Origin: a virus
DNA length: 63,863 nt
Reading direction: 5' to 3' (one strand)
Virus record (IMG/VR): IMGVR_UViG_3300042905_003325
Location: 1 to 63,863 of that record
Shown piece after piece: positions 1-63,863 of this stretch. Numbering within the stretch: position 1 is the first letter of the stretch; every line of letters begins with the position of its first letter. The translations under genes were made by a program, and so were the position numbers. The notes below the pieces were generated by a model that had not been told where the DNA came from, ran no database searches, and saw only the letters and a list, made by a program, of their open reading frames with translations.

Positions 1-407
1 CTCTGTTGCTGCCTGGGCCATCACAAGACCGTGCGCTGCCCACACCACCACGCACAGTAAGAGAAGCCGTGGCCACACTCAGCAGTCGTGACCAAGTGTT
101 TCTACGTGACAATGCGCTGAACTACAAAAAAAGTCAACAGGCCATAGATGAACTGGTTGACCACAAGATTCTGGTAAGCAACGTGCCTATCAAACTACAA
201 ACCATGCTGGAAAAGAAACTGCTCACACGCAATTTTGACCAATCAGTTGAATGGTATAATCAGTGGGTAGAAAGTCGAGGCCTTGGTGAACCCTATACCG
301 AACAACAGTTACTGGATCACAGTCGCCAGGAACTCAGGCGTTTTCACGACGTACCACTATTGGAACATGATTCTGATCAAACAAACACCGGGTCCAGATG
401 TAATTGA
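1..407 (+). CDS. 3' part of an unrecognised phage protein (5' end outside window)
   Basis: The reading frame is open from the first bases of the window and stops at 405-407, so the start lies upstream. About 134 residues are visible: a Pro-rich opening, then a mostly helical, charged stretch rich in Gln, Glu and Arg (for example VEWYNQWVESRGLGEPY). I see no catalytic motif and do not recognise the family. Its last 31 bases overlap the 3' end of the convergent oxygenase gene on the other strand. Because of the truncation, function cannot be inferred. Confidence 0.5.
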   Translation, partial: LLLPGPSQDRALPTPPRTVREAVATLSSRDQVFLRDNALNYKKSQQAIDELVDHKILVSNVPIKLQTMLEKKLLTRNFDQSVEWYNQWVESRGLGEPYTEQQLLDHSRQELRRFHDVPLLEHDSDQTNTGSRCN

Positions 408-1051
408 TTGATCCGTTGTTTGGTAATACCAGTGGCACGCCCTGTGATTTGCAGTGTGGGTCGCGGTGTGTGACTGGCATTGGCAGTGGCATGTGGAACG
501 TTGGGCCAATCAAACCAGTGGAAGTCTCCGGCCTGCCAGTGTGTGTATTGATAGGTTCCATAGCAGTAAAACTGTCCGGGCTCCCAGTCTGCGAGCATCA
601 CAACAAATCTAAACACATCTTCAGCACGGTCTGCATATTCATACAGTTTGTCTATGTGTAGATTAAACATCTGTCCGGTGCGTTGTATGTGTATCTGACT
701 ACGACAATTTTCCATGCCAAAGTATTCAATCATGCGAGCAAACACAGGCACTTGATCCGGATAATCCATGCGATCAGTGAGCACTAGATCAGGATCGGCT
801 CCCACTGACTCAAGGTCATAGAGCTCTTGAGCCAACATAGGACTCACACGAGACTGTCCTTGATAATTCTTGCGAGTGCTCCAGGTCACACTGTGAGTTT
901 GTTGCAGCACCTGATCAAGTTCCTGAGACCAGTCGCCCACAAACCTGCCCATGAGATGTATGTAATCGCCTGCTTGATCGTATGTTGTGTTATCAAAATG
1001 ATAGTTGCTGCGCTGTTTGCACCACTGCCAAGAACTTGAATCGTTAGACAT
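377..1051 (-). CDS. 2OG-Fe(II) oxygenase-like / aspartyl-hydroxylase-like protein
   Basis: A 224-residue protein with the metal-ligand pattern of double-stranded beta-helix oxygenases: an HxD motif in NLHIDKLYEYAD (about residues 131-142), then a distal His in NVPHATANASHTPRPTLQ, where the Arg would bind 2-oxoglutarate. The family uses Fe(II), O2 and 2-oxoglutarate to hydroxylate small molecules, glycans or side chains; the substrate here is unknown. The ATG at 1051 has a GGAGC Shine-Dalgarno and overlaps the stop of the upstream sulfotransferase-like gene, so it is the last gene of the seven-gene leftward operon. Assignment rests on motif pattern only. Confidence 0.7.
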   Translation of the reverse strand: MSNDSSSWQWCKQRSNYHFDNTTYDQAGDYIHLMGRFVGDWSQELDQVLQQTHSVTWSTRKNYQGQSRVSPMLAQELYDLESVGADPDLVLTDRMDYPDQVPVFARMIEYFGMENCRSQIHIQRTGQMFNLHIDKLYEYADRAEDVFRFVVMLADWEPGQFYCYGTYQYTHWQAGDFHWFDWPNVPHATANASHTPRPTLQITGRATGITKQRINQLHLDPVFV

Positions 1052-1682
1052 TTCTTGCTCCCAGGACTTTTACTTCGATGTCATGATATTCATATACCTG
1101 CTTGTGCGAGGAAAGAGTGGGAGCCGAAATACCCAGAGCAGCACACAGCTCGATGTTGTTTTTGGGTTCAACACCAGGTTGCTGTCGCCATACCATGCTG
1201 ATGTCACCATTTTGCTGTTCAATACGATGCGCCATCACACGCAGGTCTTTGTAGTATGCACTGTAGTCTGGATAGGTAATATCAAAATGTCCGCATTTTA
1301 CCCACCAGCCCAGGCAGGCGTCATCGGAACGATGTACCATGATCACCGGCGAGTCAGGCCAGTGTGTGCGTAGATACGCTATGTTGTGTGCAAACACATG
1401 ACTGCGAATAATTCTAACGCCTGTGCCTGAAAAAGGCCGATCAAATTCTGCCTCGCACTCCTTGCGAGTGTGTCCTTCAATGCGATCAAACCAGTCGCCA
1501 AATTCCATGCCAGGGTCAAAATAGCTGCCCAGATGCATCAAATCCATGTGTCCGTTGGCATCATGATAGTAGGTGCGGGCATGACTAAAATCCGAACGAT
1601 CTATGTCACGGCTGTAGTAGATATTTTTTATTACCGAACTCCATTTACTACCCGGCGCACCTGTTACAAAAATATATTTCAT
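1044..1682 (-). CDS. Sulfotransferase-like P-loop protein
   Basis: A 212-residue protein starting MKYIFVTGAPGSKWSS, which matches the 5'-phosphosulfate-binding loop of sulfotransferases. VIMVHRSDDACLGWW in the second half resembles the 3'-phosphate-binding segment, where Arg and Ser contact the PAPS 3'-phosphate. Family members move sulfuryl groups from PAPS to sugars, proteins or lipids. The start chosen is the ATG at 1682, which overlaps the upstream stop as ATGA; an in-frame upstream extension lies inside the neighbour and is unlikely. Its position directly after an APS-kinase-like gene suggests donor-making and transfer are coupled. The donor might not be PAPS. Confidence 0.72.
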   Translation of the reverse strand: MKYIFVTGAPGSKWSSVIKNIYYSRDIDRSDFSHARTYYHDANGHMDLMHLGSYFDPGMEFGDWFDRIEGHTRKECEAEFDRPFSGTGVRIIRSHVFAHNIAYLRTHWPDSPVIMVHRSDDACLGWWVKCGHFDITYPDYSAYYKDLRVMAHRIEQQNGDISMVWRQQPGVEPKNNIELCAALGISAPTLSSHKQVYEYHDIEVKVLGARNV

Positions 1683-2533
1683 TTCAAGCCCATTTGTGCT
1701 CTGATCGCAGTGCCGCTGATGCAATTAATATCATCATCAAATATTTCTTCTGCTGCGGTGTAGCCCACGTTGCGACCCCAGCCAATGTGTACGATGTTTG
1801 GCACCAGCTGAATTAGATATTGTCCTTGATACAGGGGATCTAGATCTCTGCGAATTCTTTCACGAACCTGTTCAAAACTAAATGGATTGGATCCCTGCCA
1901 GCCTTGTACATCTCGTATTTGAATTACCACCTGTCCGGTGCGTGTGATCAGCCTGTCAAACAGCGCACGATGTCCCTTATGCCAAGGTTGCCAACGTCCC
2001 AGCATCTGCACTGTTTCTCGGCGATAATCAAACGTAGGCCTACGACGTTGATCTAGTATGTGTTCACCTACAAACTCCACCCAACGTTCAGCATGCTGTT
2101 CTGTGATTCTAAAATCATATACTTCGGGAGGCACAAACGCACGATTGGTGTCCTCATAACGGCCTGCATCAATTGTATCAATCCACACAGTCCAGTCTGC
2201 TTTGAAGTTAGCACGCATTTCCGGCAGAGGCGCCACAAAATCACACAGGGCATAATCACCCGAGCATTTCATGGCAAATTCAAACATACGCAGACTCTGA
2301 CGAATACGTCCATCACGGCTGAAATCCCAGTCATTGAATCTGCGACGTATTTCATCAGCGTTGAACCAGTCCACTTGCACACGATAATCACCTATGTAGT
2401 TTTCCATGCTCAAGGCTCTTGAGGGGTCAATATTGTTGATAGTACCATGATTCTCAAGATACTGTTTCAAGCGTTCTGCGAAATAGGTTTTACCTGCACC
2501 AGGTAGTCCCATGACCAATATGCGTTCTGCCAT
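1679..2533 (-). CDS. APS kinase-like domain fused to nucleotidyltransferase-like domain
   Basis: A 284-residue two-domain enzyme. Residues 1-160 are an adenylylsulfate-kinase-type P-loop kinase: Walker A GLPGAGKT at 9-16, then NADEIRRRF followed by DFSRDGRIRQSLRM, like the DGDxVR and DRxxNIRR segments of CysC. Residues 173-284 are an HxGH-superfamily nucleotidyltransferase: GRWQPWHKGH with its HxGH at 185-188, and ISGTAIR near the C-terminus. Plausible roles are making a nucleotide-activated, 3'-phosphorylated donor for the flanking sulfotransferase-like proteins, or adenylylating an NMN-like substrate. Genes on both sides touch or overlap it. Domain assignment is firm; substrate is unknown. 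Confidence 0.8.
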   Translation of the reverse strand: MAERILVMGLPGAGKTYFAERLKQYLENHGTINNIDPSRALSMENYIGDYRVQVDWFNADEIRRRFNDWDFSRDGRIRQSLRMFEFAMKCSGDYALCDFVAPLPEMRANFKADWTVWIDTIDAGRYEDTNRAFVPPEVYDFRITEQHAERWVEFVGEHILDQRRRPTFDYRRETVQMLGRWQPWHKGHRALFDRLITRTGQVVIQIRDVQGWQGSNPFSFEQVRERIRRDLDPLYQGQYLIQLVPNIVHIGWGRNVGYTAAEEIFDDDINCISGTAIRAQMGLK

Positions 2534-3196
2534 TTATTTCTCCTGTAGTTTGTCAAGCACACGATCCACAAATTTTCTGCGTCCGGCTTGTATGTGTTTG
2601 TCTAACCAGTGATCTATCACTGCTGCCACGTATTTTCTGTTGGGGTTGGCATCAATCATTTCAGTGCTGTGTTCTAGATCTATGGGGAATCTCAGTAACC
2701 GTGACAGGTACTGTAGATAGTTTGTGTGCCAAAGAAAAAAGGTTTCATTGCTGATAAAATGACATTCAAAGTTTTCCAGCAGCTCGGATTGATAGTATTC
2801 GATTGCAGAATACAGCGTGACCTCACCTCCCACACGTTCTTGTTGATAGGCATTGATATTTTTATCCCGACTCACTATGGCCACTACTACCTCTACGCCA
2901 AAACTCTCAGCACGTTCAGCAACTTCGCGTATTTTTGGCAACTGTCTTACACCGTCATAGAAAAATGGTGCACTCACATTGGCAAAATAATATTGATGAT
3001 CCCGAAAATAATCAGCAGTCAAACGCTCTGGATGCACCCAAAATTCTGCAAATGGCTCTTGGTCACTGGGTACCCAATAATTGCTTTTCAGTGCGTCCCA
3101 GCCACGCACTTCAGGATGCCAGGAAAAAACTCTACTCAGCACATGATTTCCAGAGCCCTGAGGCCCTGTTAGGATCAATAGTCTTTTAGCGGGCAT
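2534..3196 (-). CDS. Sulfotransferase-like P-loop protein
   Basis: A 220-residue protein with an N-terminal nucleotide-binding loop, LLILTGPQGSGNHVLSRV, typical of P-loop sulfotransferase-like proteins. A later hydrophobic strand followed by SRDKN may be the 3'-phosphate-binding element. The C-terminal half is helical and unrecognised. ATG at 3196 is preferred over an upstream TTG at 3211; both lie inside the 3' end of the cupin gene. It ends one base before the APS-kinase fusion begins. It is probably a group transferase in the same pathway as its neighbours; acceptor unknown. Confidence 0.6.
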   Translation of the reverse strand: MPAKRLLILTGPQGSGNHVLSRVFSWHPEVRGWDALKSNYWVPSDQEPFAEFWVHPERLTADYFRDHQYYFANVSAPFFYDGVRQLPKIREVAERAESFGVEVVVAIVSRDKNINAYQQERVGGEVTLYSAIEYYQSELLENFECHFISNETFFLWHTNYLQYLSRLLRFPIDLEHSTEMIDANPNRKYVAAVIDHWLDKHIQAGRRKFVDRVLDKLQEK

Positions 3197-3848
3197 ATCG
3201 TTGTTGGCCAATATAGGTACGGATTTTTAATGGATTTACTTCGTCTGTAGGACCTGTGCCCGAATCTGGAGCAAACACAAATAAAACCACGTCTTCGTCG
3301 TAAGGACATGTAAAATTATGCAGAACATTACGCTGCAGAAAAAACGCATCACCCTGTTTTAATGGAAAATCGCTGTTGTCCAATTCAACTAGTCCACGGC
3401 CTTTGAGTACCATGCCCACACGATGACTAGGATGGGTGTGTAGGGTCTGCGTCATGCCCGCAGGAAAATGAACGTAGTTGATAACAGGATCACCCAGTCT
3501 ACCTGGATTCACCGCAGTGGTGTTAGTGCCACCATCTATATAACTTAAATTACCTTGTCCTAGTTGATCCTGAACATAGTAACGACTTTCTAGCAAACGC
3601 AGTCCTAGATATTCAACGACCACTGCGCTGCCACGTGCGCACTTGATTGTAAAGTGATTATTAACACACAGCGCAGCATCAACATCTTCAAATTTGACAT
3701 TATCGCTGTAGTAACTGGCATTCTGCAACATGATATAGTATGTGCCACGAGTATAATCAAACGCACGACTTTCGCCTGTTTCTAGTTTGATAATTCGCAA
3801 AGGCCAGCGATCCTGAGTTTCAAACACACCTTGAATATTGATCATCAT
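3186..3848 (-). CDS. Cupin-domain protein
   Basis: A 220-residue protein whose C-terminal half is a conserved cupin barrel: HFPAGMTQTLHTHPSHRVGMVL gives the HxH(x)n pattern, followed by GxxxxxxxGDAFFLQRNVLHNF with the late His ligand. The N-terminal half looks like a degenerate second barrel, so it may be bicupin. Cupins act as isomerases, dioxygenases or sugar-modifying enzymes; no specific reaction can be assigned. The start overlaps the stop of the amidotransferase-like gene (ATGA), which shows translational coupling within the operon. Confidence 0.75.
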   Translation of the reverse strand: MMINIQGVFETQDRWPLRIIKLETGESRAFDYTRGTYYIMLQNASYYSDNVKFEDVDAALCVNNHFTIKCARGSAVVVEYLGLRLLESRYYVQDQLGQGNLSYIDGGTNTTAVNPGRLGDPVINYVHFPAGMTQTLHTHPSHRVGMVLKGRGLVELDNSDFPLKQGDAFFLQRNVLHNFTCPYDEDVVLFVFAPDSGTGPTDEVNPLKIRTYIGQQRYAR

Positions 3849-4393
3849 AGTTTTATTACCTGTTGAATTTCTGCTGGAATAAATGGTGCTTTCATGCGTT
3901 CTGGATGCCAGATTATTCCAGCCAATAATCCGTCAATCCAGGCTTCACAGTTTCCGTCATCATCAGTGGCCAAGACCCGGGCAGCATTGTGGGCTCGTCC
4001 TATGGTTTGATCATGATGACTGTTGACCATGATACGTCTGCCTGCATAGTTTATTTCGTGAACAGTGTCACTGTGTCCATCTGTGCCAGTCACGGTGCCT
4101 CCCAGCACATCTGTGAGCAACATAGCACCATGACAAATGCCCAGTATGGGTTTGAAACTCTGCATCATGATAGTGGCAACCTTGAGTTCTGTGCGTCTAC
4201 GCACTGCACTGTCATCACCACCGGTTATTATAAGACAATCAAGATTTGCACACAGCTCTTGATAATCGTAGTCTTTGGTATTGGGAATTAAAAAGAGCTT
4301 ATGACCATCTAGAAATTCGTACCACACTTGCTCTAGTGAGTCATAAGCCCTACCTCTGTGATATAGGACTCGTTGTGTAAGTCCTATGCGCAA
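3845..4393 (-). CDS. Class I glutamine-amidotransferase-like hydrolase
   Basis: A 182-residue class I GATase fold protein. The nucleophile elbow GICHGA places the catalytic Cys at about residue 87; WHPER supplies His163 and Glu165. ITGGDD forms the oxyanion-side loop. The opening RIGLTQRV plus a DSLEQVWYEFL segment resembles stand-alone gamma-glutamyl hydrolases of capsule loci, including Campylobacter Cj1417, which releases CDP-phosphoramidate from CDP-glutamine. I choose a TTG start at 4393, immediately after the ferritin-like stop (TAAATTG), because family members begin there. Upstream in-frame ATGs lie deep in the neighbour. No synthetase domain is attached, so it acts alone or with a partner. 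Confidence 0.75.
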   Translation of the reverse strand: MRIGLTQRVLYHRGRAYDSLEQVWYEFLDGHKLFLIPNTKDYDYQELCANLDCLIITGGDDSAVRRRTELKVATIMMQSFKPILGICHGAMLLTDVLGGTVTGTDGHSDTVHEINYAGRRIMVNSHHDQTIGRAHNAARVLATDDDGNCEAWIDGLLAGIIWHPERMKAPFIPAEIQQVIKL

Positions 4394-4394
4394 T

Positions 4395-5093
4395 TTACCA
4401 ACCGTAGGCTTCTGATACCAGCTTACGACCTGCTTCGGCCGCAGTGGTGTTACGGCAGCTGATGTCATACAGATCACGACGCATTGCACTCACTAGTTTT
4501 TCAATACGTGCTTGTTCTTCTGCGCTTTCAACCAATTGAGCCAGTTTACGTGCACCAATCTTGCTGTGAAAGCCTTCGTCTCTAGCAATTTTAGCATAGC
4601 GAGTGGCAATGTATTGATCTTCAATGCAGTCTGCCATTTCGTTCCACACAGCTTCAGCACGACCTTCTGCCACTAGCTGATATGCTGCCAGTGCGGCTTC
4701 GTCGTTTTGTGCGCCGTATTTTTCCAATAGACCAGCGCCCTTGGCAGTGGGCTTGGCTGTTTCACGAGCAATGGCTGCTTCAACATCAACTTCTGAACCT
4801 TGAATGTGTTCAATAACTTCTTTGACCATGCGGAAATGCACAGCTTCGTCATGCGCCTGCTGTGTTAGCAATTGCAGTTCAACTGGATCAGTGTCAGCGG
4901 GCAGGTTAGCAATGGCCTGGCTGATTTCTACCATGTTCATGCGCTCGTTTACCATGCGACCAACAAAATGGTCTACCAGTTCTTGCTGGCTGGGCTGGCT
5001 TTCAAAGTAGGCACGAACATTGTGACGACTGGCCTCAAACAGAGCTGAGTTTTCGGCACGAATTTTTTCAACAAATTGTTTTCCTGTTAACAT
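4395..5093 (-). CDS. Ferritin-like diiron-carboxylate protein
   Basis: A 232-residue, almost wholly helical protein. Two ExxH motifs, in QQAHDEAVHFRMV and IARDEGFHSKIG, plus single Glu residues in the helices before each (NERMNMVEIS and AEAVWNEM), give the four-helix diiron site of the ferritin-like superfamily. It is longer than ferritin or rubrerythrin and closer in layout to diiron oxygenases or oxidases. ATG at 5093 follows an AGGAG Shine-Dalgarno. It is the first gene of the leftward seven-gene operon and diverges from a methyltransferase gene. It may oxidise the group that the rest of the operon transfers; this is inference. Confidence 0.68.
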   Translation of the reverse strand: MLTGKQFVEKIRAENSALFEASRHNVRAYFESQPSQQELVDHFVGRMVNERMNMVEISQAIANLPADTDPVELQLLTQQAHDEAVHFRMVKEVIEHIQGSEVDVEAAIARETAKPTAKGAGLLEKYGAQNDEAALAAYQLVAEGRAEAVWNEMADCIEDQYIATRYAKIARDEGFHSKIGARKLAQLVESAEEQARIEKLVSAMRRDLYDISCRNTTAAEAGRKLVSEAYGW

Positions 5094-5185
5094 GATTTCT
5101 CCTAGGATATATATGTGGAAACACAAGGGGATAAAATTTTTTACGGCTTTGTGTACAAATATTTAGTCCATTTAGAAAAAATTCA
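5094..5185. promoter_or_regulatory. Divergent intergenic region between diiron gene and methyltransferase
   Basis: These 92 bases separate two divergent genes. The leftward side carries TATATATATCC just before the AGGAG ribosome-binding site. A CTAAATA element, similar to the late-promoter core, lies on the minus strand near 5159-5165. No confident -35/-10 pair is seen, so the region is annotated as regulatory by position only. Confidence 0.35.
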
Positions 5186-5926
5186 ATGAATACCAAAATT
5201 TTTCGTTTGATACTGGAAAATCTTCAGCAGAGTTTTGGCCTAGCCAGATACCGAAACTTGGCCAGTGGGTTTGACCAAAGCACACAGGTGCACACATTGC
5301 CATGGACTCCTGCACGATATAAAAAGTTCAAAGACAATATCGAACGCGAACTACAGCTCTCCTGTGATTTTGTAGGCACCCTGAATGAAATTGTGCATGA
5401 CCTTGACACTCGTTACAGTGCAAGATTCTTTGGAGAGATCTGGAAACCTAGAACCGACGAATATACCTACACAGGCTGGGCTCTGGCAGACGAAATCAAC
5501 AAACACAATCCACGGTCAGTGCTGGACGTAGGCTGTGGATATCATCCATTCAAAGGCCGAATTCAAAATCTAATAGGTATTGATCCCTATAACAACTGTG
5601 CTGACTATCAAGTGGATATTCTAGAATATCAGGTGCCTCCTGAATCGCATGATCATATCATTGCTCTTGGCAGCATTAATTTCAACAGTCGCGATGATAT
5701 TCAGGCGCGGATCGCACACTGTGTGAATTTATTGACGCCGGGTGGACACATGTACCTGCGGGTGAATCCAGGCATTGCTCATGCTGCTGGACCCTGGGTA
5801 GATATTTTTCCTTGGGATTTTGCCACAGTAAAACAATTTGAAACTGAGTTTGCACTGCATCTTGCTACCTTTAAAAAAGACAGCAACAGCCGACTGTATT
5901 TTGAATATGTTAAATCAACGACCTAG
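5186..5926 (+). CDS. Class I SAM-dependent methyltransferase-like protein
   Basis: A 246-residue protein. SVLDVGCGYHPFKGRI near residues 112-127 is motif I of Rossmann methyltransferases, followed by an acidic GIDPYNN strand end and, later, LLTPGGHMYLRV, the usual strand before motif post-III. The first 90 residues form an extension with no known motif. Family members methylate small molecules, sugars, proteins or nucleic acids; the acceptor cannot be read from the sequence. Its 3' end overlaps the convergent small Ala/Pro-rich gene by 12 bases. It stands divergent to the seven-gene operon and may belong to the same pathway. Confidence 0.75.
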   Translation: MNTKIFRLILENLQQSFGLARYRNLASGFDQSTQVHTLPWTPARYKKFKDNIERELQLSCDFVGTLNEIVHDLDTRYSARFFGEIWKPRTDEYTYTGWALADEINKHNPRSVLDVGCGYHPFKGRIQNLIGIDPYNNCADYQVDILEYQVPPESHDHIIALGSINFNSRDDIQARIAHCVNLLTPGGHMYLRVNPGIAHAAGPWVDIFPWDFATVKQFETEFALHLATFKKDSNSRLYFEYVKSTT

Positions 5927-6241
5927 CATGCCAGCCAACTGTTGAAGGCGTTTCATCACACGCTCTTCTAGTTCGGCCTGACTTTCCTGTGCTGCTGACT
6001 GTGCCGCGGCAGCTGATTGAGCAGCTGGTTGTGCGGCCTTGGCCTGTTGTGCTTGTTGTGCAGGTTGACCAGTGGGCTGTGGTTTGGCTGTGCTGGGCGC
6101 AGGCTTTGGACTGGCTATCACTGCCTTGGCTGCATCACCAGATGTGTCCACAGTGGGAGGCACTGGTACTCCACCAGCTGCTGGAACTTTACCAGGTGGC
6201 TGTGTGATAGTCTGTTCCATGATCAAGTCAAGTAATAGCAT
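5915..6241 (-). CDS. Small Ala/Pro/Gln-rich phage protein
   Basis: A 108-residue low-complexity protein, dominated by Ala, Pro and Gln in the middle and ending in a charged helix (ELEERVMKRLQQLAGMLGR). No enzyme motif. The ATG at 6241 has an AGGAA ribosome-binding site inside the preceding gene's end. It closes a three-gene leftward operon of T4-like proteins. Its composition suits a linker, scaffold or virion-associated role, but this is a guess. Confidence 0.55.
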   Translation of the reverse strand: MLLLDLIMEQTITQPPGKVPAAGGVPVPPTVDTSGDAAKAVIASPKPAPSTAKPQPTGQPAQQAQQAKAAQPAAQSAAAAQSAAQESQAELEERVMKRLQQLAGMLGR

Positions 6242-6243
6242 TT

Positions 6244-6786
6244 TTAGATTCCTGCTGCGTTCTGCAACTGTCTTAGTAACCTATCTCTTTCGTGTATAGG
6301 TTTGGTGTCAAGTCCAGCTCGCTGACGCCATTCATTTAGATCTGATTCTTTTTTGGCGCGGTATGCAGCAGGAGTCAACGGCACCAGCTGATCAAATTCA
6401 TCACGTGAAAATGGCTGTTCCTTGCCCTCGTAGTGCATGACCCAATCATCTAGTTTGTACTCTGTGAGTGTTTCAAGATCTCGTAGTAGGTCTTGCACCT
6501 TGGCACCTGCGGTGCTACGACGCAGAATTTCAATGTACACTAGATATCTGTTGGGCTTGATTTCACCTGGCGATCTATCTGCGTCTAGTACAAAATCATA
6601 GCCTTTTTCAAACCAGTTCATGAGATCCTTGGCGGCTTGCTGGTCGCGCAGATAAAAACTGATCACAATCACATCATCATCATCGCCCATTTTGCTGCTA
6701 AATTCATCGATGTGAATAGTGGGTTTCATCATGCCCACGAGATCCTTGTATTCCAAGGATTCAAAAATTGGCTGTAGATCAGACAT
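6244..6786 (-). CDS. Conserved T4-like phage protein, unknown function
   Basis: A 180-residue soluble protein starting MSDLQPIFESLEYKDL, with an acidic patch GDDDDV and a helical C-terminus. ATG at 6786 is chosen because AGGAG stands at the right distance and the start overlaps the upstream stop. The layout, with a larger acidic protein upstream and a small Ala-rich protein downstream, resembles conserved structural or assembly gene sets in marine T4-like phages. I recognise no catalytic motif. Confidence 0.6.
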   Translation of the reverse strand: MSDLQPIFESLEYKDLVGMMKPTIHIDEFSSKMGDDDDVIVISFYLRDQQAAKDLMNWFEKGYDFVLDADRSPGEIKPNRYLVYIEILRRSTAGAKVQDLLRDLETLTEYKLDDWVMHYEGKEQPFSRDEFDQLVPLTPAAYRAKKESDLNEWRQRAGLDTKPIHERDRLLRQLQNAAGI

Positions 6787-7381
6787 TGATCGCTCCTGCT
6801 GCACCAGGCTGCGGTTGAGCCTGCGGTGCTGCCAAGGCCTGCTGTGCAGGTGAGGCAGATTGATCTTGATACTGTTCTTGATCCAGGTCGTCTTCATAGG
6901 CTTGATCCAGATCTGCTAGATCTATTTCCTCGTCTTCAAATTCCACGGAGCCTGTGCGTATGTCGCTGATCAAGGCCTTGGGCATGGTGATTTCCACAAG
7001 CCAAATGGGTTTTTCTATGATACGTGCTTTCTTGGTACCAGGAATATAATCACCTGGATCTTGAATTTTCACAGGAATTTTGATCTGGGTTTTTTTGAAT
7101 TCAATATTACAGTCAAATGGCAGCAGTCTTTTGGCACCACGCGGATCAGGCATGAGTTTTTCCGGCCACATAAATGTGCAGCTCACGGTGTATTTTCCAA
7201 CATCTGGTCCCTGCACCAGCTCGCCCAGGCTCCAGTTGCGAAATGCATAAAGATCCAGTTCGTCAAGCACACGCTCAAAGTCCAGCAAAGTCAGCAGGCT
7301 ATTTTGACTAACGTAGATATTTTTTATATTCTGGGCTACGTTCCAGTAATCTCTGTGATCGGAAAAAAGGTCTTTGTCCAT
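6779..7381 (-). CDS. Conserved T4-like phage protein with acidic tail
   Basis: A 200-residue protein starting MDKDLFSDHRDYWNVAQN. A well-ordered beta-rich body (SCTFMWPEKLMPDPRG, then a PIWLVEITMP strand) is followed by a very acidic stretch (EFEDEEIDLADLDQ) and a Gln/Ala/Pro-rich tail. Probably an assembly or virion protein; the function is not known to me. The start has no Shine-Dalgarno. Instead, a late-promoter element AATAAATA ends five bases before the ATG, so the message is probably leaderless. Confidence 0.6.
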   Translation of the reverse strand: MDKDLFSDHRDYWNVAQNIKNIYVSQNSLLTLLDFERVLDELDLYAFRNWSLGELVQGPDVGKYTVSCTFMWPEKLMPDPRGAKRLLPFDCNIEFKKTQIKIPVKIQDPGDYIPGTKKARIIEKPIWLVEITMPKALISDIRTGSVEFEDEEIDLADLDQAYEDDLDQEQYQDQSASPAQQALAAPQAQPQPGAAGAINV

Positions 7382-7521
7382 GTTCTTATTTATTGACTCT
7401 GTCAAGGTGCTGGGTTTTAGGAAAATTACTGACAAGCTCTTTACTTATGATGCTTGACCATGCAGATACATCAGCACACATAGACCTACGCAACAGTCTA
7501 AATATCCATGGAGGTAGCGAC
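7382..7521. promoter_or_regulatory. Divergent control region upstream of phoH
   Basis: These 140 bases separate the leftward assembly operon from rightward phoH. They hold a short perfect inverted repeat, TTGAC-TCT-GTCAA, at 7394-7406 and, on the plus strand, a TTGACC hexamer near 7452 without a convincing -10. The phoH ribosome-binding site GGAGG is at 7510-7514. Confidence 0.35.
7387..7394 (-). promoter_or_regulatory. T4-type late promoter core, leaderless arrangement
   Basis: The minus strand reads AATAAATA followed by five bases and then ATG at 7381. In T4 the TATAAATA element is followed about five to seven bases later by the transcription start, so transcription would begin at the start codon. 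The same geometry occurs at 34782 and 42435. Confidence 0.5.
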
Positions 7522-8280
7522 ATGATCAAAGGAGGATTGGAATTGTCTAGAGCCCGCGGAGCCAAAGCTCAAAAACGCATGACCCTGGTAGAACAAGATG
7601 TAAACAACATAAGTTTTTTCCCCAGCCAACACAACTCAAACCGTACCGTAGAACTTCGTCCCAAGAGCATAAATCAAGAACGCCTAGTGGTTAATCTACT
7701 AGATGAAAACACACCCATTGTGGTCACTGTGGGCCCTGCAGGCACTGGCAAAACCTATCTGACCATGCTGGCAGCTATTAGAGCACTGCGCAGCCGTCAG
7801 GTTGACAGATTGATTCTCACTAGACCAGCAGTGGGCGTTGAAGATGAAAAGCATGGATTTTTACCGGGTAATCTTGTGAGCAAAATGGAGCCATGGACTC
7901 GTCCATTGTTTGATGTGCTGCAGGAATATTATCACCAGCGAGATATCACTCGCATGATAGAAGATCAGATCATTGAAATCTCTCCCTTGGCCTATATGCG
8001 TGGGCGCACTTTCAAGCGATCTTGGATCATTGCTGACGAAATGCAAAACGCCACACCTGCACAGTTCAAAATGCTGCTCACTCGCATTGGTGAGGACAGC
8101 AAGATCACAGTTACGGGTGACACTGAACAAGCGGACCGGAATATCCAAACCAACGGTCTACTGGATCTTTGTCGCAGACTCAGCAGCGAAAAAGTCAATG
8201 GCCTAACACTTATTGAAATGGGCACCCGCGATATTCGACGTCACCCAATCATATCTGACATCCTAAAATTGTACTCATAA
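7522..8280 (+). CDS. phoH: PhoH-like ATPase
   Basis: A 252-residue PhoH-family P-loop ATPase. Walker A is GPAGTGKTYL; Walker B and the sensor region follow in SWIIADEMQNATPAQFKML and GDTEQADRN, all diagnostic for PhoH. The family is nearly universal in marine T4-like phages; it is linked to phosphate starvation in bacteria and to RNA metabolism, but its phage role is unproven. I choose ATG 7522 because GGAGG precedes it by seven bases; the longer open frame upstream is not needed. It is followed eight bases later by a sulfotransferase-like gene on the same strand. Confidence 0.93.
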   Translation: MIKGGLELSRARGAKAQKRMTLVEQDVNNISFFPSQHNSNRTVELRPKSINQERLVVNLLDENTPIVVTVGPAGTGKTYLTMLAAIRALRSRQVDRLILTRPAVGVEDEKHGFLPGNLVSKMEPWTRPLFDVLQEYYHQRDITRMIEDQIIEISPLAYMRGRTFKRSWIIADEMQNATPAQFKMLLTRIGEDSKITVTGDTEQADRNIQTNGLLDLCRRLSSEKVNGLTLIEMGTRDIRRHPIISDILKLYS

Positions 8281-8287
8281 GTACAGG

Positions 8288-8920
8288 ATGTTTAAAAATA
8301 GTGTGGCAGTACTGACACCGGGCCGCACAGGCTCGGTGTTATTAGCAAGTTATATTGCTCGAAGAAAATATCAAAGTTTGATAGTGCATCTTGAAAGTAA
8401 AGATGATCTAGACAAAATCCAATGGCTTAAAAACATTCCAACCTGTTTTCATAGCCATAACTTTTTTTCACCACAAGAGCTAGACTACGTGACACCAATA
8501 TACAGTGTGCGTAGAAATCTTGTGGAAGCCTTGGTTTCGCATGCTCTGTCCAATAGGCTAGAACTTTGGCACTTGGCCAGTCAAGATCAGCGACCCAATC
8601 TTGAACCTGTAATTCTCACACCAGAAGATGTAGATCCTGTGATTGAGAGTCAGCAACAGTGGTTTGATTTAAGTATCAAAAAGTTACACGCTCAAAGCGT
8701 TGTGGTAGTATATGAAGTAATGATTGACCTACTACCCTCTAACCAATTGATTTATCAAAAAACCTACCCTGACAAAAATTATTTGATCTCAAACTACGCT
8801 GATATTTCAGCTTATGTGAGAGATCATATTCCTAGGCAGATGTTGGAACAGCATGGGGAGTTTTGTGACTATCCTGCTCGGGTGGGTGTTCCGTCCCCGT
8901 ATTATCAGTTGTTGAACTAG
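8288..8920 (+). CDS. Sulfotransferase-like P-loop protein
   Basis: A 210-residue protein whose N-terminus SVAVLTPGRTGSVLLASYIA fits the 5'-phosphosulfate-binding loop of sulfotransferases (TPGRTGS in place of the P-loop). YSVRRNLVEALVSHALSN further in resembles the 3'-phosphate-binding helix. It is the third protein of this type in the window, after 1044-1682 and 2534-3196. It follows phoH closely and overlaps the convergent gene downstream by about 90 bases. Donor and acceptor are unknown. Confidence 0.65.
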   Translation: MFKNSVAVLTPGRTGSVLLASYIARRKYQSLIVHLESKDDLDKIQWLKNIPTCFHSHNFFSPQELDYVTPIYSVRRNLVEALVSHALSNRLELWHLASQDQRPNLEPVILTPEDVDPVIESQQQWFDLSIKKLHAQSVVVVYEVMIDLLPSNQLIYQKTYPDKNYLISNYADISAYVRDHIPRQMLEQHGEFCDYPARVGVPSPYYQLLN

Positions 8921-9206
8921 CGTCTTCAACCATGAGCTGCCGGCCATTTTCAAGATGTAGTCTTTCAAAAATATGGCGATAGTGTTGCAGATAATAATCA
9001 TGCACTGTGTTCCAATCGCGACTGCCAATTTGACCACTCACAGTGCATTTGACCACTGCCATGTCGCGAAAATCTAGAATCACACTGCCCGTGGTAATAT
9101 CACGACTACGCAGACGTTTGACAACTTCCACGCTTTCATCATATCCGCCTTGTGGATTGCGACGGTTCACAGGTTTTTGAATATAGGTTATAACAAGGTA
9201 TCTCAT
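8832..9206 (-). CDS. Conserved phage protein next to clamp loader
   Basis: A 124-residue protein. The first 90 residues are compact and mixed alpha/beta (MRYLVITYIQKPVNRRNPQG, then VILDFRDMAVVKCTV); the last 30 are polar and probably disordered and overlap the end of the convergent sulfotransferase-like gene. The ATG overlaps the stop of the gp44-like gene, so the two are co-translated. It occupies the slot where T4 has gp62, but I see no similarity to gp62. Function unknown. Confidence 0.6.
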   Translation of the reverse strand: MRYLVITYIQKPVNRRNPQGGYDESVEVVKRLRSRDITTGSVILDFRDMAVVKCTVSGQIGSRDWNTVHDYYLQHYRHIFERLHLENGRQLMVEDASSTTDNTGTEHPPEQDSHKTPHAVPTSA

Positions 9207-10120
9207 AGGCTAGTAAGTTCAATAAGAGTGGCACTAAGATTAATTTCTTGGTCAGCTACCAAGGGAATATTGGCTATGCCATTGCGAATGTAAACAATGG
9301 CTTGGTCTTGCTTTTCCTGCTCAGCACTCCAAAGATCAAGATTATCATACATCCATCTAAACACTTCTTCTGCTTCTTCAGGACGTATGCTGCCGCAGAT
9401 CAATTTACGTGCTTCTGTTACTCTATTGGCCTTGAGCAGTGACACAGCATCTATCTTCCATTCTCGGCCGCCGGTTTCATCACCTCTTGGCGCTATCAAC
9501 TGTCCCGTGGTTGAATTCTGCTGACACAGATTCAAACACTTGCGCAGATCAGGATATGTTGCTTTGACATAAGTGTCTAGGGTGTCAAGATCAAACTCCA
9601 CGCTCTCAGCCACAAGCACAGTAGCCACACGAGCAGTAAATTCTGTGAGGTCCGTTCGCTCAATATGAAACCCTTGACACCGGGAGTGGAGAGCAGGAAT
9701 AATGCGATTGGGATAGTTGCAAGTAAGAATAAATCTAGCTGTGGCATGATATGTCTCCATGACGCCGCGTAGTGCTGCCTGACCATTGGGCGTGATAAAA
9801 TCAGCTTCGTCTAGCAACACCACTTTAAGTTCACCAAATGGCATGGTCTGCACAAAGCCTGTGATCTTGGCACGTATGGTATCAACCGAGTTTTCACGGG
9901 ACGCATTGATTTCCAACACATCAAATTCATCAATGTTGAGTTCATTGATAATGATTCTAGCCAGTGTGGTCTTGCCCACACCCGGAGCACCTGAAAACAA
10001 CAAGTGAGGGATAGATCCGGTTTTCACCCAGCTTTCAACCTGTTGTCTTTGTGCTTCGTCTCGAAACACATAGTCTTGTAGAGTTCGGGGACGATAAGTT
10101 TCAGCCCAGAGATTTTTCAT
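9203..10120 (-). CDS. 44: Sliding-clamp loader large subunit (T4 gp44-like)
   Basis: A 305-residue AAA+ clamp loader. WAETYRPRTLQDYVF opens the protein as in gp44 and RFC; Walker A is FSGAPGVGKTTLA, Walker B VVLLDEADF, the sensor 1 strand FILTCNYPNRI, and the SRC motif HSRCQGF marks the arginine finger. It loads the trimeric gp45 clamp onto primer-template DNA using ATP. The C-terminal collar domain is present, so it looks full length. It is coupled to the small downstream gene. Confidence 0.93.
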   Translation of the reverse strand: MKNLWAETYRPRTLQDYVFRDEAQRQQVESWVKTGSIPHLLFSGAPGVGKTTLARIIINELNIDEFDVLEINASRENSVDTIRAKITGFVQTMPFGELKVVLLDEADFITPNGQAALRGVMETYHATARFILTCNYPNRIIPALHSRCQGFHIERTDLTEFTARVATVLVAESVEFDLDTLDTYVKATYPDLRKCLNLCQQNSTTGQLIAPRGDETGGREWKIDAVSLLKANRVTEARKLICGSIRPEEAEEVFRWMYDNLDLWSAEQEKQDQAIVYIRNGIANIPLVADQEINLSATLIELTSL

Positions 10121-10171
10121 GAGTGTCCTTGCAAAAAGTTTATTTTACTTAGAAAACTGGATAAAGTCAAA

Positions 10172-11077
10172 TTATTGTGGCAATCGTCCCAGCGGTAGCC
10201 ATTTATGAAAACTCAATCTGTTGGTGGTGGTACCACGATTGTATTGTTGCCAGTGCTGACCTCCTAGACCAAAAATCACACACTGACTAGGCTCTACACC
10301 CAGTTGATGAGCAAACACCAACTGCTGTGGTCGGTACTGACGATATACCCAGTCTGGTCCCACTCTATCTAACAAACTAACACCAAGCCCGCAGGCCATG
10401 CGGTTAACATATCGGCTCTTGTGATTAACAAATCCTGGATCGTCATCATCACTGCGAGTTAGTCGCATGCCAATTCTAGCATGAGCCACTGGAAAGGTCT
10501 TGCTTAGGCTAAATGTGAGTACCTTGATACATTCAGAGGAAACATCAAAGTCTATGCCGCTACAGATGCCAAAATATGCACAGTCCAGCAGCACAGGCAC
10601 TCCCAGTTTCTCACATATAGTGATCACACGATCATGATGTTGATGTTTGTTACCAGTGTCGCTAAACGGCAGACTGATCACCACTGCATCATTTTCTAGT
10701 ATGGGACCATCTTCGATGTAGCTCCACTGATTGGGCCAGTGGTTACGCCAGGCCAGTTGATGATACATGTATTCGCCACGAAAGCAACGAAATCTACGAG
10801 CATGATTGGCCATGTAGAATTTGTCAAATGCCTCAGTGGTACCCTGCATAACAACACCATGAGAAAACTCCTCCAGACCTTGCCAGCTGTTGAGTTCACT
10901 AGTGGGTATCCATTCCTGGTAACGTGACACAAACTTTTCATGCAAGGACTCATCCTGCAGCCATGAAGCAGCATCACTGCATCGAGTCTGCACAAACTCC
11001 AGCATCCAGGGATCCTGAATAGGCCCTGCGGCTCCATAGGGTTTGTCACGATGATGTGGTAGCTGATAAGTTGTCAT
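10172..11077 (-). CDS. PLP-dependent fold-type I aminotransferase-like protein
   Basis: A 301-residue protein. VPVLLDCAYFGICSGIDFD carries the Asp that contacts the PLP ring nitrogen, and VLTFSLSKTFPVAHARIGMR contains the Schiff-base Lys in SLSK with the phosphate-binding Arg downstream. These are aspartate-aminotransferase-superfamily hallmarks. It is shorter than a typical aminotransferase (about 400 residues): the N-terminal segment is reduced and the C-terminal domain stops at GRLPQ. Either it is a divergent compact form or a substrate-binding remnant. It follows a beta-hydroxylase-like gene and could act on the same amino compound. Confidence 0.7.
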   Translation of the reverse strand: MTTYQLPHHRDKPYGAAGPIQDPWMLEFVQTRCSDAASWLQDESLHEKFVSRYQEWIPTSELNSWQGLEEFSHGVVMQGTTEAFDKFYMANHARRFRCFRGEYMYHQLAWRNHWPNQWSYIEDGPILENDAVVISLPFSDTGNKHQHHDRVITICEKLGVPVLLDCAYFGICSGIDFDVSSECIKVLTFSLSKTFPVAHARIGMRLTRSDDDDPGFVNHKSRYVNRMACGLGVSLLDRVGPDWVYRQYRPQQLVFAHQLGVEPSQCVIFGLGGQHWQQYNRGTTTNRLSFHKWLPLGRLPQ

Positions 11078-11633
11078 AGGTTATCTGTAAAAATGTCATG
11101 GCATGATCGCCAAAATTAGCAGCACCATGCCAGGCAGCATGTGGCCAAGAAAATACATCACCTGCACGCCAATGATGCAACATGTCCGAACCAATCTGCA
11201 CTATCTGTCCATAGGTCCAGCTTTGTAAACATATCACTGCTCGGCTCACAGTGTGAGCAAGACCTTCTGGCACTGCAAATTTTTTAATATGTGTGTTGTA
11301 GTGATCTCTGTGCCAGGGCAGTATTCTACCCGGGGGTACTTCAATCAAAGAATACGTAAGATTTTTTCCTGGAATAACAGCAGCAATGGCATCAACATCA
11401 AAAAGATCCTGTACTTCGAATGCCATTCTGTGCCTACTGGATTCACGTGGCACCCAGGTTAGATGCCACTGATTCTGTGTTGCTGCTGACTGCCTGGATA
11501 TACTGGTGATCTCACCCTGTATGTCAATTTCTATCCAGTTAATTTTGCTGTTATCGATATTCCAGGAAACAGGCACTGTGCCCAAAAAAATAGCTTGATC
11601 AAGATGCCATTGTGGATCAGGGAATATAGGCAT
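11046..11633 (-). CDS. Aspartyl/asparaginyl beta-hydroxylase-like oxygenase
   Basis: A 195-residue protein with PPGRILPWHRDHYNTH giving the HxD iron ligands and WPHAAWHGAANFGDHAMTFL supplying the distal His of the jelly-roll oxygenase core. This matches the aspartyl/asparaginyl beta-hydroxylase-like branch of 2OG oxygenases. The conserved Arg that anchors 2-oxoglutarate is less clear (SRAVICLQ is a candidate). It overlaps the GroES-like gene upstream and the aminotransferase-like gene downstream, so all are co-translated. Substrate unknown. Confidence 0.68.
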   Translation of the reverse strand: MPIFPDPQWHLDQAIFLGTVPVSWNIDNSKINWIEIDIQGEITSISRQSAATQNQWHLTWVPRESSRHRMAFEVQDLFDVDAIAAVIPGKNLTYSLIEVPPGRILPWHRDHYNTHIKKFAVPEGLAHTVSRAVICLQSWTYGQIVQIGSDMLHHWRAGDVFSWPHAAWHGAANFGDHAMTFLQITYDNLSATTSS

Positions 11634-11985
11634 CGCTCATGGTGTCATCTGATGGCAAATAGTCACTGACCAATAGAATATCATTGTTATCAATACGTCT
11701 GATGGTCTTGGTACCTTCATGGTCTTCGATGTCAACACCACGAGTCCAACGTCCGTGTGACACACAGATATAATCGCCTACTTTGACATCTTTTTGATCT
11801 GGGCCCACAGCATACACTCGTCCCCAACGTGGTCGAATACCTGAGTTTTTGCCATTGTCACTGAGCAACACAATGCCCGAGCTCAATTGACGCTGATCTT
11901 TAAAATTCATTTCTGCTACTAACACATGGTCGCGCAGAACCTGCAGTTCCTTGACTTCAGTGGGGCTAAAAGCCAGCTTGCTCAT
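11617..11985 (-). CDS. GroES/gp31-like co-chaperonin
   Basis: A 122-residue GroES-fold protein: VLRDHVLVAEMNF begins the barrel; SSGIVLLSDN sits where GroES has the mobile loop that binds GroEL; RWGRVYAVGPDQKDVKVGDYI is the conserved VxAVGxG...VKxGD strand pair; the end IRRIDNNDILLVSD matches xxLxxDDILAIL. In T4, gp31 replaces GroES so that GroEL can fold the capsid protein gp23. This gene probably has the same role. It starts with ATG overlapping the upstream stop. Confidence 0.82.
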   Translation of the reverse strand: MSKLAFSPTEVKELQVLRDHVLVAEMNFKDQRQLSSGIVLLSDNGKNSGIRPRWGRVYAVGPDQKDVKVGDYICVSHGRWTRGVDIEDHEGTKTIRRIDNNDILLVSDYLPSDDTMSDAYIP

Positions 11986-12221
11986 TTGTTCTCCCGGGTC
12001 TGCTTGACCGGACGATAACTCACATTGCCCTTGGCCTGTTTGTCATAGTGTCTGCGTGTTTGTTGAGCTTTGGATTCAATGGGCTGATCTAGACTATCAA
12101 TGATATCTCCGCGAGCATTCACACCCATGTTGCCAACTGCTCTAACTGTTTCGTTTTTCAACACCAAAGCACCAAGGTCAACAATGCGTCCTTGTGCGGT
12201 TCGATACTGTTTTGCTGTCAT
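11982..12221 (-). CDS. Small conserved phage protein
   Basis: A 79-residue basic protein (MTAKQYRTAQGRIVDLGAL...) with no enzyme motif; the second half is rich in Gln, Lys and Arg and probably extended. A late-promoter-like element GTTAAATA lies 20 bases upstream and TTGGAG provides the ribosome-binding site. Being expressed with the co-chaperonin suggests a role in head or tail assembly, but this is only positional. Confidence 0.55.
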   Translation of the reverse strand: MTAKQYRTAQGRIVDLGALVLKNETVRAVGNMGVNARGDIIDSLDQPIESKAQQTRRHYDKQAKGNVSYRPVKQTRENK

Positions 12222-12240
12222 TGTTTTACTCCAAAAAACA

Positions 12241-12248
12241 TATTTAAC
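12241..12248 (-). promoter_or_regulatory. Late-promoter-like element
   Basis: The minus strand reads GTTAAATA, six of eight positions of the T4 late consensus TATAAATA, placed so that a short leader with TTGGAG precedes the ATG at 12221. It could drive the co-chaperonin/oxygenase/aminotransferase group. Confidence 0.4.
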
Positions 12249-12765
12249 GTAGAAATTCTCGTGGGTCTAAATCATAGTACATGCTGTCTATGCGATGCAC
12301 TCCCAGTAGATACAACACATAACTGCTCACACTGGAACCACGCCCCACGCCCCAAATCACATTGTTAGTATGCATCACATCCACTAGATATTTGAGATAA
12401 CGCAGTAGATCAAACAGATTATACTGTTGATACAGCAACAGTTCTTGACCCACACGCTGTAGCTGTTCGGGAGTTTGGCAGAGATCCAGTATGTATTTGG
12501 CAATGTCTAGTTCTTGATAGTCTTTTGGCATCAACCACTGATTGTAGCGCAGAGCGTCAAATTCAGGCACTGCACGATCAGATCCATCTGGAAATGTCCA
12601 GGTCATTAGTTGGCCGGGATCTTGTATTAGGTAAATTAATTTTTCAATGTTGATACTGGGATCTATCAAGACGTTGCGCATGCTGGTGATATCATGGCCT
12701 TGCATGACCAAGTCACACAGGTCTTTTTCATCAAAAATTATTTCACCAAATTTATTTGTCTTCAC
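12244..12765 (-). CDS. DnaE-palm-like fragment protein, catalytically incomplete
   Basis: A 173-residue protein whose C-terminus, VIWGVGRGSSVSSYVLYL followed by LGVHRIDSMYYDLDPREFLR, closely follows the GxGRGSSxxSxVxYLLGIT...PLxYxLxFERFL segment of bacterial DNA polymerase III alpha. In DnaE the catalytic aspartates (PDIDxDF) come directly after this segment; here the protein stops first. It therefore cannot be a polymerase. It might be a decoy, an assembly factor or a split-gene remnant. GTG start at 12765 overlaps the end of the upstream gene. Confidence 0.6.
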   Translation of the reverse strand: MKTNKFGEIIFDEKDLCDLVMQGHDITSMRNVLIDPSINIEKLIYLIQDPGQLMTWTFPDGSDRAVPEFDALRYNQWLMPKDYQELDIAKYILDLCQTPEQLQRVGQELLLYQQYNLFDLLRYLKYLVDVMHTNNVIWGVGRGSSVSSYVLYLLGVHRIDSMYYDLDPREFLR

Positions 12766-13351
12766 GTTTGAAACTTGTTACCACGATATCTGATTGGTTG
12801 TCATCGGATTCTTGAGGTTCCCATGCTAGATCAAGATCATGCCATTTTGGCACTCTGTTGATAGCAATCACACGTTGGTTACGATTCACAGTGTGGGAAC
12901 TATAAACTGGTTCAGCATCATGCCACCAGCCTGTGACTTCCAAAGGACCAATGGCTTCCTGTGCATTATGGCAGTATACTATGTTATCGCCGTGTTCGCT
13001 ACTGATATCTAGGTCAGTTACAATCATTCTAGCCTGCATTATGGCATTGAACTTACAGGTCAATGCCATGCCCAGAATCTGATCCACGGGCTCTTCTGGC
13101 AGTGCGATCACTCGTAGTCCTGCTGCTTCGAGTTTTTTGCGTTGATCAAGATTTTTGGCATTGATAAACACCGCGCCTTCTAGTATCTCATACACAAAAT
13201 ATTTTATTCTAGCCAGAGCTAGATTGTGTTCGGCGCCGTCAGTGGTGTTGGTTACCAAATTTATCTTTACTGTGTAGTTGTTGACGTAGAACGTAGAGTT
13301 ATACCATAGCCCTGCGCCAAATGCCATTTCATAAATCAAACGTACATTCAT
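12752..13351 (-). CDS. Conserved phage protein, unknown function
   Basis: A 199-residue soluble protein, MNVRLIYEMAFGAGLWYNST at the start and a charged tail ending SFKREDK. It looks alpha/beta (EHNLALARIKYFVYEIL helix, then VIALPEEPVDQILGMAL) but has no signature I know. It is co-translated with the small gene upstream and the DnaE-like fragment downstream, and may work with them. Confidence 0.55.
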   Translation of the reverse strand: MNVRLIYEMAFGAGLWYNSTFYVNNYTVKINLVTNTTDGAEHNLALARIKYFVYEILEGAVFINAKNLDQRKKLEAAGLRVIALPEEPVDQILGMALTCKFNAIMQARMIVTDLDISSEHGDNIVYCHNAQEAIGPLEVTGWWHDAEPVYSSHTVNRNQRVIAINRVPKWHDLDLAWEPQESDDNQSDIVVTSFKREDK

Positions 13352-13575
13352 TTTACAGTGATTTTGTCTTGGAATCCATCCGTTGCTTTGTTCTTTTCCG
13401 CAAGGCGTCGATTGTATTCTTGTTGATAACTTTCCACTGCCATTGTGATTTGGCGTGCCATTTCACCTTTGCCAGACTGCATACACCAGGTTAATTTGGA
13501 ACGTAGATCACTAATACGCTGTATTAGTTCATCTTCGTTGAGTGATTTGAGATCTTGTATAAAAGGATGTTCCAT
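13348..13575 (-). CDS. Small helical phage protein
   Basis: A 75-residue, almost fully helical protein (DELIQRISDLRSKLTWCMQS and EMARQITMAVESYQQEYNRR) that probably forms a helical hairpin or coiled coil. First gene of an operon with a sigma70-type promoter just upstream and an AGGAG ribosome-binding site. Confidence 0.6.
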   Translation of the reverse strand: MEHPFIQDLKSLNEDELIQRISDLRSKLTWCMQSGKGEMARQITMAVESYQQEYNRRLAEKNKATDGFQDKITVK

Positions 13576-13591
13576 GGGCGACTCCTGTTAC

Positions 13592-13620
13592 AGTTTAACA
13601 CAGAGCACGCCCATGGTCAA
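13592..13620 (-). promoter_or_regulatory. Sigma70-type early promoter (TTGACC / TAAACT)
   Basis: Minus strand TTGACC, a 17-base spacer, and TAAACT, 17 bases upstream of the ATG at 13575. It shares the TTGACC -35 variant with the promoter family at 36-63 kb. Confidence 0.6.
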
Positions 13621-13629
13621 TGAGAAAGG

Positions 13630-14526
13630 TCAAGCAAAAGTGGCACCGTTGTTGCCAATACAATACCATTTACCATTGATGTACTGTAGAGTGGCTGCTG
13701 CACCCAGTGAGTTCAAGGTCAATGTTCCGGAACCAGAGTTTTTCCAACCAGCATTGCTCACTGTGACCTGCATGGATCCACCATAGCTTTCCATCACCAG
13801 AGTTTTGATCTGTCCTTCGTTGCCCGCGGCCAGTGTAGACGTCTCGCTGGTCACGGTGTTGAAACGAGCGTTGGTTCTAGTCAAACTGATAGGAGCCGCA
13901 GCAGCTACGTCTTCTGTGCTGGATAGATAGATTGGGTCACGGTTTCTATTAAAATCAATAATAGAAATAGTGGTGCCACCATTGGTGCTCAAGAATTCAA
14001 ATTCAAAAGTACCCGAAGTGCTGAAGGTAATGGTGTTGGTGCTGGGATTCAGTCCCTGAATGTTCTGTGTGCCAAGACTCACAGCAGCTGGCAAAGTCAG
14101 TGTGTTGGTACTGGGCACATATCCACTGGGAATAGTGATAGCCAAACGCACGATGCCAGCAGTGCTCACGGGGAAGTTTGTGAATGCCAGTGTGATTGGA
14201 CCACCGCTGGTCACTGTTTGATAGTGAGCCACACTGTAGTCAACTGTGACTGTGCCCGAAGTTACACCAAAGTCAAATTTAGTAGCTGAAAAATTGCGTA
14301 TCTGTGCACCAATCAGCGCAGCTCCACTCAGGTTGTTGTTCAGTGTGCTGCCTGTTAAAGCGGCTTTGAGCAGAACTTTGTTTTGTAGGTCAGTGATCTC
14401 GCTACCAGCATATTCAAAGTTGGTTTTGATGTTGGTGAAATTGTCGCGAAACCCTTGTGAATCGTTGTCCTGTCCAGCCACGGGATAGGCGCTGTCGATG
14501 TTGTTAGGGTTAATAGCCGATGTCAT
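13630..14526 (-). CDS. Structural (fibre-associated) protein
   Basis: A 298-residue Ser/Thr/Asn/Gly-rich protein. Its opening MTSAINPNNIDSAYPVAGQD, followed by SQGFRDNFTNIKTNFEYAGS, is typical of T4-like marine phage fibre and baseplate-wedge-associated structural proteins; the same NDSQGFRDNFxxIKTNF motif introduces many such proteins. The body is beta-rich with a LSGAALIGAQIRNF helix early. A late-promoter core AATAAATA lies 47 bases upstream. It is the last gene of the leftward fibre group. Confidence 0.7.
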   Translation of the reverse strand: MTSAINPNNIDSAYPVAGQDNDSQGFRDNFTNIKTNFEYAGSEITDLQNKVLLKAALTGSTLNNNLSGAALIGAQIRNFSATKFDFGVTSGTVTVDYSVAHYQTVTSGGPITLAFTNFPVSTAGIVRLAITIPSGYVPSTNTLTLPAAVSLGTQNIQGLNPSTNTITFSTSGTFEFEFLSTNGGTTISIIDFNRNRDPIYLSSTEDVAAAAPISLTRTNARFNTVTSETSTLAAGNEGQIKTLVMESYGGSMQVTVSNAGWKNSGSGTLTLNSLGAAATLQYINGKWYCIGNNGATFA

Positions 14527-14539
14527 AATATGTCCTTGT

Positions 14540-17500
14540 TTATCCTAATATGGTCCGCTTGGGGAATACCAGATATTTATTGTATCTATCAGTGTTGGTA
14601 TAGATATCCACAGGGCGGTTAAACTGCATGCTGTTTCCGTCAAATACAGTGGGTGTGTTATTGGAAATCACAACATCAAATGTTGCTCCAGTGCCCACGC
14701 CAATAATATTGGTTCCCACAACTCCAGTGAATTCGCTGCCCACTGCCAAGAAGTTAGCAGTGCCTTCAAACACAAACTCACGTATGTCACCAATTGGACC
14801 CACATCCAGTATTCTAATCAGCAGATCATTCACGCCATCATTACCGCCCAACTGACTGCCTAGCACACGTATCTCGTCGCCAATTTCATAGTCAACTCCG
14901 GGAGTAAACACTTCGGTGCTGCCATCTGTGGTGAGTTCACGATAGTGCTTGTCGTAATCAAATGTTGTGGAGTTTGGAGTGGGTACCCATGCACCACCTG
15001 TGCTGTCGTAGATTGGATCCCAGTTCTTGCTCAACAGTCTGTCAAGCTCATAGCGATCAACAGTGAAGTCAATCTTGTTGAGCTGTTCACCATAGGTTTT
15101 GTTGATGTTGTACAACACCTGTGCAGCAGTGCCAGGTCGTACATAGGCAATCACCCAGGCAGGTACAAAGCCCAACTGTCTACCACTGCTTTGAGGACTG
15201 GTCATCCACAGTGGCAGCACTGTGCTGTCTTGCGGTATCTGACTGAGTATTTGATCCCTCATGTTTATCAAACTGTTGGGGTACACAGTGGTTATGGTTT
15301 CACCATCAACCTCAATTGGATATGGCCAATTTACAGCCTTGCTTACACTTTGCCCAGCGTTGTTTACGAGATCATCAATGATCTCACTATAGATAACTTC
15401 ATATACAACTTCACCTGCTGCGTTTCTAGCCTGTGCAGTTGTAATTGGACCAAGAGTTAGTCTACGCCAATAGTGATTGAGATACAGTGCCTGTGCATAG
15501 GCTTCCACGGTGCTGGCAGTTAGACCATAGATGTGATTGTATTTGACATCTGTGGCAACACCAAAGTTAGGATCGTTGGGTCGGTACACCACATCTCTGT
15601 TAAAGATATTACGATCCTGCAATAGGTTGTCCACTAATTGACGATCTTGTTCTGGTGCCAACGCAGTAATATAGATTGACTGTAACGGTTCGTTAAACTT
15701 GCGATCCAGTTTGATTTCAAAACGCTTGGTTGCACTCACAAGATAACCAGATTCAAATGTTTCAAGATTGGCAGTGGCTGTGGCACCAAATCCAGGTCCA
15801 TTGTCTGTGATGGTTACCGCTGGCTGAGTTCTATAACCTTTGCCATTGCTGGATAGATTGATAGCTGCAATACCACCTGTGTCCAAATCAACTGAACTTA
15901 TCACTGCTGGAGCACTGTTTACACCCTGCGGCGGACTAATGGTCACTGTGGGGTTGACATAGCCTATGCCCGGAGTTTGCACTGTGATACTACCAACGCT
16001 GTAAGATACATTTCTTATCAAGGGACTATAGGCTTCAACGGTGAATTTAAACACAGTGTCAAAGGTCGTGGCCTGTGCGGTGCCTCTGGTGTTGACATCA
16101 AATGTAGTGGTGCCGTTGTCAATGGCAAAACAGTTGAAGCTGGCATTGCCTGCGATTTCACCAGTATCAAGTAATTGTAGGCCCTGTGGTAACTTGCTGT
16201 TGCTACCTTGTAACAGACGGTAATTTAATTGAACACCTGCTAGGTTTTCTGCCTGTACTCTTAGAATGCTGGTGCTGCCATTCACAATGGTACCAAGATT
16301 AACCGGGCTCAACCAATCAATTCTAGTGTCAAGACCTGCTTGTATTGTTAGATAATAAAAATAATATTCACTGATCACACTGGGATCAAACTTTTGTCGC
16401 ACTCTAACAGCCAACTTGTAAGTGACTTCGTTGGTGCCTTGGCTGGGAATGTAGCCATACAACCATCCTGTGCCTGGATCAAGACTTAGACCTGGTGGCA
16501 GGCTCCAGGTGTCACCTGGATCATCATTCACCGTGATAATGTATTCAACTTGTTGTCCGTCAAGATCAACTGCTTCAAACTTGTAGGCAAACCAGTTGTC
16601 GTGTGTTATGGTTCCAATACTGCCCACAGGATTCAACAGGAACGGTACTCTATTGTTGCTTTGATCTGCTGTGATGATGGTGTCATCAGATGTGATATAA
16701 TCGTTGTCAGCCGTGAGCGCATCACGACTCTGTACAAATATTTCAAAGGTGCGTAGATCACTGTCAACACCATCGGTGATCTCACAGGTGAACTGATAGT
16801 TTTTGCTCACACTGCGAATCAAAAAGTCGTAACCGTATACAGATTCTGGTGTAAGATCAAAACCCGCAGGTTGATCAATAATGGCCGCAGGCAGTATGAC
16901 TCCGCGAATTTCACCGGTTTCTGTTAGTTCCAGTCCAGGTGGCAGTTCTCCGCTGGCCAAACGTATGCGAGCAGTGCCAGCAGGATCAACAAAGCTCAAT
17001 TGAATTGGCTCAATAGGAGTACCGTCGTAGAACGCTGCGATTAGTCCAGGCTCAGTGACCCAACGAGGCAGACCACGACCACTCACTGTGATTGTAAAGG
17101 TTCGATCCGCGAGTTGGTCAATCACTGGAACGTTGTTGACCAGCATTTCCGTATAGGCTCTAACAGCAAACTTGGTAGTGAAATCTTCTGTGTACTGCCC
17201 TGTGTTGGGCACACCAGTGATACTACCTGTGCGCACCACCTGTAGACCAGCGGGCAGATCACCTGACAGCAGTTTGTAGTATACAGTGGATCCTGGAAGT
17301 TCAGCATCCAAAGGCAGTTGATAAAATATGCCCTGTGCCACGGTGCCTAGATCGCCCTCAGGAGTTACCCATGTGATACCGGGCATCTCAGGCAAGGGAG
17401 TGATAGCAAGATCGCCATACAGAGTATTGCCTACAAAGTAAGGATATGCAGGAGCTAGATTTTCATCTAGCGTGGCAAAATAAGCATAGGTACCATTGGG

Positions 17501-18475
17501 ATATTCTGGTGTCACACAGAATCTGCCGTTGTGTCTGTCCAAGGGCTTGTCATAGGGTGGCACAAAGCCCACAGTGGGCTGCACACTGTTTTCATTGTAC
17601 TGCCAGTCTTCAACAAACACACCCAAGGGCCATGATCCCTGTAGAACATCATTGTTGTTGACATTCACACGTTGGTCTATGGTGATTATGTTTTGTTGTT
17701 TGCTGAGTATTTTCACAGCACCATCAAGGCCTGCACCTGTTAGTACCAGACCAGGCCATGCTTGTTCTGGATTGTTGAGTGTGATCTCGGTGCTTTTGCG
17801 TTGTTGACCGCGTACTCTTAGTACCACATTACCCGGACGATTGGCACGCAAGGCCAACTCATAACCGGATCGCATTCTTACCACTAGGCTATTTCCGCTT
17901 AGTGGATCTTGATAACCGTAGGGTCCATAGATAGGATAACCATCTACGGCCCAACCCAGAATCTTACTGTGTCCGTCAAGATGTCTATAACCATCCACAA
18001 AGCCTGAGATCAGTGACCATGCCGGCGTGTTAACAAAAGCAGGACTGATATATTTGTATGAACCCGAAGCATCTACAATACCCCCAAATTGATCTGGTCC
18101 ATAGATACCTGCTGTGTTGGTATTCAGTGTCCAGGTAGTACCGCGAAGTCCAGGCACTGCCTGACCTGATCCGGGAGCAGCGAACGGCAGTCCCACAGAA
18201 CTAAAAGCCACTGTGCCCGTGGGCCTCGTGGGAGGAATTGAAGAGCGTTGATTAAGTCCGCCGCGTAGTGGCCAATTCAATTGTATGCGATTGGCACTGA
18301 CTCTGTTGGGATTAAGACTGTTTGGAAACTGGCCAATCTGCACACTGCCGGGCAGATTACTGCTGCCTAGTAGCCAGCTAGCGTTGCCTGGTTGTAGCAC
18401 TGCACTGACCTGTCCAGTAACACCATTGCCTTTGATAGATACTGTTGGGTCATAGGTGAGAAGCATCACCGTCAT
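14540..18475 (-). CDS. Large virion protein with YHYH motif and Ig-like (He_PIG) repeats
   Basis: A 1,311-residue structural protein. Residues about 167-188 hold the YHYH-type signature (HSKILGWAVDGYPIYGPYGY). The middle carries at least four putative-Ig (He_PIG) repeats recognisable from LPPGLxLxxTGxIxG: LPAGLQVVRTGSITGVP, LPPGLELTETGEIRGVI, LPPGLSLDPGTGWLYGYI and LPQGLQLLDTGEIAGNA. The C-terminal third has a beta-rich, Asn/Thr-rich region. Such proteins are found in virions of marine T4-like phages and probably contribute to the fibre or baseplate periphery that contacts the host. It begins three bases after the stop of the upstream fibre gene. Confidence 0.85.
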   Translation of the reverse strand: MTVMLLTYDPTVSIKGNGVTGQVSAVLQPGNASWLLGSSNLPGSVQIGQFPNSLNPNRVSANRIQLNWPLRGGLNQRSSIPPTRPTGTVAFSSVGLPFAAPGSGQAVPGLRGTTWTLNTNTAGIYGPDQFGGIVDASGSYKYISPAFVNTPAWSLISGFVDGYRHLDGHSKILGWAVDGYPIYGPYGYQDPLSGNSLVVRMRSGYELALRANRPGNVVLRVRGQQRKSTEITLNNPEQAWPGLVLTGAGLDGAVKILSKQQNIITIDQRVNVNNNDVLQGSWPLGVFVEDWQYNENSVQPTVGFVPPYDKPLDRHNGRFCVTPEYPNGTYAYFATLDENLAPAYPYFVGNTLYGDLAITPLPEMPGITWVTPEGDLGTVAQGIFYQLPLDAELPGSTVYYKLLSGDLPAGLQVVRTGSITGVPNTGQYTEDFTTKFAVRAYTEMLVNNVPVIDQLADRTFTITVSGRGLPRWVTEPGLIAAFYDGTPIEPIQLSFVDPAGTARIRLASGELPPGLELTETGEIRGVILPAAIIDQPAGFDLTPESVYGYDFLIRSVSKNYQFTCEITDGVDSDLRTFEIFVQSRDALTADNDYITSDDTIITADQSNNRVPFLLNPVGSIGTITHDNWFAYKFEAVDLDGQQVEYIITVNDDPGDTWSLPPGLSLDPGTGWLYGYIPSQGTNEVTYKLAVRVRQKFDPSVISEYYFYYLTIQAGLDTRIDWLSPVNLGTIVNGSTSILRVQAENLAGVQLNYRLLQGSNSKLPQGLQLLDTGEIAGNASFNCFAIDNGTTTFDVNTRGTAQATTFDTVFKFTVEAYSPLIRNVSYSVGSITVQTPGIGYVNPTVTISPPQGVNSAPAVISSVDLDTGGIAAINLSSNGKGYRTQPAVTITDNGPGFGATATANLETFESGYLVSATKRFEIKLDRKFNEPLQSIYITALAPEQDRQLVDNLLQDRNIFNRDVVYRPNDPNFGVATDVKYNHIYGLTASTVEAYAQALYLNHYWRRLTLGPITTAQARNAAGEVVYEVIYSEIIDDLVNNAGQSVSKAVNWPYPIEVDGETITTVYPNSLINMRDQILSQIPQDSTVLPLWMTSPQSSGRQLGFVPAWVIAYVRPGTAAQVLYNINKTYGEQLNKIDFTVDRYELDRLLSKNWDPIYDSTGGAWVPTPNSTTFDYDKHYRELTTDGSTEVFTPGVDYEIGDEIRVLGSQLGGNDGVNDLLIRILDVGPIGDIREFVFEGTANFLAVGSEFTGVVGTNIIGVGTGATFDVVISNNTPTVFDGNSMQFNRPVDIYTNTDRYNKYLVFPKRTILG
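14574..14581 (-). promoter_or_regulatory. T4-type late promoter core
   Basis: Minus strand AATAAATA (seven of eight to TATAAATA) inside the 3' end of the large fibre gene, 48 bases before the ATG at 14526, allowing a normal leader with an AAGGA ribosome-binding site. Confidence 0.5.
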
Positions 18476-18477
18476 GT

Positions 18478-20838
18478 TTAGATCCTGCCAACAACAACTT
18501 CAATCACAGAGTCTCCACCAGGAGAACTTGCTAGAGCTTTGCCAATTATTGTGCCAATCTGTGGTGTGGCAGAAGCACAGGCTCTACCATTGCCAGCTGA
18601 CACCAGCATGTCACCTGGTGATACTGGACCAGAAGTCATGCATGGCACACGCCCAGTGAGAGCCACTGGTAGCACATGTTCGCCTGTGAGTGCATTGTTC
18701 ATGCTGAATGCAGGATTGGTACTGATAACACCAGCCACTCGATTATCACCTGCTGCTGTGCTGATTGTGATTTCTTTTGGCCCACCAAAACTTACCACTG
18801 TGCCAGGTGGGTAGTCTGCATCTGATAGATAGTTTTCAGCAAGGTCGGCGTATTCAGCGGAAGTTGCCTTGGCAAACACTGTGTTGAAACGATTGCCATT
18901 GGAACCAATGTTACCCACCCCATTTGCCGCAGCATTCACTATGGCATTGGCATTGCCGCTGAAGTTCACAAACAGAATCTGTTGAATCAAGGCGTTCTGT
19001 ACATTAGCGTCGGCTGTGGCATTGAGATTCAATACACTTGCGTTGCCTGTGGCTGCGATATTACCAATGACTGACATGCCCGCAGTTGAAAACACAGCAA
19101 TGTTTGCGGTGTTGGCCACTGTTACGGCAACGTTGGCATTTGCGGCTGCTATTTCAACTTTACTGGTACCATTATTGATATTGGCCACACTGGTGATAAC
19201 ACCAGTCAAGCATGCGCCATTGCCAAGAATATAATTGCCAGAAATGTTGCCGCTGGCCACTACAATGCCAGTGGTGCTGATGTTGCCTGCACTGATGTTG
19301 CCAGTTACTGAGGTATTGCCTGATATGGCCACGGCATTTGTGGCCTTGTTGAATGTAAATCCTGATGTACTATTGGCTGTGCCGCTGTCGTTGAACACCA
19401 CAAAGGTATTTGACCCTGAAACTGTGAGATTACCAGTGACGTTACCAATGATATTACCAAGTATATACGGAGCAGAAATATTAGCTGTGGATGTCAATCC
19501 AGTGACATCCACATTGCCCATGATGATATTTCCAGCAGCATTGGCAGAAATAGTTGTGGGTCCAAGATAGATTGTGCTGTTGGCCAGCCACAAATCCTTC
19601 CATCTACGACTGGAGCTGCCTAGATCATAAGTTATGTTAGCACTGGGTAGAATATTGCCGGCCCAGCCAGCTTCACCATAGGCCACTGCATTGGCATTGC
19701 CATATGAAGTTACGCCTGTTAGCAAACTGCCGTTGCCAAGAACAAAGTTACCCGATATGTTGCCTGTGGCTAGAACACTTCCGGAGGCCACAACATTTGT
19801 ACCTGATACATTGCCATTTGCAATGACTTCTGCGCCGTAGAGTTTGTTGTTTACAGCGTCAACCATGATTGACGAATCGTCTGCAACCACTGTGCCTTTG
19901 AGATCACCCACAAAAGCAGTTGAAGTCACGGTGCCTGTGAAAGTGGGACTTTCTAAGAATCCAATGGCCACCGAACGAGCACTGGCATTTCCAACCAAGG
20001 TCATGTTATTGCCCACGGTCATCAACAGAGTGTCGTTAGGTGAAGTAGCAATTACCAGCGTGCCATTTGCAGAAACAATGTTAAAAATGTTGGCAGGGGC
20101 AGCAGTCACACCAGTGAGCTGAGATCCATTGCCAATAAAGAACGGCGCAGCAACGTTGCCTGTGATATTAGCGTTTCCGCTGACAGTTAATCTACCTGAG
20201 TTAGCTGAAAATCCTGTGATACTCAGCAAAGATCCTGTGCCCACAATGTTACCGTTGGTTACATTGAATCCAGACATACTGAGTCCAGGACCAGTGGTAG
20301 TGATATTGCCATTTACTGTGCTGAATCCAGCAGCAGTGATACCACCAAGGCTGGTTAAATTAGCAGCAACAACATTGCCCGTGACATTGAGTTCGGCGTT
20401 TACAATGTTTCCTGTGACCAGTAGATCACTGGTACGCACAGAGTTAATGATGTTGAGATTACCCCCAACCAGGTTGCCTGATGCAGTGAGCGTTACCGCA
20501 GTGACCGCACCTAGACTTTGAATAGTTCCGTTGGCCACAACAGTGCCGCCCACAGAAATATTGCCTATGTTTGCAGTGCCAGAAATTGAACTGTTACCAC
20601 TGACTGTTAGCCCGCCCGACGTAACCACCACAATGTTGGCAACATTGCCCACGGCCATGCGTATTGCGCCGTTGGCCAAGGGGATCTGCAAGTTAGACGT
20701 ACCGTTGGCAATACCAGTAATACCGCCTGTGGCAAAAAGTGTGCTGAAATTGTTGTTGGTCTTGATAAAGGCAACCCGCAGCGGATCACCTGCGCCGTCA
20801 TTGGGTGCTTCACCTACATTGATAATTTCCTGGCTCAT
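18478..20838 (-). CDS. Repetitive fibre protein (Gly/Asn/Val repeat)
   Basis: A 786-residue tail-fibre-like protein. The opening MSQEIINVGEAPNDGAGDPL plus RVAFIKTNNNFSTLF is the standard N-terminus of T4-like marine phage fibre proteins. Residues about 80-660 are made of short beta-helix-like units rich in G-N-I-x-G and ASGNVSGNYILGNG. The C-terminal 130 residues (SAEYADLAENYLSDADYPPG onward) form a non-repetitive domain likely to act as tip or trimerisation/chaperone domain. ATG 20838 follows GAGG. The repeats create long open shadows on the other strand. Confidence 0.85.
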   Translation of the reverse strand: MSQEIINVGEAPNDGAGDPLRVAFIKTNNNFSTLFATGGITGIANGTSNLQIPLANGAIRMAVGNVANIVVVTSGGLTVSGNSSISGTANIGNISVGGTVVANGTIQSLGAVTAVTLTASGNLVGGNLNIINSVRTSDLLVTGNIVNAELNVTGNVVAANLTSLGGITAAGFSTVNGNITTTGPGLSMSGFNVTNGNIVGTGSLLSITGFSANSGRLTVSGNANITGNVAAPFFIGNGSQLTGVTAAPANIFNIVSANGTLVIATSPNDTLLMTVGNNMTLVGNASARSVAIGFLESPTFTGTVTSTAFVGDLKGTVVADDSSIMVDAVNNKLYGAEVIANGNVSGTNVVASGSVLATGNISGNFVLGNGSLLTGVTSYGNANAVAYGEAGWAGNILPSANITYDLGSSSRRWKDLWLANSTIYLGPTTISANAAGNIIMGNVDVTGLTSTANISAPYILGNIIGNVTGNLTVSGSNTFVVFNDSGTANSTSGFTFNKATNAVAISGNTSVTGNISAGNISTTGIVVASGNISGNYILGNGACLTGVITSVANINNGTSKVEIAAANANVAVTVANTANIAVFSTAGMSVIGNIAATGNASVLNLNATADANVQNALIQQILFVNFSGNANAIVNAAANGVGNIGSNGNRFNTVFAKATSAEYADLAENYLSDADYPPGTVVSFGGPKEITISTAAGDNRVAGVISTNPAFSMNNALTGEHVLPVALTGRVPCMTSGPVSPGDMLVSAGNGRACASATPQIGTIIGKALASSPGGDSVIEVVVGRI

Positions 20839-20858
20839 GTGTTGTGCTTTCCTCTTGA

Positions 20859-20866
20859 TATTTACC
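20859..20866 (-). promoter_or_regulatory. Late-promoter-like element (leftward fibre genes)
   Basis: Minus strand GGTAAATA, 21 bases before the ATG at 20838, followed by the GAGG ribosome-binding site. It pairs with a rightward element at 20908. Confidence 0.42.
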
Positions 20867-20907
20867 TTGTGCGCAGGCCACCGATACACACAGCCACGTA
20901 ATCTCTA

Positions 20908-20915
20908 GCTAAATA
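20908..20915 (+). promoter_or_regulatory. Late-promoter-like element (rightward fibre genes)
   Basis: Plus strand GCTAAATA followed by CGGAG and ATG at 20936. Together with the leftward element it makes a compact divergent late control region that feeds both fibre blocks. Confidence 0.45.
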
Positions 20916-20935
20916 CACAGAAATCGGAGATTCTA

Positions 20936-23900
20936 ATGGCTTATGTAATAACCAACACACGCGGACAGACAATAGCTACCATTTTAACGGGGCAAGAAAA
21001 CACCACAGCTACTGATCTTACGCTGATTGGACAAAACTATGTGGAATTTGGCCTTGCACAAAATGAAAATTTTGTGTATCTTTTGGAAAATTTTGCTGCC
21101 CCAACGCCCCCGCTACAGCCCATACAAGGACAGCTTTGGTTTGACACTGCTAATAACGAAATCAAACTGCGTCTCAACGTTAATACCTGGAGCAGCCTAG
21201 CTGATCATAGCTACGTACAGGCTCAAAAGATTTCTCCTGCATTCACGGGTGTGCCCACTGCACCCACAGCTACCCCTGGAACAAACACCACGCAACTAGC
21301 AACCACTGCTTTTGTTACCGCTGCGGTGAGTAATATTGATCTTTCACCCTATGCTAGACTAGATGGTGCTACTTTTACAGGCAATATATTCGCGCCCACG
21401 CCTCCACTGGGCACAGTTAATACTCGTGTGGCCACAACGGCTTTTGCTCGCACACTGTTTGACGATGTAAACTCATCCTTATACGTTCCCAAAGTTGATG
21501 GCGAAATGACGGGCAATGCTCGAGCACCTACTCTGGCCAACATTTTTGACAATACCAATAGCATAGCTACCACTGGTTGGGTACAGAACCTCTATGGCAA
21601 TGTCACTGTGAGCTTGTATGCTCCCAAGGTTGACGCTAACCTACAGGGCGTGCCTACCACACCCACGGCTTCGGTAACAACTGCGAACACACAGATTGCT
21701 TCAACTGCTTTTGTACACAATCTGTTTGGCAACCTAGATCTCAGTCCATATGCGCCTAAGGCCAGCCCTGTGCTCACAGGCACGCCACGAGCACCCACTG
21801 CCAACGCCAGCGACAACAGCACACTGATAGCCACAACAGAATTTGTACAACTACAGAAAATTTCACCTGCGTTCACAGGTGCGCCCACAGCACCCACAGC
21901 GGCAAACACCACAGCCAACACACAGATTGCTACCACAGAATTTGTAACCACAAAAATCAGTGAAATCAATGCCAGTGGTGCCCAAGAACTAGCAGGCAGT
22001 GTAAAGCTTTGGATCAGTGCCAATCCACCCGAAGGATGGGGGTTGTGTAATGGACAGGCTGTGAGTAGAACAGTGTATGCAAGGCTGTTCAGCCGTATAG
22101 GCACTACCTATGGCGCAGGCGATGGCAGCACAACATTTAACCTACCTAATCTACAGGCTAGATTTCCTATTGGCGTTGGCACTGGTTTCCCTCCTGGCTC
22201 CACTGGTGGCTTTGCAGATGCTACGCTGGTTTCACATACGCATCCATCAACTATTAGTATAAGTGATCCTGGACATATTCACCAAAATCCTGACTACAAT
22301 AATATACTAGGTTATTCTGGTACTGCTCAATGGATTACACGAGTACTGCCAGGTAGAGACGGCACGATTGATGGCTCTTACCAAAAAAACAATCAAGATA
22401 GAGAGGGGTTTGACGCCACAGTAAAACCTGCGACCACTGGTATTTCTGCCACAGTTTCAATATCTGCGCCGGCTAATTCTACTGAGGGTACAGGAAGAAA
22501 TATACCACCTTATCAGTCTTTCTACTACATCATTAAAATGAGTGATGATGGTTCTGGCGGCGGCACACTGGAAGCCGGAGCAGGCATAGACATCGCCACA
22601 GGCAACGGCCGCTCCACAATCACCAATGTGGGTGTAAGACGCTTGATCGCTGGCTCGGGTATCACTCTCAGCAGCGAGACCGGTAACATCACAATCTCCA
22701 GTTCTGGTGGTAGTGGCACAGCTGACATCGCAGGCACTATCAAGATCTGGGGAGGTGCCACAGAACCCACAGACTGGATGTTCTGTGATGGGCGTGCTAT
22801 CAGCAGAACAGAATATGTGAGCTTGTTCTCAAGAATTGGCACTGCGTTTGGCGCAGGTGATGGATCTAGCACCTTTAATATACCAGATTTTAGAAATCGC
22901 ACTGCGGTGGGATCCAGTGCAACAAAAGCACGTGGTAGCACTGGAGCTCTAGATTATGCCCCAATTGGTTCAGTAGTGGCATGGACAGCTACTGGTGCTA
23001 TTCCCAACGGTTGGTTGTTGTGTAACGGTAGTACATCATCTCGTACCACCGAGGCTGCGCTGTTTGCTGTGATTGGCACAACCTATAACACCGGTGGCGA
23101 AAGCAGCACTGTGTTTAGATTGCCTGACTATCGTGCGATGTTTTTACGTGGCCTAGACGAAGGTCGTGGTATTGATCCTTTACGTGCATTAAATGGCCCA
23201 GTTCCGTTTCAAAAAGGTACTTTGCATTGGAGTGACTGCGGTGACTCGCCAGGTTCGGCACCCGGAGACACTGGTATCTATGCTTTTACCAGTGGTGTAG
23301 ACTATCAATCAAGTGCCCCTTATCATGGCAGCACCGTGAAAAATGTAGGCAAAGACAGTTTTGGTGCAGTTAAAAATCTTTATTCCGCAGCGTACATCGC
23401 AACAGAATTTACCTATGCTGGTGCAGGATTCGCTGCTAAAACTACCTCACCAACTGGTCGTCCTATAGTCATTAACACAGGATTTACCAGTCCTAGTACA
23501 AACACTTCTCCTCAAAGAGAAAGCGCACTAGATAATCAACAGTTTCCAGATGGATACTATGGAAGAGACTTTGTCTGGGGTATCACCCGTCCGCACAACA
23601 TGGCTGTGCGGTATATTATCAAAGCACGCCCTACAACCACAGAAAGCGATGTTGGATACCAATCTGCTCCATACATCATCAAGGTCAATGACAACGGCAC
23701 TCAACGTAGTGGCTCAGGCGGCGGTGATACCAGCCGTGCAGGTGATGTCAAGTGGGTAGCCTATGCTCCCAACAATTTCCCACCAGGTTGGCAACTGTGT
23801 GATGGATCAGAGTTACTAAGAGCAGCTTATCCTGCGCTGTTTGCTAGAATTGGCACAACCTATGGTGCAGGCAACGGCACCACAACATTCAATGTTCCTG

Positions 23901-25627
23901 ACCTACGCGGTAGATTCATTGCCAGTGAAACCGCTGGCGCCACAGGTGCTAATCGTGCTAGTATCACAAGAGGCGGTGTTGGTGGATCAGCAGATGCTGT
24001 GGTGGTAAGTCATACGCACGAAGTTTCAGATCCTGGACATACGCATTCTGTACAAACAATTGCTTTGCAAACTGTTACAGGGGGTCCAGCTGTAGCTACT
24101 CAATTTTCTGGCAACAACATCACTGGTTCTGCTGTAACCGGTATTTCAATTCAATCCAGTGGCGAAAGCGGCACTGGCAAGAACCTACCTCCTTACGTAG
24201 GCATGGTGGCCATGATCAAGCTGGATGATGACACTGTAAACACTGGTGGAATCATTCAAGCAGGTCCAGGTATTTCCATTACAACATCTGGTAGCTATGC
24301 TACAATTTCCAGCACCATTTCACAGAATCCAGTGGTAGCTGGACCTGGTATTACTGTACAAAACGCACCAGGCGGTGCCTTTGTATCAGCCAATGTAAGA
24401 AACATTGTTCCAGCTTCTGGCAGCAGTATCACAGTGACCAACAACAATGGTGTGTTTGAGATTGGAGGCGGTGGTGGTGGTGGCGGTGGTATAGCAGCTT
24501 ACGGCACAATTATAAGAACTGGTGGAACCATTCCTGTGAATCCTCCAGGGTCAGGAGCTCCAGGTACTTTTACTGCTTCACTGCCGGCCTCGGTACAGGG
24601 ACAAAATGTCACAGTTGGTCCTATTCAAGTAGCAGGACAATTGTCAGGCGGATCTGGCCTAGGTAGCAGCCTGTTATTAACATATACATTTACTCAGCAA
24701 ATTACATTTAGTAGTGCATTGCCCAACACAAACTATACTGTGGACGCAGATGCTGCGTATACCAGTACTAGTCCCGTATTTGTATCTAATTATTTTCCAG
24801 TTAATGATCTTGGTATAAACATTATTAATAAAACCGTGAATGGTTTTCAGATACAGTACAGTTACTATTTTACTGCTTCGGCGGGTCAGGCCGCTAGCGG
24901 TCTGGTTTGGAATACAGCAGGTCATCCCCAGGTTCGTTTCCAGGTAGTCAATAATATTGGTGGTGGCGGTGGTGGCGATGGTACTCCGGCATTTACTGGA
25001 GCTACCTGGCAGACAGTATCCAAGGTAGCAGGAACCACCTATACAAACAATACAGGCCAACCTTTACAAGTTTCTATTTCTGCTTTGCTTTCTTCGGGTC
25101 CTGCTAACTATCCACCAGCGGCCCCTGGAGTACCATATCAGAACTGGTTCTTTGTAAACGACCAACCAGTCGCTCAGGTTGGTGGATCAATAGGAGGGGG
25201 TGCTATACCACCTGCCTATGTGTATGCTATTGTACCACCTGGAGGCTCTTATAGATTAGCCAGCATTACTGGAGTGTCCAATATTGTATGGAGAGAGCTC
25301 AGTGGCGGCACCGGAGGTGGAGGAGGTGGAGGTGGCTCAGGCCTAGGCTATAACCAAACTTGGCAGAATGTCACAGCCAGTAGATCTAGAAATACCGATT
25401 ATACCAATACCACTGGATCTCCCATACAGGTAAATGTGTCTTTTATAGTAAACCAAGGGTACTCTGCATCTTTACTTGTGAACAATGTGGTTGTTGGGCG
25501 AGTAGTAGATTCAGGTAACTATGAGGTGCCTACATTTGGATTTGTATCTGCTGTGGTTCCGCCGGGTAGCACTTATAGGGCGAGTACAGACTTTGGTGCG
25601 ATTGACTATTGGGCAGAATTAAGCTAA
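20936..25627 (+). CDS. Giant tail fibre with four tail-collar domains
   Basis: A 1,563-residue tail fibre. Residues 1-95 are an N-terminal attachment domain (MAYVITNTRGQTIATIL ... QGQLWFDT). Residues about 95-350 contain tandem fibre repeats of the form SPAFTGxPTAPTA...TQLATTAFV. Four phage tail-collar domains follow at about 355, 600, 677 and 937, each with GWxxCDG/CNG, a RIGTTYGAGDGSTTFNxPD-like stretch and a final RF/RG. Several Gly-rich linkers and a repeated beta-domain complete the C-terminus. It probably binds host surface glycans. Its N-terminal domain is duplicated in the gene at 26032. Confidence 0.9.
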   Translation: MAYVITNTRGQTIATILTGQENTTATDLTLIGQNYVEFGLAQNENFVYLLENFAAPTPPLQPIQGQLWFDTANNEIKLRLNVNTWSSLADHSYVQAQKISPAFTGVPTAPTATPGTNTTQLATTAFVTAAVSNIDLSPYARLDGATFTGNIFAPTPPLGTVNTRVATTAFARTLFDDVNSSLYVPKVDGEMTGNARAPTLANIFDNTNSIATTGWVQNLYGNVTVSLYAPKVDANLQGVPTTPTASVTTANTQIASTAFVHNLFGNLDLSPYAPKASPVLTGTPRAPTANASDNSTLIATTEFVQLQKISPAFTGAPTAPTAANTTANTQIATTEFVTTKISEINASGAQELAGSVKLWISANPPEGWGLCNGQAVSRTVYARLFSRIGTTYGAGDGSTTFNLPNLQARFPIGVGTGFPPGSTGGFADATLVSHTHPSTISISDPGHIHQNPDYNNILGYSGTAQWITRVLPGRDGTIDGSYQKNNQDREGFDATVKPATTGISATVSISAPANSTEGTGRNIPPYQSFYYIIKMSDDGSGGGTLEAGAGIDIATGNGRSTITNVGVRRLIAGSGITLSSETGNITISSSGGSGTADIAGTIKIWGGATEPTDWMFCDGRAISRTEYVSLFSRIGTAFGAGDGSSTFNIPDFRNRTAVGSSATKARGSTGALDYAPIGSVVAWTATGAIPNGWLLCNGSTSSRTTEAALFAVIGTTYNTGGESSTVFRLPDYRAMFLRGLDEGRGIDPLRALNGPVPFQKGTLHWSDCGDSPGSAPGDTGIYAFTSGVDYQSSAPYHGSTVKNVGKDSFGAVKNLYSAAYIATEFTYAGAGFAAKTTSPTGRPIVINTGFTSPSTNTSPQRESALDNQQFPDGYYGRDFVWGITRPHNMAVRYIIKARPTTTESDVGYQSAPYIIKVNDNGTQRSGSGGGDTSRAGDVKWVAYAPNNFPPGWQLCDGSELLRAAYPALFARIGTTYGAGNGTTTFNVPDLRGRFIASETAGATGANRASITRGGVGGSADAVVVSHTHEVSDPGHTHSVQTIALQTVTGGPAVATQFSGNNITGSAVTGISIQSSGESGTGKNLPPYVGMVAMIKLDDDTVNTGGIIQAGPGISITTSGSYATISSTISQNPVVAGPGITVQNAPGGAFVSANVRNIVPASGSSITVTNNNGVFEIGGGGGGGGGIAAYGTIIRTGGTIPVNPPGSGAPGTFTASLPASVQGQNVTVGPIQVAGQLSGGSGLGSSLLLTYTFTQQITFSSALPNTNYTVDADAAYTSTSPVFVSNYFPVNDLGINIINKTVNGFQIQYSYYFTASAGQAASGLVWNTAGHPQVRFQVVNNIGGGGGGDGTPAFTGATWQTVSKVAGTTYTNNTGQPLQVSISALLSSGPANYPPAAPGVPYQNWFFVNDQPVAQVGGSIGGGAIPPAYVYAIVPPGGSYRLASITGVSNIVWRELSGGTGGGGGGGGSGLGYNQTWQNVTASRSRNTDYTNTTGSPIQVNVSFIVNQGYSASLLVNNVVVGRVVDSGNYEVPTFGFVSAVVPPGSTYRASTDFGAIDYWAELS

Positions 25628-25628
25628 A

Positions 25629-26051
25629 ATGACTTCAGCTCAACTCAAAATTCTGCCCACAGAGTCTTATGAAGACTACGCAGAACGCAGGCGTGCAGAG
25701 TATCCCAGCATCGAAGAACAGCTGGATGCTCTGTATCATGCTGGTGTGTTTCCTCCAGACATGGCAGCGCGAATTCACGAGGTCAAGTGTCGTTATCCCA
25801 AGCCCAACGCACCTGAGCCCGTGTTGCCCGGCGGCGTAGAAAAAGAAGCCTGCGACTCAAGATTGGCCAGCACACAGTGGGTGCAGACTCAAAAGTGCAA
25901 CATAAACCTGACAGGTACTCCCACAGCACCTGCGCCAAAACCACACACTAGAAGCAACCAAATCGCCACCACAAGATTTGTGATGGATGCAATAGAATTT
26001 TACTTACACAGTAGTATCAAGGAGATAATCAGTGGCCTACATAATAAATGA
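25629..26051 (+). CDS. Small fibre-associated protein with one fibre repeat
   Basis: A 140-residue protein. The first half (SYEDYAERRRAEYPSIEEQL plus DALYHAGVFPPDM) resembles small proteins often encoded after phage tail fibres; the second half carries a single fibre repeat (INLTGTPTAPAPKPHTRSNQ, then IATTRFV). It starts two bases after the giant fibre and overlaps the next gene's GTG start. It may be an adaptor or assembly partner. Confidence 0.7.
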   Translation: MTSAQLKILPTESYEDYAERRRAEYPSIEEQLDALYHAGVFPPDMAARIHEVKCRYPKPNAPEPVLPGGVEKEACDSRLASTQWVQTQKCNINLTGTPTAPAPKPHTRSNQIATTRFVMDAIEFYLHSSIKEIISGLHNK

Positions 26052-27243
26052 CAGTCGTGGACAGATCCTAGCGATCGTTCCAGACGGTACCATCGATACC
26101 ACCAGTACCAGTATTTCACTGGTTGGACGCGGTGTTATTGATTATGGTATAGCTGAAAACGAAAACTATGTATTTCTATTAGAGAACTTTGCCAAGCCCA
26201 CAGCACCCAATTCACCCCTACAGGGACAGCTTTGGTTCAATACCAGCAACAGTGCTCTAAGTGTGCGCAACATGGCCAATTCATGGACCACACTGGCCAC
26301 AGTGCCATATGTAGAAGCTCAAAAAGAATCACCAGTGTTCACTGGTGTGCCACGTGGACCCACAGCCCCCAAACCCACTGCCAACACACAGTTGGCAACC
26401 ACTGAGTTTGTGCAGATACAAAAAGAATCGCCGCAGTTCACAGGTGCACCAGCATCGCCGACTGCTCCCATTGGCACCAACACCAATCAGATTGCTACCA
26501 CAGAGTTTGTGAACAATGAAATCACGTCGCGCAACCTGGCACCAATCAACAGTCCTGAGTTCACTGGCGTACCCAAGGCTCCCACAGCCAACATCTCTAC
26601 TGCCAACACACAGTTAGCAACCACTGCGTTTGTGAGTAATCTGTTTAATGCCACAGATCTTTCTCCCTACGCTACCAAGGTTAATGCCACGCTCACAGGT
26701 CTGGTGCGTGTTCCTACCTATGGCAACAGCACTGCCAACACACTGGTAGCCAGCACTGAGTTCGTGCGCAACTTTGTGAACGATCCTGATCTTTCAATAT
26801 ATGCTACAAAAAACAGTCCCACGCTTACAGGTGTACCAAGAGCGCCCACCGCGGCCTATGGAAACAACAGCACACAAATAGCCACAACTGCATTTGTGCA
26901 GGGTGAAAAATTATCACCTGCGTTTACAGGCACACCAACAGCACCAACAGCACCGTCAGGCACTGCCAACACACAGATAGCCACAACGGCCTTTGTTGGC
27001 AATGCCATCAACAACATTGATCTAAGTTTGTATGCTACTAAAAACAGTCCCATACTCACAGGCATACCACAGGCACCAACAGCCGCTGCTGGTACAAGCA
27101 CCACGCAGATAGCCACAACTGCATTTGTACAGACTGCGATTGGCAGTGGCCTTTGGCAAGGGGCTGCTAAGTATGTTACCACAGCTGATCCAGATCCTGC
27201 ACAAGGAAGTAATGGAGATTTTTGGTTCAAATATCAACCATAA
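26032..27243 (+). CDS. Tail fibre paralogue with tandem fibre repeats
   Basis: A 403-residue fibre. It starts at GTG 26032 after AAGGAG, inside the preceding gene. Its first 95 residues (MAYIINDSRGQILAIV ... QGQLWFNT) are clearly homologous to the N-terminus of the giant fibre at 20936. Residues 95-375 hold about seven copies of SPxFTGxPxAPTA...TQIATTAFV. The end (GLWQGAAKYVTTADPDPAQG) is a short cap. It may share an attachment site with the giant fibre. Confidence 0.85.
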   Translation: MAYIINDSRGQILAIVPDGTIDTTSTSISLVGRGVIDYGIAENENYVFLLENFAKPTAPNSPLQGQLWFNTSNSALSVRNMANSWTTLATVPYVEAQKESPVFTGVPRGPTAPKPTANTQLATTEFVQIQKESPQFTGAPASPTAPIGTNTNQIATTEFVNNEITSRNLAPINSPEFTGVPKAPTANISTANTQLATTAFVSNLFNATDLSPYATKVNATLTGLVRVPTYGNSTANTLVASTEFVRNFVNDPDLSIYATKNSPTLTGVPRAPTAAYGNNSTQIATTAFVQGEKLSPAFTGTPTAPTAPSGTANTQIATTAFVGNAINNIDLSLYATKNSPILTGIPQAPTAAAGTSTTQIATTAFVQTAIGSGLWQGAAKYVTTADPDPAQGSNGDFWFKYQP

Positions 27244-27246
27244 TTT

Positions 27247-30200
27247 ATGTCTACAGCAAGAAAAATTTTTACATACACAAATGGGCGTCAAGTTTTTGTG
27301 ATGCCAGATGGATATGAACGACAGGTCAGCTATCATATGTGGGCCGGCGGAGGTGGTGCTGGTGGCGACAGCGGCGCATTCACTGGCGGCAATGGAGCAG
27401 CAGGTACCTATCTTACAGGCAGTTTCAATGCTGATCCTGGTGACAGAATAGAAGTCATAGTGGGTGGTGGTGGTCAAGAGGGTCGTAGTCTTGATGCAAA
27501 CAAAAAACTCTACAGTTGTACTATTGAAGGCACTGGCGCCAGTGGAGTTGGTCCCACTGCGAGTTATGGTTTTGTAAACGATCCTACCAAGGCCATTTAT
27601 CCTAGATACAATGATCCTTTGGCCACTCGAACCTTTGATCGGTGGAACGCTTTTATGAACGCCTGGGCAGTGAGTAACCTGCCCTCAAATCGACCTGGCA
27701 CAGAAGAAGTAACAAACAATATCTACTTTCCAGAAGCAGGTCAATACAAACTTCAGATTGCCGCAGATAACACTGTGACCTGGAGTTTTGGCAATTTTAC
27801 AACCACAACAAAAGATAATTTTGCCAACGGTCCATTTGAACGCACAATCAGTGTGCCAGAGCCCGGTGTATATGAGTTAAGATACACGCTGACCAACGCT
27901 AGCAGTAGCAGTGGCAATCCAGCGGGTTGTGCTATATTGATCACTAGAAATAATCCAGCCTATATGGGTGGGGGTAATGTTATAACCTACCCAGGTGGTG
28001 CGTCAATGAAAAATGTGATTTGGTCAACTAGATTTGGACCCAACGTTGATGTCACAGATCAAGTGCCACTGCTGTATGCCCCTGTGGTTGATTTTTATCG
28101 TCCACAATCGTCATATAACTGGGCCGGAGTACCAGAAGTAGGTCTGTGCTTTATCAGCGACAACAGCACTTGGACCGAAGCAGAACTAAACAGACTCAAT
28201 CTCAATTTCAACAAAGTAATATCTTTAAGTTATCCTGTGACTATCACTGGCAATGGTAATATTGATCAGGTGTGTGCCACAGGATACTACACGTTCAAAA
28301 GAGGACAGACCTGGGAGTTGTCACGTTACAACTGGATAGGCAATCCTACCAATAACAACAACATGCAGGGGCGCGGCACTGGTACTCCAAGCAATTGGAC
28401 AGAACGTCAATGGTACAATGACAATGCTTCTGGACGTAGCCGTAACAAAGAATTTGCCAAATGGCAACTGCCTGTACCTCCAGCAGATACCCTGTATATT
28501 GTAGGCTACGCTGATGGTGTGATCTATAATGCTCCTAGTCAAAGAGGCAGCGACAATCTAACCTGGACTGTAAACAGCACTGTGAGTCAGTTTTATGCAG
28601 GCGGTGCTGGTGGAAAATCTGCCACTAATGAAAGTGACAAAAAATACAATTACTATGGCGGTTACGGTGGGCAGATTGGTACCAATCAAACCTCAGGTGG
28701 CGGTGGAGGCGGTGGTGGGTCATCTTATATTGCAGTGTCAAAAGCCACACAAACCACTATTCCCAACCCCGACAACGATCGTTTATTAGCCAATTGGTAC
28801 AACGATATACAGCCACCTGTATGGTATAACGAACTTGGCAAACCCAGTGGAGTGAATCTAACCGTGGGTGCTGGTGCTTCTGCGGCAATCATGCCAGGAA
28901 GAAGTCCTCAACTACGCAGTTTATTGGTCAATGGCACAACCACAAGCAATGCGTCATGTGCCAGCCTTGGCGACCTTAATATCAGCGGTCTTGATGCCAA
29001 CAACAAACCAAAACCGTTTACCATAGAAGCCTGGGTACGTGCAACAGGTCCAGGTGTCAATCCTGGTGGTTTTGGTGGTGAAATAATCAACAAAGACTAT
29101 GAGTATGAGATAGCCAGAATGGCCAATGGCAGAATTATATTTGCCGTGGACTGGGGTCAAGGTATCAACAATTCTTATCCTGGCAGCGGATGGATATTCA
29201 CAAACTATTTCTTGCCACAGGATACCAGTGCTTTGATCTCCATGGTATTCTTTGACAATGATACTATTTTATATGTTGATGCAGTGAAAAAATGGCAAGC
29301 ATCTGTGGATGGCTTTAGTTCAAGTGGTACTGGTGCTATCAATTCCTTTAGTGTGCCAAGATACAAACCTAGATTTACTAGCTACAAACTGTTTATTGGC
29401 AGTAGAACAGATCTCAACCAAAACTGGCAAGGGTACCTTGGTGATGTAAGACTCTGGAGAGAAGCAAGAACACAACAGCAGATCTACGACAACATGTTTG
29501 GTATAAGCTTCACACGCACTGCTGTGACATATCAAAAAAGTCGAGTGGGTGTGGCCATTGCTGGTGGCGGTGGAGGCGGTGGTGGTGCTGGCTTCAAAGG
29601 TGACGGCGGCGATGGCAACAATGATTACTTGATTGCTCCTCAACCAAATCCAAATTCCATAGGCGCCGGTGGTGTGGGTGCTAGTGCATTCAACAGTGGC
29701 GGTGGTGGTGGCGGTGGAGGTGGTGGCTGTGACGGAGCCATAGGTGGCAAAGCAGCGACCTCCGGCACAGGATCAGGAGGCGACGGCGGCTACACAGGTG
29801 GTTCACAGGTAGTAACTGTGAACTTGAACCCTCCCACTGCTGACTTTGTCATGGTAGGACGAGGTGGTGATGGTGGCAATGGTGGTGGCGGTGGAGCAGG
29901 CGGTCTCAGCACCGGACAAATACAGCTACGCAAATATCAGTACATTCAGGTAGGTGGAACCGATGATGCCAAGATTGAAGGCGGCGCATCAGCCATATGG
30001 TTTGATGAAAGAACCTACTGGGCAGTGGGGCCAGGTGGACGCGGTGGTTACATCAACTCACCATGGGCCAAAAATGGCAACGGACAGAATGGCGGATGTC
30101 TTCAAGACAATACTAATACAAATAAATTCAATGGCAGCGGCGGAGGTGCTGGTACAGGATCAACCAAGGCCACAGCATCTGGTGGAAGCAGCAAGGGACA

Positions 30201-32634
30201 CCCCCCTGGAGTCAACCCCGCTATCCGAGTTACAACTTTTCAAGGAGGTGGTGGTAATAGTGCAGGAGCACCAAGCTGGAGTCCAGGTGGCGGTGGTGGA
30301 GCTGGCGGTAATGGAGCAGCTGGCACTGCTGGATCAGTGGGCGGTACCGGCGCTCGTGGTGGCAACGGAGGTCCTGGCAAAACAGTTGCGCTGGGCAACA
30401 CAGGAAGAACATATACTCTAGCTGGCGGTGGTGGTGGTGCCGCTGGATACTACCAACCTGGTCCATTTGTGGGCTATGGACAAGCAGGCGGTGGCGATGG
30501 CGCCTCGGGTACCGGTCCAGAAATTGAATTCACAAGAGCACAACTTTACACTATCTGGGTACCCACTGGTGTGACCACAATGTACTTTGAGGGAGTTGGT
30601 GCTGGTGGTGGTGGCGGTGGTGGTTCAACTCGCGGCTCTGGTGGCGGTGGCAGTGGTGCATATTTGACAAAAACTGCTTATTCTGTAACTGCTGGACAAC
30701 AGATTGATATCACAGTTGGGCCAGGCGGCGCCAGCAATGCAACAGGTGGCAACACAATAATAAGATTCTATGCCAAGGATTCAATACCTGCTTCAACAGT
30801 GACCTTGGGTGGCGGCTTTCCTGGAACATCCACTGGTAACACACCATTGGGCGGCAAAGGAGGAGCACCCAATGGACAAACAGGTGATAGTGGTGGTCAA
30901 GGCGACAGTCCCAATTTCAGTAGCGGATCAGGAGCATCATCTCCCTATGGTGAAGGTGGTGGTGGTATCACAGTAACATCCAACGCCAAGCCCGGTGCAG
31001 GCGGACGTGGTGCTGGTGGCGGCGGCGGCAGCAACAAAGTTGCTGGTGGTCGAGGCGGCGACGGTTATGTTTTAGCCACTTGGTCGGGCAACTATTCAAT
31101 AGACGCACAGCCTAACACAGGCAGTGGTGGCGGTGGCGGGTTTGATGGTGGTGGTGGATCAGGTGGTACAGGTTTTGTGGCTATTGCTTATCCAGGCGCT
31201 CCCATCTACACCTACATAGTTGGCGGACGACCCGTGCCACCCATACAACAGAATGGCTACACTATTCACGAATGCCGTCAAAGCGGTGAGCTGGTGTTCC
31301 AACCAGATGTTCCAGAAGGCAAATTATATCGTGGCAGCGGAGTAACTCCTGCTGGCACTGACTACCCATACTATGTTCAAGGTGTGGCCTATGGAGGAGT
31401 TGGTCGTGACAACACCGACGTATTCCCAGTTAGAAGCAGCAACTACACTGACTTCTTGAACAATTATGGCGTTTGGAATCAAAGCCCAACGTCATCAAGT
31501 TTTGACCGTACCTACAGTTTTTACATCGCAAAAGAAGCCAGCTATCAATTCCAAGCAGCAGCTGACAATGGAGCTCAGGTATTTGTTGACGGAGGCATAG
31601 TGATTGACATGACTCCTGCTAATCGAGACAACGGAACCTACTGGCAACGCAATGGTCTAACAGCCACTAAAAAACTGGGTGTGGGCATGCACACTCTTAA
31701 AATATCAGCTACCAATCTAAATCTACAAGGTGCTTTTGCTTTGACCATCACAGAAGTTGGCACTCAAAACATGGTGTTCAACTCAAGACGTCCACCAGTG
31801 CCCAGTGGCAGTCCACAGGGTGGTGATGGACTGATTATTTTAGAGTTCAAAGGCGGTGAAGGCACTGCAAAGGTCAAGGTCAATAACGCTTGGAAACAGA
31901 TCATAGGTCAGTGGGTAAAGATTGACGGTGTGTGGAAACGTATCGCCGGCAGTGCAGTCAAGGTCAACGGAGTATGGAGATCACTGTTTGGCTCTGTGCC
32001 TATTTCAGTAACAGTTGATCCCAATAACTTTGGTGGACCTCCAGCACCTGGCATACCAACTGCACCCCCTCCTCCCAGCAGTGGAGGTGGAGGCGGTGGT
32101 GGTGGATGTAAGATTATCTGCAACAAGTTGGCTGAAATGGGCTTCTTTGATCCCGAAATGAACGACGCAGATCAAAGATTTGGTATGCTGTTAAGAGACA
32201 CTGATCCAGATGCCTACAATGGTTATCTACGTTGGGCAGGGCCAGTGGTTGATCTACTGGAAGGTGGCGGTAGTGCTACGTTTAGAAAGATTGTATTCCC
32301 GTGGTTGAGGGATGAACAGGCTCGACGTGACCTACAGATCAAAATTGTAGCTCACTATCTAGACGGTATAGCAAGACCCTGGGCAGAAGAAATGGCATAT
32401 AGAATGAAAGCCCGCGGATATGAAAAGTCCAACCCTGCAGGTAGGTTCATTATGAATGTTGGTTTGCCAATGTGTAGAATCATAGCCAAATTTGGCCGCG
32501 GCAAGTCTATGCCAATGTGGGCCAAGACAGCGGTGATTTGGGGCACAACAACTGTGCTGCTGTGTATCATTACAGTGATATCCGGCACCGACAACATAAT
32601 TAAGCGTATCAAGAAATTTTTGAAACGAGACTGA
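27247..32634 (+). CDS. Giant glycine-rich adhesin with LamG-like and PA14-like domains
   Basis: A 1,795-residue adhesin-like structural protein. Extended Gly-rich blocks (GGGGGGGG type) alternate with folded modules: a LamG/concanavalin-like jelly roll at about residues 557-751 (FTIEAWVRATGPG ... GDVRLWREARTQQQIYDNM) and a PA14-like module at about 1398-1510 (YSFYIAKEASYQFQAAADNG). The last 180 residues are Gly-poor and charged, with a Cys-rich start and a hydrophobic segment (VIWGTTTVLLCIITVISG) at about 1757-1779, ending in a Lys-rich tail. Gly-rich distal adhesins of T4-like phages determine receptor choice. The terminal membrane-like segment is unusual. Confidence 0.85.
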   Translation: MSTARKIFTYTNGRQVFVMPDGYERQVSYHMWAGGGGAGGDSGAFTGGNGAAGTYLTGSFNADPGDRIEVIVGGGGQEGRSLDANKKLYSCTIEGTGASGVGPTASYGFVNDPTKAIYPRYNDPLATRTFDRWNAFMNAWAVSNLPSNRPGTEEVTNNIYFPEAGQYKLQIAADNTVTWSFGNFTTTTKDNFANGPFERTISVPEPGVYELRYTLTNASSSSGNPAGCAILITRNNPAYMGGGNVITYPGGASMKNVIWSTRFGPNVDVTDQVPLLYAPVVDFYRPQSSYNWAGVPEVGLCFISDNSTWTEAELNRLNLNFNKVISLSYPVTITGNGNIDQVCATGYYTFKRGQTWELSRYNWIGNPTNNNNMQGRGTGTPSNWTERQWYNDNASGRSRNKEFAKWQLPVPPADTLYIVGYADGVIYNAPSQRGSDNLTWTVNSTVSQFYAGGAGGKSATNESDKKYNYYGGYGGQIGTNQTSGGGGGGGGSSYIAVSKATQTTIPNPDNDRLLANWYNDIQPPVWYNELGKPSGVNLTVGAGASAAIMPGRSPQLRSLLVNGTTTSNASCASLGDLNISGLDANNKPKPFTIEAWVRATGPGVNPGGFGGEIINKDYEYEIARMANGRIIFAVDWGQGINNSYPGSGWIFTNYFLPQDTSALISMVFFDNDTILYVDAVKKWQASVDGFSSSGTGAINSFSVPRYKPRFTSYKLFIGSRTDLNQNWQGYLGDVRLWREARTQQQIYDNMFGISFTRTAVTYQKSRVGVAIAGGGGGGGGAGFKGDGGDGNNDYLIAPQPNPNSIGAGGVGASAFNSGGGGGGGGGGCDGAIGGKAATSGTGSGGDGGYTGGSQVVTVNLNPPTADFVMVGRGGDGGNGGGGGAGGLSTGQIQLRKYQYIQVGGTDDAKIEGGASAIWFDERTYWAVGPGGRGGYINSPWAKNGNGQNGGCLQDNTNTNKFNGSGGGAGTGSTKATASGGSSKGHPPGVNPAIRVTTFQGGGGNSAGAPSWSPGGGGGAGGNGAAGTAGSVGGTGARGGNGGPGKTVALGNTGRTYTLAGGGGGAAGYYQPGPFVGYGQAGGGDGASGTGPEIEFTRAQLYTIWVPTGVTTMYFEGVGAGGGGGGGSTRGSGGGGSGAYLTKTAYSVTAGQQIDITVGPGGASNATGGNTIIRFYAKDSIPASTVTLGGGFPGTSTGNTPLGGKGGAPNGQTGDSGGQGDSPNFSSGSGASSPYGEGGGGITVTSNAKPGAGGRGAGGGGGSNKVAGGRGGDGYVLATWSGNYSIDAQPNTGSGGGGGFDGGGGSGGTGFVAIAYPGAPIYTYIVGGRPVPPIQQNGYTIHECRQSGELVFQPDVPEGKLYRGSGVTPAGTDYPYYVQGVAYGGVGRDNTDVFPVRSSNYTDFLNNYGVWNQSPTSSSFDRTYSFYIAKEASYQFQAAADNGAQVFVDGGIVIDMTPANRDNGTYWQRNGLTATKKLGVGMHTLKISATNLNLQGAFALTITEVGTQNMVFNSRRPPVPSGSPQGGDGLIILEFKGGEGTAKVKVNNAWKQIIGQWVKIDGVWKRIAGSAVKVNGVWRSLFGSVPISVTVDPNNFGGPPAPGIPTAPPPPSSGGGGGGGGCKIICNKLAEMGFFDPEMNDADQRFGMLLRDTDPDAYNGYLRWAGPVVDLLEGGGSATFRKIVFPWLRDEQARRDLQIKIVAHYLDGIARPWAEEMAYRMKARGYEKSNPAGRFIMNVGLPMCRIIAKFGRGKSMPMWAKTAVIWGTTTVLLCIITVISGTDNIIKRIKKFLKRD

Positions 32635-32635
32635 A

Positions 32636-33049
32636 ATGGGAATCAGTATACAGGAGTTTTTGGCAGGCCGTGAGCCTTGTGCAGTATGCGAAGAGTCAGG
32701 TGATCAACATCATTGCATCACTGAACTACTGAGTAGAGTTGACAGTTGTATACTCTACAATGCCATGGGTCTGAATCAAACATCAGAAATACTCAATGAC
32801 ACCGCGTTGCTGCAAGAGTTGAGATCGGTTTCGAACCCCACTCAGGTATTAGATTATTACATACGAAGTCAAGCTATTACAACGGACATCAACTCTAGGC
32901 CCAATCGTGAAGACATTTGGAATCACATTTATAATCAGTACATTCCACCTATCTTGACCCTGTTACGCGATAGACAGCGCGAAGCCACAATGAATGCCAT
33001 CATGGCACTGGTCACAGAACTAGAACGCAGCTACGGTGTTAAACATTAA
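32636..33049 (+). CDS. Small protein downstream of adhesin
   Basis: A 137-residue mostly helical protein with a Cys/His cluster near the start ([14 protein letters not shown]), suggestive of a metal site, and a helical remainder. It starts one base after the adhesin stop and ends overlapping the convergent ErpA gene by 11 bases. In T4-like phages the adhesin is often followed by its chaperone (gp38-like), so that role is possible, but no similarity is visible. Confidence 0.55.
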
Positions 33050-33362
33050 AGCTTGAACCACAGCCACAGGTGGTAGTGGCGTTGGGATTTTTGATTGTGA
33101 AGCTGGATCCATGAATGTCTTCAACATAGTCAATGTTGGCGCCCTGAAGATACTGAGCACTCATTGAGTCTACCAAGAACTTGATGCCTTGAATGTCTAG
33201 ATCCCAGTCATCTTCGTTTTGAACTTCATCAAAAGTAAATCCATATTGAAATCCAGAGCAACCACCGCCTTGTACAAACACACGTAGTTTGAGATCTGGA
33301 TTGCCTTCTTCTTGAATTAATTCACGTACTTTTTGCACACAGTTTTCAGTTACATTCAACAT
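33039..33362 (-). CDS. erpA: A-type iron-sulfur cluster carrier (ErpA/IscA-like)
   Basis: A 107-residue HesB/IscA-family protein of full length. The three conserved cysteines are present: [11 protein letters not shown] for the first and TTCGCGSSF for the CxC pair. The family carries and inserts Fe-S or Fe for cluster assembly on target enzymes. Similar genes occur in other marine T4-like phages. It could support phage-encoded or host Fe enzymes during infection. It is co-oriented with the glycosyltransferase-like and SOD genes upstream. Confidence 0.9.
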
Positions 33363-34219
33363 ATATTTTTACTCCTTATGATTTCCAGGGCCTGGTTAAT
33401 TGCATCAAAATCTACATCACAATGATCACTAAACAAACCAGGCTGTCCTTTTATCTGCCCTCGTATGCCGCGATCACACACAGCGTTGTATTGTGTATTT
33501 AAATCGTTTAGTGTGTCAAGACTATTGAACACAAATCTGTTTTGTATCATGGTTTTTCCTGACCTAAGATACCTATACCAGTTGCCTAGGAGTTCATATT
33601 CACTAAACCAACGTATCATGCGATGTTGACCAAATGGCTCAAGTGGCACATGATCAATGATGCAGGTCCAATCCTGTTGGATGGTTTGTCTGATACGCTC
33701 TCGACACTGATACCAATCAGACGCCAACACAGGCATGAATTCAGTAACAAAGCTTGCTGTGGTCTGTCTCTTGATACCTAGCACGTTTTCAAGTGTTTGG
33801 TAATATCCCTGATAATGATACTGTTCGGGCAGCACAAAATGACACAATTGACCTTGATCATAGTATTGATACTCAGCTATCAAGAAGGTGTCAGGATCTT
33901 GAATCAAAAAAACTTGACTTTGGATACTGTCCAGTGCTGCTAGCTTTAGAGCCTGTTGCTTCAGCCAACCAGCTCTGAAATTTTTTGGATCTTGCCATTT
34001 TGCTATGCCAGGATATTGAACAATCAAATCATCATCTGCTATTACCACAAAGTTCAACGCAGGAAAGCTATGTGATATCGTATCGGTAACTGCCTGGACA
34101 GGCAAAGGAGTTATGATAACTGTGCAGTTGGGTCTGGGATCAAGCAAATGATCATGATGTAGTGACAATATCAAATTGCCCAATCTCTGTGGGCCAACTG
34201 TTATGATCCTGGTGATCAC
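33356..34219 (-). CDS. Glycosyltransferase-like protein (DUF6492-type)
   Basis: A 287-residue protein with a GT-A-like layout: opening strands, [13 protein letters not shown], and then [14 protein letters not shown], where the DxD-like DPD would bind a metal and nucleotide sugar. This pattern is like the DUF6492 group of predicted glycosyltransferases. GTG start at 34219 overlaps the SOD stop. It could decorate phage or host glycans. Function is inferred from motif arrangement only. Confidence 0.55.
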
Positions 34220-34776
34220 AGTCGATCGCTGATCACGTCCCAGTTTATGATACGCCAGATATTGTCAAGATAGCGTTGCTTGTCGCTTTGGTAATCCAGT
34301 GCCCAGGCATGCTCCCACCAGTCTACTAGCAATGCGATATCCGTGCGGACTTGGTGGTTGGGAATAGTTTTGATTTCGCCCTGAGTGGAGAGATATATCC
34401 AACCCGAGCCCTGTATAGCCATTGCTTTTTCCGTGAATTGATCTTTGAAATCTTCATAGGTTTTAAATTTTTCTTCTATCAGCGTGGCCACTGCACCGCG
34501 GGGACGGTTGGCTGCTTTTGGCTCTCGGAATTGAGGGAAGAATCGATTATGTAGAAAACTACCAGCACGATTAAAATTAGCATTACCTTCACCGGCGTTA
34601 TATCGTTTTGCATATCCCTTGGCCAAGTTTTCATAATGATAATCAAGAGTCTCTGCACTCATCACAGGCTCAAGATCACGTACACCATAAGGCAACGGTG
34701 TAGTCTCTAGTTTAGCAGGTCTAGTGCTTGCTTCCAGCAGGTCTAGCGTTTGTCTTAAATGCGGCAAGGTGTCCAT
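34216..34776 (-). CDS. Fe/Mn superoxide dismutase
   Basis: A 186-residue Fe/Mn-SOD. The N-terminus has LPYGVRDLEPVMSAETLDYH, the C-terminus VDWWEHAWALDYQSDKQRYL. The four metal ligands are all present: His in LDYH, His in FLHNRFF, and Asp and His in DWWEH. The usual HHxxHH cluster after the first ligand is altered to HYENLAKGY, so the second-shell His residues are lost. The enzyme converts superoxide to peroxide and O2. A 22-residue leader precedes the family start. It has no clear ribosome-binding site; a late promoter ends five bases before the ATG. Confidence 0.9.
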   Translation of the reverse strand: MDTLPHLRQTLDLLEASTRPAKLETTPLPYGVRDLEPVMSAETLDYHYENLAKGYAKRYNAGEGNANFNRAGSFLHNRFFPQFREPKAANRPRGAVATLIEEKFKTYEDFKDQFTEKAMAIQGSGWIYLSTQGEIKTIPNHQVRTDIALLVDWWEHAWALDYQSDKQRYLDNIWRIINWDVISDRL

Positions 34777-34781
34777 ATACC

Positions 34782-34789
34782 TATTTATC
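34782..34789 (-). promoter_or_regulatory. T4-type late promoter core, leaderless arrangement
   Basis: Minus strand GATAAATA, overlapping the stop of the IF-1 gene and ending five bases before the SOD ATG at 34776. The predicted transcription start falls on the start codon. Confidence 0.5.
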
Positions 34790-35003
34790 GGCGTCTTACT
34801 ATACGTCCGCGGCTCACATCATAGGGGCTGAACTCTATCTCTACCCTGTCGCCCAACAGCACCTTGATGTTGTGTTGACGCATTTTACCTGATATCACAC
34901 CCATGACCAAGTTTGGTGCATTGTCCAACTTCACTCGAAATGTAGCATTGGGCAAGACTTCCACGATCTCGCCCTCCATTAAAAAAGTTTCTTCTTTAGC
35001 CAA
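34785..35003 (-). CDS. infA: Translation initiation factor IF-1
   Basis: A 72-residue protein matching bacterial IF-1 end to end: [29 protein letters not shown], the [20 protein letters not shown] core and the final [16 protein letters not shown]-1 is an OB-fold factor that occupies the ribosomal A site during initiation. Full length and intact key basic residues suggest it works. It sits in a leftward operon between an SH3-like phage protein and SOD. Phage-encoded IF-1 is rare and points to control of initiation. Confidence 0.93.
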
Positions 35004-35367
35004 TCTTGAACTCTATTCTTTTCAATCTATCCCATCTAAAACTGCGCCATGCAGCTTGATCCATGTCCCATACAGCGCATACATCTTGGTTGACTTTTTT
35101 AGCAGGTTTTTTGATTTCTGCTATGTCACCGCTGCCTGGGTCAACTGCTATTTCTTGATACTTTGCACCAAAAGCACTATTTAACGTACAGTTCATAACT
35201 CTAGTAGAACCATCGCTTTTTACAAACTCAATCAGTACAGGTCCATCCCATAGAAGACCTTTAAAGAATTCGCGAAACTTTTCACGCTCTGGTTCAACTG
35301 CCTCACTGTAGTAGTTACCTGGTGTGCCCTGCAGGCGATTCCACATACTCTGTTGTTCAAAGTTCAT
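34996..35367 (-). CDS. SH3-barrel-like phage protein (DUF2693-like)
   Basis: A 123-residue protein. The segment [20 protein letters not shown] and the ending [20 protein letters not shown] match the DUF2693/SH3-barrel proteins common in large phages (FxKxDGxxRxMxCT ... VWDxxxxxWRSFRxDxI). Its function is not established. It is coupled to IF-1 by an 8-base overlap and starts right after the metallophosphoesterase. Confidence 0.72.
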
Positions 35368-36249
35368 TTAGTCCTCTAGTTCAATAATTTTGGGTTGATG
35401 ACCGTTGGCACGAGCTTCGTAGCCAATGTAACCGCGTGGATTACACACCACACGAGTTGATCCAATTGTGTAGTCAAAATCATCGTGCATGTGACCATGT
35501 GTCCATAACTGAATTTCTGGATAGTCTAACATCACGTTGCTAAGATCGCTGGCATAGCAACCATTCATCTGGTAATCATGTTGGTACTTGTCATGAATAC
35601 TGAGCATGCTGGGCGCATGATGTCCTACAACGATCACACGGTTGTTGTTGATATCCTGCGCTCGACGTTGATCCAGTGTGTTCTTCAACCATTTCACTGT
35701 GCTGTCATGTTCGCTGAGTGCATCCGTGGGCAGGAATTTCCAGTTACCTGTGCGGCGTCCTTTCACACTATGCTTAACTGCTTGAAAGTCACGCATCATG
35801 TGCTCGGCTGATTGCAGAGTTAATGGATCTCTACGATTAAAATCAGTCCACAAAGTGCCACCAAGGAAAGTATATCCGTGGAGTTCTACCTGGCTTTGAT
35901 TTAAAAAATGCACGTTGCGCAGGTTAAGTCTGTGCAACATGTCTGTAATGATTTCGTGACTGCGACTGTAGTCGCCATGATAGTGTTCATGATTACCCAT
36001 GACATACACCACATCACGATACCATAAACTGGCTTCTTGAAAAAATTCTTGATACATTATGCCACGCTTGGCACGTTCAAATCCTGAATGTGCGTCTGCG
36101 TCCCAGCCCCCGGGTATTTTGCCAACAGCACGAATGTCTTCTGCCACACAGATATCACCGCTGAGAATCAGCACATCCGCACCATGTGGGTTGTCTATGG
36201 CGTAGTCACCAAACTCTAGATGTACATCGCTAGTTAACGCAATTTTCAT
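35368..36249 (-). CDS. Metallophosphoesterase
   Basis: A 293-residue calcineurin-like phosphoesterase. Metal-binding motifs appear in order: SDVHLEFG (DxH), LILSGDICV (GD), YVMGNHEHYHGD (GNHE), VVGHHAPS (GH) and LWTHGHMHDDF (GHxH). Such enzymes hydrolyse phosphodiesters or monoesters with a two-metal centre; phage members are often annotated as Ser/Thr phosphatase-like or Icc-like. Substrate not predictable. Confidence 0.88.
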   Translation of the reverse strand: MKIALTSDVHLEFGDYAIDNPHGADVLILSGDICVAEDIRAVGKIPGGWDADAHSGFERAKRGIMYQEFFQEASLWYRDVVYVMGNHEHYHGDYSRSHEIITDMLHRLNLRNVHFLNQSQVELHGYTFLGGTLWTDFNRRDPLTLQSAEHMMRDFQAVKHSVKGRRTGNWKFLPTDALSEHDSTVKWLKNTLDQRRAQDINNNRVIVVGHHAPSMLSIHDKYQHDYQMNGCYASDLSNVMLDYPEIQLWTHGHMHDDFDYTIGSTRVVCNPRGYIGYEARANGHQPKIIELED

Positions 36250-36466
36250 TTATATCCATTGGAATGTAAGCGGGCCAGCCAGTTAAAAATAACAATCTAT
36301 CTTGCTCGTGTGTAAAATTAAAATCCATGAAGTCTACATTGGGTGATGTGGTGTATCTATCACCGGGCAGGCCAAATACTTCAACAACACGTGACAACAT
36401 GTTGGACCAATTTGGCCAACCAGCCAAAGTGGGATGATCATAGTTTATTCTAGCTCGATAGATCAT
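36230..36466 (-). CDS. Small phage protein
   Basis: A 78-residue protein (MIYRARINYDHPTLAGWPNW...) containing a FTHEQDRLLFLTGWPAYI stretch. This resembles small phage proteins with a C-terminal F-x-x-x-x-D-x-x-x-F-L-x-x-W element (compare the WS-ending family at 48-50 kb). No enzyme motif. AAGGA ribosome-binding site; overlaps both neighbours. Confidence 0.5.
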   Translation of the reverse strand: MIYRARINYDHPTLAGWPNWSNMLSRVVEVFGLPGDRYTTSPNVDFMDFNFTHEQDRLLFLTGWPAYIPMDINENCVN

Positions 36467-36879
36467 CTACGCATCCTTGCAATGTCCTTGGCATCGTCGT
36501 CACTGAAGATAGGCACAGCATTGCTCTTGTGCATGGTACCTATGCCCATGATCTTGGTGCCTGTGTATTTCTGCGGCGCCTTGGTAGTAACAGCACCTTT
36601 CACACCTGTGTCAACGCTGGGTAGCCTTGCAGTATCACTACCGCGATGATTGAGACTATAGTCCTTGAGAGGCTTGAATGCTGTGCGTGGCATACGAGGA
36701 TCAGCTGGCACACGTTTTGCAGAAAAGTTGGGCGCAAGTTTTGCCCATTCGGCCTGCTTGTTATCCCACTCAGCCTTGAGTTCGCGCTCTCGGCGAGCAG
36801 CGTCAGCACTTTGATATCGACGCTTGCTGCGCCGCTTGCCTGTAGTAGTAAGCCAAGGACCTTCAAGATGCATGCTCAT
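36463..36879 (-). CDS. Conserved basic phage protein
   Basis: A 138-residue basic, Lys/Arg-rich, probably largely extended protein. MSMHLEGPWLTTTGKRRSKR is an N-terminus I know from many phage hypothetical proteins (xLHLEGPWLTTTxxxKRK). Function unknown. It is driven by the early promoter at 36913-36941 with a GGAG ribosome-binding site. Confidence 0.65.
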   Translation of the reverse strand: MSMHLEGPWLTTTGKRRSKRRYQSADAARRERELKAEWDNKQAEWAKLAPNFSAKRVPADPRMPRTAFKPLKDYSLNHRGSDTARLPSVDTGVKGAVTTKAPQKYTGTKIMGIGTMHKSNAVPIFSDDDAKDIARMRR

Positions 36880-36912
36880 AAACGGTCTCCAAAGTAGTAC
36901 ATCATACCGTTA

Positions 36913-36941
36913 TTATAGCATATCCAAAATTTGTGGTCAAG
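36913..36941 (-). promoter_or_regulatory. Early promoter, TTGACC-17-TATAAT with extended -10
   Basis: Minus strand TTGACC, 17 bases, TGC-TATAAT. The -35 lies inside the 3' end of the upstream gene. A leader of about 30 bases with GGAG precedes the ATG at 36879. Member of the promoter family described in the findings. Confidence 0.8.
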
Positions 36942-37287
36942 CGGATTTCTTGGTCTCTAGATCTTGTATGCTGCGCTCAATAGCAGCACAAAGTTCACGA
37001 GCAGTTGCACGATTCATAATGAAATCGCCCTGTCTTGTGGCATGTCCTGTGAACAACACACGCCAGGCTTCCATTACTCGGTTGAAACCGGACTTCCAAA
37101 AAGGCACATAGATGTCCTTGTAGAAGGTCACAGTGATATCGTCGCAATCTAATTCGGGAGTGACTTCTACCCAAACATCAAGATCATGTTGATTGCTTAA
37201 ACAATCGCATGCTAGTCTAAATGAGTGAGCATCTCGCCATTCACCAGTACGCATGATATTTTTTACGGGTTGAGAAGTAGTGTCCAT
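36937..37287 (-). CDS. Conserved phage protein, leaderless start
   Basis: A 116-residue soluble protein (MDTTSQPVKNIMRTGEWRDA...) with DIYVPFWKSGFNRVMEAWRV in the middle. I recognise it as a common phage hypothetical type but no function. There is no Shine-Dalgarno; the -10 box of the promoter at 37294 ends six bases before the ATG, so the transcript should start at the initiation codon. Confidence 0.6.
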   Translation of the reverse strand: MDTTSQPVKNIMRTGEWRDAHSFRLACDCLSNQHDLDVWVEVTPELDCDDITVTFYKDIYVPFWKSGFNRVMEAWRVLFTGHATRQGDFIMNRATARELCAAIERSIQDLETKKSA

Positions 37288-37293
37288 GCAAAC

Positions 37294-37322
37294 ATGATAA
37301 TTGAAAAAACGTGAGCCGTCAA
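37294..37322 (-). promoter_or_regulatory. Early promoter, TTGACG-17-TATCAT, leaderless
   Basis: Minus strand TTGACG, 17-base spacer, TATCAT, six bases, ATG at 37287. The spacing places the transcription start on the A of the ATG. Confidence 0.55.
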
Positions 37323-37330
37323 CCTAGAGT

Positions 37331-37669
37331 TTATCGGAAAAAGATCATGGCCATAAACAGGCTCTGCAACATGAATCCCACCGATATCACAATAGCGATT
37401 AGATGATTTCGGACCACCAAACTCTGACAGAACATTGCAATCAAGCCTGCCCATACCAATACTACCATGTCAAGCATTGGCATTCGGTCAGTCCATGCCA
37501 TCATCACACTGAGCAAACTAGGCAGTGTGGTGGCATGTAGCAATATCACTGTGAGCAGTTGCAGTGCTGTGGAACTTATGTGTGGTGTGTGTTCACGCAA
37601 CCACTGTAGACCTTGATCAGCACTGAACTGCAAGTTGATTTGTTTGAGTTGATCCAAAATTTTCATCAT
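37331..37669 (-). CDS. Three-helix membrane protein, candidate holin
   Basis: A 112-residue protein with three hydrophobic segments (ALQLLTVILLHATTLPSLLS; MLDMVVLVWAGLIAMFCQSL; LIAIVISVGFMLQSLFMAMI) after an amphipathic N-terminus. It overlaps the SleB-type endolysin stop (ATGA), which is the usual place for a holin or lysis accessory. The sequence type (GLQWLREHTPHISSTALQ) is conserved in many phages. Holin function is inferred from topology and context. Confidence 0.62.
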   Translation of the reverse strand: MMKILDQLKQINLQFSADQGLQWLREHTPHISSTALQLLTVILLHATTLPSLLSVMMAWTDRMPMLDMVVLVWAGLIAMFCQSLVVRNHLIAIVISVGFMLQSLFMAMIFFR

Positions 37670-38271
37670 GTCGCCTGTTTCTTAGGGTTGTAAAAGATGT
37701 GCCTACCAATCTTGATGATTGGCTGGTGCGGCCACCTGGGGTTCACGTAGTCGGCATGATAGTACATGGCATTTTTCAAGCTAGGTAGTCTGAAACCTTC
37801 CAAAAGAACTTTCTTGGCGGCTTCACGGCTTTCCTCCCACATCGCACGATTGATCGGACGATTCTGCTCACTTCCATCACAGAGCCAACTAAATTGACAT
37901 ACTACAGTAGAGTGGAATACAGTTTTTTGAGAAATAACCTGGCAGACATCTTTGGGGAACAACCCACTGGCTGCTCGATTCATTACTACCTGTGCCACAG
38001 CGATTTTTCCTTCTGCCGGTTCGAAAGCAGCTTCATAATATATGTTTCTGGTCATGCAATTGACCTGACGGTCAATGTCTGAAACAGAAGTCTTATGAAG
38101 GTTCTCGCTGCTATTTATATCCTTGTACTTGATATCAACTGCCCACTTAACAATGTTGAATGATACCAACAGTGCCAATGCGAACAGTACGGTTCGTATA
38201 ATTGTAGCCATATCTAAATCTCCCTTTGGGGATACCCACAAATCTGATGATGTGTTACTTTTCTCAGTCAT
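37666..38271 (-). CDS. SleB-type cell wall hydrolase (endolysin) with N-terminal membrane segment
   Basis: A 201-residue lysin. The C-terminal domain is a Hydrolase_2/SleB fold: NCMTRNIYYEAAFEPAEGKI contains the catalytic Glu, followed by AVAQVVMNRA and a Cys pair (VCQVISQK ... VVCQFSW). It cleaves the glycan of peptidoglycan. A single hydrophobic segment (TVLFALALLVSFNIVKWAV) follows about 20 polar residues, as in signal-anchor endolysins. Start at 38271 fits AAGGA; a second start at 38211 (MATIIRT) has its own GGGAG, so two forms may be made. Confidence 0.85.
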   Translation of the reverse strand: MTEKSNTSSDLWVSPKGDLDMATIIRTVLFALALLVSFNIVKWAVDIKYKDINSSENLHKTSVSDIDRQVNCMTRNIYYEAAFEPAEGKIAVAQVVMNRAASGLFPKDVCQVISQKTVFHSTVVCQFSWLCDGSEQNRPINRAMWEESREAAKKVLLEGFRLPSLKNAMYYHADYVNPRWPHQPIIKIGRHIFYNPKKQAT

Positions 38272-38353
38272 AAGCATCCTTGAAAGTTTTTCATGGTAGT
38301 TTTATATATGGTGCAGATAAAGTAAGATATACGTAGATAAAACTAAAAGTAGT

Positions 38354-38382
38354 ATATTACTTGAGATTGAATTATTTGTCAA
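38354..38382 (-). promoter_or_regulatory. Sigma70-type promoter before lysis genes
   Basis: Minus strand TTGACA, 17-base spacer, TAATAT, inside and just past the 3' end of nadE, about 80 bases before the endolysin ATG. An overlapping TATACT would give a 20-base spacer. Confidence 0.5.
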
Positions 38383-39145
38383 ATCTGCACACCGGAATTG
38401 GCCTCATTTTATGCAGGTTTTGGCGCCGTAAACGGCGATATTGCTGCAATTTAGCCAAATCGGATTGAGAAACTGATCGACGAATTTTCTTTTTGGGCTG
38501 CTTATCCAGCTCCATCATGCGTTCAAGCTCAGCATAATCCATGCCAAGTTGATCCCGATCAGTGCGACCATCAGCCCAAAGTCCATCAGTGGGTTCGGCC
38601 TCGATGATTTCCTTGAGAACGCCTAGTTCGCGTCCCATGTCCCAGACCTCGGTCTTGAGACAGTCTGCAATGGGGCTAATGTCAACACCACCATCGCCAT
38701 ACTTGGTGAAGAATCCCACACCAAAATCTTCTACTAGGTTACCTGTGCCCACAACAATGCCAGAATTGGCCTGCGCCAATTGATACAGTGTCATCATGCG
38801 CAGTCTTGATCGACTGTTAGCATAGGCTAATTCGTCACTGAAAACTCTAGTGGCTGTTTCAAAATGTTCAAATGTGTCAGTCAAATCAATATTGTAATGA
38901 TCAGTGTAGGTAAAGTTACTCAATAACCAAGAGCAATGAGCAAGACTGAGTTTATGAGTGTGTTCACTTTGCCTAATAGGCATGCTCACAGCCAAAGTGT
39001 ATATACCGGTGTGAGCACACAGGGTTGATACCACAGCCGAATCAATGCCACCACTGACACCAACTACCAATGATTTTATGTCATGTTTTTTGGCGTAGTC
39101 TGTGATCCACCTAACTATGTGTTTGATTCGTTGCTTGGTTTTCAA
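38372..39145 (-). CDS. nadE: NAD+ synthetase (ammonia-dependent type)
   Basis: A 257-residue NadE. The ATP-pyrophosphatase loop VVGVSGGIDSAVV (SGGIDS at 31-36), the GTGNLVEDFGVGFFTKYGDG segment that binds deamido-NAD and ATP, and DISPIADCLKTEVWDMGREL are all characteristic. It makes NAD+ from deamido-NAD+, ATP and ammonia. No glutaminase domain is attached, so ammonia or a host partner supplies nitrogen. TTG start at 39145 overlaps the previous stop as TTGA. The lysine-rich C-terminus is slightly extended. Confidence 0.93.
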   Translation of the reverse strand: MKTKQRIKHIVRWITDYAKKHDIKSLVVGVSGGIDSAVVSTLCAHTGIYTLAVSMPIRQSEHTHKLSLAHCSWLLSNFTYTDHYNIDLTDTFEHFETATRVFSDELAYANSRSRLRMMTLYQLAQANSGIVVGTGNLVEDFGVGFFTKYGDGGVDISPIADCLKTEVWDMGRELGVLKEIIEAEPTDGLWADGRTDRDQLGMDYAELERMMELDKQPKKKIRRSVSQSDLAKLQQYRRLRRQNLHKMRPIPVCRFDK

Positions 39146-39747
39146 CTAGGTACCTTTTTGTTGGTTTCTTTCAGCTTGTTAAAGGTTGCAAGCTTGTCTT
39201 GAATGCGTTTTTGAACACGGCGATATTTATTGCCAAGATCACGTAGTTCTTTCCAATCTGCTTCTAGCTTTTCGTCGCTGTCTAGCAGTCCAAGCTGTGC
39301 TTCAATACGCTCAAGACTTTTCATCACACTTTTGCCATTGATTTCTAAATCTTGAGCATGTACCTGCATCACACCTTGATTGGGCCAATTGTAGCCTGTG
39401 CCGGTACCGGTGGTTGTCCAGGTATGATGGGCGCCGCTAATAGTAGTGTTAGAGTGCGAACCTGCGCCGCCCCCAACAACTGGGGTAGTATATACGATTC
39501 CAGATCCACCTCCACCACCTGATCCACCTGATCCACCTAACACTGTGTTTTGTGTGAGTTGACTGAAATCAATAGTGGTAATTTGACTTGTTGTCAGAGC
39601 AGGAATCTGCATGCTCTGCAGAGAGTTCCAATCGATTGAATCAGTGTGCCAAAGACTCGCAAATGTGTTTGCCTCAGGCTGTTTAGCAGGTTGGTAGTTG
39701 CTTAGGGCTGCTTTTAGTTCGGCTAGTTTTTCTTCTTCAGTGTCCAT
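39142..39747 (-). CDS. Phage protein with Gly-rich centre and coiled-coil end
   Basis: A 201-residue protein: a polar N-terminus, a Gly/Ser-rich linker in the middle (GGSGGSGGGGGSG), then a helical, charged C-terminus (SLERIEAQLGLLDSDEKLEA) likely to form a coiled coil. It resembles virion or scaffold-type proteins rather than an enzyme. It overlaps both nadE downstream and the 57-residue gene upstream. Confidence 0.55.
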   Translation of the reverse strand: MDTEEEKLAELKAALSNYQPAKQPEANTFASLWHTDSIDWNSLQSMQIPALTTSQITTIDFSQLTQNTVLGGSGGSGGGGGSGIVYTTPVVGGGAGSHSNTTISGAHHTWTTTGTGTGYNWPNQGVMQVHAQDLEINGKSVMKSLERIEAQLGLLDSDEKLEADWKELRDLGNKYRRVQKRIQDKLATFNKLKETNKKVPS

Positions 39748-39896
39748 GTTCCATCCTTGTTGTCAATCCATTCAATGACGTCGCCTTCTTTCCAGCCCAG
39801 TTGTTCGCACATTTCTAGGCCAAGGTCAATCATTATCTCCCCAGGATTGTCGGGGTCTTCCACCAAGGTCCGAACAAATCTTTGTTCGCTATCCAT
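39723..39896 (-). CDS. Small AbrB-like phage protein (57 aa)
   Basis: A 57-residue reading frame: MDSEQRFVRTLVEDPDNPGE, then IMIDLGLEMCEQLGWKEGDV, then IEWIDNKDGTWTLKKKN. The LGLxMCExLGWxxGDxIEWxDNxDGxWxL pattern is a widespread small phage protein with a swapped-hairpin AbrB-like look. It sits exactly between BI-1 and the coiled-coil gene, with a 25-base overlap downstream. Possibly DNA binding; not proven. Confidence 0.75.
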   Translation of the reverse strand: MDSEQRFVRTLVEDPDNPGEIMIDLGLEMCEQLGWKEGDVIEWIDNKDGTWTLKKKN

Positions 39897-39898
39897 GG

Positions 39899-40570
39899 TC
39901 ATTCTCGGTCACCTGTGAGTTGCAACAGAGCTGCAAAAATATTGATATAGTTAATATAGAGACTTAGTGCACCAAACCATTGTAGTCTTTCAACACTGTC
40001 ATGATCCGCTGCCCAGAACTCATCACGAATACGATTCATGTCATAGGCAGTGAGTGCTAGAAAAATCACCACTGTGAGCACATTGATAACCAACTGCAAG
40101 GTGCTGCTGGCAAAAAAGATATTGAGTAGGCCTGCCACAATTAATCCAATTACACCGGCCATGAGCCAGGGTCCAAGACCTTGTAATTCTCTGCGGGTAA
40201 AATATCCCCAACCTGCTACCGCTGCAAAACTTATTGTGGTACAGGTCAAAGCCTGAGCAATACTCGCACTGGTGTAGGTGTGAAACAACAGACTCAAACT
40301 AACACCCATGGCAGCAGCAAATCCAAAGAACCAAGCGCGAAGCTGTGCAATATCCATGGTGTCCCCTCGCCAGGCCAGGTACAGACTCAAGACCAATGGC
40401 AAGAAAATCAACACATAGCCAAAGAAACCAGCAAACAGCACAGGAACCAATCCCAGTCCGGACAGTACCGCTGCACACAGCATTGTGGCCAAAATACCAG
40501 TGGTCATTCTAGCCAACACTCCAGCTACTGCGGTGTTGAGATGTTCGGCACTGGAAACAAAAGTGTTCAT
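39899..40570 (-). CDS. Bax inhibitor-1 (BI-1/YccA) family membrane protein
   Basis: A 223-residue protein with seven predicted membrane helices. FFGFAAAMGVSLSLLFHTYT, then YFTRRELQGLGPWLMAGVIG, and the C-terminal VVIFLALTAYDMNRIRDEFW with SLYINYINIFAALLQLTGDR are typical of bacterial YccA/YbhL proteins. In E. coli YccA inhibits FtsH; others leak calcium. In a phage it could stabilise membrane proteins against FtsH, as for lambda CII control. Start at 40570 has AAGGAGA. Confidence 0.88.
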   Translation of the reverse strand: MNTFVSSAEHLNTAVAGVLARMTTGILATMLCAAVLSGLGLVPVLFAGFFGYVLIFLPLVLSLYLAWRGDTMDIAQLRAWFFGFAAAMGVSLSLLFHTYTSASIAQALTCTTISFAAVAGWGYFTRRELQGLGPWLMAGVIGLIVAGLLNIFFASSTLQLVINVLTVVIFLALTAYDMNRIRDEFWAADHDSVERLQWFGALSLYINYINIFAALLQLTGDRE

Positions 40571-40586
40571 AGATATCTCCTTGACG

Positions 40587-41714
40587 TTAAATTTCCCAGA
40601 CGTGTGGTCCGGATTTGGCCACTGCAAAGTTCAAATAGGTTTCAATCTTGTCTAGATCTGCTCTTGATTTCAAACTCACAAGTTCGTTGGCAAAATGCAG
40701 TTCAACTCCTAGGTCCAAGGCCAAATTCAAGATTTCCAAACGACGTTGTACATCATCAGTCAAACAATACATGCTGCACAACACAATACCGTCTGGACGT
40801 TCTTTGATATACCATTCCAGCCCAGGTTGCCAGTCCATGTGTTCGTTTTCAAATTCATACGAAGTGTAGGCAATGCGATTTTTCACACAGTAGGGTTCGA
40901 TCACTGCTCGTTGCATGGGCAAGGGTATGTGTTTGCTGAAAGCACTGTTCCAACCTGCATAGGTTATGAATCGAGCACCTGTGTAGTCTTGCACAGCAGC
41001 CACTTCGTAGTCACCAGGCAGGCGCATGAATCCACCGGGTAGTCTACGACCCCACTCTTCACCTTCTATGAGGATGCGCATGTCCATGCTCACACGAGTG
41101 TATCCTTCTAGATTGTTTTTGTTGCCATGCAGATGTTCTTGGAAGAACAAGTGACTCTGACCAGGACTTAGAGTCACTGGCCAGGCATACTTCAGGCACT
41201 CGTCCTCAAACCTGTCAAGACTCCATTTTTCTGCCAACACTCTCTTGGTTATGTCTCTACTGATATCCAGATCCAACATCCACATGGTATTGGTGCCTCG
41301 TGCTTCGGTAAACGGCGTCCAGATAGTTCTGCAGCCGCGACCGTTGCCAACAAAAATACCCTGATGAAAAGCCAACCTGCGTCCCACGCTTTCTTGATTG
41401 GGAATTACCACACGCAGTGTGCCCTGGCGTTGAATCATATAACGTCGATTACCTATGCGCTGTGGCACGCATTCCGCTGCAAACGCATCAAATCTTTCCA
41501 TGAAGTCTCTACGACTGCAGGAGTTCTGCACATGATTGCTCACACGCAGTATTTCTGCTGGATCAAGAACTTCATGCAGGGTTTCTAGTTCCTTGACCTG
41601 TGGTGCTACTTCTTGAATCACACCTAGTGCCCAGGCAGGCCAGTTGTAGCGTTCAAGATCGTAGTTATAGATTTTGTTGTTCCAGTGTATCTGGGTATCA
41701 GAGAGCTGGGTCAT
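40587..41714 (-). CDS. Fused sporadic-carbohydrate-cluster 2OG oxygenase and LIC12192-like domain
   Basis: A 375-residue two-part protein. Residues about 1-240 look like the 2OG-Fe(II) oxygenase of sporadic carbohydrate clusters (MWMLDLDISRDITKRVLAEK; SPGQSHLFFQEHLHGNKNNL with candidate His ligands). Residues about 255-375 match the LIC12192-type partner: SKHIPLPMQRAVIEPYC, then RPDGIVLCSMYCLTDDVQRR, then GVELHFANELVSL. In bacteria these are usually separate adjacent genes inside rare polysaccharide loci. Start at 41714 (MTQLSDTQ) avoids overlap with the upstream gene. The fusion argues that both act on the same sugar intermediate. Confidence 0.7.
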   Translation of the reverse strand: MTQLSDTQIHWNNKIYNYDLERYNWPAWALGVIQEVAPQVKELETLHEVLDPAEILRVSNHVQNSCSRRDFMERFDAFAAECVPQRIGNRRYMIQRQGTLRVVIPNQESVGRRLAFHQGIFVGNGRGCRTIWTPFTEARGTNTMWMLDLDISRDITKRVLAEKWSLDRFEDECLKYAWPVTLSPGQSHLFFQEHLHGNKNNLEGYTRVSMDMRILIEGEEWGRRLPGGFMRLPGDYEVAAVQDYTGARFITYAGWNSAFSKHIPLPMQRAVIEPYCVKNRIAYTSYEFENEHMDWQPGLEWYIKERPDGIVLCSMYCLTDDVQRRLEILNLALDLGVELHFANELVSLKSRADLDKIETYLNFAVAKSGPHVWEI

Positions 41715-41715
41715 T

Positions 41716-41904
41716 TTATTTTGCCAGGGCTTCTTTTTCAGCAGTGATTTCCTTGCGACGTTCTTTGATCGCTTTACTGAGTTCTTGCAAGGCCTTGCGT
41801 GCTCGTGCTGCTGAAGCCTTGATACCTTTCTGAGAAAACTTTTCGTTTTCAGAAATGTAGGTTTCAAATGCACGTTTAATGATATCGTGGTTTGTTTCTT
41901 CCAT
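41716..41904 (-). CDS. Small basic helical protein (histone-H1-like composition)
   Basis: A 62-residue Lys/Ala/Glu-rich helical protein (AFETYISENEKFSQKGIKAS, then AARARKALQELSKAIKERRK). The composition resembles small phage and bacterial histone-like or coiled-coil proteins. AGGAG ribosome-binding site and its own promoter at 41930-41959. Function unknown. Confidence 0.65.
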   Translation of the reverse strand: MEETNHDIIKRAFETYISENEKFSQKGIKASAARARKALQELSKAIKERRKEITAEKEALAK

Positions 41905-41929
41905 GTGGATCTCCTTTGTAAGTTGTAAG

Positions 41930-41959
41930 ATTATATACGCCTTGCTGCCAACAAGTCAA
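41930..41959 (-). promoter_or_regulatory. Sigma70-type promoter (TTGACT-18-TATAAT)
   Basis: Minus strand TTGACT, an 18-base spacer and TATAAT, about 25 bases before the ATG at 41904. Confidence 0.65.
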
Positions 41960-41968
41960 CAATTATGG

Positions 41969-42202
41969 CTAGCAATAGATGTGACGACGATTCCAAACGT
42001 CCCATATTATGACTTCGTCCCAACCATTGTTCCAGGTAGTACAAAATCGGTCATATGTATATCTATCAAAGATCTTCATACGATTGCCTTCAACATGGAA
42101 AGCATTGTGCGAGGAAGATCGTGCCCACTCGCGTAGCTTGCGTTCAGCACTGGCGTCGCGATAGATTATAAGATACAGAGCTTCAGTGGTATTGTAAGTC
42201 AA
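41969..42202 (-). CDS. Small phage protein
   Basis: A 77-residue protein (MTYNTTEALYLIIYRDASAE...) with aromatic-rich C-terminus (GWDEVIIWDVWNRRHIYC). TTG start at 42202 overlaps the upstream stop as TTGA. Function unknown. Confidence 0.5.
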   Translation of the reverse strand: MTYNTTEALYLIIYRDASAERKLREWARSSSHNAFHVEGNRMKIFDRYTYDRFCTTWNNGWDEVIIWDVWNRRHIYC

Positions 42203-42429
42203 TGCAGTTGATTGGATGACAAAGTGGGATTCATCAGTGTGTCTAGATTTTCCACGCTTTCGTCAAGTTCAAAAACGGTGTCGTCGTAGTTTGCTGCTGT
42301 GTCACTTGGAACACCAAACAAGCGCATCAAGGCACCTGCTGAAACCTGTTTGACACCATTGTCATACAATACCAATAACACTTGATGCATAGCGGTTTTG
42401 ATCCGTTGTTCAAGGATGTCTTCGATCAT
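42199..42429 (-). CDS. Small conserved phage protein
   Basis: A 76-residue helical, acidic protein (MIEDILEQRIKTAMHQVLLV, then LYDNGVKQVSAGALMRLFGV). The middle VSAGALMRLFGVPSDTAANY could be a short helix-turn-helix-like unit, a pattern seen in other T4-like phage small proteins. No Shine-Dalgarno; a late-promoter core ends five bases before the ATG. Confidence 0.58.
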   Translation of the reverse strand: MIEDILEQRIKTAMHQVLLVLYDNGVKQVSAGALMRLFGVPSDTAANYDDTVFELDESVENLDTLMNPTLSSNQLH

Positions 42430-42434
42430 AGTAA

Positions 42435-42442
42435 TATTTATT
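42435..42442 (-). promoter_or_regulatory. T4-type late promoter core, leaderless arrangement
   Basis: Minus strand AATAAATA, overlapping the last base of the methyltransferase-like gene and ending five bases before ATG 42429. Confidence 0.5.
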
Positions 42443-42999
42443 TAGATTCTACGTATCAACAGCCAATTTTCGGTATGCCAAGGTGTTTGGTTGTTGAGGA
42501 ACTGTGCCCAGGGCTCGTGATCATACATGGTAAGATCTTGAACCTGACAATCTTGATCTAGTGCATAGGCCACCATGGGATAGCCTAATAGTCTGTCATG
42601 ACTGGTGATCATGATACCACCAGGCTGCAAACATCTTACGCCCCATTTTGCTGCATGCCAACGAGCATCACGACCAGCTTGTGTGTAGGTGCGACCAATG
42701 TCATTTTCAATATAGGTAGCTGGTATCTCGGTAACAAGCTGTAGGGCATCAATGCACCACACATTGGGCAGTTGCGTTCGATTAACTAGGTCAATACCCA
42801 TCACACGATCTTGGCCCCAGTGTTGATTCATGGCCTCAAGAGTATAGCCCCATCCCACACCTAGCTGTATCTTGATACCATGATCTGGTACCAACTCACG
42901 GGCTAGATTTTCAAAAAACACAAAGCTTTTGTACTGGTGGGGAGGATCGTGATCTTGGTATGTGTCCACGTACTGTTGTTCAGTTGGATCACCTAACAT
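42442..42999 (-). CDS. Class I methyltransferase-like protein
   Basis: A 185-residue protein. IKIQLGVGWGYTLEAMNQHW takes the place of motif I, RVMGIDLVNRTQ gives the acidic loop after strand 2, and CLQPGGIMITSHDRLLG the post-motif-III strand. This is like TylF- or cephalosporin-hydroxylase-type SAM enzymes acting on small molecules. Motif I is atypical (GVGWGYT), so activity is uncertain. A terminator lies just upstream, isolating it from the gene at 43072. Confidence 0.6.
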   Translation of the reverse strand: MLGDPTEQQYVDTYQDHDPPHQYKSFVFFENLARELVPDHGIKIQLGVGWGYTLEAMNQHWGQDRVMGIDLVNRTQLPNVWCIDALQLVTEIPATYIENDIGRTYTQAGRDARWHAAKWGVRCLQPGGIMITSHDRLLGYPMVAYALDQDCQVQDLTMYDHEPWAQFLNNQTPWHTENWLLIRRI

Positions 43000-43032
43000 A
43001 AAATTACTTAGTCGCAGATTTTACAGTCAAAT

Positions 43033-43052
43033 AAAAAGGCCCTTGCGGGCCT
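43033..43052 (-). terminator. Rho-independent terminator
   Basis: Minus strand AGGCCC-GCAA-GGGCCT followed by TTTTAT. It lies directly downstream of the leftward gene ending at 43072. Confidence 0.88.
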
Positions 43053-43071
43053 GTGCAAACAGCACAATGAC

Positions 43072-43413
43072 TTAGGCCATTTCTTTTTGTTTGCTTGTGG
43101 CAGCGGTCTTGGCCTTGCCACCGGTTTTAAGAGTAACGCTGACTTCGTCCTTGCGGCTAACGCGACTCTTTTCAGCGATTTTGTTGGCTACAACATAGCC
43201 AGCATCGCCTTCGGTGATACCAATTTGCTGCAAATATTGCAGTGCTTCTAGCTTGGTCATGGGACGCGGCAGTTCCACCAAGTTTACATTGGTGCAGCCT
43301 GCTTTGTTTAGGATTTTGATACGAGCCACCAAGTCATTGGCAAAGCGTGCCTTGACAGTGCCATCAGGATTGGTTGCGGTACCAGCTACAGTGAACATTT
43401 TTTCAGTTGCCAT
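43072..43413 (-). CDS. Conserved phage protein
   Basis: A 113-residue soluble protein: MATEKMFTVAGTATNPDGTV opens it, LVELPRPMTKLEALQYLQQI follows, and it ends in a Lys/Ala/Thr-rich tail. It is a common marine T4-like phage hypothetical. Monocistronic unit with its own early promoter and a strong terminator, which suggests abundant early expression. Confidence 0.65.
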   Translation of the reverse strand: MATEKMFTVAGTATNPDGTVKARFANDLVARIKILNKAGCTNVNLVELPRPMTKLEALQYLQQIGITEGDAGYVVANKIAEKSRVSRKDEVSVTLKTGGKAKTAATSKQKEMA

Positions 43414-43478
43414 GATGTTGCCTTTCTATTAAGCCATAAAGTTGTTTAAAGTGCATGCCAATTTCTCAGCATACCCAT

Positions 43479-43507
43479 ATTGTAGCAAAAAGAGATTTAA
43501 TGGTCAA
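43479..43507 (-). promoter_or_regulatory. Early promoter, TTGACC-17-TACAAT with extended -10
   Basis: Minus strand TTGACC, 17 bases ending TTTGC, TACAAT. Drives the gene at 43072-43413. Confidence 0.78.
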
Positions 43508-43799
43508 CCTTTTTTTGCTGTTTGGATCCGGTGGATTTTACCAGTTTTTTCTGGGCTCCAGCCAGTTCCAAATCCTGCACCCGTTTGCGTAGTTCGCGGT
43601 TTTGCTGGCTCATATGCTCAAAATTACGCCAACAACGCTCGAACCGCAGATCATAGATCTTTTGATAAGCTCTAAGTGCTTCTATAGCAGTATCAACGTC
43701 TATATGGGCATTTTCCACATCGTCCAGGGTTTCACCAATGTCATTGGTCACAGACCAACAACGAATGATTTCCTGTTCTAGATCAAAACTGTCACTCAT
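43497..43799 (-). CDS. Coiled-coil phage protein
   Basis: A 100-residue helical protein (DLEQEIIRCWSVTNDIGETL, then ALRAYQKIYDLRFERCWRNF) with heptad-like spacing and a Lys-rich end. Small unknown type. It starts at the overlap with the membrane peptide gene upstream. Confidence 0.55.
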   Translation of the reverse strand: MSDSFDLEQEIIRCWSVTNDIGETLDDVENAHIDVDTAIEALRAYQKIYDLRFERCWRNFEHMSQQNRELRKRVQDLELAGAQKKLVKSTGSKQQKKVDH

Positions 43800-43924
43800 T
43801 GAGCAAGTTCCTTGCTCTCTGTTTTGATTTTGTTTACACCGTGATCTAGAATTCGAGCCACGCCTGTGAATCCCACTGTGGCCACTACCAGACCAAAAAC
43901 AAATCCTATCACAAGATTTTTCAT
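43796..43924 (-). CDS. Small single-span membrane protein (42 aa)
   Basis: A 42-residue protein: MKNLVIGFVFGLVVATVGFT forms one membrane helix, followed by a polar tail. Start at 43924 is fixed by AAGGAG. Role unknown; such peptides are frequent in early regions of T4-like phages. Confidence 0.65.
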   Translation of the reverse strand: MKNLVIGFVFGLVVATVGFTGVARILDHGVNKIKTESKELAQ

Positions 43925-43934
43925 ACCAATCTCC

Positions 43935-44306
43935 TTACCAGCTTGAGTTATAAAATACTCGCAGTCCCATGAACAGTTCGGTTCGAGCCTTGCGCACAAA
44001 TTCTAGGTCCTGCTCACGGTAATAATCATCTGCATCCGAGCCAAAAAAGAATCCTGAAGTTGGTGGCAATTGATTGTTTTTGATGTCGTGCTCCAACTGA
44101 TCAAGATCTTCCCAGGTCAGCTCTAGTTCAATGCCATTGAATGCAGGATCCTGAGCAGGATCAGTGTTTTTGCTGCGCCACAGTTCTTCCATCCAACCGT
44201 GCAGATTGGGATGCTTGCGCCAGTAGGCAATTTCACGAGATGCATGATCATCGGTCCAATGCTGTGATGGCTTTGAAGCCACATACGCATACATGTCCAG
44301 TCCCAT
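43935..44306 (-). CDS. Conserved phage/bacterial protein of the MGLDMY type
   Basis: A 123-residue protein starting MGLDMYAYVASKPSQ, with REIAYWRKHPNLHGWMEELW, then FNGIELELTWEDLDQLEHDI. This whole pattern (xxYWRKHxxLhxWmExLW) recurs in many phages and some bacteria; function is unknown to me. ATG at 44306. Confidence 0.7.
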   Translation of the reverse strand: MGLDMYAYVASKPSQHWTDDHASREIAYWRKHPNLHGWMEELWRSKNTDPAQDPAFNGIELELTWEDLDQLEHDIKNNQLPPTSGFFFGSDADDYYREQDLEFVRKARTELFMGLRVFYNSSW

Positions 44307-44513
44307 TTACTTGTCCTTTTTCACACTGGGTTTGGGAAATTTACTACACCATATACACCTAGTAGAACTTACACCATAAAAATACAAACCTGTGTCAAAG
44401 TAAGTTCTAGCACAACCTTGACAGTCAAACTTTTGCATGGGAGGTCCATATGGACCATCAACGGCCTGCTGTTGTTTGGTACCAAGATCACCAGTGATAG
44501 GTCTAGCGTTCAT
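44307..44513 (-). CDS. Small zinc-ribbon-like protein
   Basis: A 68-residue protein with two CxxC pairs (DCQGCARTYF and TRCIWCSKF), a layout that fits a small zinc ribbon. Possibly nucleic-acid or protein binding. Overlaps the upstream gene by four bases. Confidence 0.58.
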   Translation of the reverse strand: MNARPITGDLGTKQQQAVDGPYGPPMQKFDCQGCARTYFDTGLYFYGVSSTRCIWCSKFPKPSVKKDK

Positions 44514-44854
44514 GATGTTATTTTCACCTGATCTGGGTTCATTGGGTTACCATAAAATCTATGTCCTATGCGTCGTATGGTCTCGGCCATGTGCTGCGGT
44601 GAAGCATCAAAGGCCTCCCGAATGTCATCTACTGTTATGCCCTGTTGCACTGTGATCACATAGATTTCATAATGGCGTTGCGGATTGTACTGTGCTCGTA
44701 ATTTCCAATGCAGTAGATTAGGTGGCACGGGTAGGTTTTTTGACTCCTCGCCCCGGAGAACTGCCCAGGTGCGTTTTTTATCAATGTCGCTGATGTTCAC
44801 CGCCGACTCTAGTCCGTAGCAGTCCCACATCAATGCAATTGTATCTGTGCTCAT
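44510..44854 (-). CDS. Phage protein, unknown function
   Basis: A 114-residue protein, MSTDTIALMWDCYGLESAVN at the start and TVDDIREAFDASPQHMAETI near the end. The sequence looks folded and mixed alpha/beta. I recognise no motif. Coupled to the oxygenase-like gene upstream by four bases. Confidence 0.5.
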   Translation of the reverse strand: MSTDTIALMWDCYGLESAVNISDIDKKRTWAVLRGEESKNLPVPPNLLHWKLRAQYNPQRHYEIYVITVQQGITVDDIREAFDASPQHMAETIRRIGHRFYGNPMNPDQVKITS

Positions 44855-45522
44855 TTTCTATTGGTAAAAATTGAAACACCTAATTTAGGCAAAGGACCCG
44901 AGCTAGCAGCATGCAGTTGTTCTCTTGGAAACACAATCACATCACCCGGTATCCAAGGCACATAGCAGTCAAACTCTAGGCCTTCTAAATCATCATAATC
45001 AACATGCTGCAAGTATCTATTATAGACATTCTGATTAAAAGGTCGACCAGAATAACCCTGAACCTGTTGGTAATCTGAAACCACTTGATTTCTTAGTTCA
45101 CCATTGGGCTGGTAAAGATCCTGTGTGGGCTGAGTTTTTTTGGTAAACTTGCTGCATCTAGCAGTCCAAAAGTTTTGGAAAAACACAGTTCCAATGTCTC
45201 CCTCAACTGCCAATGGAATGATCACTCCTTGATAGATGCGTTGATGTTGTTCACCTAGACCGCTGTCAACATGCACACCGAACCTGCTGGTAAGGTTGTG
45301 GAAAAACTGCACCATTTCAACTTCATATGCATCAGAATGCACATAGCGTATCACTGGTTCCAAGAGATGTCGTGGCCAATTCTCCTGGTTCCATTTTGGT
45401 GCTTTGCTCACACAGTCGGGTCTACTATCAGTGAGTTGGTCCGGTTCTTCGAACCATGCCTGGAGACCAGTTCTCACTGACTCGGGCACAAGATTCTTGT
45501 AAACAGTCACTGGTGGTATCAC
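44851..45522 (-). CDS. 2OG-Fe(II) oxygenase-like protein
   Basis: A 223-residue protein. SRFGVHVDSGLGEQHQRIYQ gives the HxD motif, and WIPGDVIVFPREQLHAASSG the strand with the distal His. KLGVSIFTNRK at the end may carry the 2-oxoglutarate-binding residue. This is the prolyl-4-hydroxylase-like layout that is common in marine T4-like phages. GTG start at 45522 overlaps the upstream stop. Confidence 0.72.
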   Translation of the reverse strand: MIPPVTVYKNLVPESVRTGLQAWFEEPDQLTDSRPDCVSKAPKWNQENWPRHLLEPVIRYVHSDAYEVEMVQFFHNLTSRFGVHVDSGLGEQHQRIYQGVIIPLAVEGDIGTVFFQNFWTARCSKFTKKTQPTQDLYQPNGELRNQVVSDYQQVQGYSGRPFNQNVYNRYLQHVDYDDLEGLEFDCYVPWIPGDVIVFPREQLHAASSGPLPKLGVSIFTNRK

Positions 45523-45800
45523 TCTTGAATTCCAAAATGGTCTTTGATATTATCAATACAATCGTCGGCACCTACTAGGTCAACTTGATCGCATAAGAAC
45601 AAACATTGCTTTACAGTTTCCTTGATGCCATCCGATTGTCCGGCGATATAACCTGAACTGAAATGCTGGGCTTCGATGTCTTTCTCTAGCAGCTGAGCGA
45701 ACCGTTCAAGACTATTCCTGTAGATATGACCATTGTATGCTGAACTGTCTGGTAACTCAATACCAGCCTGTTCGGCAAGTTGTTTAATTCGTTCGTTCAT
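45519..45800 (-). CDS. Small helical phage protein
   Basis: A 93-residue helical protein (MNERIKQLAEQAGIELPDSS...). LERFAQLLEKDIEAQHF is a segment type seen in many small phage proteins. Function unknown; coupled on both sides by four-base overlaps. Confidence 0.6.
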   Translation of the reverse strand: MNERIKQLAEQAGIELPDSSAYNGHIYRNSLERFAQLLEKDIEAQHFSSGYIAGQSDGIKETVKQCLFLCDQVDLVGADDCIDNIKDHFGIQE

Positions 45801-46033
45801 TCCTCAAACTCCAGATCAAACTCAGTAAACACAACTTCCTGCGCAAAGGCCAGGGCACCTTCCCAACCAGCGTCAAATAAATCTCGTTCAGGAGTCTTTT
45901 GATATTCTTTATCAATCACATCCACACAACGGCGTATAATTAGTTCGGCAAATCGATATCTATCCAGAACCGGCACGCCTAGGATGTCATCTGTGGCCTG
46001 ACTAGCAAGTTCGTCTACTAGCAATTTGTTCAT
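45797..46033 (-). CDS. Small phage protein, paralogue-like to its neighbour
   Basis: A 78-residue protein (MNKLLVDELASQATDDILGV ...) with RYRFAELIIRRCVDVIDKEY, a segment resembling the FAxLIIRECxxVI unit shared by many phage small proteins and by the 45519 product. Function unknown. Confidence 0.6.
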   Translation of the reverse strand: MNKLLVDELASQATDDILGVPVLDRYRFAELIIRRCVDVIDKEYQKTPERDLFDAGWEGALAFAQEVVFTEFDLEFEE

Positions 46034-46035
46034 GG

Positions 46036-46284
46036 TTATCCTGTGAGTTTGGCCACGATAGCAGTGGCCTCAAGTTGATGTGTTTGGCTGCGCAGCATGT
46101 CAAGTTCAGTCTCAAACTGTTCTGCGGGCAAGCTCATTAATAGTCGCTGCACTGTACTAACCATCCAGCCTGCTTCGTAAGCATAGCCACTGTTACTCTG
46201 TCTGCAGGCTCGGCTGAATTCACGCAGCACCTGGCCTGCTTCTTCCCACTGATCAAGTTTATTATCTACTGGCATTTTCTTCAT
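46036..46284 (-). CDS. Small helical phage protein
   Basis: An 82-residue protein, all-helical with heptads (EEAGQVLREFSRACRQSNSG). The start could also be the second Met (MPVDNK). No recognised function. Confidence 0.5.
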   Translation of the reverse strand: MKKMPVDNKLDQWEEAGQVLREFSRACRQSNSGYAYEAGWMVSTVQRLLMSLPAEQFETELDMLRSQTHQLEATAIVAKLTG

Positions 46285-46462
46285 TTACCTTTACACATTG
46301 AAAGTTCCATAAGCCATGATTGTCAATTCGTTGCACTCTAAGACGTTCTAGTTCACAGTCTGCGGCAGTGAGATGATAGGCCCGAATGTCGCCATTGGGA
46401 AGATTCATGGCCTGACCAGATGCTGTGACCCAGGCTACTAGCACATAAACGATTCCGTTCAT
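46262..46462 (-). CDS. Small exported or membrane-anchored protein
   Basis: A 66-residue protein with a hydrophobic N-terminus (MNGIVYVLVAWVTASGQAMN) followed by a polar domain with two Cys (DCELERLRVQR, WNFQCVKV). It could be a secreted or membrane-tethered phage peptide. Confidence 0.52.
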   Translation of the reverse strand: MNGIVYVLVAWVTASGQAMNLPNGDIRAYHLTAADCELERLRVQRIDNHGLWNFQCVKVNEENASR

Positions 46463-46635
46463 TATTCCATACCTGGCAGTTGTGATACTGCTTGATCAAA
46501 CATAGCATGATTAAGTTGTTGTTCTAGCACATTGGCTCTAGGATTGTAGTCTTCTGCGAGAATAAAAGCCAGACGTTCAATACTGGAGTTACTAAGCAGT
46601 GCGATTTCGTTGGCTAGAATTTCCAAGCGATCCAT
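46462..46635 (-). CDS. Small helical phage protein (57 aa)
   Basis: A 57-residue frame: MDRLEILANEIALLSNSSIE, then RLAFILAEDYNPRANVLEQQ, ending QAVSQLPGME. It fits precisely between its neighbours, sharing its stop base with the next start and overlapping the upstream stop by one base. LEILANEIALLSN looks like the small helical regulator-type proteins common in phages. Function unknown. Confidence 0.65.
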   Translation of the reverse strand: MDRLEILANEIALLSNSSIERLAFILAEDYNPRANVLEQQLNHAMFDQAVSQLPGME

Positions 46636-46799
46636 TAGTTATACCCCACTTCGTAGTTTTCGGGTTCCAGCATGTCAGCTTCAAGCACCGCGTCATGATA
46701 GTTAGTGGCGCCTAGCAAAATACTCTGTCCTTGATAAAAGTTGGCCATGTATGAGCCCGACACCGGATCGTACTCTACACTGATAAGAAAGTTTTCCAT
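46635..46799 (-). CDS. Small phage protein (54 aa)
   Basis: A 54-residue frame: MENFLISVEYDPVSGSYMAN, then FYQGQSILLGATNYHDAVLE. It has the beta-beta-alpha look of a HicB-like N-terminal half, but is too short to assign. It starts one base inside the upstream gene's stop and ends on the next start. Confidence 0.6.
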   Translation of the reverse strand: MENFLISVEYDPVSGSYMANFYQGQSILLGATNYHDAVLEADMLEPENYEVGYN

Positions 46800-47011
46800 T
46801 ATGCTCTCCCGTAGTAATCTGCGTCCTGGTCAGCTGATTGTTCAGCATATTCTTTTGGCACTGCCATGTCTAGTACAGCCTGCACTTCTGCGGTACTGAT
46901 CTGCAGGTTCATGGCAATGTAGTCAGCGGTTTCATCTGAGAATCCCCAAGGATCGCCAATCTGCTCTGCCATGCGCATGATGTCTATTGCTAGGTTTTTC
47001 ATTTTGCCCAT
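46799..47011 (-). CDS. Small helical phage protein
   Basis: A 70-residue protein starting MGKMKNLAIDIMRMAEQIGD with FSDETADYIAMNLQISTAEV. The arrangement resembles small phage proteins of the type MxNLxxDIxxMAxxG. Start at 47011 fits AAAGGTGG; a long upstream open frame is a shadow. Confidence 0.6.
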   Translation of the reverse strand: MGKMKNLAIDIMRMAEQIGDPWGFSDETADYIAMNLQISTAEVQAVLDMAVPKEYAEQSADQDADYYGRA

Positions 47012-47012
47012 A

Positions 47013-47267
47013 TCAATCCCACCTTTTCTTGTCACCAAATTGGTCATTGTGCTCATAACCTGCCAAATATTCTGCACGTTCTTCGGCAGTAAGGTCTTCG
47101 ATTTTTTCGCCGTTGCCGGTACCTTGCGGCCACCAATGCGGACCACGCGGACGACCGTAATAACTGTCTGCCGAGCCACGATCCCACAAGCTACCATGAC
47201 GGCCACGATCAAACTGCGGCCCTTTTAACAAACGCATCAGTTGCTCTTGACTAACACTTTCTTGCAT
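47013..47267 (-). CDS. Small polar phage protein
   Basis: An 84-residue protein: MQESVSQEQLMRLLKGPQFD starts it, then an Arg/Gly/Trp-rich loop (GRPRGPHWWPQGTGNG), then IEDLTAEERAEYLAGYEHND. The final pattern is known from small phage proteins. Its own early promoter lies 30 bases upstream. Confidence 0.6.
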   Translation of the reverse strand: MQESVSQEQLMRLLKGPQFDRGRHGSLWDRGSADSYYGRPRGPHWWPQGTGNGEKIEDLTAEERAEYLAGYEHNDQFGDKKRWD

Positions 47268-47296
47268 TGTTTGCTCCTTGTTTTTACTGTACCAAT

Positions 47297-47325
47297 ATTA
47301 TAGCAAATGGGTATTTTTTGGTCAA
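47297..47325 (-). promoter_or_regulatory. Early promoter, TTGACC-17-TATAAT with extended -10
   Basis: Minus strand TTGACC, 17 bases ending TTTGC, TATAAT. Its spacer is identical to that of the promoter at 47518 over 16 bases. The -35 overlaps the stop of the gene upstream. Confidence 0.85.
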
Positions 47326-47486
47326 GCGTGATTGTAGCGGCCTGTGAATTTTGCAACAGCACTGTCGCTTTTACCTAAATGCCTACTACCCGGAATTTTA
47401 TGCTTTGGTGCTTTGTTGGGTTTGCAGATTGTAACTTTAACATTATCGGTAGTTACAAATTGTGCAACAATCATTCGATTACGCAT
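47322..47486 (-). CDS. Small basic phage protein (54 aa)
   Basis: A 54-residue frame: MRNRMIVAQFVTTDNVKVTI, then CKPNKAPKHKIPGSRHLGKS, then DSAVAKFTGRYNHA. Strongly basic. It has an AAGGAG ribosome-binding site and is framed exactly by two near-identical promoters. Function unknown. Confidence 0.68.
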   Translation of the reverse strand: MRNRMIVAQFVTTDNVKVTICKPNKAPKHKIPGSRHLGKSDSAVAKFTGRYNHA

Positions 47487-47517
47487 TTTGCTACTCCTTG
47501 ATAGTTACTGTACCAAT

Positions 47518-47546
47518 AGTATAACAAATGGGTATTTTTTGGTCAA
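47518..47546 (-). promoter_or_regulatory. Early promoter, TTGACC-17-TATACT with extended -10
   Basis: Minus strand TTGACC, 17 bases ending TTTGT, TATACT. It is nearly identical to the promoter 220 bases to the left, pointing to duplication of a promoter cassette. Confidence 0.82.
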
Positions 47547-47743
47547 CCGCGGACCAAGTCAAAGATACTGTTCTGTAGATCTGCTACTTCGTCCGCAGGT
47601 ACGTAGAAGTCAGTCCTAGGATCCCAGTACTCTCCGGCTCTTGGATCATAGTACAGTACTCTGCCATTGGGATAATGAAATGGACCTTCCAAGCCCTGGC
47701 GTGGGCCATGCTCCTGGCCATGTTTGAACACACGATAGCTCAT
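47543..47743 (-). CDS. Small aromatic phage protein
   Basis: A 66-residue protein from MSYRVFKHGQEHGPRQGLEG through FHYPNGRVLYYDPRAGEYWD, rich in Tyr, Asp and Gly. Start at 47743 is chosen because the open frame further upstream overlaps the next gene. Function unknown. Confidence 0.55.
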   Translation of the reverse strand: MSYRVFKHGQEHGPRQGLEGPFHYPNGRVLYYDPRAGEYWDPRTDFYVPADEVADLQNSIFDLVRG

Positions 47744-47744
47744 G

Positions 47745-47915
47745 TTAGGCCTCGGTTGTGTTGATGTTGCAGGCAGCAAAGAATCGCTGCTCGTTGAATT
47801 TGGGGTTGGCTGCTTTGCAGGCCGATGCCACTGCCACAGCAGCATTCAAACGGCAGTGTGGATCAAGCATGGTTGAAATATAGTGGGCGAGCAGTTCAAA
47901 GTGTTTCTTAGACAT
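47745..47915 (-). CDS. Small conserved phage protein (56 aa)
   Basis: A 56-residue frame: MSKKHFELLAHYISTMLDPH, then CRLNAAVAVASACKAANPKF, then NEQRFFAACNINTTEA. The NPxFxxxRFxxAC pattern occurs in many short phage proteins. It has an AAGGAG ribosome-binding site and its own promoter at 47947. Function unknown. Confidence 0.72.
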   Translation of the reverse strand: MSKKHFELLAHYISTMLDPHCRLNAAVAVASACKAANPKFNEQRFFAACNINTTEA

Positions 47916-47946
47916 ACTGTGGCTCCTTGTTGTTTACTGTACTGCT

Positions 47947-47975
47947 ATTATATAGAAACGGAAATTATTGGTCAA
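47947..47975 (-). promoter_or_regulatory. Early promoter, TTGACC-17-TATAAT
   Basis: Minus strand TTGACC, 17 bases, TATAAT. Drives the 56-residue gene. The -35 lies in the 3' end of the leaderless gene at 47965. Confidence 0.82.
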
Positions 47976-48123
47976 CCTGCACTAGGTAAGTGCTGACTAA
48001 CCCACGATTTCTGTGCTTGGAATGCCGCTGATACTGTGTAGCATCACGGTGACGAACCGCGCGATTGTGATCGTTTTTAGCGACCAAATTGCGGGGTTTT
48101 GGTAGTGTGATTTTTGTTTTCAT
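47965..48123 (-). CDS. Small basic phage protein, leaderless start
   Basis: A 52-residue Arg/His/Lys-rich protein: MKTKITLPKPRNLVAKNDHN, then RAVRHRDATQYQRHSKHRNR. The composition matches small basic phage proteins that begin MKTKITLPKPRNPVA. The -10 box at 48130 ends six bases before the ATG at 48123 and no ribosome-binding site exists, so a leaderless mRNA is expected. Confidence 0.62.
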   Translation of the reverse strand: MKTKITLPKPRNLVAKNDHNRAVRHRDATQYQRHSKHRNRGLVSTYLVQVDQ

Positions 48124-48129
48124 ACCGTA

Positions 48130-48158
48130 ATTATACGGTCTGGGGATTATTTGGTCAA
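48130..48158 (-). promoter_or_regulatory. Early promoter, TTGACC-17-TATAAT, leaderless
   Basis: Minus strand TTGACC, 17 bases, TATAAT, six bases, ATG at 48123. The -35 overlaps the stop of the gene at 48155. Confidence 0.8.
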
Positions 48159-48547
48159 CCTTGACCTGTGGAGCCAACAGGCACCCAGCCTATACGCAGC
48201 AGATCCTGCCGGACTTCATCTGTGATTAGTCCTTCGCTGACAAAGTTATTATTATGGTCTTGTTCAGCCTCAGAATCACTCAACATCATGCCTCTGCGGA
48301 TGCCCGAACAATACCAGTCTATGTAGTCACCTTCCTGACGAATATGAGCCACGATACCTCCAGCATACCGCCAGGTGCATCCCCAGGTTTGATCTTTTAG
48401 TATGGGCCAGACTTCATTGCGTTGGAACTCATTGTTGCACAGAGCCGCATAGAAGTTCTGAGCATAGGAAGTATTGCTGCGAATCTTGGCACAGATCCAG
48501 TCACAGCCTTCAACATCATACTCAAGATTAGGATATTCAGATTCCAT
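48155..48547 (-). CDS. Phage protein, unknown function
   Basis: A 130-residue soluble protein (MESEYPNLEYDVEGCDWICA...), with TWRYAGGIVAHIRQEGDYID in the middle and the polar ending RIGWVPVGSTGQG. I recognise the GGIVAxIRxEGDYxDWYCSG pattern from other phage hypotheticals but no function. It begins six bases after the 3' end of the tRNA. Confidence 0.6.
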   Translation of the reverse strand: MESEYPNLEYDVEGCDWICAKIRSNTSYAQNFYAALCNNEFQRNEVWPILKDQTWGCTWRYAGGIVAHIRQEGDYIDWYCSGIRRGMMLSDSEAEQDHNNNFVSEGLITDEVRQDLLRIGWVPVGSTGQG

Positions 48548-48553
48548 GATGTT

Positions 48554-48630
48554 TGGTGGGCCGGGAGAGATTCGAACTCTCTATCCCCCGATTATGAGTC
48601 GGACGCATATACCTAATATGCTTCCGGCCC
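48554..48630 (-). tRNA. tRNA with CAU anticodon, probably tRNA-Ile2
   Basis: A 77-base cloverleaf with encoded CCA. The acceptor stem is GGGCCGG/CCGGCCC with discriminator A. The D stem GCAT/ATGC is followed by a five-pair anticodon stem around CTCATAA, and the T arm GAGAG-TTCGAAT-CTCTC closes it. Anticodon CAU can mean elongator Met or AUA-reading Ile. C4-G69 and C5-G68, which the lysidine synthetase TilS favours, are present, so Ile2 is preferred. It is not an initiator: no GGG/CCC in the anticodon stem. Its first base is also the last base of the preceding gene's TAG stop. Confidence 0.9.
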
Positions 48631-48887
48631 TAACTCCATTTAAGAGCAAACAGTGTGGCAATGGTTGGATTTTTAAAATACACCGACCAGTTGCTGATTA
48701 TGTAGTCTATTTTAACACTTTGTCCATGATCGTTCAACCAGTAATGGACATCATCCAAATTGTATGGTTCAATACTCATGCGCATGGGCACAACATGCAC
48801 AAAGCCCTGCTCGGCCAATCTCACTGGATAAGGCCTGCTTAATGGATTGCTGTGATCAAGTCGGCTAGATTTGGTCACTAGTTCCAC
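48630..48887 (-). CDS. Small phage protein with C-terminal FALKWS
   Basis: An 85-residue protein, probably from GTG 48887, ending YFKNPTIATLFALKWS. It is a member of the WS-ending small-protein family clustered here. Its stop codon TAG uses the first base of the tRNA. Function unknown. Confidence 0.58.
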   Translation of the reverse strand: MELVTKSSRLDHSNPLSRPYPVRLAEQGFVHVVPMRMSIEPYNLDDVHYWLNDHGQSVKIDYIISNWSVYFKNPTIATLFALKWS

Positions 48888-49192
48888 ATTATAGCAATAT
48901 GACTCGCATAGATTGCGTATTTTTTACGCATGCGAATTGTCAAACGATTTTCTGCTGCATCATTATTGGCCATGTACCACTGCCAGTCTGGTCCTTGGCG
49001 GCCTATCCATTGTTCCATGAACGGACGATAGTGATCATTTGGATCTGCACTGGGCACTTCAACACGTCTAGCACCAACATCATACCACCTTGGATCCGCG
49101 TATCCCACCGCTATAGGACCCGAAGGCCATTTTACATTGACTTCGATCCAGGGAACAAAGAACCACCATATTTTTTCTAACTTACTTAACAT
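48878..49192 (-). CDS. Small phage protein of the tandem family
   Basis: A 104-residue aromatic protein from ATG 49192 (MLSKLEKIWWFFVPWIEVNV), ending KYAIYASHIAIMWN, which is a divergent form of the family end. Its Shine-Dalgarno GAGGTGG lies inside the Arg-Trp codons of the gene upstream. Function unknown. Confidence 0.58.
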   Translation of the reverse strand: MLSKLEKIWWFFVPWIEVNVKWPSGPIAVGYADPRWYDVGARRVEVPSADPNDHYRPFMEQWIGRQGPDWQWYMANNDAAENRLTIRMRKKYAIYASHIAIMWN

Positions 49193-49488
49193 GACCACCT
49201 CAACAACCACCAAGTCATTTCTTGCCGATCACTGAATCCCCACCACTCTTCTTTGTCACTGGCGCTGTAACAGGACATACCACTGGCACAATTCCGTCTA
49301 CACCATGCCCAAAACTTGGTTTTGGTTTCATTAGCGATAGATACTCTAATTGGAGATACTGACACAAACCACTGACAGCGAATTCCTGAGCTGTGCTCAT
49401 AGGCCCATAGACCACTGCCGGGGTCTCCCAGCCCGGGCTTTACTGCGTTCCAATGTTTGATAAATTGTTCGCGATCTAATACTGTCAC
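49186..49488 (-). CDS. Small phage protein with C-terminal LLRWSC
   Basis: A 100-residue protein from GTG 49488 (MTVLDREQFIKHWNAVKPGL), ending FSDRQEMTWWLLRWSC. Start and stop overlap the neighbours in the same manner as in the rest of this family. Four Cys residues are present. Function unknown. Confidence 0.6.
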   Translation of the reverse strand: MTVLDREQFIKHWNAVKPGLGDPGSGLWAYEHSSGIRCQWFVSVSPIRVSIANETKTKFWAWCRRNCASGMSCYSASDKEEWWGFSDRQEMTWWLLRWSC

Positions 49489-49754
49489 GACCACCTCAAT
49501 GCAAACTCCATGGCATCAAGCGAATGCCTAAAGTGCCATTTCACTGCAAACTGCCAGTTGTCAAGATCCAACTCATTGGTATCAAATTCTTCATGCCATG
49601 CTGCATCGTTTCTATTTTGAGGCTGCAATCGGCCTATGCCGTAACGATTGGCTAGATACTCCCAGGCTTCAACATATGAACCATAGTCGCGAAAACGACT
49701 TATCACAAGGTAAGGATATTGACGTCTAAGTCGTCTACGTTGTCTGGCGTTCAC
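49485..49754 (-). CDS. Small phage protein with C-terminal FALRWS
   Basis: An 89-residue protein from GTG 49754 (MNARQRRRLRRQYPYLVISR), basic at the start and ending HSLDAMEFALRWS. GTGA overlaps at both ends; the start is read from a GAGGTGG ribosome-binding site embedded in the previous gene's Leu-Arg-Trp codons. Confidence 0.6.
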   Translation of the reverse strand: MNARQRRRLRRQYPYLVISRFRDYGSYVEAWEYLANRYGIGRLQPQNRNDAAWHEEFDTNELDLDNWQFAVKWHFRHSLDAMEFALRWS

Positions 49755-49933
49755 GACCACCTCAACAAGTATAACAGATAATCTGATTGATTACGAAAAC
49801 AAACATAGCCACGATTACGCCACCATGGCCGTCCCGGAGCGTAGCCAGTGTCTTCGCTTGTGTGGCCAAAAGTTTTCTTGCACCACTCAATTCTGGCGTA
49901 TGCTTCTGGCATCTTGGCTCGATAATAGGTCAT
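49751..49933 (-). CDS. Small phage protein with C-terminal LLRWS
   Basis: A 60-residue protein from ATG 49933 (MTYYRAKMPEAYARIEWCKK), ending CFRNQSDYLLYLLRWS. ATGA overlap with the upstream stop. Same family architecture; function unknown. Confidence 0.6.
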   Translation of the reverse strand: MTYYRAKMPEAYARIEWCKKTFGHTSEDTGYAPGRPWWRNRGYVCFRNQSDYLLYLLRWS

Positions 49934-50148
49934 GACCACTTCAACAAAAACACAGCGATTTCTTTTTCATTACGAAAACGAAACTGATCAAATGAAGTTC
50001 GAACACCACAATTATTTTCTCTACACCAGGCGGCCACAGGCTCTAGGTGTTCATCGCGTAGTCCAGTGGGGGTCACAGCGCCATGATCATAGGCCATTCT
50101 AGCACACAGATAGAACGGACGCGAGTGTCTTTCCCAAACTAATTTCAC
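49930..50148 (-). CDS. Small phage protein with C-terminal FLLKWS
   Basis: A 72-residue protein from GTG 50148 (MKLVWERHSRPFYLCARMAY), ending RFRNEKEIAVFLLKWS. The F-x-F/R-N-E-x-E-x-A-x-F-L-L-K-W ending is the clearest form of the family signature. GTGA overlap upstream, ATGA overlap downstream. Confidence 0.62.
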   Translation of the reverse strand: MKLVWERHSRPFYLCARMAYDHGAVTPTGLRDEHLEPVAAWCRENNCGVRTSFDQFRFRNEKEIAVFLLKWS

Positions 50149-50537
50149 AAATTCACTGCTTCCTTATGCACTGCAAATCTATACAGTGCATTACATTCCC
50201 AAAGGAATTGTTGACCAACATCCATGCTGACATAATCTACGCCTTGCATGCCCTGCTCGGTATATGAAACATCAAGTATGGCGTCGGGACTGAGACCAAA
50301 ATGATTCTCCATACAGGTAAGGAATGAGTGTTTCCAGCCCATGTCCGAATATATCAATCCATCGTTGTCAACGTCCCATTCCTTAGGCTCAAAGTAAGCT
50401 CTAAGCTCACCATACTCACCGTTGTCGCTGACATAAGCCAGGGCCACACGATGAATTTTTACGGTCTTGATCTGGTTAGACCAGTAGCCGTCGCCGCTGG
50501 TCCGGGTGATAAAATTTACCAAACAATCAAATTTCAT
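50145..50537 (-). CDS. Phage protein, unknown function
   Basis: A 130-residue protein from ATG 50537 (MKFDCLVNFITRTSGDGYWS). It is beta-rich in the first half and contains an acidic DVDNDGLIYSD loop that resembles an EF-hand-like or acidic turn. It lacks the WS ending of the genes that follow it. The start overlaps the stop of a possible 16-residue leader peptide. Confidence 0.55.
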   Translation of the reverse strand: MKFDCLVNFITRTSGDGYWSNQIKTVKIHRVALAYVSDNGEYGELRAYFEPKEWDVDNDGLIYSDMGWKHSFLTCMENHFGLSPDAILDVSYTEQGMQGVDYVSMDVGQQFLWECNALYRFAVHKEAVNL

Positions 50538-50584
50538 TGTATAATCCAAACAATAATTGCCAAGGTTATCATGAACCAGAACAC
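50534..50584 (-). CDS. Possible 16-residue hydrophobic micro-peptide
   Basis: GTG at 50584 with GGAG eight bases upstream opens a frame MFWFMITLAIIVWIIQ, whose stop overlaps the next ATG (ATGA). The peptide would be a short membrane helix. The gene after it has a poor ribosome-binding site, so this frame could couple its translation. Low confidence because of size. Confidence 0.3.
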   Translation of the reverse strand: MFWFMITLAIIVWIIQ

Positions 50585-50602
50585 TATAGTATCTCCACTA
50601 TA

Positions 50603-50761
50603 TCATGTATGGTCAGCTACTTCGCATTCAATGATCCAGTTGCGGAACTCGGTGAATTTGTCAACTTCTACACCTAGGCTTACCGCTTGATTTACAAAGT
50701 GTTGAAGCAGTGTGTTATACAGCTCGTCCGGCATGGTGTCTTTGTCAAATTGAATTTTCAT
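50603..50761 (-). CDS. Small phage protein (52 aa)
   Basis: A 52-residue protein: MKIQFDKDTMPDELYNTLLQ, then HFVNQAVSLGVEVDKFTEFR. Start at 50761 overlaps the upstream stop as ATGA, with the ribosome-binding site GAGG in the neighbour. Function unknown. Confidence 0.58.
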   Translation of the reverse strand: MKIQFDKDTMPDELYNTLLQHFVNQAVSLGVEVDKFTEFRNWIIECEVADHT

Positions 50762-50910
50762 GTGGTTGCCTCCAACTCTTGAATTTGCTTCCAAAGTTTA
50801 CTACGCTGCTCGTCAATTTTGGAATTGGTCTCTTCGTCGAAACATCCTGCCTGCTCATCAAGATGAACCAGTTCGTTGTACAGCACATCTAGTATATATT
50901 GGTCAGCCAT
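50758..50910 (-). CDS. Small helical phage protein (50 aa)
   Basis: A 50-residue frame: MADQYILDVLYNELVHLDEQ, then AGCFDEETNSKIDEQRSKLW, then KQIQELEATT. It has a clear AGGAG ribosome-binding site and looks like a helical hairpin. Function unknown. Confidence 0.65.
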   Translation of the reverse strand: MADQYILDVLYNELVHLDEQAGCFDEETNSKIDEQRSKLWKQIQELEATT

Positions 50911-50918
50911 GCTATCTC

Positions 50919-51107
50919 CTAGGTGCCTGTCATTTCTTTGTGGCGTTTGAGAAACTCTTTACGGTGCTCTTCGCGGATCTTAACAGGATCCAAAGGCTCT
51001 GGAATACCAAAGATCTCTTCACGGCAGCGACGTGGGCTGATCACACCAACGATTATGACTATGATACCCATGAGCACCATCTTGAGTCGGTCGGTTATGA
51101 ATTTCAT
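50919..51107 (-). CDS. Small single-span membrane protein
   Basis: A 62-residue protein with a membrane helix (MVLMGIIVIIVGVISPRRC) after a short basic start and a charged cytoplasmic tail rich in Glu, Lys and Arg. Function unknown. Confidence 0.6.
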   Translation of the reverse strand: MKFITDRLKMVLMGIIVIIVGVISPRRCREEIFGIPEPLDPVKIREEHRKEFLKRHKEMTGT

Positions 51108-51109
51108 GA

Positions 51110-51382
51110 TTATTTCTGATCCATGATATAAGTGAACAGCACAAACTTGGCACGGTTAAGCTGTTGGCGAGCATCTTCGGCTCGCATGAAGTCAACTTCA
51201 CCGTACTCGGTGTTAACCATTTCTTGTGCATCGGACATCATGCTGGCAACAACCATAGCGGGGCCAGAGAGCTTGAACGTGATGCTGGATTCGACTGCTT
51301 CGCGCATCTGCGCTTCGGTGCAGCCGTACATTGAAACTTCGCGGATTTCTTGGGTAGTAAGACCTTGGAATGCTGTTCTCAT
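51110..51382 (-). CDS. Small helical phage protein
   Basis: A 90-residue helical protein (MRTAFQGLTTQEIREVSMYG ...) with a Met-rich middle (GPAMVVASMMSDAQEMVNTE). The sequence type VESSITFKLSGxAMVVASMMSDAQE occurs in other phages; function unknown. It is the first gene of the early unit that ends with the tRNA and the gene at 48155. Confidence 0.65.
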   Translation of the reverse strand: MRTAFQGLTTQEIREVSMYGCTEAQMREAVESSITFKLSGPAMVVASMMSDAQEMVNTEYGEVDFMRAEDARQQLNRAKFVLFTYIMDQK

Positions 51383-51412
51383 TTGCTGCTCCTTGTTGTT
51401 TAGTGTTCTTGT

Positions 51413-51441
51413 ATTATAGGCAAATTAGGAATTTTGGTCAA
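51413..51441 (-). promoter_or_regulatory. Early promoter, TTGACC-17-TATAAT
   Basis: Minus strand TTGACC, 17 bases, TATAAT, 31 bases before the ATG at 51382. It appears to drive the chain of small genes and the tRNA down to 48155. Confidence 0.82.
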
Positions 51442-51445
51442 ATCT

Positions 51446-51775
51446 TTATTTTTTCTTGTTTTTTTGCTTTTTGTTAACTGTTGCAACTTCTTTAACTTTT
51501 GTTGCATTTTTCATAATATGGAACAAATCTGTTGCTTTTTTAAAATTGAAATTAGGGTGCCGGTACATGTAGTCTATTTTGCGTTCTAAAACTTGCAAAA
51601 CTTCTAACAAGTCCATTTTTGTTGCGAAATCGCTAGCCATTAGTATGTTGTTAATATCATGCTTGTCTAGCATGTATTCTACCCATTTTGTTGTGGCAGG
51701 TATCTTGTAATATTGTACAATTGCTTTTTTGTTATTGGTTACATTGTACTTGGCGATATAACTGTGTGCAAACAT
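51446..51775 (-). CDS. AT-rich small phage protein
   Basis: A 109-residue Lys/Asn/Met/Ile-rich protein (MFAHSYIAKYNVTNNKKAIV ...) ending KKQKNKKK. Base composition is visibly more AT-rich than its neighbours, which suggests recent acquisition. Residues 25-90 are helical (WVEYMLDKHDINNILMASDF). Function unknown. Its promoter is overlapped by an 11-base inverted repeat. Confidence 0.62.
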   Translation of the reverse strand: MFAHSYIAKYNVTNNKKAIVQYYKIPATTKWVEYMLDKHDINNILMASDFATKMDLLEVLQVLERKIDYMYRHPNFNFKKATDLFHIMKNATKVKEVATVNKKQKNKKK

Positions 51776-51801
51776 ATACGCTCCGGTTTATGTAATCACA
51801 C

Positions 51802-51830
51802 ATTATACGAAAACGGTGATTTATAGTCAA
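51802..51830 (-). promoter_or_regulatory. Early promoter, TTGACT-17-TATAAT
   Basis: Minus strand TTGACT, 17 bases, TATAAT, 27 bases before ATG 51775. The spacer and -35 lie within an inverted repeat. Confidence 0.8.
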
Positions 51831-51840
51831 CCGTTTTCGT
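51807..51840. repeat. 11-bp inverted repeat over promoter (candidate operator)
   Basis: ACGAAAACGGT at 51807-51817 and its exact complement ACCGTTTTCGT at 51830-51840, separated by 12 bases. It covers the spacer and -35 of the promoter, as an operator would. Confidence 0.6.
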
Positions 51841-51858
51841 TTTTGTGACAACCATGCA

Positions 51859-53034
51859 CTATAGCAACACAGTGTGCCGCCAATAATCGCTGGCCGCTGC
51901 TACCCCGCTGCCTGGTTCCACATTGATGCCACAGTCCTGCATGGCCATTTCTGCACCCGAGATCGCTGCCATGAGATGTATTTCATTCATGTCACCCAGG
52001 TGCCCAATGCGGAATAGCTTGCCAGCGACCTTGCTCAACCCTGCTCCCAGTGACAGATTGTACCTGGTATAGGCTCTGCGGATCACATCTGCCCCGTTGA
52101 TGCCTTCGGGTACCATGATTGCAGACACAGTGTTGGAGTACCACTCTGGAGATCGAGCGCAGAGCTCTAGACCCCATCCCTTTTGAACAGCAGCCCGAAC
52201 ACCTTCGGCAAGGAAAGCATGGCGACGAATAATGTTATCCAGGCCTTCTTCGTCTATCATCTTTAGCGACTCAATCAAGCCATACAACAAACTCAGTGCT
52301 GGTGTGTAAGGATAATATCCGGTGCTGTTGCTGTTAAGCATATCGTTTAGATCAAAATATGCTCGCTTGAGTTTGGCAGTATGGCGTAGTTCCAATGCCT
52401 TTGGGCTAGCACACAGGATGCCTAGACCAGCTGGCAGCATAAGACCTTTTTGTGATCCTGATACTGCCATGTCCACACCCCATTGATCGAATCTTAGGTC
52501 AATTGACGCCAGACTACTCACACAGTCCACAAACAGTAGAGCAGGGTGGTTGGTGCTAGCCAATGCGTTTCTAACCGCAGCCACATCTGATGTAACACCA
52601 GTGGCAGTTTCATTATGGCATACTAGCACTGCCTTATAGGCGTGTGTGGTGTCGGCCGCTAGTCGTTGTTGATATGTGTCAACAGGAACACCAGTACCCC
52701 ATTCACAATCTACTACATCTACTTCTAGCCCAAGTCGGACGCACATGTCAATCCAGAGATGACTGAATTGACCAAATCTAGCGGCCAGCACTCGATCACC
52801 CGGGCTTAGTGTGTTTGTTATGGCTGCTTCCCAACAGCCGGTGCCTGAACTGGGAAACACAAATGGTGTGCCTGATTCAGTCTTGAACACTCGTTTGAGT
52901 CCGGTAGTGATTTGATGAGTAATACTAGGGAAGTCGGGCGATCTATGGTCCTCCATTGATACAACCATAGCCCGTTGTACGCGATCAGGAACGTTGGTAG
53001 GTCCAGGTACAAATAAAAAGTTACGTCCAGCCAT
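51859..53034 (-). CDS. sga: Serine-glyoxylate aminotransferase
   Basis: A 391-residue fold-type I aminotransferase. It matches the serine-glyoxylate/alanine-glyoxylate class along its full length: FLFVPGPTNVPDRVQRAM, MEDHRSPDFPSI, FPSSGTGCWEAAITNTLSPG, VLAARFGQFSHLWIDM, HNETATGVTSDV and VSGSQKGLMLPAGLG, with the PLP Lys at about residue 196. It moves the amino group from serine to glyoxylate, giving hydroxypyruvate and glycine, a step of the serine cycle and photorespiration. ATG 53034 follows AAGGA; a TTG further upstream is less likely. It has a strong own promoter and a leader with inverted repeats. Very unusual phage cargo. Confidence 0.93.
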   Translation of the reverse strand: MAGRNFLFVPGPTNVPDRVQRAMVVSMEDHRSPDFPSITHQITTGLKRVFKTESGTPFVFPSSGTGCWEAAITNTLSPGDRVLAARFGQFSHLWIDMCVRLGLEVDVVDCEWGTGVPVDTYQQRLAADTTHAYKAVLVCHNETATGVTSDVAAVRNALASTNHPALLFVDCVSSLASIDLRFDQWGVDMAVSGSQKGLMLPAGLGILCASPKALELRHTAKLKRAYFDLNDMLNSNSTGYYPYTPALSLLYGLIESLKMIDEEGLDNIIRRHAFLAEGVRAAVQKGWGLELCARSPEWYSNTVSAIMVPEGINGADVIRRAYTRYNLSLGAGLSKVAGKLFRIGHLGDMNEIHLMAAISGAEMAMQDCGINVEPGSGVAAASDYWRHTVLL

Positions 53035-53079
53035 GTTTTTTCCTTTCAAAAAAAGGCCAGTACATGGCTGGTTTGTTTT

Positions 53080-53095
53080 TATAGGTCGTCCTATA
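53080..53095 (-). repeat. Inverted repeat in aminotransferase leader
   Basis: TATAGG-TCGT-CCTATA, a perfect six-base inverted repeat between the promoter and start of the serine-glyoxylate aminotransferase gene. A second weak hairpin followed by a T run lies at 53049-53070. These could attenuate or regulate expression. Confidence 0.45.
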
Positions 53096-53112
53096 CCATG
53101 TTAGGTTAGGCA

Positions 53113-53141
53113 ATTATACACAGAGTCTTGACGTAAGTCAA
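53113..53141 (-). promoter_or_regulatory. Sigma70 promoter, TTGACT-17-TATAAT, with palindrome
   Basis: Minus strand TTGACT, 17 bases, TATAAT. A short palindrome CTTGAC-TTAC-GTCAAG spans the -35, which is a likely regulator site. It drives the serine-glyoxylate aminotransferase gene. Confidence 0.8.
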
Positions 53142-53157
53142 GGTCTAGGGTTGCCTT

Positions 53158-53853
53158 TTACCATGCATCAGGCCAAGCTGCCACTCTGTTCAAACTGGTA
53201 AAATTAGTTACCATTTTTTTAGCAGCTTCGCTGAAGCCACGCTTGTGATAGTATATTTGCGCCAGTTCTGTGATCGCTTCTAGATCGGATCTTTCACCAA
53301 CACTGGCTATCGTGGCCACAGTCAAGGGTCTGCCACGCAGAGAAGCAAAACCAAAGTCCCAAAAGTTTTGAATGATTTCTCGTCTGTTGGTTATTTTCTT
53401 ACCAGACTTCACACTGTATACACCTTGGTGTTTGGCAAGAGCAAAACATCTCTTCCAAGTCAACAGTTGAGTCACAGCGCCCTGACTGCTGCGTTCAGAA
53501 TATGGCCTCAAACGACTGATGCCCTTGTGATCGCCCCACTCTTCAAATTCTTCTCGCCACTCATCAGAATATAGATTTTTAGCAATTGATACCACGTCAG
53601 TGGTAGCAGCACCCAAAAACTGTATCTTGTGGTCGGTAAAAACCACATAGCTTTGTTGAAATTTTTCGCCTAATTTCAGTAGATTGTCAAGGTTCTCCGA
53701 ACTTTCGCGGTTTGCCTGTTGACCAAGAGTAAACACAGTGAGCTGATCTGCTTCACGATTGTTTTGCCTACTCCATCCATATCGATCACGTTTGCCCACT
53801 GCCAATCTATAATTGGCTTGATTCACTGCATAGATGGTTTGATATTGCAACAT
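53158..53853 (-). CDS. Unknown protein (231 aa)
   Basis: A 231-residue soluble protein from ATG 53853 with a GGGAG ribosome-binding site. It opens with MLQYQTIYAVNQANYRLAVG. The middle has YVVFTDHKIQFLGAATTDVV and a basic stretch (YSVKSGKKITNRREI). No known motif. It may be DNA- or RNA-acting given the basic segments, but I cannot assign it. Its promoter has a perfect TTGACA -35. Confidence 0.55.
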   Translation of the reverse strand: MLQYQTIYAVNQANYRLAVGKRDRYGWSRQNNREADQLTVFTLGQQANRESSENLDNLLKLGEKFQQSYVVFTDHKIQFLGAATTDVVSIAKNLYSDEWREEFEEWGDHKGISRLRPYSERSSQGAVTQLLTWKRCFALAKHQGVYSVKSGKKITNRREIIQNFWDFGFASLRGRPLTVATIASVGERSDLEAITELAQIYYHKRGFSEAAKKMVTNFTSLNRVAAWPDAW

Positions 53854-53881
53854 AAAGACTCCCGACAATGGCGTTCAGATC

Positions 53882-53910
53882 AGTATACAGCTCTAGACAT
53901 TTTTTGTCAA
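53882..53910 (-). promoter_or_regulatory. Sigma70 promoter, TTGACA-17-TATACT
   Basis: Minus strand TTGACA, 17 bases, TATACT, 29 bases before ATG 53853. The -35 overlaps the stop codon of the DUF2061 gene. Confidence 0.82.
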
Positions 53911-54086
53911 TTGTGTTGTCCCCATTTCACTCGCAACCAGGCTCGTTCATGTACATAATGCAGAACGGTTAACACGATATTGGCCATGATTGCTCCACTC
54001 CAACCGGCCCAGATTGCTGTGACCAGTGTGGCAATGATTCGCCAACATACTGCCCTGGCTATGGTTCTTTTGTGCGATTCTAACAA
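53907..54086 (-). CDS. DUF2061-like small membrane protein, TTG start
   Basis: A 59-residue protein starting at TTG 54086 with a strong GGAGG seven bases upstream: LLESHKRTIARAVCWRIIAT, then LVTAIWAGWSGAIMANIVLT, then VLHYVHERAWLRVKWGQHN. This is the DUF2061 pattern (ESxxRTxxKAxxWRxxAxxxTxxxA ... HERxWxxxxWG), a two-helix membrane protein. In bacteria DUF2061 is sometimes linked to sulfate assimilation genes such as APS kinase. Its function is unproven. It lies downstream of a terminator. Confidence 0.78.
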   Translation of the reverse strand: MLESHKRTIARAVCWRIIATLVTAIWAGWSGAIMANIVLTVLHYVHERAWLRVKWGQHN

Positions 54087-54104
54087 TTTTTTACCTCCAT
54101 TAAA

Positions 54105-54123
54105 AAGCCCCTTTTCGGGGCTT
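54105..54123. terminator. Rho-independent terminator
   Basis: AAGCCCC-TTTTC-GGGGCTT, with TTTTTA after it on the minus strand and TATTTTAC on the plus strand. It overlaps the stop codon of the cytochrome c gene. Confidence 0.88.
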
Positions 54124-54403
54124 ATTTTACTAGGCTCAAAATCCAGTTGGTCAGTATACGAATCTCTTCATCGGTAAGCGTGGGATGAGCAGGCATTTTT
54201 CCTTTGCCATTTCTTATCACGTTTTTCACATGCTCAGGATCGTCTTTGTGTTTTTCTGCCACACGTGTCAGAGCAGGTGGGTAACTGATACCAATATGTT
54301 CAATGCTATGACAGCCCAAACATGCTGATTTTTTAGCTAGTGATTCAGCCTCATTGGCTAGTACAGAACTGCTGAACAACATTAAAATTACAACGTACTT
54401 CAT
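54122..54403 (-). CDS. Small c-type cytochrome (class I)
   Basis: A 93-residue exported cytochrome c. MKYVVILMLFSSSVLANEAE is a signal peptide with a likely cleavage after VLA. KKSACLGCHSIEH contains the CxxCH haem-binding site; MPAHP supplies the axial Met, and LTDEEIRILTNWILSL is the C-terminal helix. The size and pattern match cytochrome c-551/c5-like periplasmic electron carriers of proteobacteria. In a phage this would require host haem maturation. It may feed or receive electrons in redox defence or respiration during infection. Coupled to the SGNH gene by ATGA. Confidence 0.92.
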   Translation of the reverse strand: MKYVVILMLFSSSVLANEAESLAKKSACLGCHSIEHIGISYPPALTRVAEKHKDDPEHVKNVIRNGKGKMPAHPTLTDEEIRILTNWILSLVK

Positions 54404-54795
54404 TTGGTTAGTATTCCCAACTGTCTATATCCACGACTGGTAGGATGCACTCGATCAGGTGCAAGTTCTGGTATTGTTATAAACGTATCACCAAACTGTT
54501 TGGCTATTTTTTTCACTAGATCTTGCTTGTCTGATTTCACTGCTGGCACTATCCAGAACACCTGATCCGCTGCTACGTGAGTTCTCAATGCTATGAGTTC
54601 TACTTCGGTGTTAAGACTTTTGTAGTCATTGCTGCCCAGACTGATAATTGTGGTCCGGGCAGGCTTGACCTTTTTAATATAGATATTGTTCCAGTCTCGA
54701 CTGTTTATGCCACTCTGTGCAAGAGTCACACATTCAGTCCTAACTTGACCAATGCCTTTGGCAATGCTATCACCTACTATCAAACAATCTAACAC
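54400..54795 (-). CDS. SGNH/GDSL-family hydrolase-like protein
   Basis: A 131-residue protein. LDCLIVGDSIAKG carries the catalytic Ser of block I (GDS), ISLGSNDYKSL block III (GxND) and LAPDRVHPTSRGY the Asp and His of block V. It is shorter than most SGNH enzymes (about 200 residues), so it is a minimal form. Such enzymes remove acyl or acetyl groups from sugars or lipids. GTG start at 54795. A perfect TATAAATA late promoter lies 60 bases upstream. Confidence 0.75.
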   Translation of the reverse strand: MLDCLIVGDSIAKGIGQVRTECVTLAQSGINSRDWNNIYIKKVKPARTTIISLGSNDYKSLNTEVELIALRTHVAADQVFWIVPAVKSDKQDLVKKIAKQFGDTFITIPELAPDRVHPTSRGYRQLGILTK

Positions 54796-54807
54796 ACAGT
54801 CCCCTGA

Positions 54808-55410
54808 TCAGGATAAAGCCAGTCTTGGTTGATCAGCAAAGTCTGCGATCAAGCTATTTATAGTGCTCAAAGGCACAGGAGTGCTGTGCAGATAGTTTTC
54901 ATGATCAACACCCACAGTCAACCCAGTGGTCTGGTTCTGTAGAGCAGTGATCATGTCTGCTGTGAGCTCAAAACGCAGAAAGTGTACAGCCGAAGTCTTA
55001 ACATCGTTGCTGCGATCAAGATCTTCGTCAGCCACTGCATACACAGGCTGGTGTCCTTCTACCTGCAGGAACACACGATCCTCGATACCACGCAACAGCG
55101 CCAGCTGGTAAGCTCTCACTGTTGGGTCGCTATACTCAATGGTCATAGTGGCCTTGAGGTTTGAGCCTGTGGGAATCAAGGGATTGTAAGCATCAAGTTC
55201 ATCTTGTATGCCTTGTTGACTGAAAGTGCGCTCGATCAACAGCATCTCTTGAATTTGGTATTGTACAGTGACGCGATCCTCAAAATGCAGAGTGACGTTT
55301 GCCCCCAGCTGAAGCTGCCTTTGCTTACGATGTTGCACTGCCCGGAGTTTGAATTCCGGGCGGCGAGCACTATACTGTTCTAACGAATATAGGTCTTGTG
55401 AGGTAAGCAT
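54808..55410 (-). CDS. DUF3501 family protein
   Basis: A 200-residue protein matching DUF3501 end to end: LYSLEQYSARRPEFKLRAVQ, then LHFEDRVTVQYQIQEMLLIE, then ELDAYNPLIPTGSNLKATMT, then VYAVADEDLDRS and SAVHFLRFEL. In proteobacteria this gene sits next to rubrerythrin and an Fe-S (HdrD/GlpC-like) protein. Its biochemical role is unknown but the link to rubrerythrin suggests peroxide or iron metabolism. Here it begins one base after the rubrerythrin stop; the Fe-S gene is missing. Confidence 0.93.
   Translation of the reverse strand: MLTSQDLYSLEQYSARRPEFKLRAVQHRKQRQLQLGANVTLHFEDRVTVQYQIQEMLLIERTFSQQGIQDELDAYNPLIPTGSNLKATMTIEYSDPTVRAYQLALLRGIEDRVFLQVEGHQPVYAVADEDLDRSNDVKTSAVHFLRFELTADMITALQNQTTGLTVGVDHENYLHSTPVPLSTINSLIADFADQPRLALS
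54855..54862 (-). promoter_or_regulatory. Perfect T4 late promoter core TATAAATA
   Basis: Minus strand TATAAATA within the 3' end of the DUF3501 gene, 60 bases before the SGNH hydrolase start. It would give late expression of SGNH hydrolase and cytochrome c. Confidence 0.6.
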
Positions 55411-55411
55411 T

Positions 55412-55846
55412 TTAGGCGTTCTCTGAACGATATGCGTCTAGGGTTTTCTTGAACTTGCCAGCATGGCTACGTTCTGCTTTGGCCAAGGTATCAAACCAGT
55501 CAGCGATTTCATCAAAGCCTTCGTCACGTGCATCACGTGCCATGCCTGGGTACATGTCTGTGTACTCGTGCGTTTCGCCATGGATAGCACTTTCTAGAGC
55601 TTGCACAATGTCACCAGCTGGCAGGCCAGTTTCTGGATCACCTGAACCACCTGCGATCAAGTATTCCATGTGACCATGCGCATGACCTGTTTCACCCTCT
55701 GCGGTGTGACGGAAGATGTTGGCTACGTCAGTGGCACCTGCGATGTCAGCCATGTTTGCGAAATACAGATAGCGACGGTTAGCTTTGGATTCGCCTGCAA
55801 ATGCATCCTTTAGATGCTGTTCGGTTTTGGTTCCTGTTACTTTCAT
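55412..55846 (-). CDS. Rubrerythrin (without rubredoxin domain)
   Basis: A 144-residue erythrin-type rubrerythrin: [20 protein letters not shown], then [20 protein letters not shown], with ExxH motifs in [12 protein letters not shown] and [11 protein letters not shown] and a further Glu pair in [20 protein letters not shown]. It forms a diiron four-helix bundle that reduces peroxide. The rubredoxin domain is absent, as in the form linked to DUF3501. The ATG at 55846 has AGGAG. Confidence 0.93.
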
Positions 55847-55880
55847 TTGATTTCTCCTGTAAAAAAAATGTTGCATTGCA

Positions 55881-55909
55881 ATTATACAGATTATATATCA
55901 TAACTGCAA
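55881..55909 (-). promoter_or_regulatory. Sigma70-type promoter before rubrerythrin
   Basis: Minus strand TTGCAG, 17 bases, TATAAT, 34 bases before ATG 55846. Downstream of it the leader contains the AGGAG site. Confidence 0.6.
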
Positions 55910-55971
55910 TCTATTTTTTTAGGTTTTTCCATTGTATTTTTTAATGGAATCAATACAAGTATTAAATTGCA

Positions 55972-56526
55972 TTAGTGAATGCCAAAATGCTGATAATGAC
56001 TGTCTAGGTTCCAGGTCACAGTGTCAATCGCCACCCCATCATGTGTTTCAACTTGGATGCCCAGAATTTGATAGCGTTGCCAAAACCAATAGATGTCAGG
56101 CGTGGTACTGGCCAGACTTTGACTATTGAGTTTCTTGTGGTTCTTTTTGCTCACAAGGCAGGTTGGGATATTTAAGGCTTCTCTAGCAGAGATACGCCCG
56201 TTTAACAGCAGATCTCTAGCCACAGCAGCAGGCAGCACATGTTCAAAGTCACACTTGGTATCAGGTTTGAGACCTAGCTCACGATAATGTGCTCCGATGT
56301 TTTCTTTGATACAGTAGCCATGATATCTACGCAGCACAAAATCAATGATGTCGCGTAGTAGTCTTGCGGTTTGATCCGAGGACTGCAACCTGCTATAGGT
56401 CCACACACAGATTTTTAACACACGCAGAGCAAATGTTTCGGTTTGAGCATAGCTGGCACCATCACGTTTGACTCTGGTGTATTTTACTTGTTTGAAACCC
56501 TGTAGGCGTTCTTGTAGCGATTTCAT
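55972..56526 (-). CDS. HNH-endonuclease-like protein
   Basis: A 184-residue protein from ATG 56526. DTKCDFEHVLPAAVARDLLL supplies a Cys and the first His, and IPTCLVSKKNHKKLNSQSLA the final Asn/His, as in HNH/McrA-type nucleases. The first 90 residues are helical and basic. The stop of the GIY-YIG-like gene overlaps its start (ATGA). A possible homing or defence nuclease. Confidence 0.62.
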   Translation of the reverse strand: MKSLQERLQGFKQVKYTRVKRDGASYAQTETFALRVLKICVWTYSRLQSSDQTARLLRDIIDFVLRRYHGYCIKENIGAHYRELGLKPDTKCDFEHVLPAAVARDLLLNGRISAREALNIPTCLVSKKNHKKLNSQSLASTTPDIYWFWQRYQILGIQVETHDGVAIDTVTWNLDSHYQHFGIH

Positions 56527-56966
56527 GTTTGTTTCCAATATTGTTCACAAAGTCGGCGGCAATAATTGCTGGCTTCTGCTTCACTTGGCAGCTTCAATGG
56601 ACACTCTGACATCTTGGCCGCAGAATATCCATTGGGCAAATCTAACTTGTGAATACGAAGCTTCCGCTCAGCAATAACTAGCTCAATTTCTTTCATAAGG
56701 TCTTCTATGGGAAGTTTGAACATTTCAGTTTGAGCACTGCCATACTTTACATACTTGGCACCATATCTCCACAAACGACGTTTGAGCAGCTTTTCTAATA
56801 CCCCTATATCCCAGGATTCTCCAAAATACACATGGTCAAGTTTGAACTTGTTCCAACAAAATTTTTGTCTTGCTCTTACTGCCGAATATGGTGTCAATGC
56901 AATGCCAAGTTTCCAAGCGTCTGGTTCACCAGTTAAGTCTTTGTGTAGGTAAAAAAAATGACTCAT
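56523..56966 (-). CDS. GIY-YIG-like/T5orf172-like nuclease
   Basis: A 147-residue protein from ATG 56966 (AAGGAG). FFYLHKDLTGEPDAWKLGIA takes the place of the GIY-YIG beta strands (with KLGIA), an Arg follows in AVRARQ, LDHVYFGESWDIGVLEKLLK is the helix, and SAQTEMFKLPIEDLMKEIEL contains the metal-binding Glu. This pattern fits the T5orf172/GIY-YIG superfamily. Nuclease activity is likely but not certain. Confidence 0.6.
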   Translation of the reverse strand: MSHFFYLHKDLTGEPDAWKLGIALTPYSAVRARQKFCWNKFKLDHVYFGESWDIGVLEKLLKRRLWRYGAKYVKYGSAQTEMFKLPIEDLMKEIELVIAERKLRIHKLDLPNGYSAAKMSECPLKLPSEAEASNYCRRLCEQYWKQT

Positions 56967-56976
56967 TACATACTCC

Positions 56977-58173
56977 TTAGAACAGATCAGTAGCAGCAGG
57001 AACAAAAACGTTGAAACTGTTCTTGGGATACCTAAAACTTCGAGGCTTGTTCGCTGCCCAGCTCTGACGCATTTGATGCCAGAAAAATGCAGTGCCAACT
57101 GGTGTGTTCTTGAGATTGGCAGGAGCAGCAGGCCAAAGGTGCTTGGGCAACTGTGTGGCAGTGTGTGACGCATTGTATGCGTTGACATTGGCGCGATGCA
57201 CCTGTTCCCAATAAGGACCCTTGGCATCAAAGTTTGCGTCAAACAAGTCAATGCATATACCAGCCATTTCTTCAATTTCTGCATCACTATAGGTGATGTT
57301 TTCTTGCTCGCACATGTTTAGGAATTCTATGATGATAGGAATTTCCTTGGAGTTGATAGGTCTTTGCTGACTGGCTACAACAAAAGCACCGTACACACAG
57401 AACTGCCTAACCACGTCAACACTGGCAGCATACAACTCGTTCAAACGACTGATGGCACCCACTTGGTCGGTGTCATTGAATTTTTCTGCTGTGACAAACA
57501 AACCGGCTCTAGCGATGTGTTGTTGTTTTTGCCAAGCAGCCACCCATTCAGGATCGGTGGCGCCATCTACTTCTACACCATAAACCATTTGCGCAAAAAT
57601 ATCAATGATGTCCAAGGGCTTTTTGCCTGCGTTTTTGCCCACAGTGGTGTTGAGGCTAATAAACAGTTGGCGCAGGTCTGCGCGACTGGTTATGTCATAG
57701 ATGTTGGCAGGAAACTTCACATCCTTGATGTTCAAACCAAAAAAGTTTTCCACTATCAGCATCAAGGCCAGAGCAGTGTGCTGGCTATCCCAAGCACCCC
57801 ACTTGCCGTTGGGAGTGCGAAATACCTGTATGGGCTGAGCCATGAACGCACGGAAGTTAGAGATAATGTGCAGAATCCATTTGAGGTTAGGCTCACGTTG
57901 CATTGTGGTATCAATCATGATATCACCGGCGTCGATTTCTTGAGCAGCACACAATTTAAACTGTGTGCGATCAAAGAAATCTTTCAACTTAGGATGACTG
58001 CGTTTGAAGTCTTTTAGGGCCTTGGCCAATCCAGCATGCCAATTACGCTGAGCCTGCGGTGGCAGTGCGGCGATTGTGTCGTGCAGACGCTGTTTGAGGT
58101 CAACAAGATGAGATTGGGTGTTATGAAAACGCGAGTTACGCTGATCTGCGTAGGTAGATGTGGCAGTTGCCAT
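56977..58173 (-). CDS. ParB/Srx-like protein (DUF6551-like)
   Basis: A 398-residue protein. RTPNGKWGAWDSQHTALALM resembles the ParB/sulfiredoxin-type nucleotide-binding box (DGxHR), here with SQHT. FISLNTTVGKNAGKKPLDII and a long helical C-terminus follow. Proteins of this class in phages bind or cleave DNA or hydrolyse NTP. It starts at ATG 58173 with GGAG six bases upstream; a short palindrome GTAAC-C-GTTAC lies at 58190-58200. It is coupled to the nuclease-like genes downstream. Confidence 0.65.
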   Translation of the reverse strand: MATATSTYADQRNSRFHNTQSHLVDLKQRLHDTIAALPPQAQRNWHAGLAKALKDFKRSHPKLKDFFDRTQFKLCAAQEIDAGDIMIDTTMQREPNLKWILHIISNFRAFMAQPIQVFRTPNGKWGAWDSQHTALALMLIVENFFGLNIKDVKFPANIYDITSRADLRQLFISLNTTVGKNAGKKPLDIIDIFAQMVYGVEVDGATDPEWVAAWQKQQHIARAGLFVTAEKFNDTDQVGAISRLNELYAASVDVVRQFCVYGAFVVASQQRPINSKEIPIIIEFLNMCEQENITYSDAEIEEMAGICIDLFDANFDAKGPYWEQVHRANVNAYNASHTATQLPKHLWPAAPANLKNTPVGTAFFWHQMRQSWAANKPRSFRYPKNSFNVFVPAATDLF

Positions 58174-58189
58174 TGCTTTCTCCATATTA

Positions 58190-58200
58190 GTAACCGTTAC
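58190..58200. repeat. Short palindrome GTAACCGTTAC upstream of ParB-like gene
   Basis: An 11-base palindrome (five-base arms, one-base centre) 17 bases before the ParB-like start. It could be an operator or the ParB-like protein's own site. Confidence 0.4.
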
Positions 58201-58206
58201 AATCAT

Positions 58207-58301
58207 TGGCCCTATGCCTAGATTGTTTTTTGGTTAGCTTTGTGTTACATCAATTACTATACAGCAAAAATCTTTATTGGACGACTGATATTTTACCGAT
58301 T
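58207..58301. promoter_or_regulatory. Intergenic region upstream of ParB-like gene
   Basis: About 95 bases without a gene. A minus-strand TATAGT at 58256-58261 is a possible -10 for the ParB-like gene, but no convincing -35 precedes it. Confidence 0.3.
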
Positions 58302-59045
58302 TTATCCCGTACTGAGCACTCGAACCGCAACCTGTTGATGTCGGCTCACACGGCCGATATACTGGTATTTGACATCGTAATTTCTACAGAATTCTTTCCA
58401 GGCTGCGAATTCATCTTGTTGCCATCCGGGATAGTTGAGATATTCGTCAAATATGATCACAGTGCCCGGAACAATGTTTTCCCGTAGTTCGGTCAATACC
58501 GTTTTGGTACTGGAGTAGAGATCGCAGTCCACATGCAGCAACAACAGCGGAGTATTGGTGTAACTGGCTTTCCACTTTGGCAAGGTTTCATTAAACCAGC
58601 CCACATGCAAATAGGTGTTGTCTCTTACTCTAGGCAGATTGTCTCTTTTGAAAAATCCTCGAGGCATACGACTGGTCCAGTCTTCGGGTAATCCTTCAAA
58701 GCTGTCAAACCCATGAATAAATTTATTTGGCAGCAGTCTTGCAAATTGGTTTAGTGTGCGACCTGTAGCAACACCGAACTCTAGTACCATGCCACGCGGT
58801 ATGAGATTGGAATCAAGTTGCGTTTTGACCACCCAATCGTGTAAGTCATAGTCGCAGCTGAAGTTAGGAACTGTGCGCATGTGAAGCTGTACATACCTAG
58901 CAGATTCTTCTGAGGCCTGCCGTAGTGCAGTGAACTCAGTGTCAATCACATCAGTGTACTGACCTGTGAGTCTACGTTGAAACCAATTGGGTTGAGGATA
59001 ACGCCACCATTGGCGCACACGGTCATAAAGTCTGTGTAAATTCAT
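58302..59045 (-). CDS. TylF/MycF-type SAM methyltransferase
   Basis: A 247-residue protein. MVLEFGVATGRTLNQFARLL is motif I; FIHGFDSFEGLPEDW and LLLLHVDCDLYSSTKTVL are the marks of TylF-type sugar O-methyltransferases; VIIFDEYLNYPGWQQDEFAA contains the second metal-binding Asp and a substrate-site segment. These enzymes need Mg and methylate sugar hydroxyls. It may modify a phage or host glycan. Confidence 0.85.
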   Translation of the reverse strand: MNLHRLYDRVRQWWRYPQPNWFQRRLTGQYTDVIDTEFTALRQASEESARYVQLHMRTVPNFSCDYDLHDWVVKTQLDSNLIPRGMVLEFGVATGRTLNQFARLLPNKFIHGFDSFEGLPEDWTSRMPRGFFKRDNLPRVRDNTYLHVGWFNETLPKWKASYTNTPLLLLHVDCDLYSSTKTVLTELRENIVPGTVIIFDEYLNYPGWQQDEFAAWKEFCRNYDVKYQYIGRVSRHQQVAVRVLSTG

Positions 59046-59302
59046 AGTTTGCCTTCTTGATCTAGTAATCGATCTAATGTGCTTTGTGGTACTATTGCCG
59101 ATGTTACAGGTTGATGCTTGACCCAGGTACTGATAATACTTTCTACATCATCGGGATGACTACGCTGGCTGCGTATTACCACTGGACTAGAATTCACTCT
59201 TGTGACCAATGCAGCACAGGGCTTGCCATCAACCAATAACATACGTACTTGGTTTTCAAACACTAGTTCGTGTGTGCGTTCGCCAGTGCGTTCCCATTTC
59301 AT
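59042..59302 (-). CDS. Small phage protein
   Basis: An 86-residue beta-rich protein (MKWERTGERTHELVFENQVR ...). Small unknown type. The ATG at 59302 is preceded by a weak GGAG 14 bases away, embedded in the Trp-Ser codons of the upstream gene. Confidence 0.52.
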   Translation of the reverse strand: MKWERTGERTHELVFENQVRMLLVDGKPCAALVTRVNSSPVVIRSQRSHPDDVESIISTWVKHQPVTSAIVPQSTLDRLLDQEGKL

Positions 59303-59312
59303 AATATTTGAT

Positions 59313-59591
59313 TTAACTCCATTTCATTGTGAAACCCAATCTGTCGGTGTCGCTGTCAAAATAAAAAATATAACGACCCGGATGAGTTTGAGTAGCACTT
59401 TCTACCATTTGCCAACGCCAGTCGTCTTTGGTTTGTTCTCTGCACCAAGACAACGCCATGTCTAATCGACCAAAAGGCAGCTGGACTTCTATTGCATAAT
59501 TGAATCCACGACCTCGACGAGTGTGATCATTGAATCCCCAATGCCATGGATCATCAGTTGGCCAAAGACTATGTTTCCAGGTATGTGTCAC
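59313..59591 (-). CDS. Small phage protein with C-terminal FTMKWS
   Basis: A 92-residue protein from GTG 59591 (MTHTWKHSLWPTDDPWHWGF). It ends YFDSDTDRLGFTMKWS and thus belongs to the same WS-ending family as the tandem genes at 48.6-50.1 kb, nine kilobases away. Function unknown. Confidence 0.6.
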   Translation of the reverse strand: MTHTWKHSLWPTDDPWHWGFNDHTRRGRGFNYAIEVQLPFGRLDMALSWCREQTKDDWRWQMVESATQTHPGRYIFYFDSDTDRLGFTMKWS

Positions 59592-59802
59592 GAATGTATG
59601 ACTCTATAGATGCATCACTTATGACATTATATAGTAACAAGTTGTCCCATACGTCAAAATACTCACAGAAGCTTTGTCCCTGTGTGAGCCCGCGACAATG
59701 ATCGAACACACGATGTTTGCGCCATGTATCATAGTCTTGTTGACTGATTAATTGCGCAGGCCTAGTGTTAGCTGAAAGATCAAACCAGGTTCTAGGCTTC
59801 AT
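59569..59802 (-). CDS. Small phage protein
   Basis: A 77-residue protein (MKPRTWFDLSANTRPAQLIS ...) with an aromatic, acidic centre. No motif recognised. ATG at 59802; overlaps the next gene by 23 bases. Confidence 0.52.
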   Translation of the reverse strand: MKPRTWFDLSANTRPAQLISQQDYDTWRKHRVFDHCRGLTQGQSFCEYFDVWDNLLLYNVISDASIESYIRDTYLET

Positions 59803-59803
59803 G

Positions 59804-60634
59804 TTAGGTCCAAAGGCTTTGACGAATCTTGATTAATCGTATCATCATGTCTGTATCCTCCTGTTCGTACTGTGCTTCAAGTTCCGTGATTTTGTCAAGC
59901 ATAGGCTGTGTGTCTATTTTTTCAACGTTGGGATTGTCATCATCTTCGTCAAAGAAAAGACTGCCTTTCTCACGCTTTCGCTCACAGTACTCACTCCAAC
60001 CACTTACTTCGTAAGGATCAGGACGCTTTGGATAGACTTCCTTCCACCAAGTATAAAGTTCTAGAATTTCCTTGGCCTTTTCAGCCTGTTGACTTGGTTT
60101 GTGTCTGTCAGGATGTTCATCGTCTAGCCAATCATTAGTAAGACTCATTTGCCATTTAAGGTTGTCAATACCCGACTCGGGGCTACGCCAGCTGCGCCAA
60201 CGAAACCATCCAGTGGCCCAGAATGGGGCCTGATACTTTCTACGCTCTTCGGAACCGCTCCAGGCAATGTTCCACCAAGCCAGCTCAATCTCAACAAAGT
60301 CCACAAGTTCGTTGAAAAGACAAGGCAGAAAACGGTTGCCCACATCGCACCAAGTACCAGGCTTGATGTCCCTAGGATGAGCAGTAAGAGCATGGGTGCG
60401 GGTAACGAATCGATTGTTGATATAATATTTGAGAGCATAGAGTTGGTCCGTGGGCCAATAGAAAAACTTTTGTAGGTGGTCCAGGCCTTCATCGGCCAAC
60501 CAATAGCGAATAGGATGTAGTGCCTGCGCTTGACGGTGCCAACGAGCCCACCCACTTGATGTTTCGGCTGTGGGTTTGGCTGTTCCTCTTAGCCAATCAG
60601 CAAATTTTGAGCAAGTCCAGTAATGGTTCCTCAT
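59804..60634 (-). CDS. Conserved phage protein, Trp-rich
   Basis: A 276-residue protein rich in Trp, Asp and Glu. WYWxxLADEGLDHLQKFFYW and PGTWCDVGNRFLPCLFNELV, then WFRWRSWRSPESGIDNLKWQ, are recognisable elements of a conserved T4-like phage protein. C-terminal acidic EDDDDNPNVEK and helical end. Function not known. Confidence 0.65.
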   Translation of the reverse strand: MRNHYWTCSKFADWLRGTAKPTAETSSGWARWHRQAQALHPIRYWLADEGLDHLQKFFYWPTDQLYALKYYINNRFVTRTHALTAHPRDIKPGTWCDVGNRFLPCLFNELVDFVEIELAWWNIAWSGSEERRKYQAPFWATGWFRWRSWRSPESGIDNLKWQMSLTNDWLDDEHPDRHKPSQQAEKAKEILELYTWWKEVYPKRPDPYEVSGWSEYCERKREKGSLFFDEDDDNPNVEKIDTQPMLDKITELEAQYEQEDTDMMIRLIKIRQSLWT

Positions 60635-61842
60635 TTGGAATCCTTGTGTGTTAGATAGTGATCTTTGCCGCTGGGATGATCAAACCAAGGGCCACGTTTT
60701 TCAGCAGACATTTTGGTATAATACTCACGTTTGTTCAACCGCCAGCTTTCGTGAATCGTAGTAGTAGTTGGTATTTTACACTGATCTAAAAATTTCTGCA
60801 ACGATATTGCATAATCTAGATCTTGACGACCCTTGAGCCAAAACAAGTGATCAAAATTGTGTTGAAGTATGTCTGCGCTGGCTGCTCTAAACTCCAAAAA
60901 ACCATTTGGTTGATTAGACAAGGTTTCTAGTACACTCACAATCTTGTGCATTCTAGTGGCAATGTCTGTTTCCTGATCATAGCTTTCATCAATCAATGAT
61001 CCAAAAGTCTTAAAACCAAGTTTGTGCATGTAAGCAAGAGTGCCAGCGCCAGCAAAACACAAAAAAGGCATCTGTGCCAGGATCGGTCTTACGGTTTTTT
61101 CACTGATCAAACTTTCAACTACAAAGGCCTCTAGCACCAGTTCGCAGGCAAATTCACTATAGTATCGACTTATTGCCCCTTCTTCATAGTAGATGTGATC
61201 GTCCCTACTGAGTCTACGAGGCATGATGTCAGCAAAGGGTTCTTGACTTTGAAGCCTAGATGCCATGTCAGCACTGCCTTGATGCCCATGATAAATCACA
61301 AAGTTGTTGGCCAGCAGACCTTTATCATCTGCTAGATTTAAAATCTGTTGACGGTATGATCTATAACCGTTGACCATGGCAAAAAACTGATTTTTCCTTA
61401 CATTGGGAAACTGTAGACGCGGGGCTACCAAGCCACCAATGTCTAGTGCGTACCACCATGAACTCAAGATTGGTATTTCTTGATGTTGTGGAGTGGAATC
61501 ATCACACAGTCTCCAAATACGTGGATGTTCAAACAAAGGCATCAACACTTGATATTCTGGGCTAACTTGGCCCATACAACGCCAACAACTGCTGTTCATG
61601 ATGTCGTTGCCAATAACGATCCAATTTTTATCAGCATAATCAATTACAGGTTGCACCCCATAATCTCTCACGTATCTTGCTATAAAACGCGGCTCTGCCA
61701 TGAGCAAGCAGTCTCTATGATCTGGAAGCTCTTGACGTTGGGTCACAGGATTCCAGATGTCCAAAAACTCATGATCGTGTTCCAGAAGATCTAGAGCTCG
61801 ACTAAAACGTTGAGCAGCTTCTGGTTGCAGCACATATATCAT
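60631..61842 (-). CDS. Glycosyltransferase-like protein
   Basis: A 403-residue protein. The C-terminal half has YYSEFACELVLEAFVVESLI, then SEKTVRPILAQMPFLCFAGA, then GTLAYMHKLGFKTFGSLIDE and SYDQETDIATRM. This ExxxxTEKTxRPI...PFLxxG...LGFKTF...DESYD pattern is the donor-binding half of exostosin/fucosyltransferase-like phage glycosyltransferases. The N-terminal half would bind the acceptor. It is the second gene after an early promoter at 62207. Confidence 0.72.
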   Translation of the reverse strand: MIYVLQPEAAQRFSRALDLLEHDHEFLDIWNPVTQRQELPDHRDCLLMAEPRFIARYVRDYGVQPVIDYADKNWIVIGNDIMNSSCWRCMGQVSPEYQVLMPLFEHPRIWRLCDDSTPQHQEIPILSSWWYALDIGGLVAPRLQFPNVRKNQFFAMVNGYRSYRQQILNLADDKGLLANNFVIYHGHQGSADMASRLQSQEPFADIMPRRLSRDDHIYYEEGAISRYYSEFACELVLEAFVVESLISEKTVRPILAQMPFLCFAGAGTLAYMHKLGFKTFGSLIDESYDQETDIATRMHKIVSVLETLSNQPNGFLEFRAASADILQHNFDHLFWLKGRQDLDYAISLQKFLDQCKIPTTTTIHESWRLNKREYYTKMSAEKRGPWFDHPSGKDHYLTHKDSK

Positions 61843-62174
61843 TTGGTTTCTTTAGTAGGAAAGAGTTCTTTGAATTTTTTGATTACCTCAGGATCACCAC
61901 CCATGATGCCCAACACCATGTCATGTGGCACACGATCTTGAAAATCCTGTGAAGTGCGTCCTTGAAACAAGAACTTGTCGGTGCCATGTTCCCAAACATA
62001 CAGCATATCGCCGTGTTGTTCGATAGTGACTTTTTTATAGATCTTTTGTATTTTTTCTATGTCACTTTGCAGATTATCTATTTCTCGTTGAAACTTTTGT
62101 TCTGCATGTCGCCTGAACAATTGTCCAAACCCATACATCAAGGCCATCAACAACAGGATATCAAACAAACTCAT
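61839..62174 (-). CDS. Small membrane-anchored coiled-coil protein
   Basis: A 111-residue protein from ATG 62174. One N-terminal hydrophobic helix (MSLFDILLLMALMYGFGQLF) is followed by a basic coiled coil (FQREIDNLQSDIEKIQKIYK) and a small beta-domain (GDMLYVWEHGTDKFLFQG). The latter pattern occurs in many phage small proteins. Function unknown. Confidence 0.65.
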   Translation of the reverse strand: MSLFDILLLMALMYGFGQLFRRHAEQKFQREIDNLQSDIEKIQKIYKKVTIEQHGDMLYVWEHGTDKFLFQGRTSQDFQDRVPHDMVLGIMGGDPEVIKKFKELFPTKETK

Positions 62175-62206
62175 ATGGTCTCCAGGCAAACGATCAACTA
62201 CTTAGC

Positions 62207-62235
62207 ATTATACGGTTATTGCAATTTTTGGCCAA
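62207..62235 (-). promoter_or_regulatory. Early promoter, TTGGCC-17-TATAAT
   Basis: Minus strand TTGGCC, 17 bases, TATAAT, before ATG 62174. It follows a terminator, so it begins an independent unit that may run to 58302. Confidence 0.7.
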
Positions 62236-62240
62236 ACAAA

Positions 62241-62259
62241 AAGGGCCCGTTAGGCCCTT
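62241..62259 (-). terminator. Rho-independent terminator
   Basis: Minus strand AAGGGCC-TAACG-GGCCCTT followed by TTTGTTTGG, 21 bases after the stop at 62280. Confidence 0.88.
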
Positions 62260-62279
62260 GATGTCAACCTATGGTTGTG

Positions 62280-62546
62280 TTAGGCAAGGCCCAAAGCAAT
62301 AGCCTTGTAGCCAGCTGCTACCAGACGACGGCTAGGCTTACCAAGTACGTATTCGGTAACACGCACGCCATTGCCAGCAGTGCGCTGGTTGGTGTACACA
62401 GCAAATCCGTGCTGACGGATACGACTTACTTCGGCAGCCAGATTGCCGATGCCCATTTTACGGGCTTTGCTTTCAGTCACAGCTTCACCAGCTTGTAGAG
62501 CCTGGAACACACGGTAGGTTTTTGTTTCGGGATTGATCAATTTCAC
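62280..62546 (-). CDS. Small winged-helix-like phage protein
   Basis: An 88-residue protein from GTG 62546 (AAAGG site): MKLINPETKTYRVFQALQAG, EAVTESKARKMGIGNLAAEV, then SRIRQHGFAVYTNQRTAGNG. This is the helix-turn-helix / winged-helix pattern of a widespread small phage protein. Probably DNA-binding. It is a single-gene unit with a strong terminator. Confidence 0.75.
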   Translation of the reverse strand: MKLINPETKTYRVFQALQAGEAVTESKARKMGIGNLAAEVSRIRQHGFAVYTNQRTAGNGVRVTEYVLGKPSRRLVAAGYKAIALGLA

Positions 62547-62589
62547 TTTGTTTACCTTTCTAAAGAATGTCTGCTGACGCAGTATGTGC

Positions 62590-62618
62590 ATAATACACAA
62601 CTGCAAGGCACAAAGCAA
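62590..62618 (-). promoter_or_regulatory. Sigma70-type promoter (TTGCTT-17-TATTAT)
   Basis: Minus strand TTGCTT, 17 bases, TATTAT, 44 bases before the GTG at 62546. Confidence 0.55.
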
Positions 62619-62646
62619 CAAGATTGATCAAGAAATTTTGCCGATA

Positions 62647-63039
62647 TTACAACTTTTGAGCTTCTTCAATGTGTCTACAGCGCCCACGAAACTCAAAACC
62701 CTTGCATTGGCAATGCCAGCCTGTTGTGGATCTGGTAACAGTGTATGACGAACCTTTGCTGCCTGCAATGGTATAGGTCTTGGTAGTGGTATTGACAGTT
62801 TGGGTACCGCCCGAAGTAATACGTAGGTTGCGAATGTTGGCAACATTGATCACACGTACTGGCCATTGTTCATCGCCGCTTATGCAGAATTCACGATCGG
62901 TAAGCCAGCGATAACTGGGCAGCACTTCACCTGCAAAACTCCTGGTTCCCGGCCTCGGTGGAATCATATTTGGACCAATATGATCCACAAGGTCAAATTC
63001 CACTACACTGCCGGGAGTAGGTATTTGAACAGCGGTCAT
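62647..63039 (-). CDS. SWIM zinc-finger protein
   Basis: A 130-residue protein ending GWHCQCKGFEFRGRCRHIEE. The CxC...CxH ligand pattern is the SWIM zinc finger, which binds DNA or proteins. The preceding TKTYTIAGSKGSSYTVTRST is typical of the strand before SWIM. The N-terminal half (VVEFDLVDHIGPNMIPPRPG) may be a separate small beta-domain. GGAG ribosome-binding site. Confidence 0.78.
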   Translation of the reverse strand: MTAVQIPTPGSVVEFDLVDHIGPNMIPPRPGTRSFAGEVLPSYRWLTDREFCISGDEQWPVRVINVANIRNLRITSGGTQTVNTTTKTYTIAGSKGSSYTVTRSTTGWHCQCKGFEFRGRCRHIEEAQKL

Positions 63040-63040
63040 C

Positions 63041-63340
63041 TTACATGCTCCAATAGGATTCGGAACTAGGCGAGCAGAAGTAGGGAGTGTCGTAACGCTC
63101 TTGGTACTCTTTGCCCGACATCATATTAGTTTTAGTTTTGTAGGTTTCAAACAACATAGGAACGTAGCCTGCCTTTGTGTAGTCACACACTACAACATCA
63201 ATAAAATCTTTTGTAACAGGATCAAAGTCTATAACGTCTACAAAACGCAGACCTGCTTTGTTGCGACCGTAGCGTTCGTCTTTTTTGATACGCTTGTCTT
63301 TTTTGTAAATCTCGATAGTGTATGCGGTAAGCTTGGACAT
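63041..63340 (-). CDS. Conserved phage protein
   Basis: A 99-residue protein: MSKLTAYTIEIYKKDKRIKK, DERYGRNKAGLRFVDVIDFD, then ETYKTKTNMMSGKEYQERYD. It is a familiar T4-like phage hypothetical type (IxxxYKxDxRxKxGxRFVxxxDxD). Function unknown. Early promoter upstream. Confidence 0.65.
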   Translation of the reverse strand: MSKLTAYTIEIYKKDKRIKKDERYGRNKAGLRFVDVIDFDPVTKDFIDVVVCDYTKAGYVPMLFETYKTKTNMMSGKEYQERYDTPYFCSPSSESYWSM

Positions 63341-63370
63341 CGTATGCTCCTTATTAGTTACTATACCAAT

Positions 63371-63399
63371 ATTGTAGCAAAACGGATATTTTTGGTCAA
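63371..63399 (-). promoter_or_regulatory. Early promoter, TTGACC-17-TACAAT with extended -10
   Basis: Minus strand TTGACC, 17 bases ending TTTTGC, TACAAT. Drives the gene at 63041-63340 with a GGAG site in the leader. Confidence 0.82.
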
Positions 63400-63402
63400 C
63401 CT

Positions 63403-63645
63403 TTAGAACTCTGCTGTGATATGCCCAGTTGCTGATTTCTTAACATATACTTTAGTAACTTCTACTTCGCCAGTGCCTGATTCATCAAAATACTGTACAG
63501 AATAGCAAAAGTCGCCGCCGTTGGTAATGCCCAAAAACTTAACAGATTCAAAACTAATGCCCATGTAGCCGCTGCGGGCGAGAATGTTAGCAAGATCGTA
63601 ACGATCAAGTGTTGCATATTTGTTAAGTTCTGCGGCTAGTATCAT
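63403..63645 (-). CDS. Small phage protein
   Basis: An 80-residue protein from ATG 63645 with AAGGAG: MILAAELNKYATLDRYDLAN, then ILARSGYMGISFESVKFLGI. Mixed alpha/beta; recognisable as a phage early small protein. Function unknown. The alternative start at 63660 has no ribosome-binding site. Confidence 0.62.
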   Translation of the reverse strand: MILAAELNKYATLDRYDLANILARSGYMGISFESVKFLGITNGGDFCYSVQYFDESGTGEVEVTKVYVKKSATGHITAEF

Positions 63646-63674
63646 TTGAGCTCCTTGCAATTCAATATACCCAA

Positions 63675-63703
63675 ATTATAGGCACTTTTCCAATAATGGT
63701 CAA
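63675..63703 (-). promoter_or_regulatory. Early promoter, TTGACC-17-TATAAT
   Basis: Minus strand TTGACC, 17 bases, TATAAT, 30 bases before ATG 63645. It stands divergent to the gene cut by the right end. Confidence 0.82.
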
Positions 63704-63723
63704 CCGGAGTCTATAAGTACCTC

Positions 63724-63863
63724 ATGCGATGTCAATTCTTAAAACACGGGCTGGCCATTGACTACAATAGGCTGCTGCGCCCTTGCTGTAGCTTCCACGG
63801 CGATCAGACCTGGCGTGATCAAAACCAATTACACCAAACGGATCTTGTGACCTGGCACTCTAA
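63724..63863 (+). CDS. 5' part of a gene, radical SAM/SPASM-like (cut by window end)
   Basis: ATG at 63724 opens a frame with no stop before the window end: MRCQFLKHGLAIDYNRLLRP, CCSFHGDQTWRDQNQLHQ. The C-x-F-x(n)-G-x(n)-RPCC start resembles phage twitch/SPASM-type radical SAM proteins (MCxFxxNGxxxxxxGxxRPCC). Only 46 residues are visible, so the call is tentative. Divergent from the neighbouring early gene. Confidence 0.4.
   Translation, partial: MRCQFLKHGLAIDYNRLLRPCCSFHGDQTWRDQNQLHQTDLVTWHS

Follow-up and report, generated by a model that had tools for sequence, protein, structure and literature searches.

What might a phage accomplish with a run of closely packed genes that appear to encode two oxygenases, two sulfotransferases, a kinase, a GATase-like hydrolase, and a cupin? 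This question is raised by the left end of the window analyzed here, that is, the whole 63,863-nucleotide stretch of viral DNA. When positions and junctions were re-read from its sequence, the seven-gene leftward operon and divergent methyltransferase gene of the preliminary description were recovered, with the following features.

4395 to 5093, minus strand: diiron, a ferritin-like diiron protein with putative ligands E50, E83xxH86, E143, and E173xxH176
3845 to 4393, minus strand: GAT, a class-I GATase/C26 hydrolase (C87-H163-E165) of the Cj1417-type clade
3186 to 3848, minus strand: cupin, with a Cupin_2 domain (Pfam) at residues 125 to 191
2534 to 3196, minus strand: ST1, a P-loop protein of predicted sulfotransferase fold with the motifs GPQGSGNH and RD..I...QQ.R
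1679 to 2533, minus strand: KinNT, an APS-kinase-like P-loop domain with a fused NMNAT-like HxGH nucleotidyltransferase
1044 to 1682, minus strand: ST2, a probable sulfotransferase-fold P-loop protein with the motif GAPGSKWSS
377 to 1051, minus strand: 2OG, a putative Fe(II)/2-oxoglutarate-type oxygenase (H132xD134, H187, R197) with no Pfam match
5186 to 5926, plus strand: MT, SAM-methyltransferase-like and divergent, below the Pfam cut-off, a frequent partner of the cassette
6 to 407, plus strand: 3' end of ST18, an ORF open at its 5' end and cut by the contig end, identified by layout

All operon junctions in the window overlap, abut, or leave 1 nt. A single nucleotide separates diiron (stop at 4395) from GAT (TTG start at 4393); GAT and cupin (stop at 3845, ATG at 3848) and KinNT and ST2 (stop at 1679, ATG at 1682) each share an ATGA overlap; cupin and ST1 (stop at 3186, ATG at 3196) overlap by 11 nt, with an alternative, longer TTG start for ST1 at 3211 in the ORF list; ST1 and KinNT abut (stop at 2534, ATG at 2533); and ST2 and 2OG (stop at 1044, ATG at 1051) overlap by 8 nt. 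The diiron gene is the first of the operon, and an AGGAG lies five nt 5' of its ATG at 5093. Tail to tail (convergent) with 2OG is the plus-strand ORF at 6 to 407, which by its layout is the truncated 3' end of ST18; a full-length copy of this gene, judged from its N-terminus to be probably sulfotransferase-like, occupies the same place in the layout of locus L082 (8443 to 9606, minus strand). The motif TATAAATA, which we take to be the T4 late promoter, occurred twice in the window and nowhere in the cassette (shuffle mean, 1.3), while positions 1 to 8500 held 20 sigma-70-like sites (shuffle mean, 15.4) and 11 terminator-like sites (shuffle mean, 7.0).

A search of environmental contigs, set as a check on the preliminary description, recovered the same gene set and orders repeatedly. 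IMG/VR contigs carry a modular cassette in the order MT / diiron-GAT-(TctA)-TctC or cupin-ST2-2OG-ST1-kinase, and a smaller core, MT-diiron-ST1-ST1, predominates among loci fetched with ST1; MT, diiron, and ST1 co-occur in both architectures. At least 579 IMG/VR stretches encode ST1, at least 337 encode diiron, and at least 219 encode ST2. Each scan contributed its best 80 loci, a choice that favors close relatives; near-copies, recognized by 5-mers common to their seed proteins, were dropped, flanks were 6 kb for diiron-seeded loci (many cut by contig ends) and 5 kb for ST1-seeded loci, and families were assigned with HMMs extended over three rounds on these loci, such that paralogues may be counted. 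Among 57 non-redundant ST1-seeded loci so defined, diiron was present in 52 and MT in 39. Where a next gene followed diiron (60 non-redundant loci), it was GAT in 40, of which 17 had a 1-nt gap; ST2 and 2OG were direct neighbors in 46 of 55, overlapping by 4 nt in 39; and ST1 directly followed cupin in 29 of 30 copies, near-copies included. Cupin and Tct genes were nearly mutually exclusive (cupin only, 13 loci; Tct only, 34; both, 1; neither, 13; Fisher P = 1.7e-5). Similar gene orders also recurred in many contigs despite different flanking genes. Contigs gathered with different seeds again bring these families together, which takes their association beyond chance. Among INPHARED phage records, none matched the window's diiron, GAT, or ST1 by tblastn; diiron gave no tblastn match in phages (E of 1e-3) or plasmids (E of 1e-2), and the TctC of locus L053 gave one weak phage-record match (21.8%).

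The candidate oxygenases retain their predicted metal ligands. Diiron carries what reads as the full E...ExxH...E...ExxH ligand set of ferritin-like diiron oxygenases, invariant in 25 of 25 aligned proteins and in 63 of 63 rows including the window's, and it is this set that bears out the ferritin-like label, Pfam matching only below its cut-off; the GATase and cupin labels hold above theirs. The 2OG label fared less evenly: H132, D134, H187, and R197, a putative HxD...H triad with its distal Arg, are invariant in 27 of 27 proteins, but Pfam gives nothing. That two of the products are sulfotransferase-like was sustained through predicted fold, the PDB sequence profiles of ST1, ST2, 2OG, and diiron all giving E values of 0.18 or worse. 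The predicted structure of ST1 (mean pLDDT, 91.2) had tyrosylprotein sulfotransferase-1 as its best Foldseek match (E of 3.2e-5, probability 1.00) and, in VIA, reached Z scores of 11.8 against 4gox (rmsd 3.8 Å, 171 aligned) and 11.3 against 5wri, with the best non-sulfotransferase at 9.1. For ST2 (mean pLDDT, 87.1), VIA favored 5wrj (Z of 11.3, rmsd 3.5 Å, 166 aligned; best non-sulfotransferase, 9.0), while Foldseek placed UMP-CMP kinase first (E of 0.023) and a sulfotransferase third (E of 0.051). These models suggest that ST1 and, less clearly, ST2 adopt sulfotransferase folds. In a viral fold library, the first match of ST1 was a phage protein named for a Zeta-toxin domain, with several sulfotransferase-named viral models lower. 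Of 138 ST1 rows, 137 have GPQG.GNH (the other has a gap), and all 138 have an R followed eight positions later by a Q; presumably, the G stands at the Arg/Lys position of PRSG/PKSG and the Q at R+8 replaces the Ser of known sulfotransferases. A bacterial origin of ST2 was considered and rejected: among 12 pattern-matched genome-contig stretches, 2 encoded a relative, both on MAG contigs judged to be phage derived.

The reading that we favor, albeit with somewhat less than even confidence, is that these genes form an auxiliary cassette of uncultivated phages that first oxidizes its substrate and next adds a small anionic group to it; the reactions, donor, substrate, and benefit to the phage are what we infer. 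The diiron enzyme, with 2OG where present, would put a hydroxyl (or N-hydroxyl) on a substrate that TctC/TctA might import or that the cupin protein might make inside. ST1 and ST2 would then draw on a PAPS-type 3'-phosphonucleotide donor, supplied by the kinase either alone or nucleotidyltransferase fused, to transfer what is most likely a sulfuryl group. The GATase would strip glutamate off a gamma-glutamyl-N-linked intermediate, and the methyltransferase would cap the product, although what GAT, cupin, and the Tct genes do is guesswork. It is unlikely that the group placed on the oxygenase-made hydroxyl is a new, 3'-phosphonucleotide-activated one that is neither plain sulfate nor phosphoramidate, for example a sulfamate or some other N-linked group that the Cj1417-like hydrolase releases; such a pathway would be spread among uncultivated phages as a modular cassette, with no match in the isolate records searched.

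KinNT scored above the cut-off of Pfam APS_kinase (PF01583; 23.2 bits, cut-off 21.1) and has a P-loop, and the best PDB profile match of its N-terminus was the APS kinase 2yvu (E of 6.3e-9). Its C-terminal domain matched NMNATs (2qjt, E of 8.7e-8; 1f9a, an archaeal hypothetical protein, E of 1.5e-6) and fell far under the cut-offs of the NCBIfam NMNAT models; H185xGH188 and S273xT275xxR278 were invariant in 22 rows, and we take HxGH and ISxTxxR to be the NMNAT motifs in KinNT. In 14 phage rows compared with CysC and four operon kinases, the KGLY lid of CysC/capsule-type kinases was absent, with DTN in its place and NAD, DAD, or NGD replacing DGD; the KinNT profile scored CysC at 17.6 bits and the Smac51 operon kinase at 14.6 bits, both of which have KGLY. 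The APS-kinase/nucleotidyltransferase fusion proposed earlier thus stands as regards an APS-kinase-like P-loop domain, but its lid is missing and its fused part is NMNAT-like.

NadR and phage NAD-salvage enzymes likewise combine a kinase with an NMNAT-like domain, and KinNT could be a nucleotide- or NAD-salvage enzyme present by chance, the remaining genes forming a separate oxidation/transfer pathway that uses host PAPS. Besides the NMNAT-like domain, this would fit Stenotrophomonas phage Bhz60, whose KinNT gene overlaps one annotated as encoding a NADAR domain, and the wide distribution of KinNT, which occurs in at least 597 viral stretches, mostly away from the cassette, with few cassette genes in the 55 non-redundant loci among its best 80. 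We nevertheless judge it to be unlikely, given that 14 of the 30 PDB profile matches of KinNT carry the name APS kinase or PAPS synthetase, with no ribosylnicotinamide kinase among the 30, and that the kinase domain also occurs in the cassette without the NMNAT-like part: nine distinct copies (excluding L207, which is cut by a contig end) have a kinase-only gene in the place of the fusion, five of them adjoining ST1. Such kinase-only copies fit host supply of the nucleotide step. Weighing against the favored reading, along with the missing KGLY lid, the unusual ST1 residues, the Foldseek ranking of ST2, and the frequent location of KinNT away from the cassette, a kinase or KinNT was present in only 18 of 61 diiron-seeded and 2 of 57 ST1-seeded loci, and of the 16 whole records (among 24) in which the kinase matched strongly, 5 have it outside the fetched cassette stretch. 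Elsewhere, KinNT lies near fiber-like, glycosyltransferase-like, and sulfotransferase-like genes (roles read from the sequences).

It is quite unlikely that the target of the cassette is a virion or host-surface macromolecule, such as a tail fiber or O-antigen, rather than a small molecule, with modification for example by hydroxylation and by tyrosine or glycan sulfation against competing phages. The nearest solved folds do include tyrosylprotein and polyketide-type sulfotransferases, and ST1-ST1/diiron/MT copies sit among structural-looking phage genes (as read from their sequences), just as KinNT is found near fiber-like genes elsewhere. However, phage accessory hotspots adjoin fiber genes anyway, and the TctC/TctA genes of many copies suggest a small carboxylate.

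The likening of the GATase to Cj1417 proved well placed. The aligned set shows no variation at its active-site residues. Among NCBIfam families, NF045546 (gamma-glutamyl-CDP-amidate hydrolase) fits it best and is matched by 27 of 27 members (best E, 3.3e-21). That the phage GAT lies below the 250-bit cut-off of this model means little, because three operon GATs also miss it (75, 107, and 128 bits). The phage GAT profile scored seven operon GATs at 93 to 123 bits, compared with 76 and 66 bits for two Lactiplantibacillus hydrolases, 31 bits for PuuD, and 19 bits for the GuaA N-terminus, and a tree united the phage and operon GATs (91/80, with long branches and a rough bootstrap). Through its NCBIfam and plasmid-operon relatives, rather than through activity, the phage GAT belongs to the Cj1417-type clade, and the profile scores and tree rule out a plain PuuD- or GuaA-type enzyme. 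A pattern scan with the window's GAT yielded only five confirmed stretches from three loci, the window's own phage accounting for two of them; the wider GAT set comprises HMM matches on loci fetched with other genes. The operons compared are plasmid borne (Azospirillum, Vibrio alfacsensis, Agrobacterium vitis, Roseovarius, and Deltaproteobacterium Smac51; H10/H11 and H18/H19 are near-copies), and a PEP-utilizing (glutamine-kinase-type) gene lay near the related GAT in 8 of 8 examined non-lactobacillus loci (9 of 14 plasmid records were examined, namely 8 of 11 from non-lactobacilli and 1 of 3 from lactobacilli).

A Campylobacter-capsule-like pathway to a P-N donor, its glutamine kinase step coming from the host or an unrecognized enzyme, would employ such a hydrolase, and a kinase, nucleotidyltransferase, MT, and P-loop transferases are all available. 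Yet among 24 GAT-bearing virus records (including the near-copies, by loci, G000/G001, G002/G014, and G008/G024, and possibly some fragments), none matched PF01326 (PPDK_N) or NF004508, both of which detect the glutamine-kinase-type enzymes of bacterial operons. For a Cj1416-type cytidylyltransferase, taken as MobA-like from the plasmid operons, NTP_transferase (PF00483) matched 0 of 24 records and NTP_transf_3 (PF12804, E ≤ 0.001) matched 2 (G021 and G023), neither in the cassette: one match exceeded the cut-off and was remote from the cassette, and the other fell short of it and lay ~5 kb away. The phage MT profile matched none of three operon MTs, the profiles of MT, ST1, ST2, 2OG, diiron, cupin, and TctC matched none of the tested bacterial operon proteins, the kinase lacks KGLY, and the lone viral glutamine-kinase-like gene (L268, 29%) is on a contig without any cassette family. 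A complete phosphoramidate pathway in the phage was therefore rejected, no glutamine kinase having been found in the 24 records and no Cj1416-type cytidylyltransferase in the cassette; the Cj1415-Cj1418-like donor pathway of the preliminary description retains its related GATase and APS-kinase-like domain but lacks these two enzymes, and the P-N donor account, thus weakened, is very doubtful. Two further candidates were set aside: NF045545, guessed to be a sister model, is actually HAH_0734_fam (0 of 12 virus records), and Amidoligase_2, considered as a GAT partner, was found in 6 of 24 records inside ORFs of 801 to 2085 aa outside the cassette.

A hotspot of independent accessory genes without a shared pathway would accommodate the variable composition (ST1, KinNT, Tct, and cupin are each found without the others, and kinase and GATase are often apart) but is highly improbable in view of the recurrent close-spaced pairs, the cupin/Tct exclusion, the similar orders amid different flanks, and the sharing of MT, diiron, and ST1 by both architectures.

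If oxidation followed by group transfer is correct, an accessory set common in uncultivated phages, with no cultivated example found among the isolate records searched, would constitute such a pathway, and phages would gain a chemistry previously associated with capsules or with sulfation. It could also explain why these phages carry several sulfotransferase-fold genes and, partly, their own kinase.

Similar gene kinds have been described in other viruses. SUP05 viral contigs carry 2OG-Fe(II) oxygenase and tctA genes, the latter of stated unknown role (PMC4164917); these two kinds are likened to ours by description, and the passage on them describes no cassette. A report on OM43 phage genomes lists amidoligase, GATase, 2OG oxygenase, and sulfotransferase genes and calls the role of the phage sulfotransferase unclear (PMC10580990); the likeness is again one of description, with other Pfam families named (PF13522, PF13640, and PF13469).

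Compared with the Campylobacter jejuni O-methyl-phosphoramidate capsule pathway (Cj1415-Cj1418) and the plasmid operons, the phage cassette has a related gamma-glutamyl hydrolase, an APS-kinase-like kinase, a nucleotidyltransferase, and a methyltransferase, and the logic proposed is likewise group transfer from a nucleotide carrier. In contrast, no glutamine kinase was found with it, its nucleotidyltransferase is from another superfamily, its MT and transferases are unrelated by profile to the tested operon proteins, and it adds diiron, 2OG, cupin, and Tct genes. Relative to PAPS synthase (ATP sulfurylase plus APS kinase), the phage kinase domain is nearest to APS kinases by profile but lacks the KGLY lid and is fused to an NMNAT-like domain. 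ST1 and, less clearly, ST2 resemble PAPS-dependent sulfotransferases (TPST and the curacin/olefin-synthase sulfotransferases) by predicted fold, whereas the donor-binding residues of ST1 seem to differ from the canonical ones. Finally, KinNT shares with NadR the combination of a kinase and an NMNAT-like domain, but in reversed order and with a kinase nearer to APS kinases.

The window is a 63,863-nt IMG/VR virus record. Seven minus-strand genes run from position 5093 down to 377, and each junction between them is overlapping, abutting, or 1 nt apart. They encode, in order, a diiron protein, a class I GATase/C26 hydrolase (GAT), a cupin, a sulfotransferase-fold P-loop protein (ST1), an APS kinase-like domain fused to an NMNAT-like nucleotidyltransferase (KinNT), a second, probable sulfotransferase-fold protein (ST2), and an Fe(II)/2-oxoglutarate-type oxygenase (2OG). 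The preliminary description of a leftward seven-gene operon with a divergent methyltransferase was confirmed, and it understated the case, as the operon is part of a recurring phage cassette. The following genes flank it.

5186-5926, methyltransferase-like gene (MT), divergent from the seven-gene operon
7393-8280, plus strand, PhoH gene
6-407, plus strand, 3' end of a truncated sulfotransferase-like gene (ST18), assigned by layout

By BLAST, a 166-kb and a 110-kb contig each encode the full set of eight proteins with 100% identity, and the PhoH gene and its neighbors suggest that the window is T4-like. ST18 is one of several further sulfotransferase-like families in these phages (ST15, ST18, and c34), labels that reflect our reading of the sequences.

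Scans of IMG/VR returned at least 597 stretches for KinNT, 337 for diiron, 219 for ST2, and at least 579 for ST1; a direct scan for GAT returned 3 loci. The best 80 loci of each of the first four scans were fetched, and near-copies were removed before counting. The same families were found together in many of these loci.

Table. Cassette families in non-redundant IMG/VR loci (from the best 80 per scan). TctC and TctA are tripartite tricarboxylate transporter genes.
Diiron seed, 61 loci: GAT 56, MT 53, ST2 52, 2OG 45, ST1 41, TctC 35, KinNT/kinase 18, cupin 14, TctA 9
ST2 seed, 55 loci: 2OG 54, TctC 46, MT 42, ST1 26, GAT 19, KinNT/kinase 17, diiron 13, TctA 8, cupin 2
KinNT seed, 55 loci: 2OG 7, TctC 6, MT 5, ST2 5, GAT 3, ST1 3, diiron 2, cupin 1, TctA 0
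ST1 seed, 57 loci (5-kb flanks; 77 before near-copy removal, with the window's phage and locus L271 left out): at least two ST1 54, diiron 52, MT 39, ST2 14, GAT 4, KinNT 2, 2OG 1, TctC 1, cupin 0

Since few cassette genes accompany KinNT in its 55 seeded loci, KinNT lies mostly outside the cassette. A frequent order is MT, divergent from diiron, GAT, (TctA), TctC, ST2, 2OG, ST1, and kinase, with both content and order variable. Among the 60 diiron-seeded loci with a next gene, 40 have GAT directly after diiron, with a 1-nt gap in 17 of the 40 (range, -95 to 13, measured with the longest open reading frame [ORF] starts), and 2OG directly followed ST2 in 46/55 loci, overlapping it by 4 nt in 39. 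In the window, the cupin stands in place of the Tct genes, and the two are nearly mutually exclusive in diiron-seeded loci (P = 1.7e-5, Fisher test). Tested copies matched Pfam at 65.6 bits (TctC) and 286.6 bits (TctA), and the TctC-like gene of locus L248 had no Pfam match at an E value of 0.01. Phage-borne TctA and TctC often occur in the cassette (e.g., L176, 2255-3706, plus strand; L053, 5086-6078, plus strand), TctC frequently without TctA. An SGNH hydrolase-like gene, so read from its sequence, often lies just upstream of MT (L053, 1625-2314, plus strand; cluster c7, 36 loci). The ST1-seeded loci are dominated by a smaller set of diiron, MT, and two or more ST1. A second architecture, in loci L272 to L348, has an ST1-ST1 pair convergent with diiron-MT beside structural-looking phage genes.

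Among phage records in INPHARED, searches of which may omit records very close to the window, there was no match to the window GAT (E value, 1e-5), to the window diiron and ST1 (1e-3), or by tblastn to a second ST1 from the ST1-ST1/diiron-MT architecture (L311). KinNT alone was found in five phage records (33 to 37% identity). The single-cell virus AG-345-D19 has weak relatives of ST2 in two records, in one case near a psbA-like ORF. In that marine virus record (L249), the two genes lie a few kilobases apart (1543-2625 and 4962-5804, both plus strand). In Stenotrophomonas phage Bhz60 (L085, 6001-6741, plus strand), the KinNT relative and a gene with a NADAR domain annotation overlap, which hints that in other phages it may belong to nucleotide or NAD metabolism. 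Cassette genes also stand next to phage-like genes on two contigs from metagenome-assembled genomes (L247, Rhodobacteraceae; L248, Pelagibacter); these are probably phage contigs that were binned into those genomes. A 6-kb viral contig (L268) with capsid-like and recombinase-like ORFs ends in a glutamine kinase-like gene (29% identity; 4237-6013, plus strand); none of the cassette families is present on that contig.

The individual proteins were examined against family and structure databases. The window diiron protein matched the Pfam ribonucleotide reductase small chain, AurF, Ferritin_2, and other models, all under cutoff, and its ligand residues are invariant in aligned members. The cupin matched Cupin_2 (E value, 1.1e-13), and MT matched methyltransferase models under cutoff. 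The window 2OG had no Pfam match; H132, D134, H187, and R197 are invariant across 27 aligned members. KinNT matched APS_kinase (23.2 bits versus a cutoff of 21.1), and its profile hits to APS kinases fell within residues 5 to 115 and those to NMN adenylyltransferases within residues 165 to 239. ST1 and ST2 matched nothing in Pfam above noise, and both were modeled with AlphaFold2 (mean pLDDT, 91.2 and 87.1, respectively). The ST1 model was closest to tyrosylprotein sulfotransferase-1 in Foldseek (E value, 3.2e-5), with a VIA Z score of 11.8 to 4gox against 9.1 for the top non-sulfotransferase. For ST2, Foldseek placed UMP-CMP kinase first (E value, 0.023) and a sulfotransferase third (0.051), whereas VIA placed sulfotransferases on top (Z score of 11.3 to 5wrj versus 9.0 for adenylate kinases). 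The predicted sulfotransferase fold of ST2 is thus less clear than that of ST1.

No description of the cassette was found in titles and passages of open-licence PMC papers on phosphoramidate, phage sulfotransferases, APS kinase, tctC/tctA, 2-oxoglutarate, or tail fiber sulfation. In these papers, SUP05 viral contigs are reported to carry a 2OG-Fe(II) oxygenase and tctA, whose role is given as unknown (PMC4164917); tctA is listed among table abbreviations (PMC6359870); OM43 phages carry amidoligase, GATase, 2OG oxygenase, and sulfotransferase genes, the role of phage sulfotransferases being called unclear (PMC10580990); and the phosphoramidate pathway and its genes are mentioned (PMC6429109, PMC12409886, and PMC11924219).

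The cassette parts would suit a pathway with oxidation, donor synthesis, and transfer steps. Of 24 GAT-bearing virus records, 16 matched the kinase strongly (E value, <1e-40): 8 fusions, 7 kinases only, and one record (G008) with both parts in one 362-amino-acid frame. By coordinates, 11 of the 16 lie inside the fetched cassette stretch (7 fusions and 4 kinases only); the other 5 are located elsewhere in their records. Some phages carry the kinase without a nucleotidyltransferase, which suggests that the host can supply the nucleotide step. Sulfate adenylylation is common among bacteria and glutamine kinase is not, so host supply would fit APS better than CDP-glutamine. For this reason, we tentatively rank plain or near-plain sulfuryl transfer first, at a probability somewhat below even; the GATase would then have to act on some gamma-glutamyl-N intermediate. 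With the kinase lid lost, donor-site residues that seem altered in ST1, and a GATase of the Cj1417-type clade, there is room for a different, novel transferred group.

The operon had also been proposed to build a PAPS-like donor comparable to that of the Campylobacter capsule phosphoramidate route, for which the gene-by-gene roles of Cj1415-Cj1418 serve as background. GAT is a C26/GATase class I protein. Its Cys-His-Glu residues are shared by 27/27 members, and all 27 matched the gamma-glutamyl-CDP-amidate hydrolase family of NCBIfam (best E value, 3.3e-21). This was the top family, although the window copy scored 51.8 bits, far below the 250-bit cutoff. A plasmid search with the L053 GAT returned 14 records at an E value of 1e-3, of which nine were opened. 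In the eight non-lactobacillus loci, a PEP-utilizing/PPDK-type gene lay within 7 kb of GAT in all eight (directly upstream in seven), a MobA-like nucleotidyltransferase was present in seven (six annotated as phosphocholine cytidylyltransferase family, and the Smac51 gene assigned by Pfam), and adenylyl-sulfate kinase and MT were present in four. The one opened Lactiplantibacillus locus had no PEP-utilizing/PPDK, MobA-like, adenylyl-sulfate kinase, or MT gene within 4 kb. Against the phage GAT profile, seven operon GATs scored 93 to 123 bits. The scores of two hydrolases from Lactiplantibacillus were 76 and 66, that of PuuD was 31, and that of the GuaA N terminus was 19. In a tree with long branches and unsettled bootstrap values, phage and operon GATs fell on one side of a branch (91/80 support), and phage GATs alone grouped at 99/99. 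Taken together, the NCBIfam match, profile scores, tree, and operon context indicate that the GATase is, by sequence, kin to the Cj1417-type hydrolase as represented by NCBIfam and the plasmid operons.

The interpretation as a whole was partly supported. The kinship of the GATase stood, and the remainder of the Campylobacter-like donor pathway was not supported by these searches. PPDK_N, NF004508, and NTP_transferase, all matched by operon proteins, were each found in 0/24 GAT-bearing virus records; NTP_transf_3, likewise matched by operon proteins, was found in 2/24, both times outside the cassette. In alignments, KGLY, a motif common to CysC and the operon kinases, is missing from the phage kinase, which keeps a CysC-like FS..R stretch.
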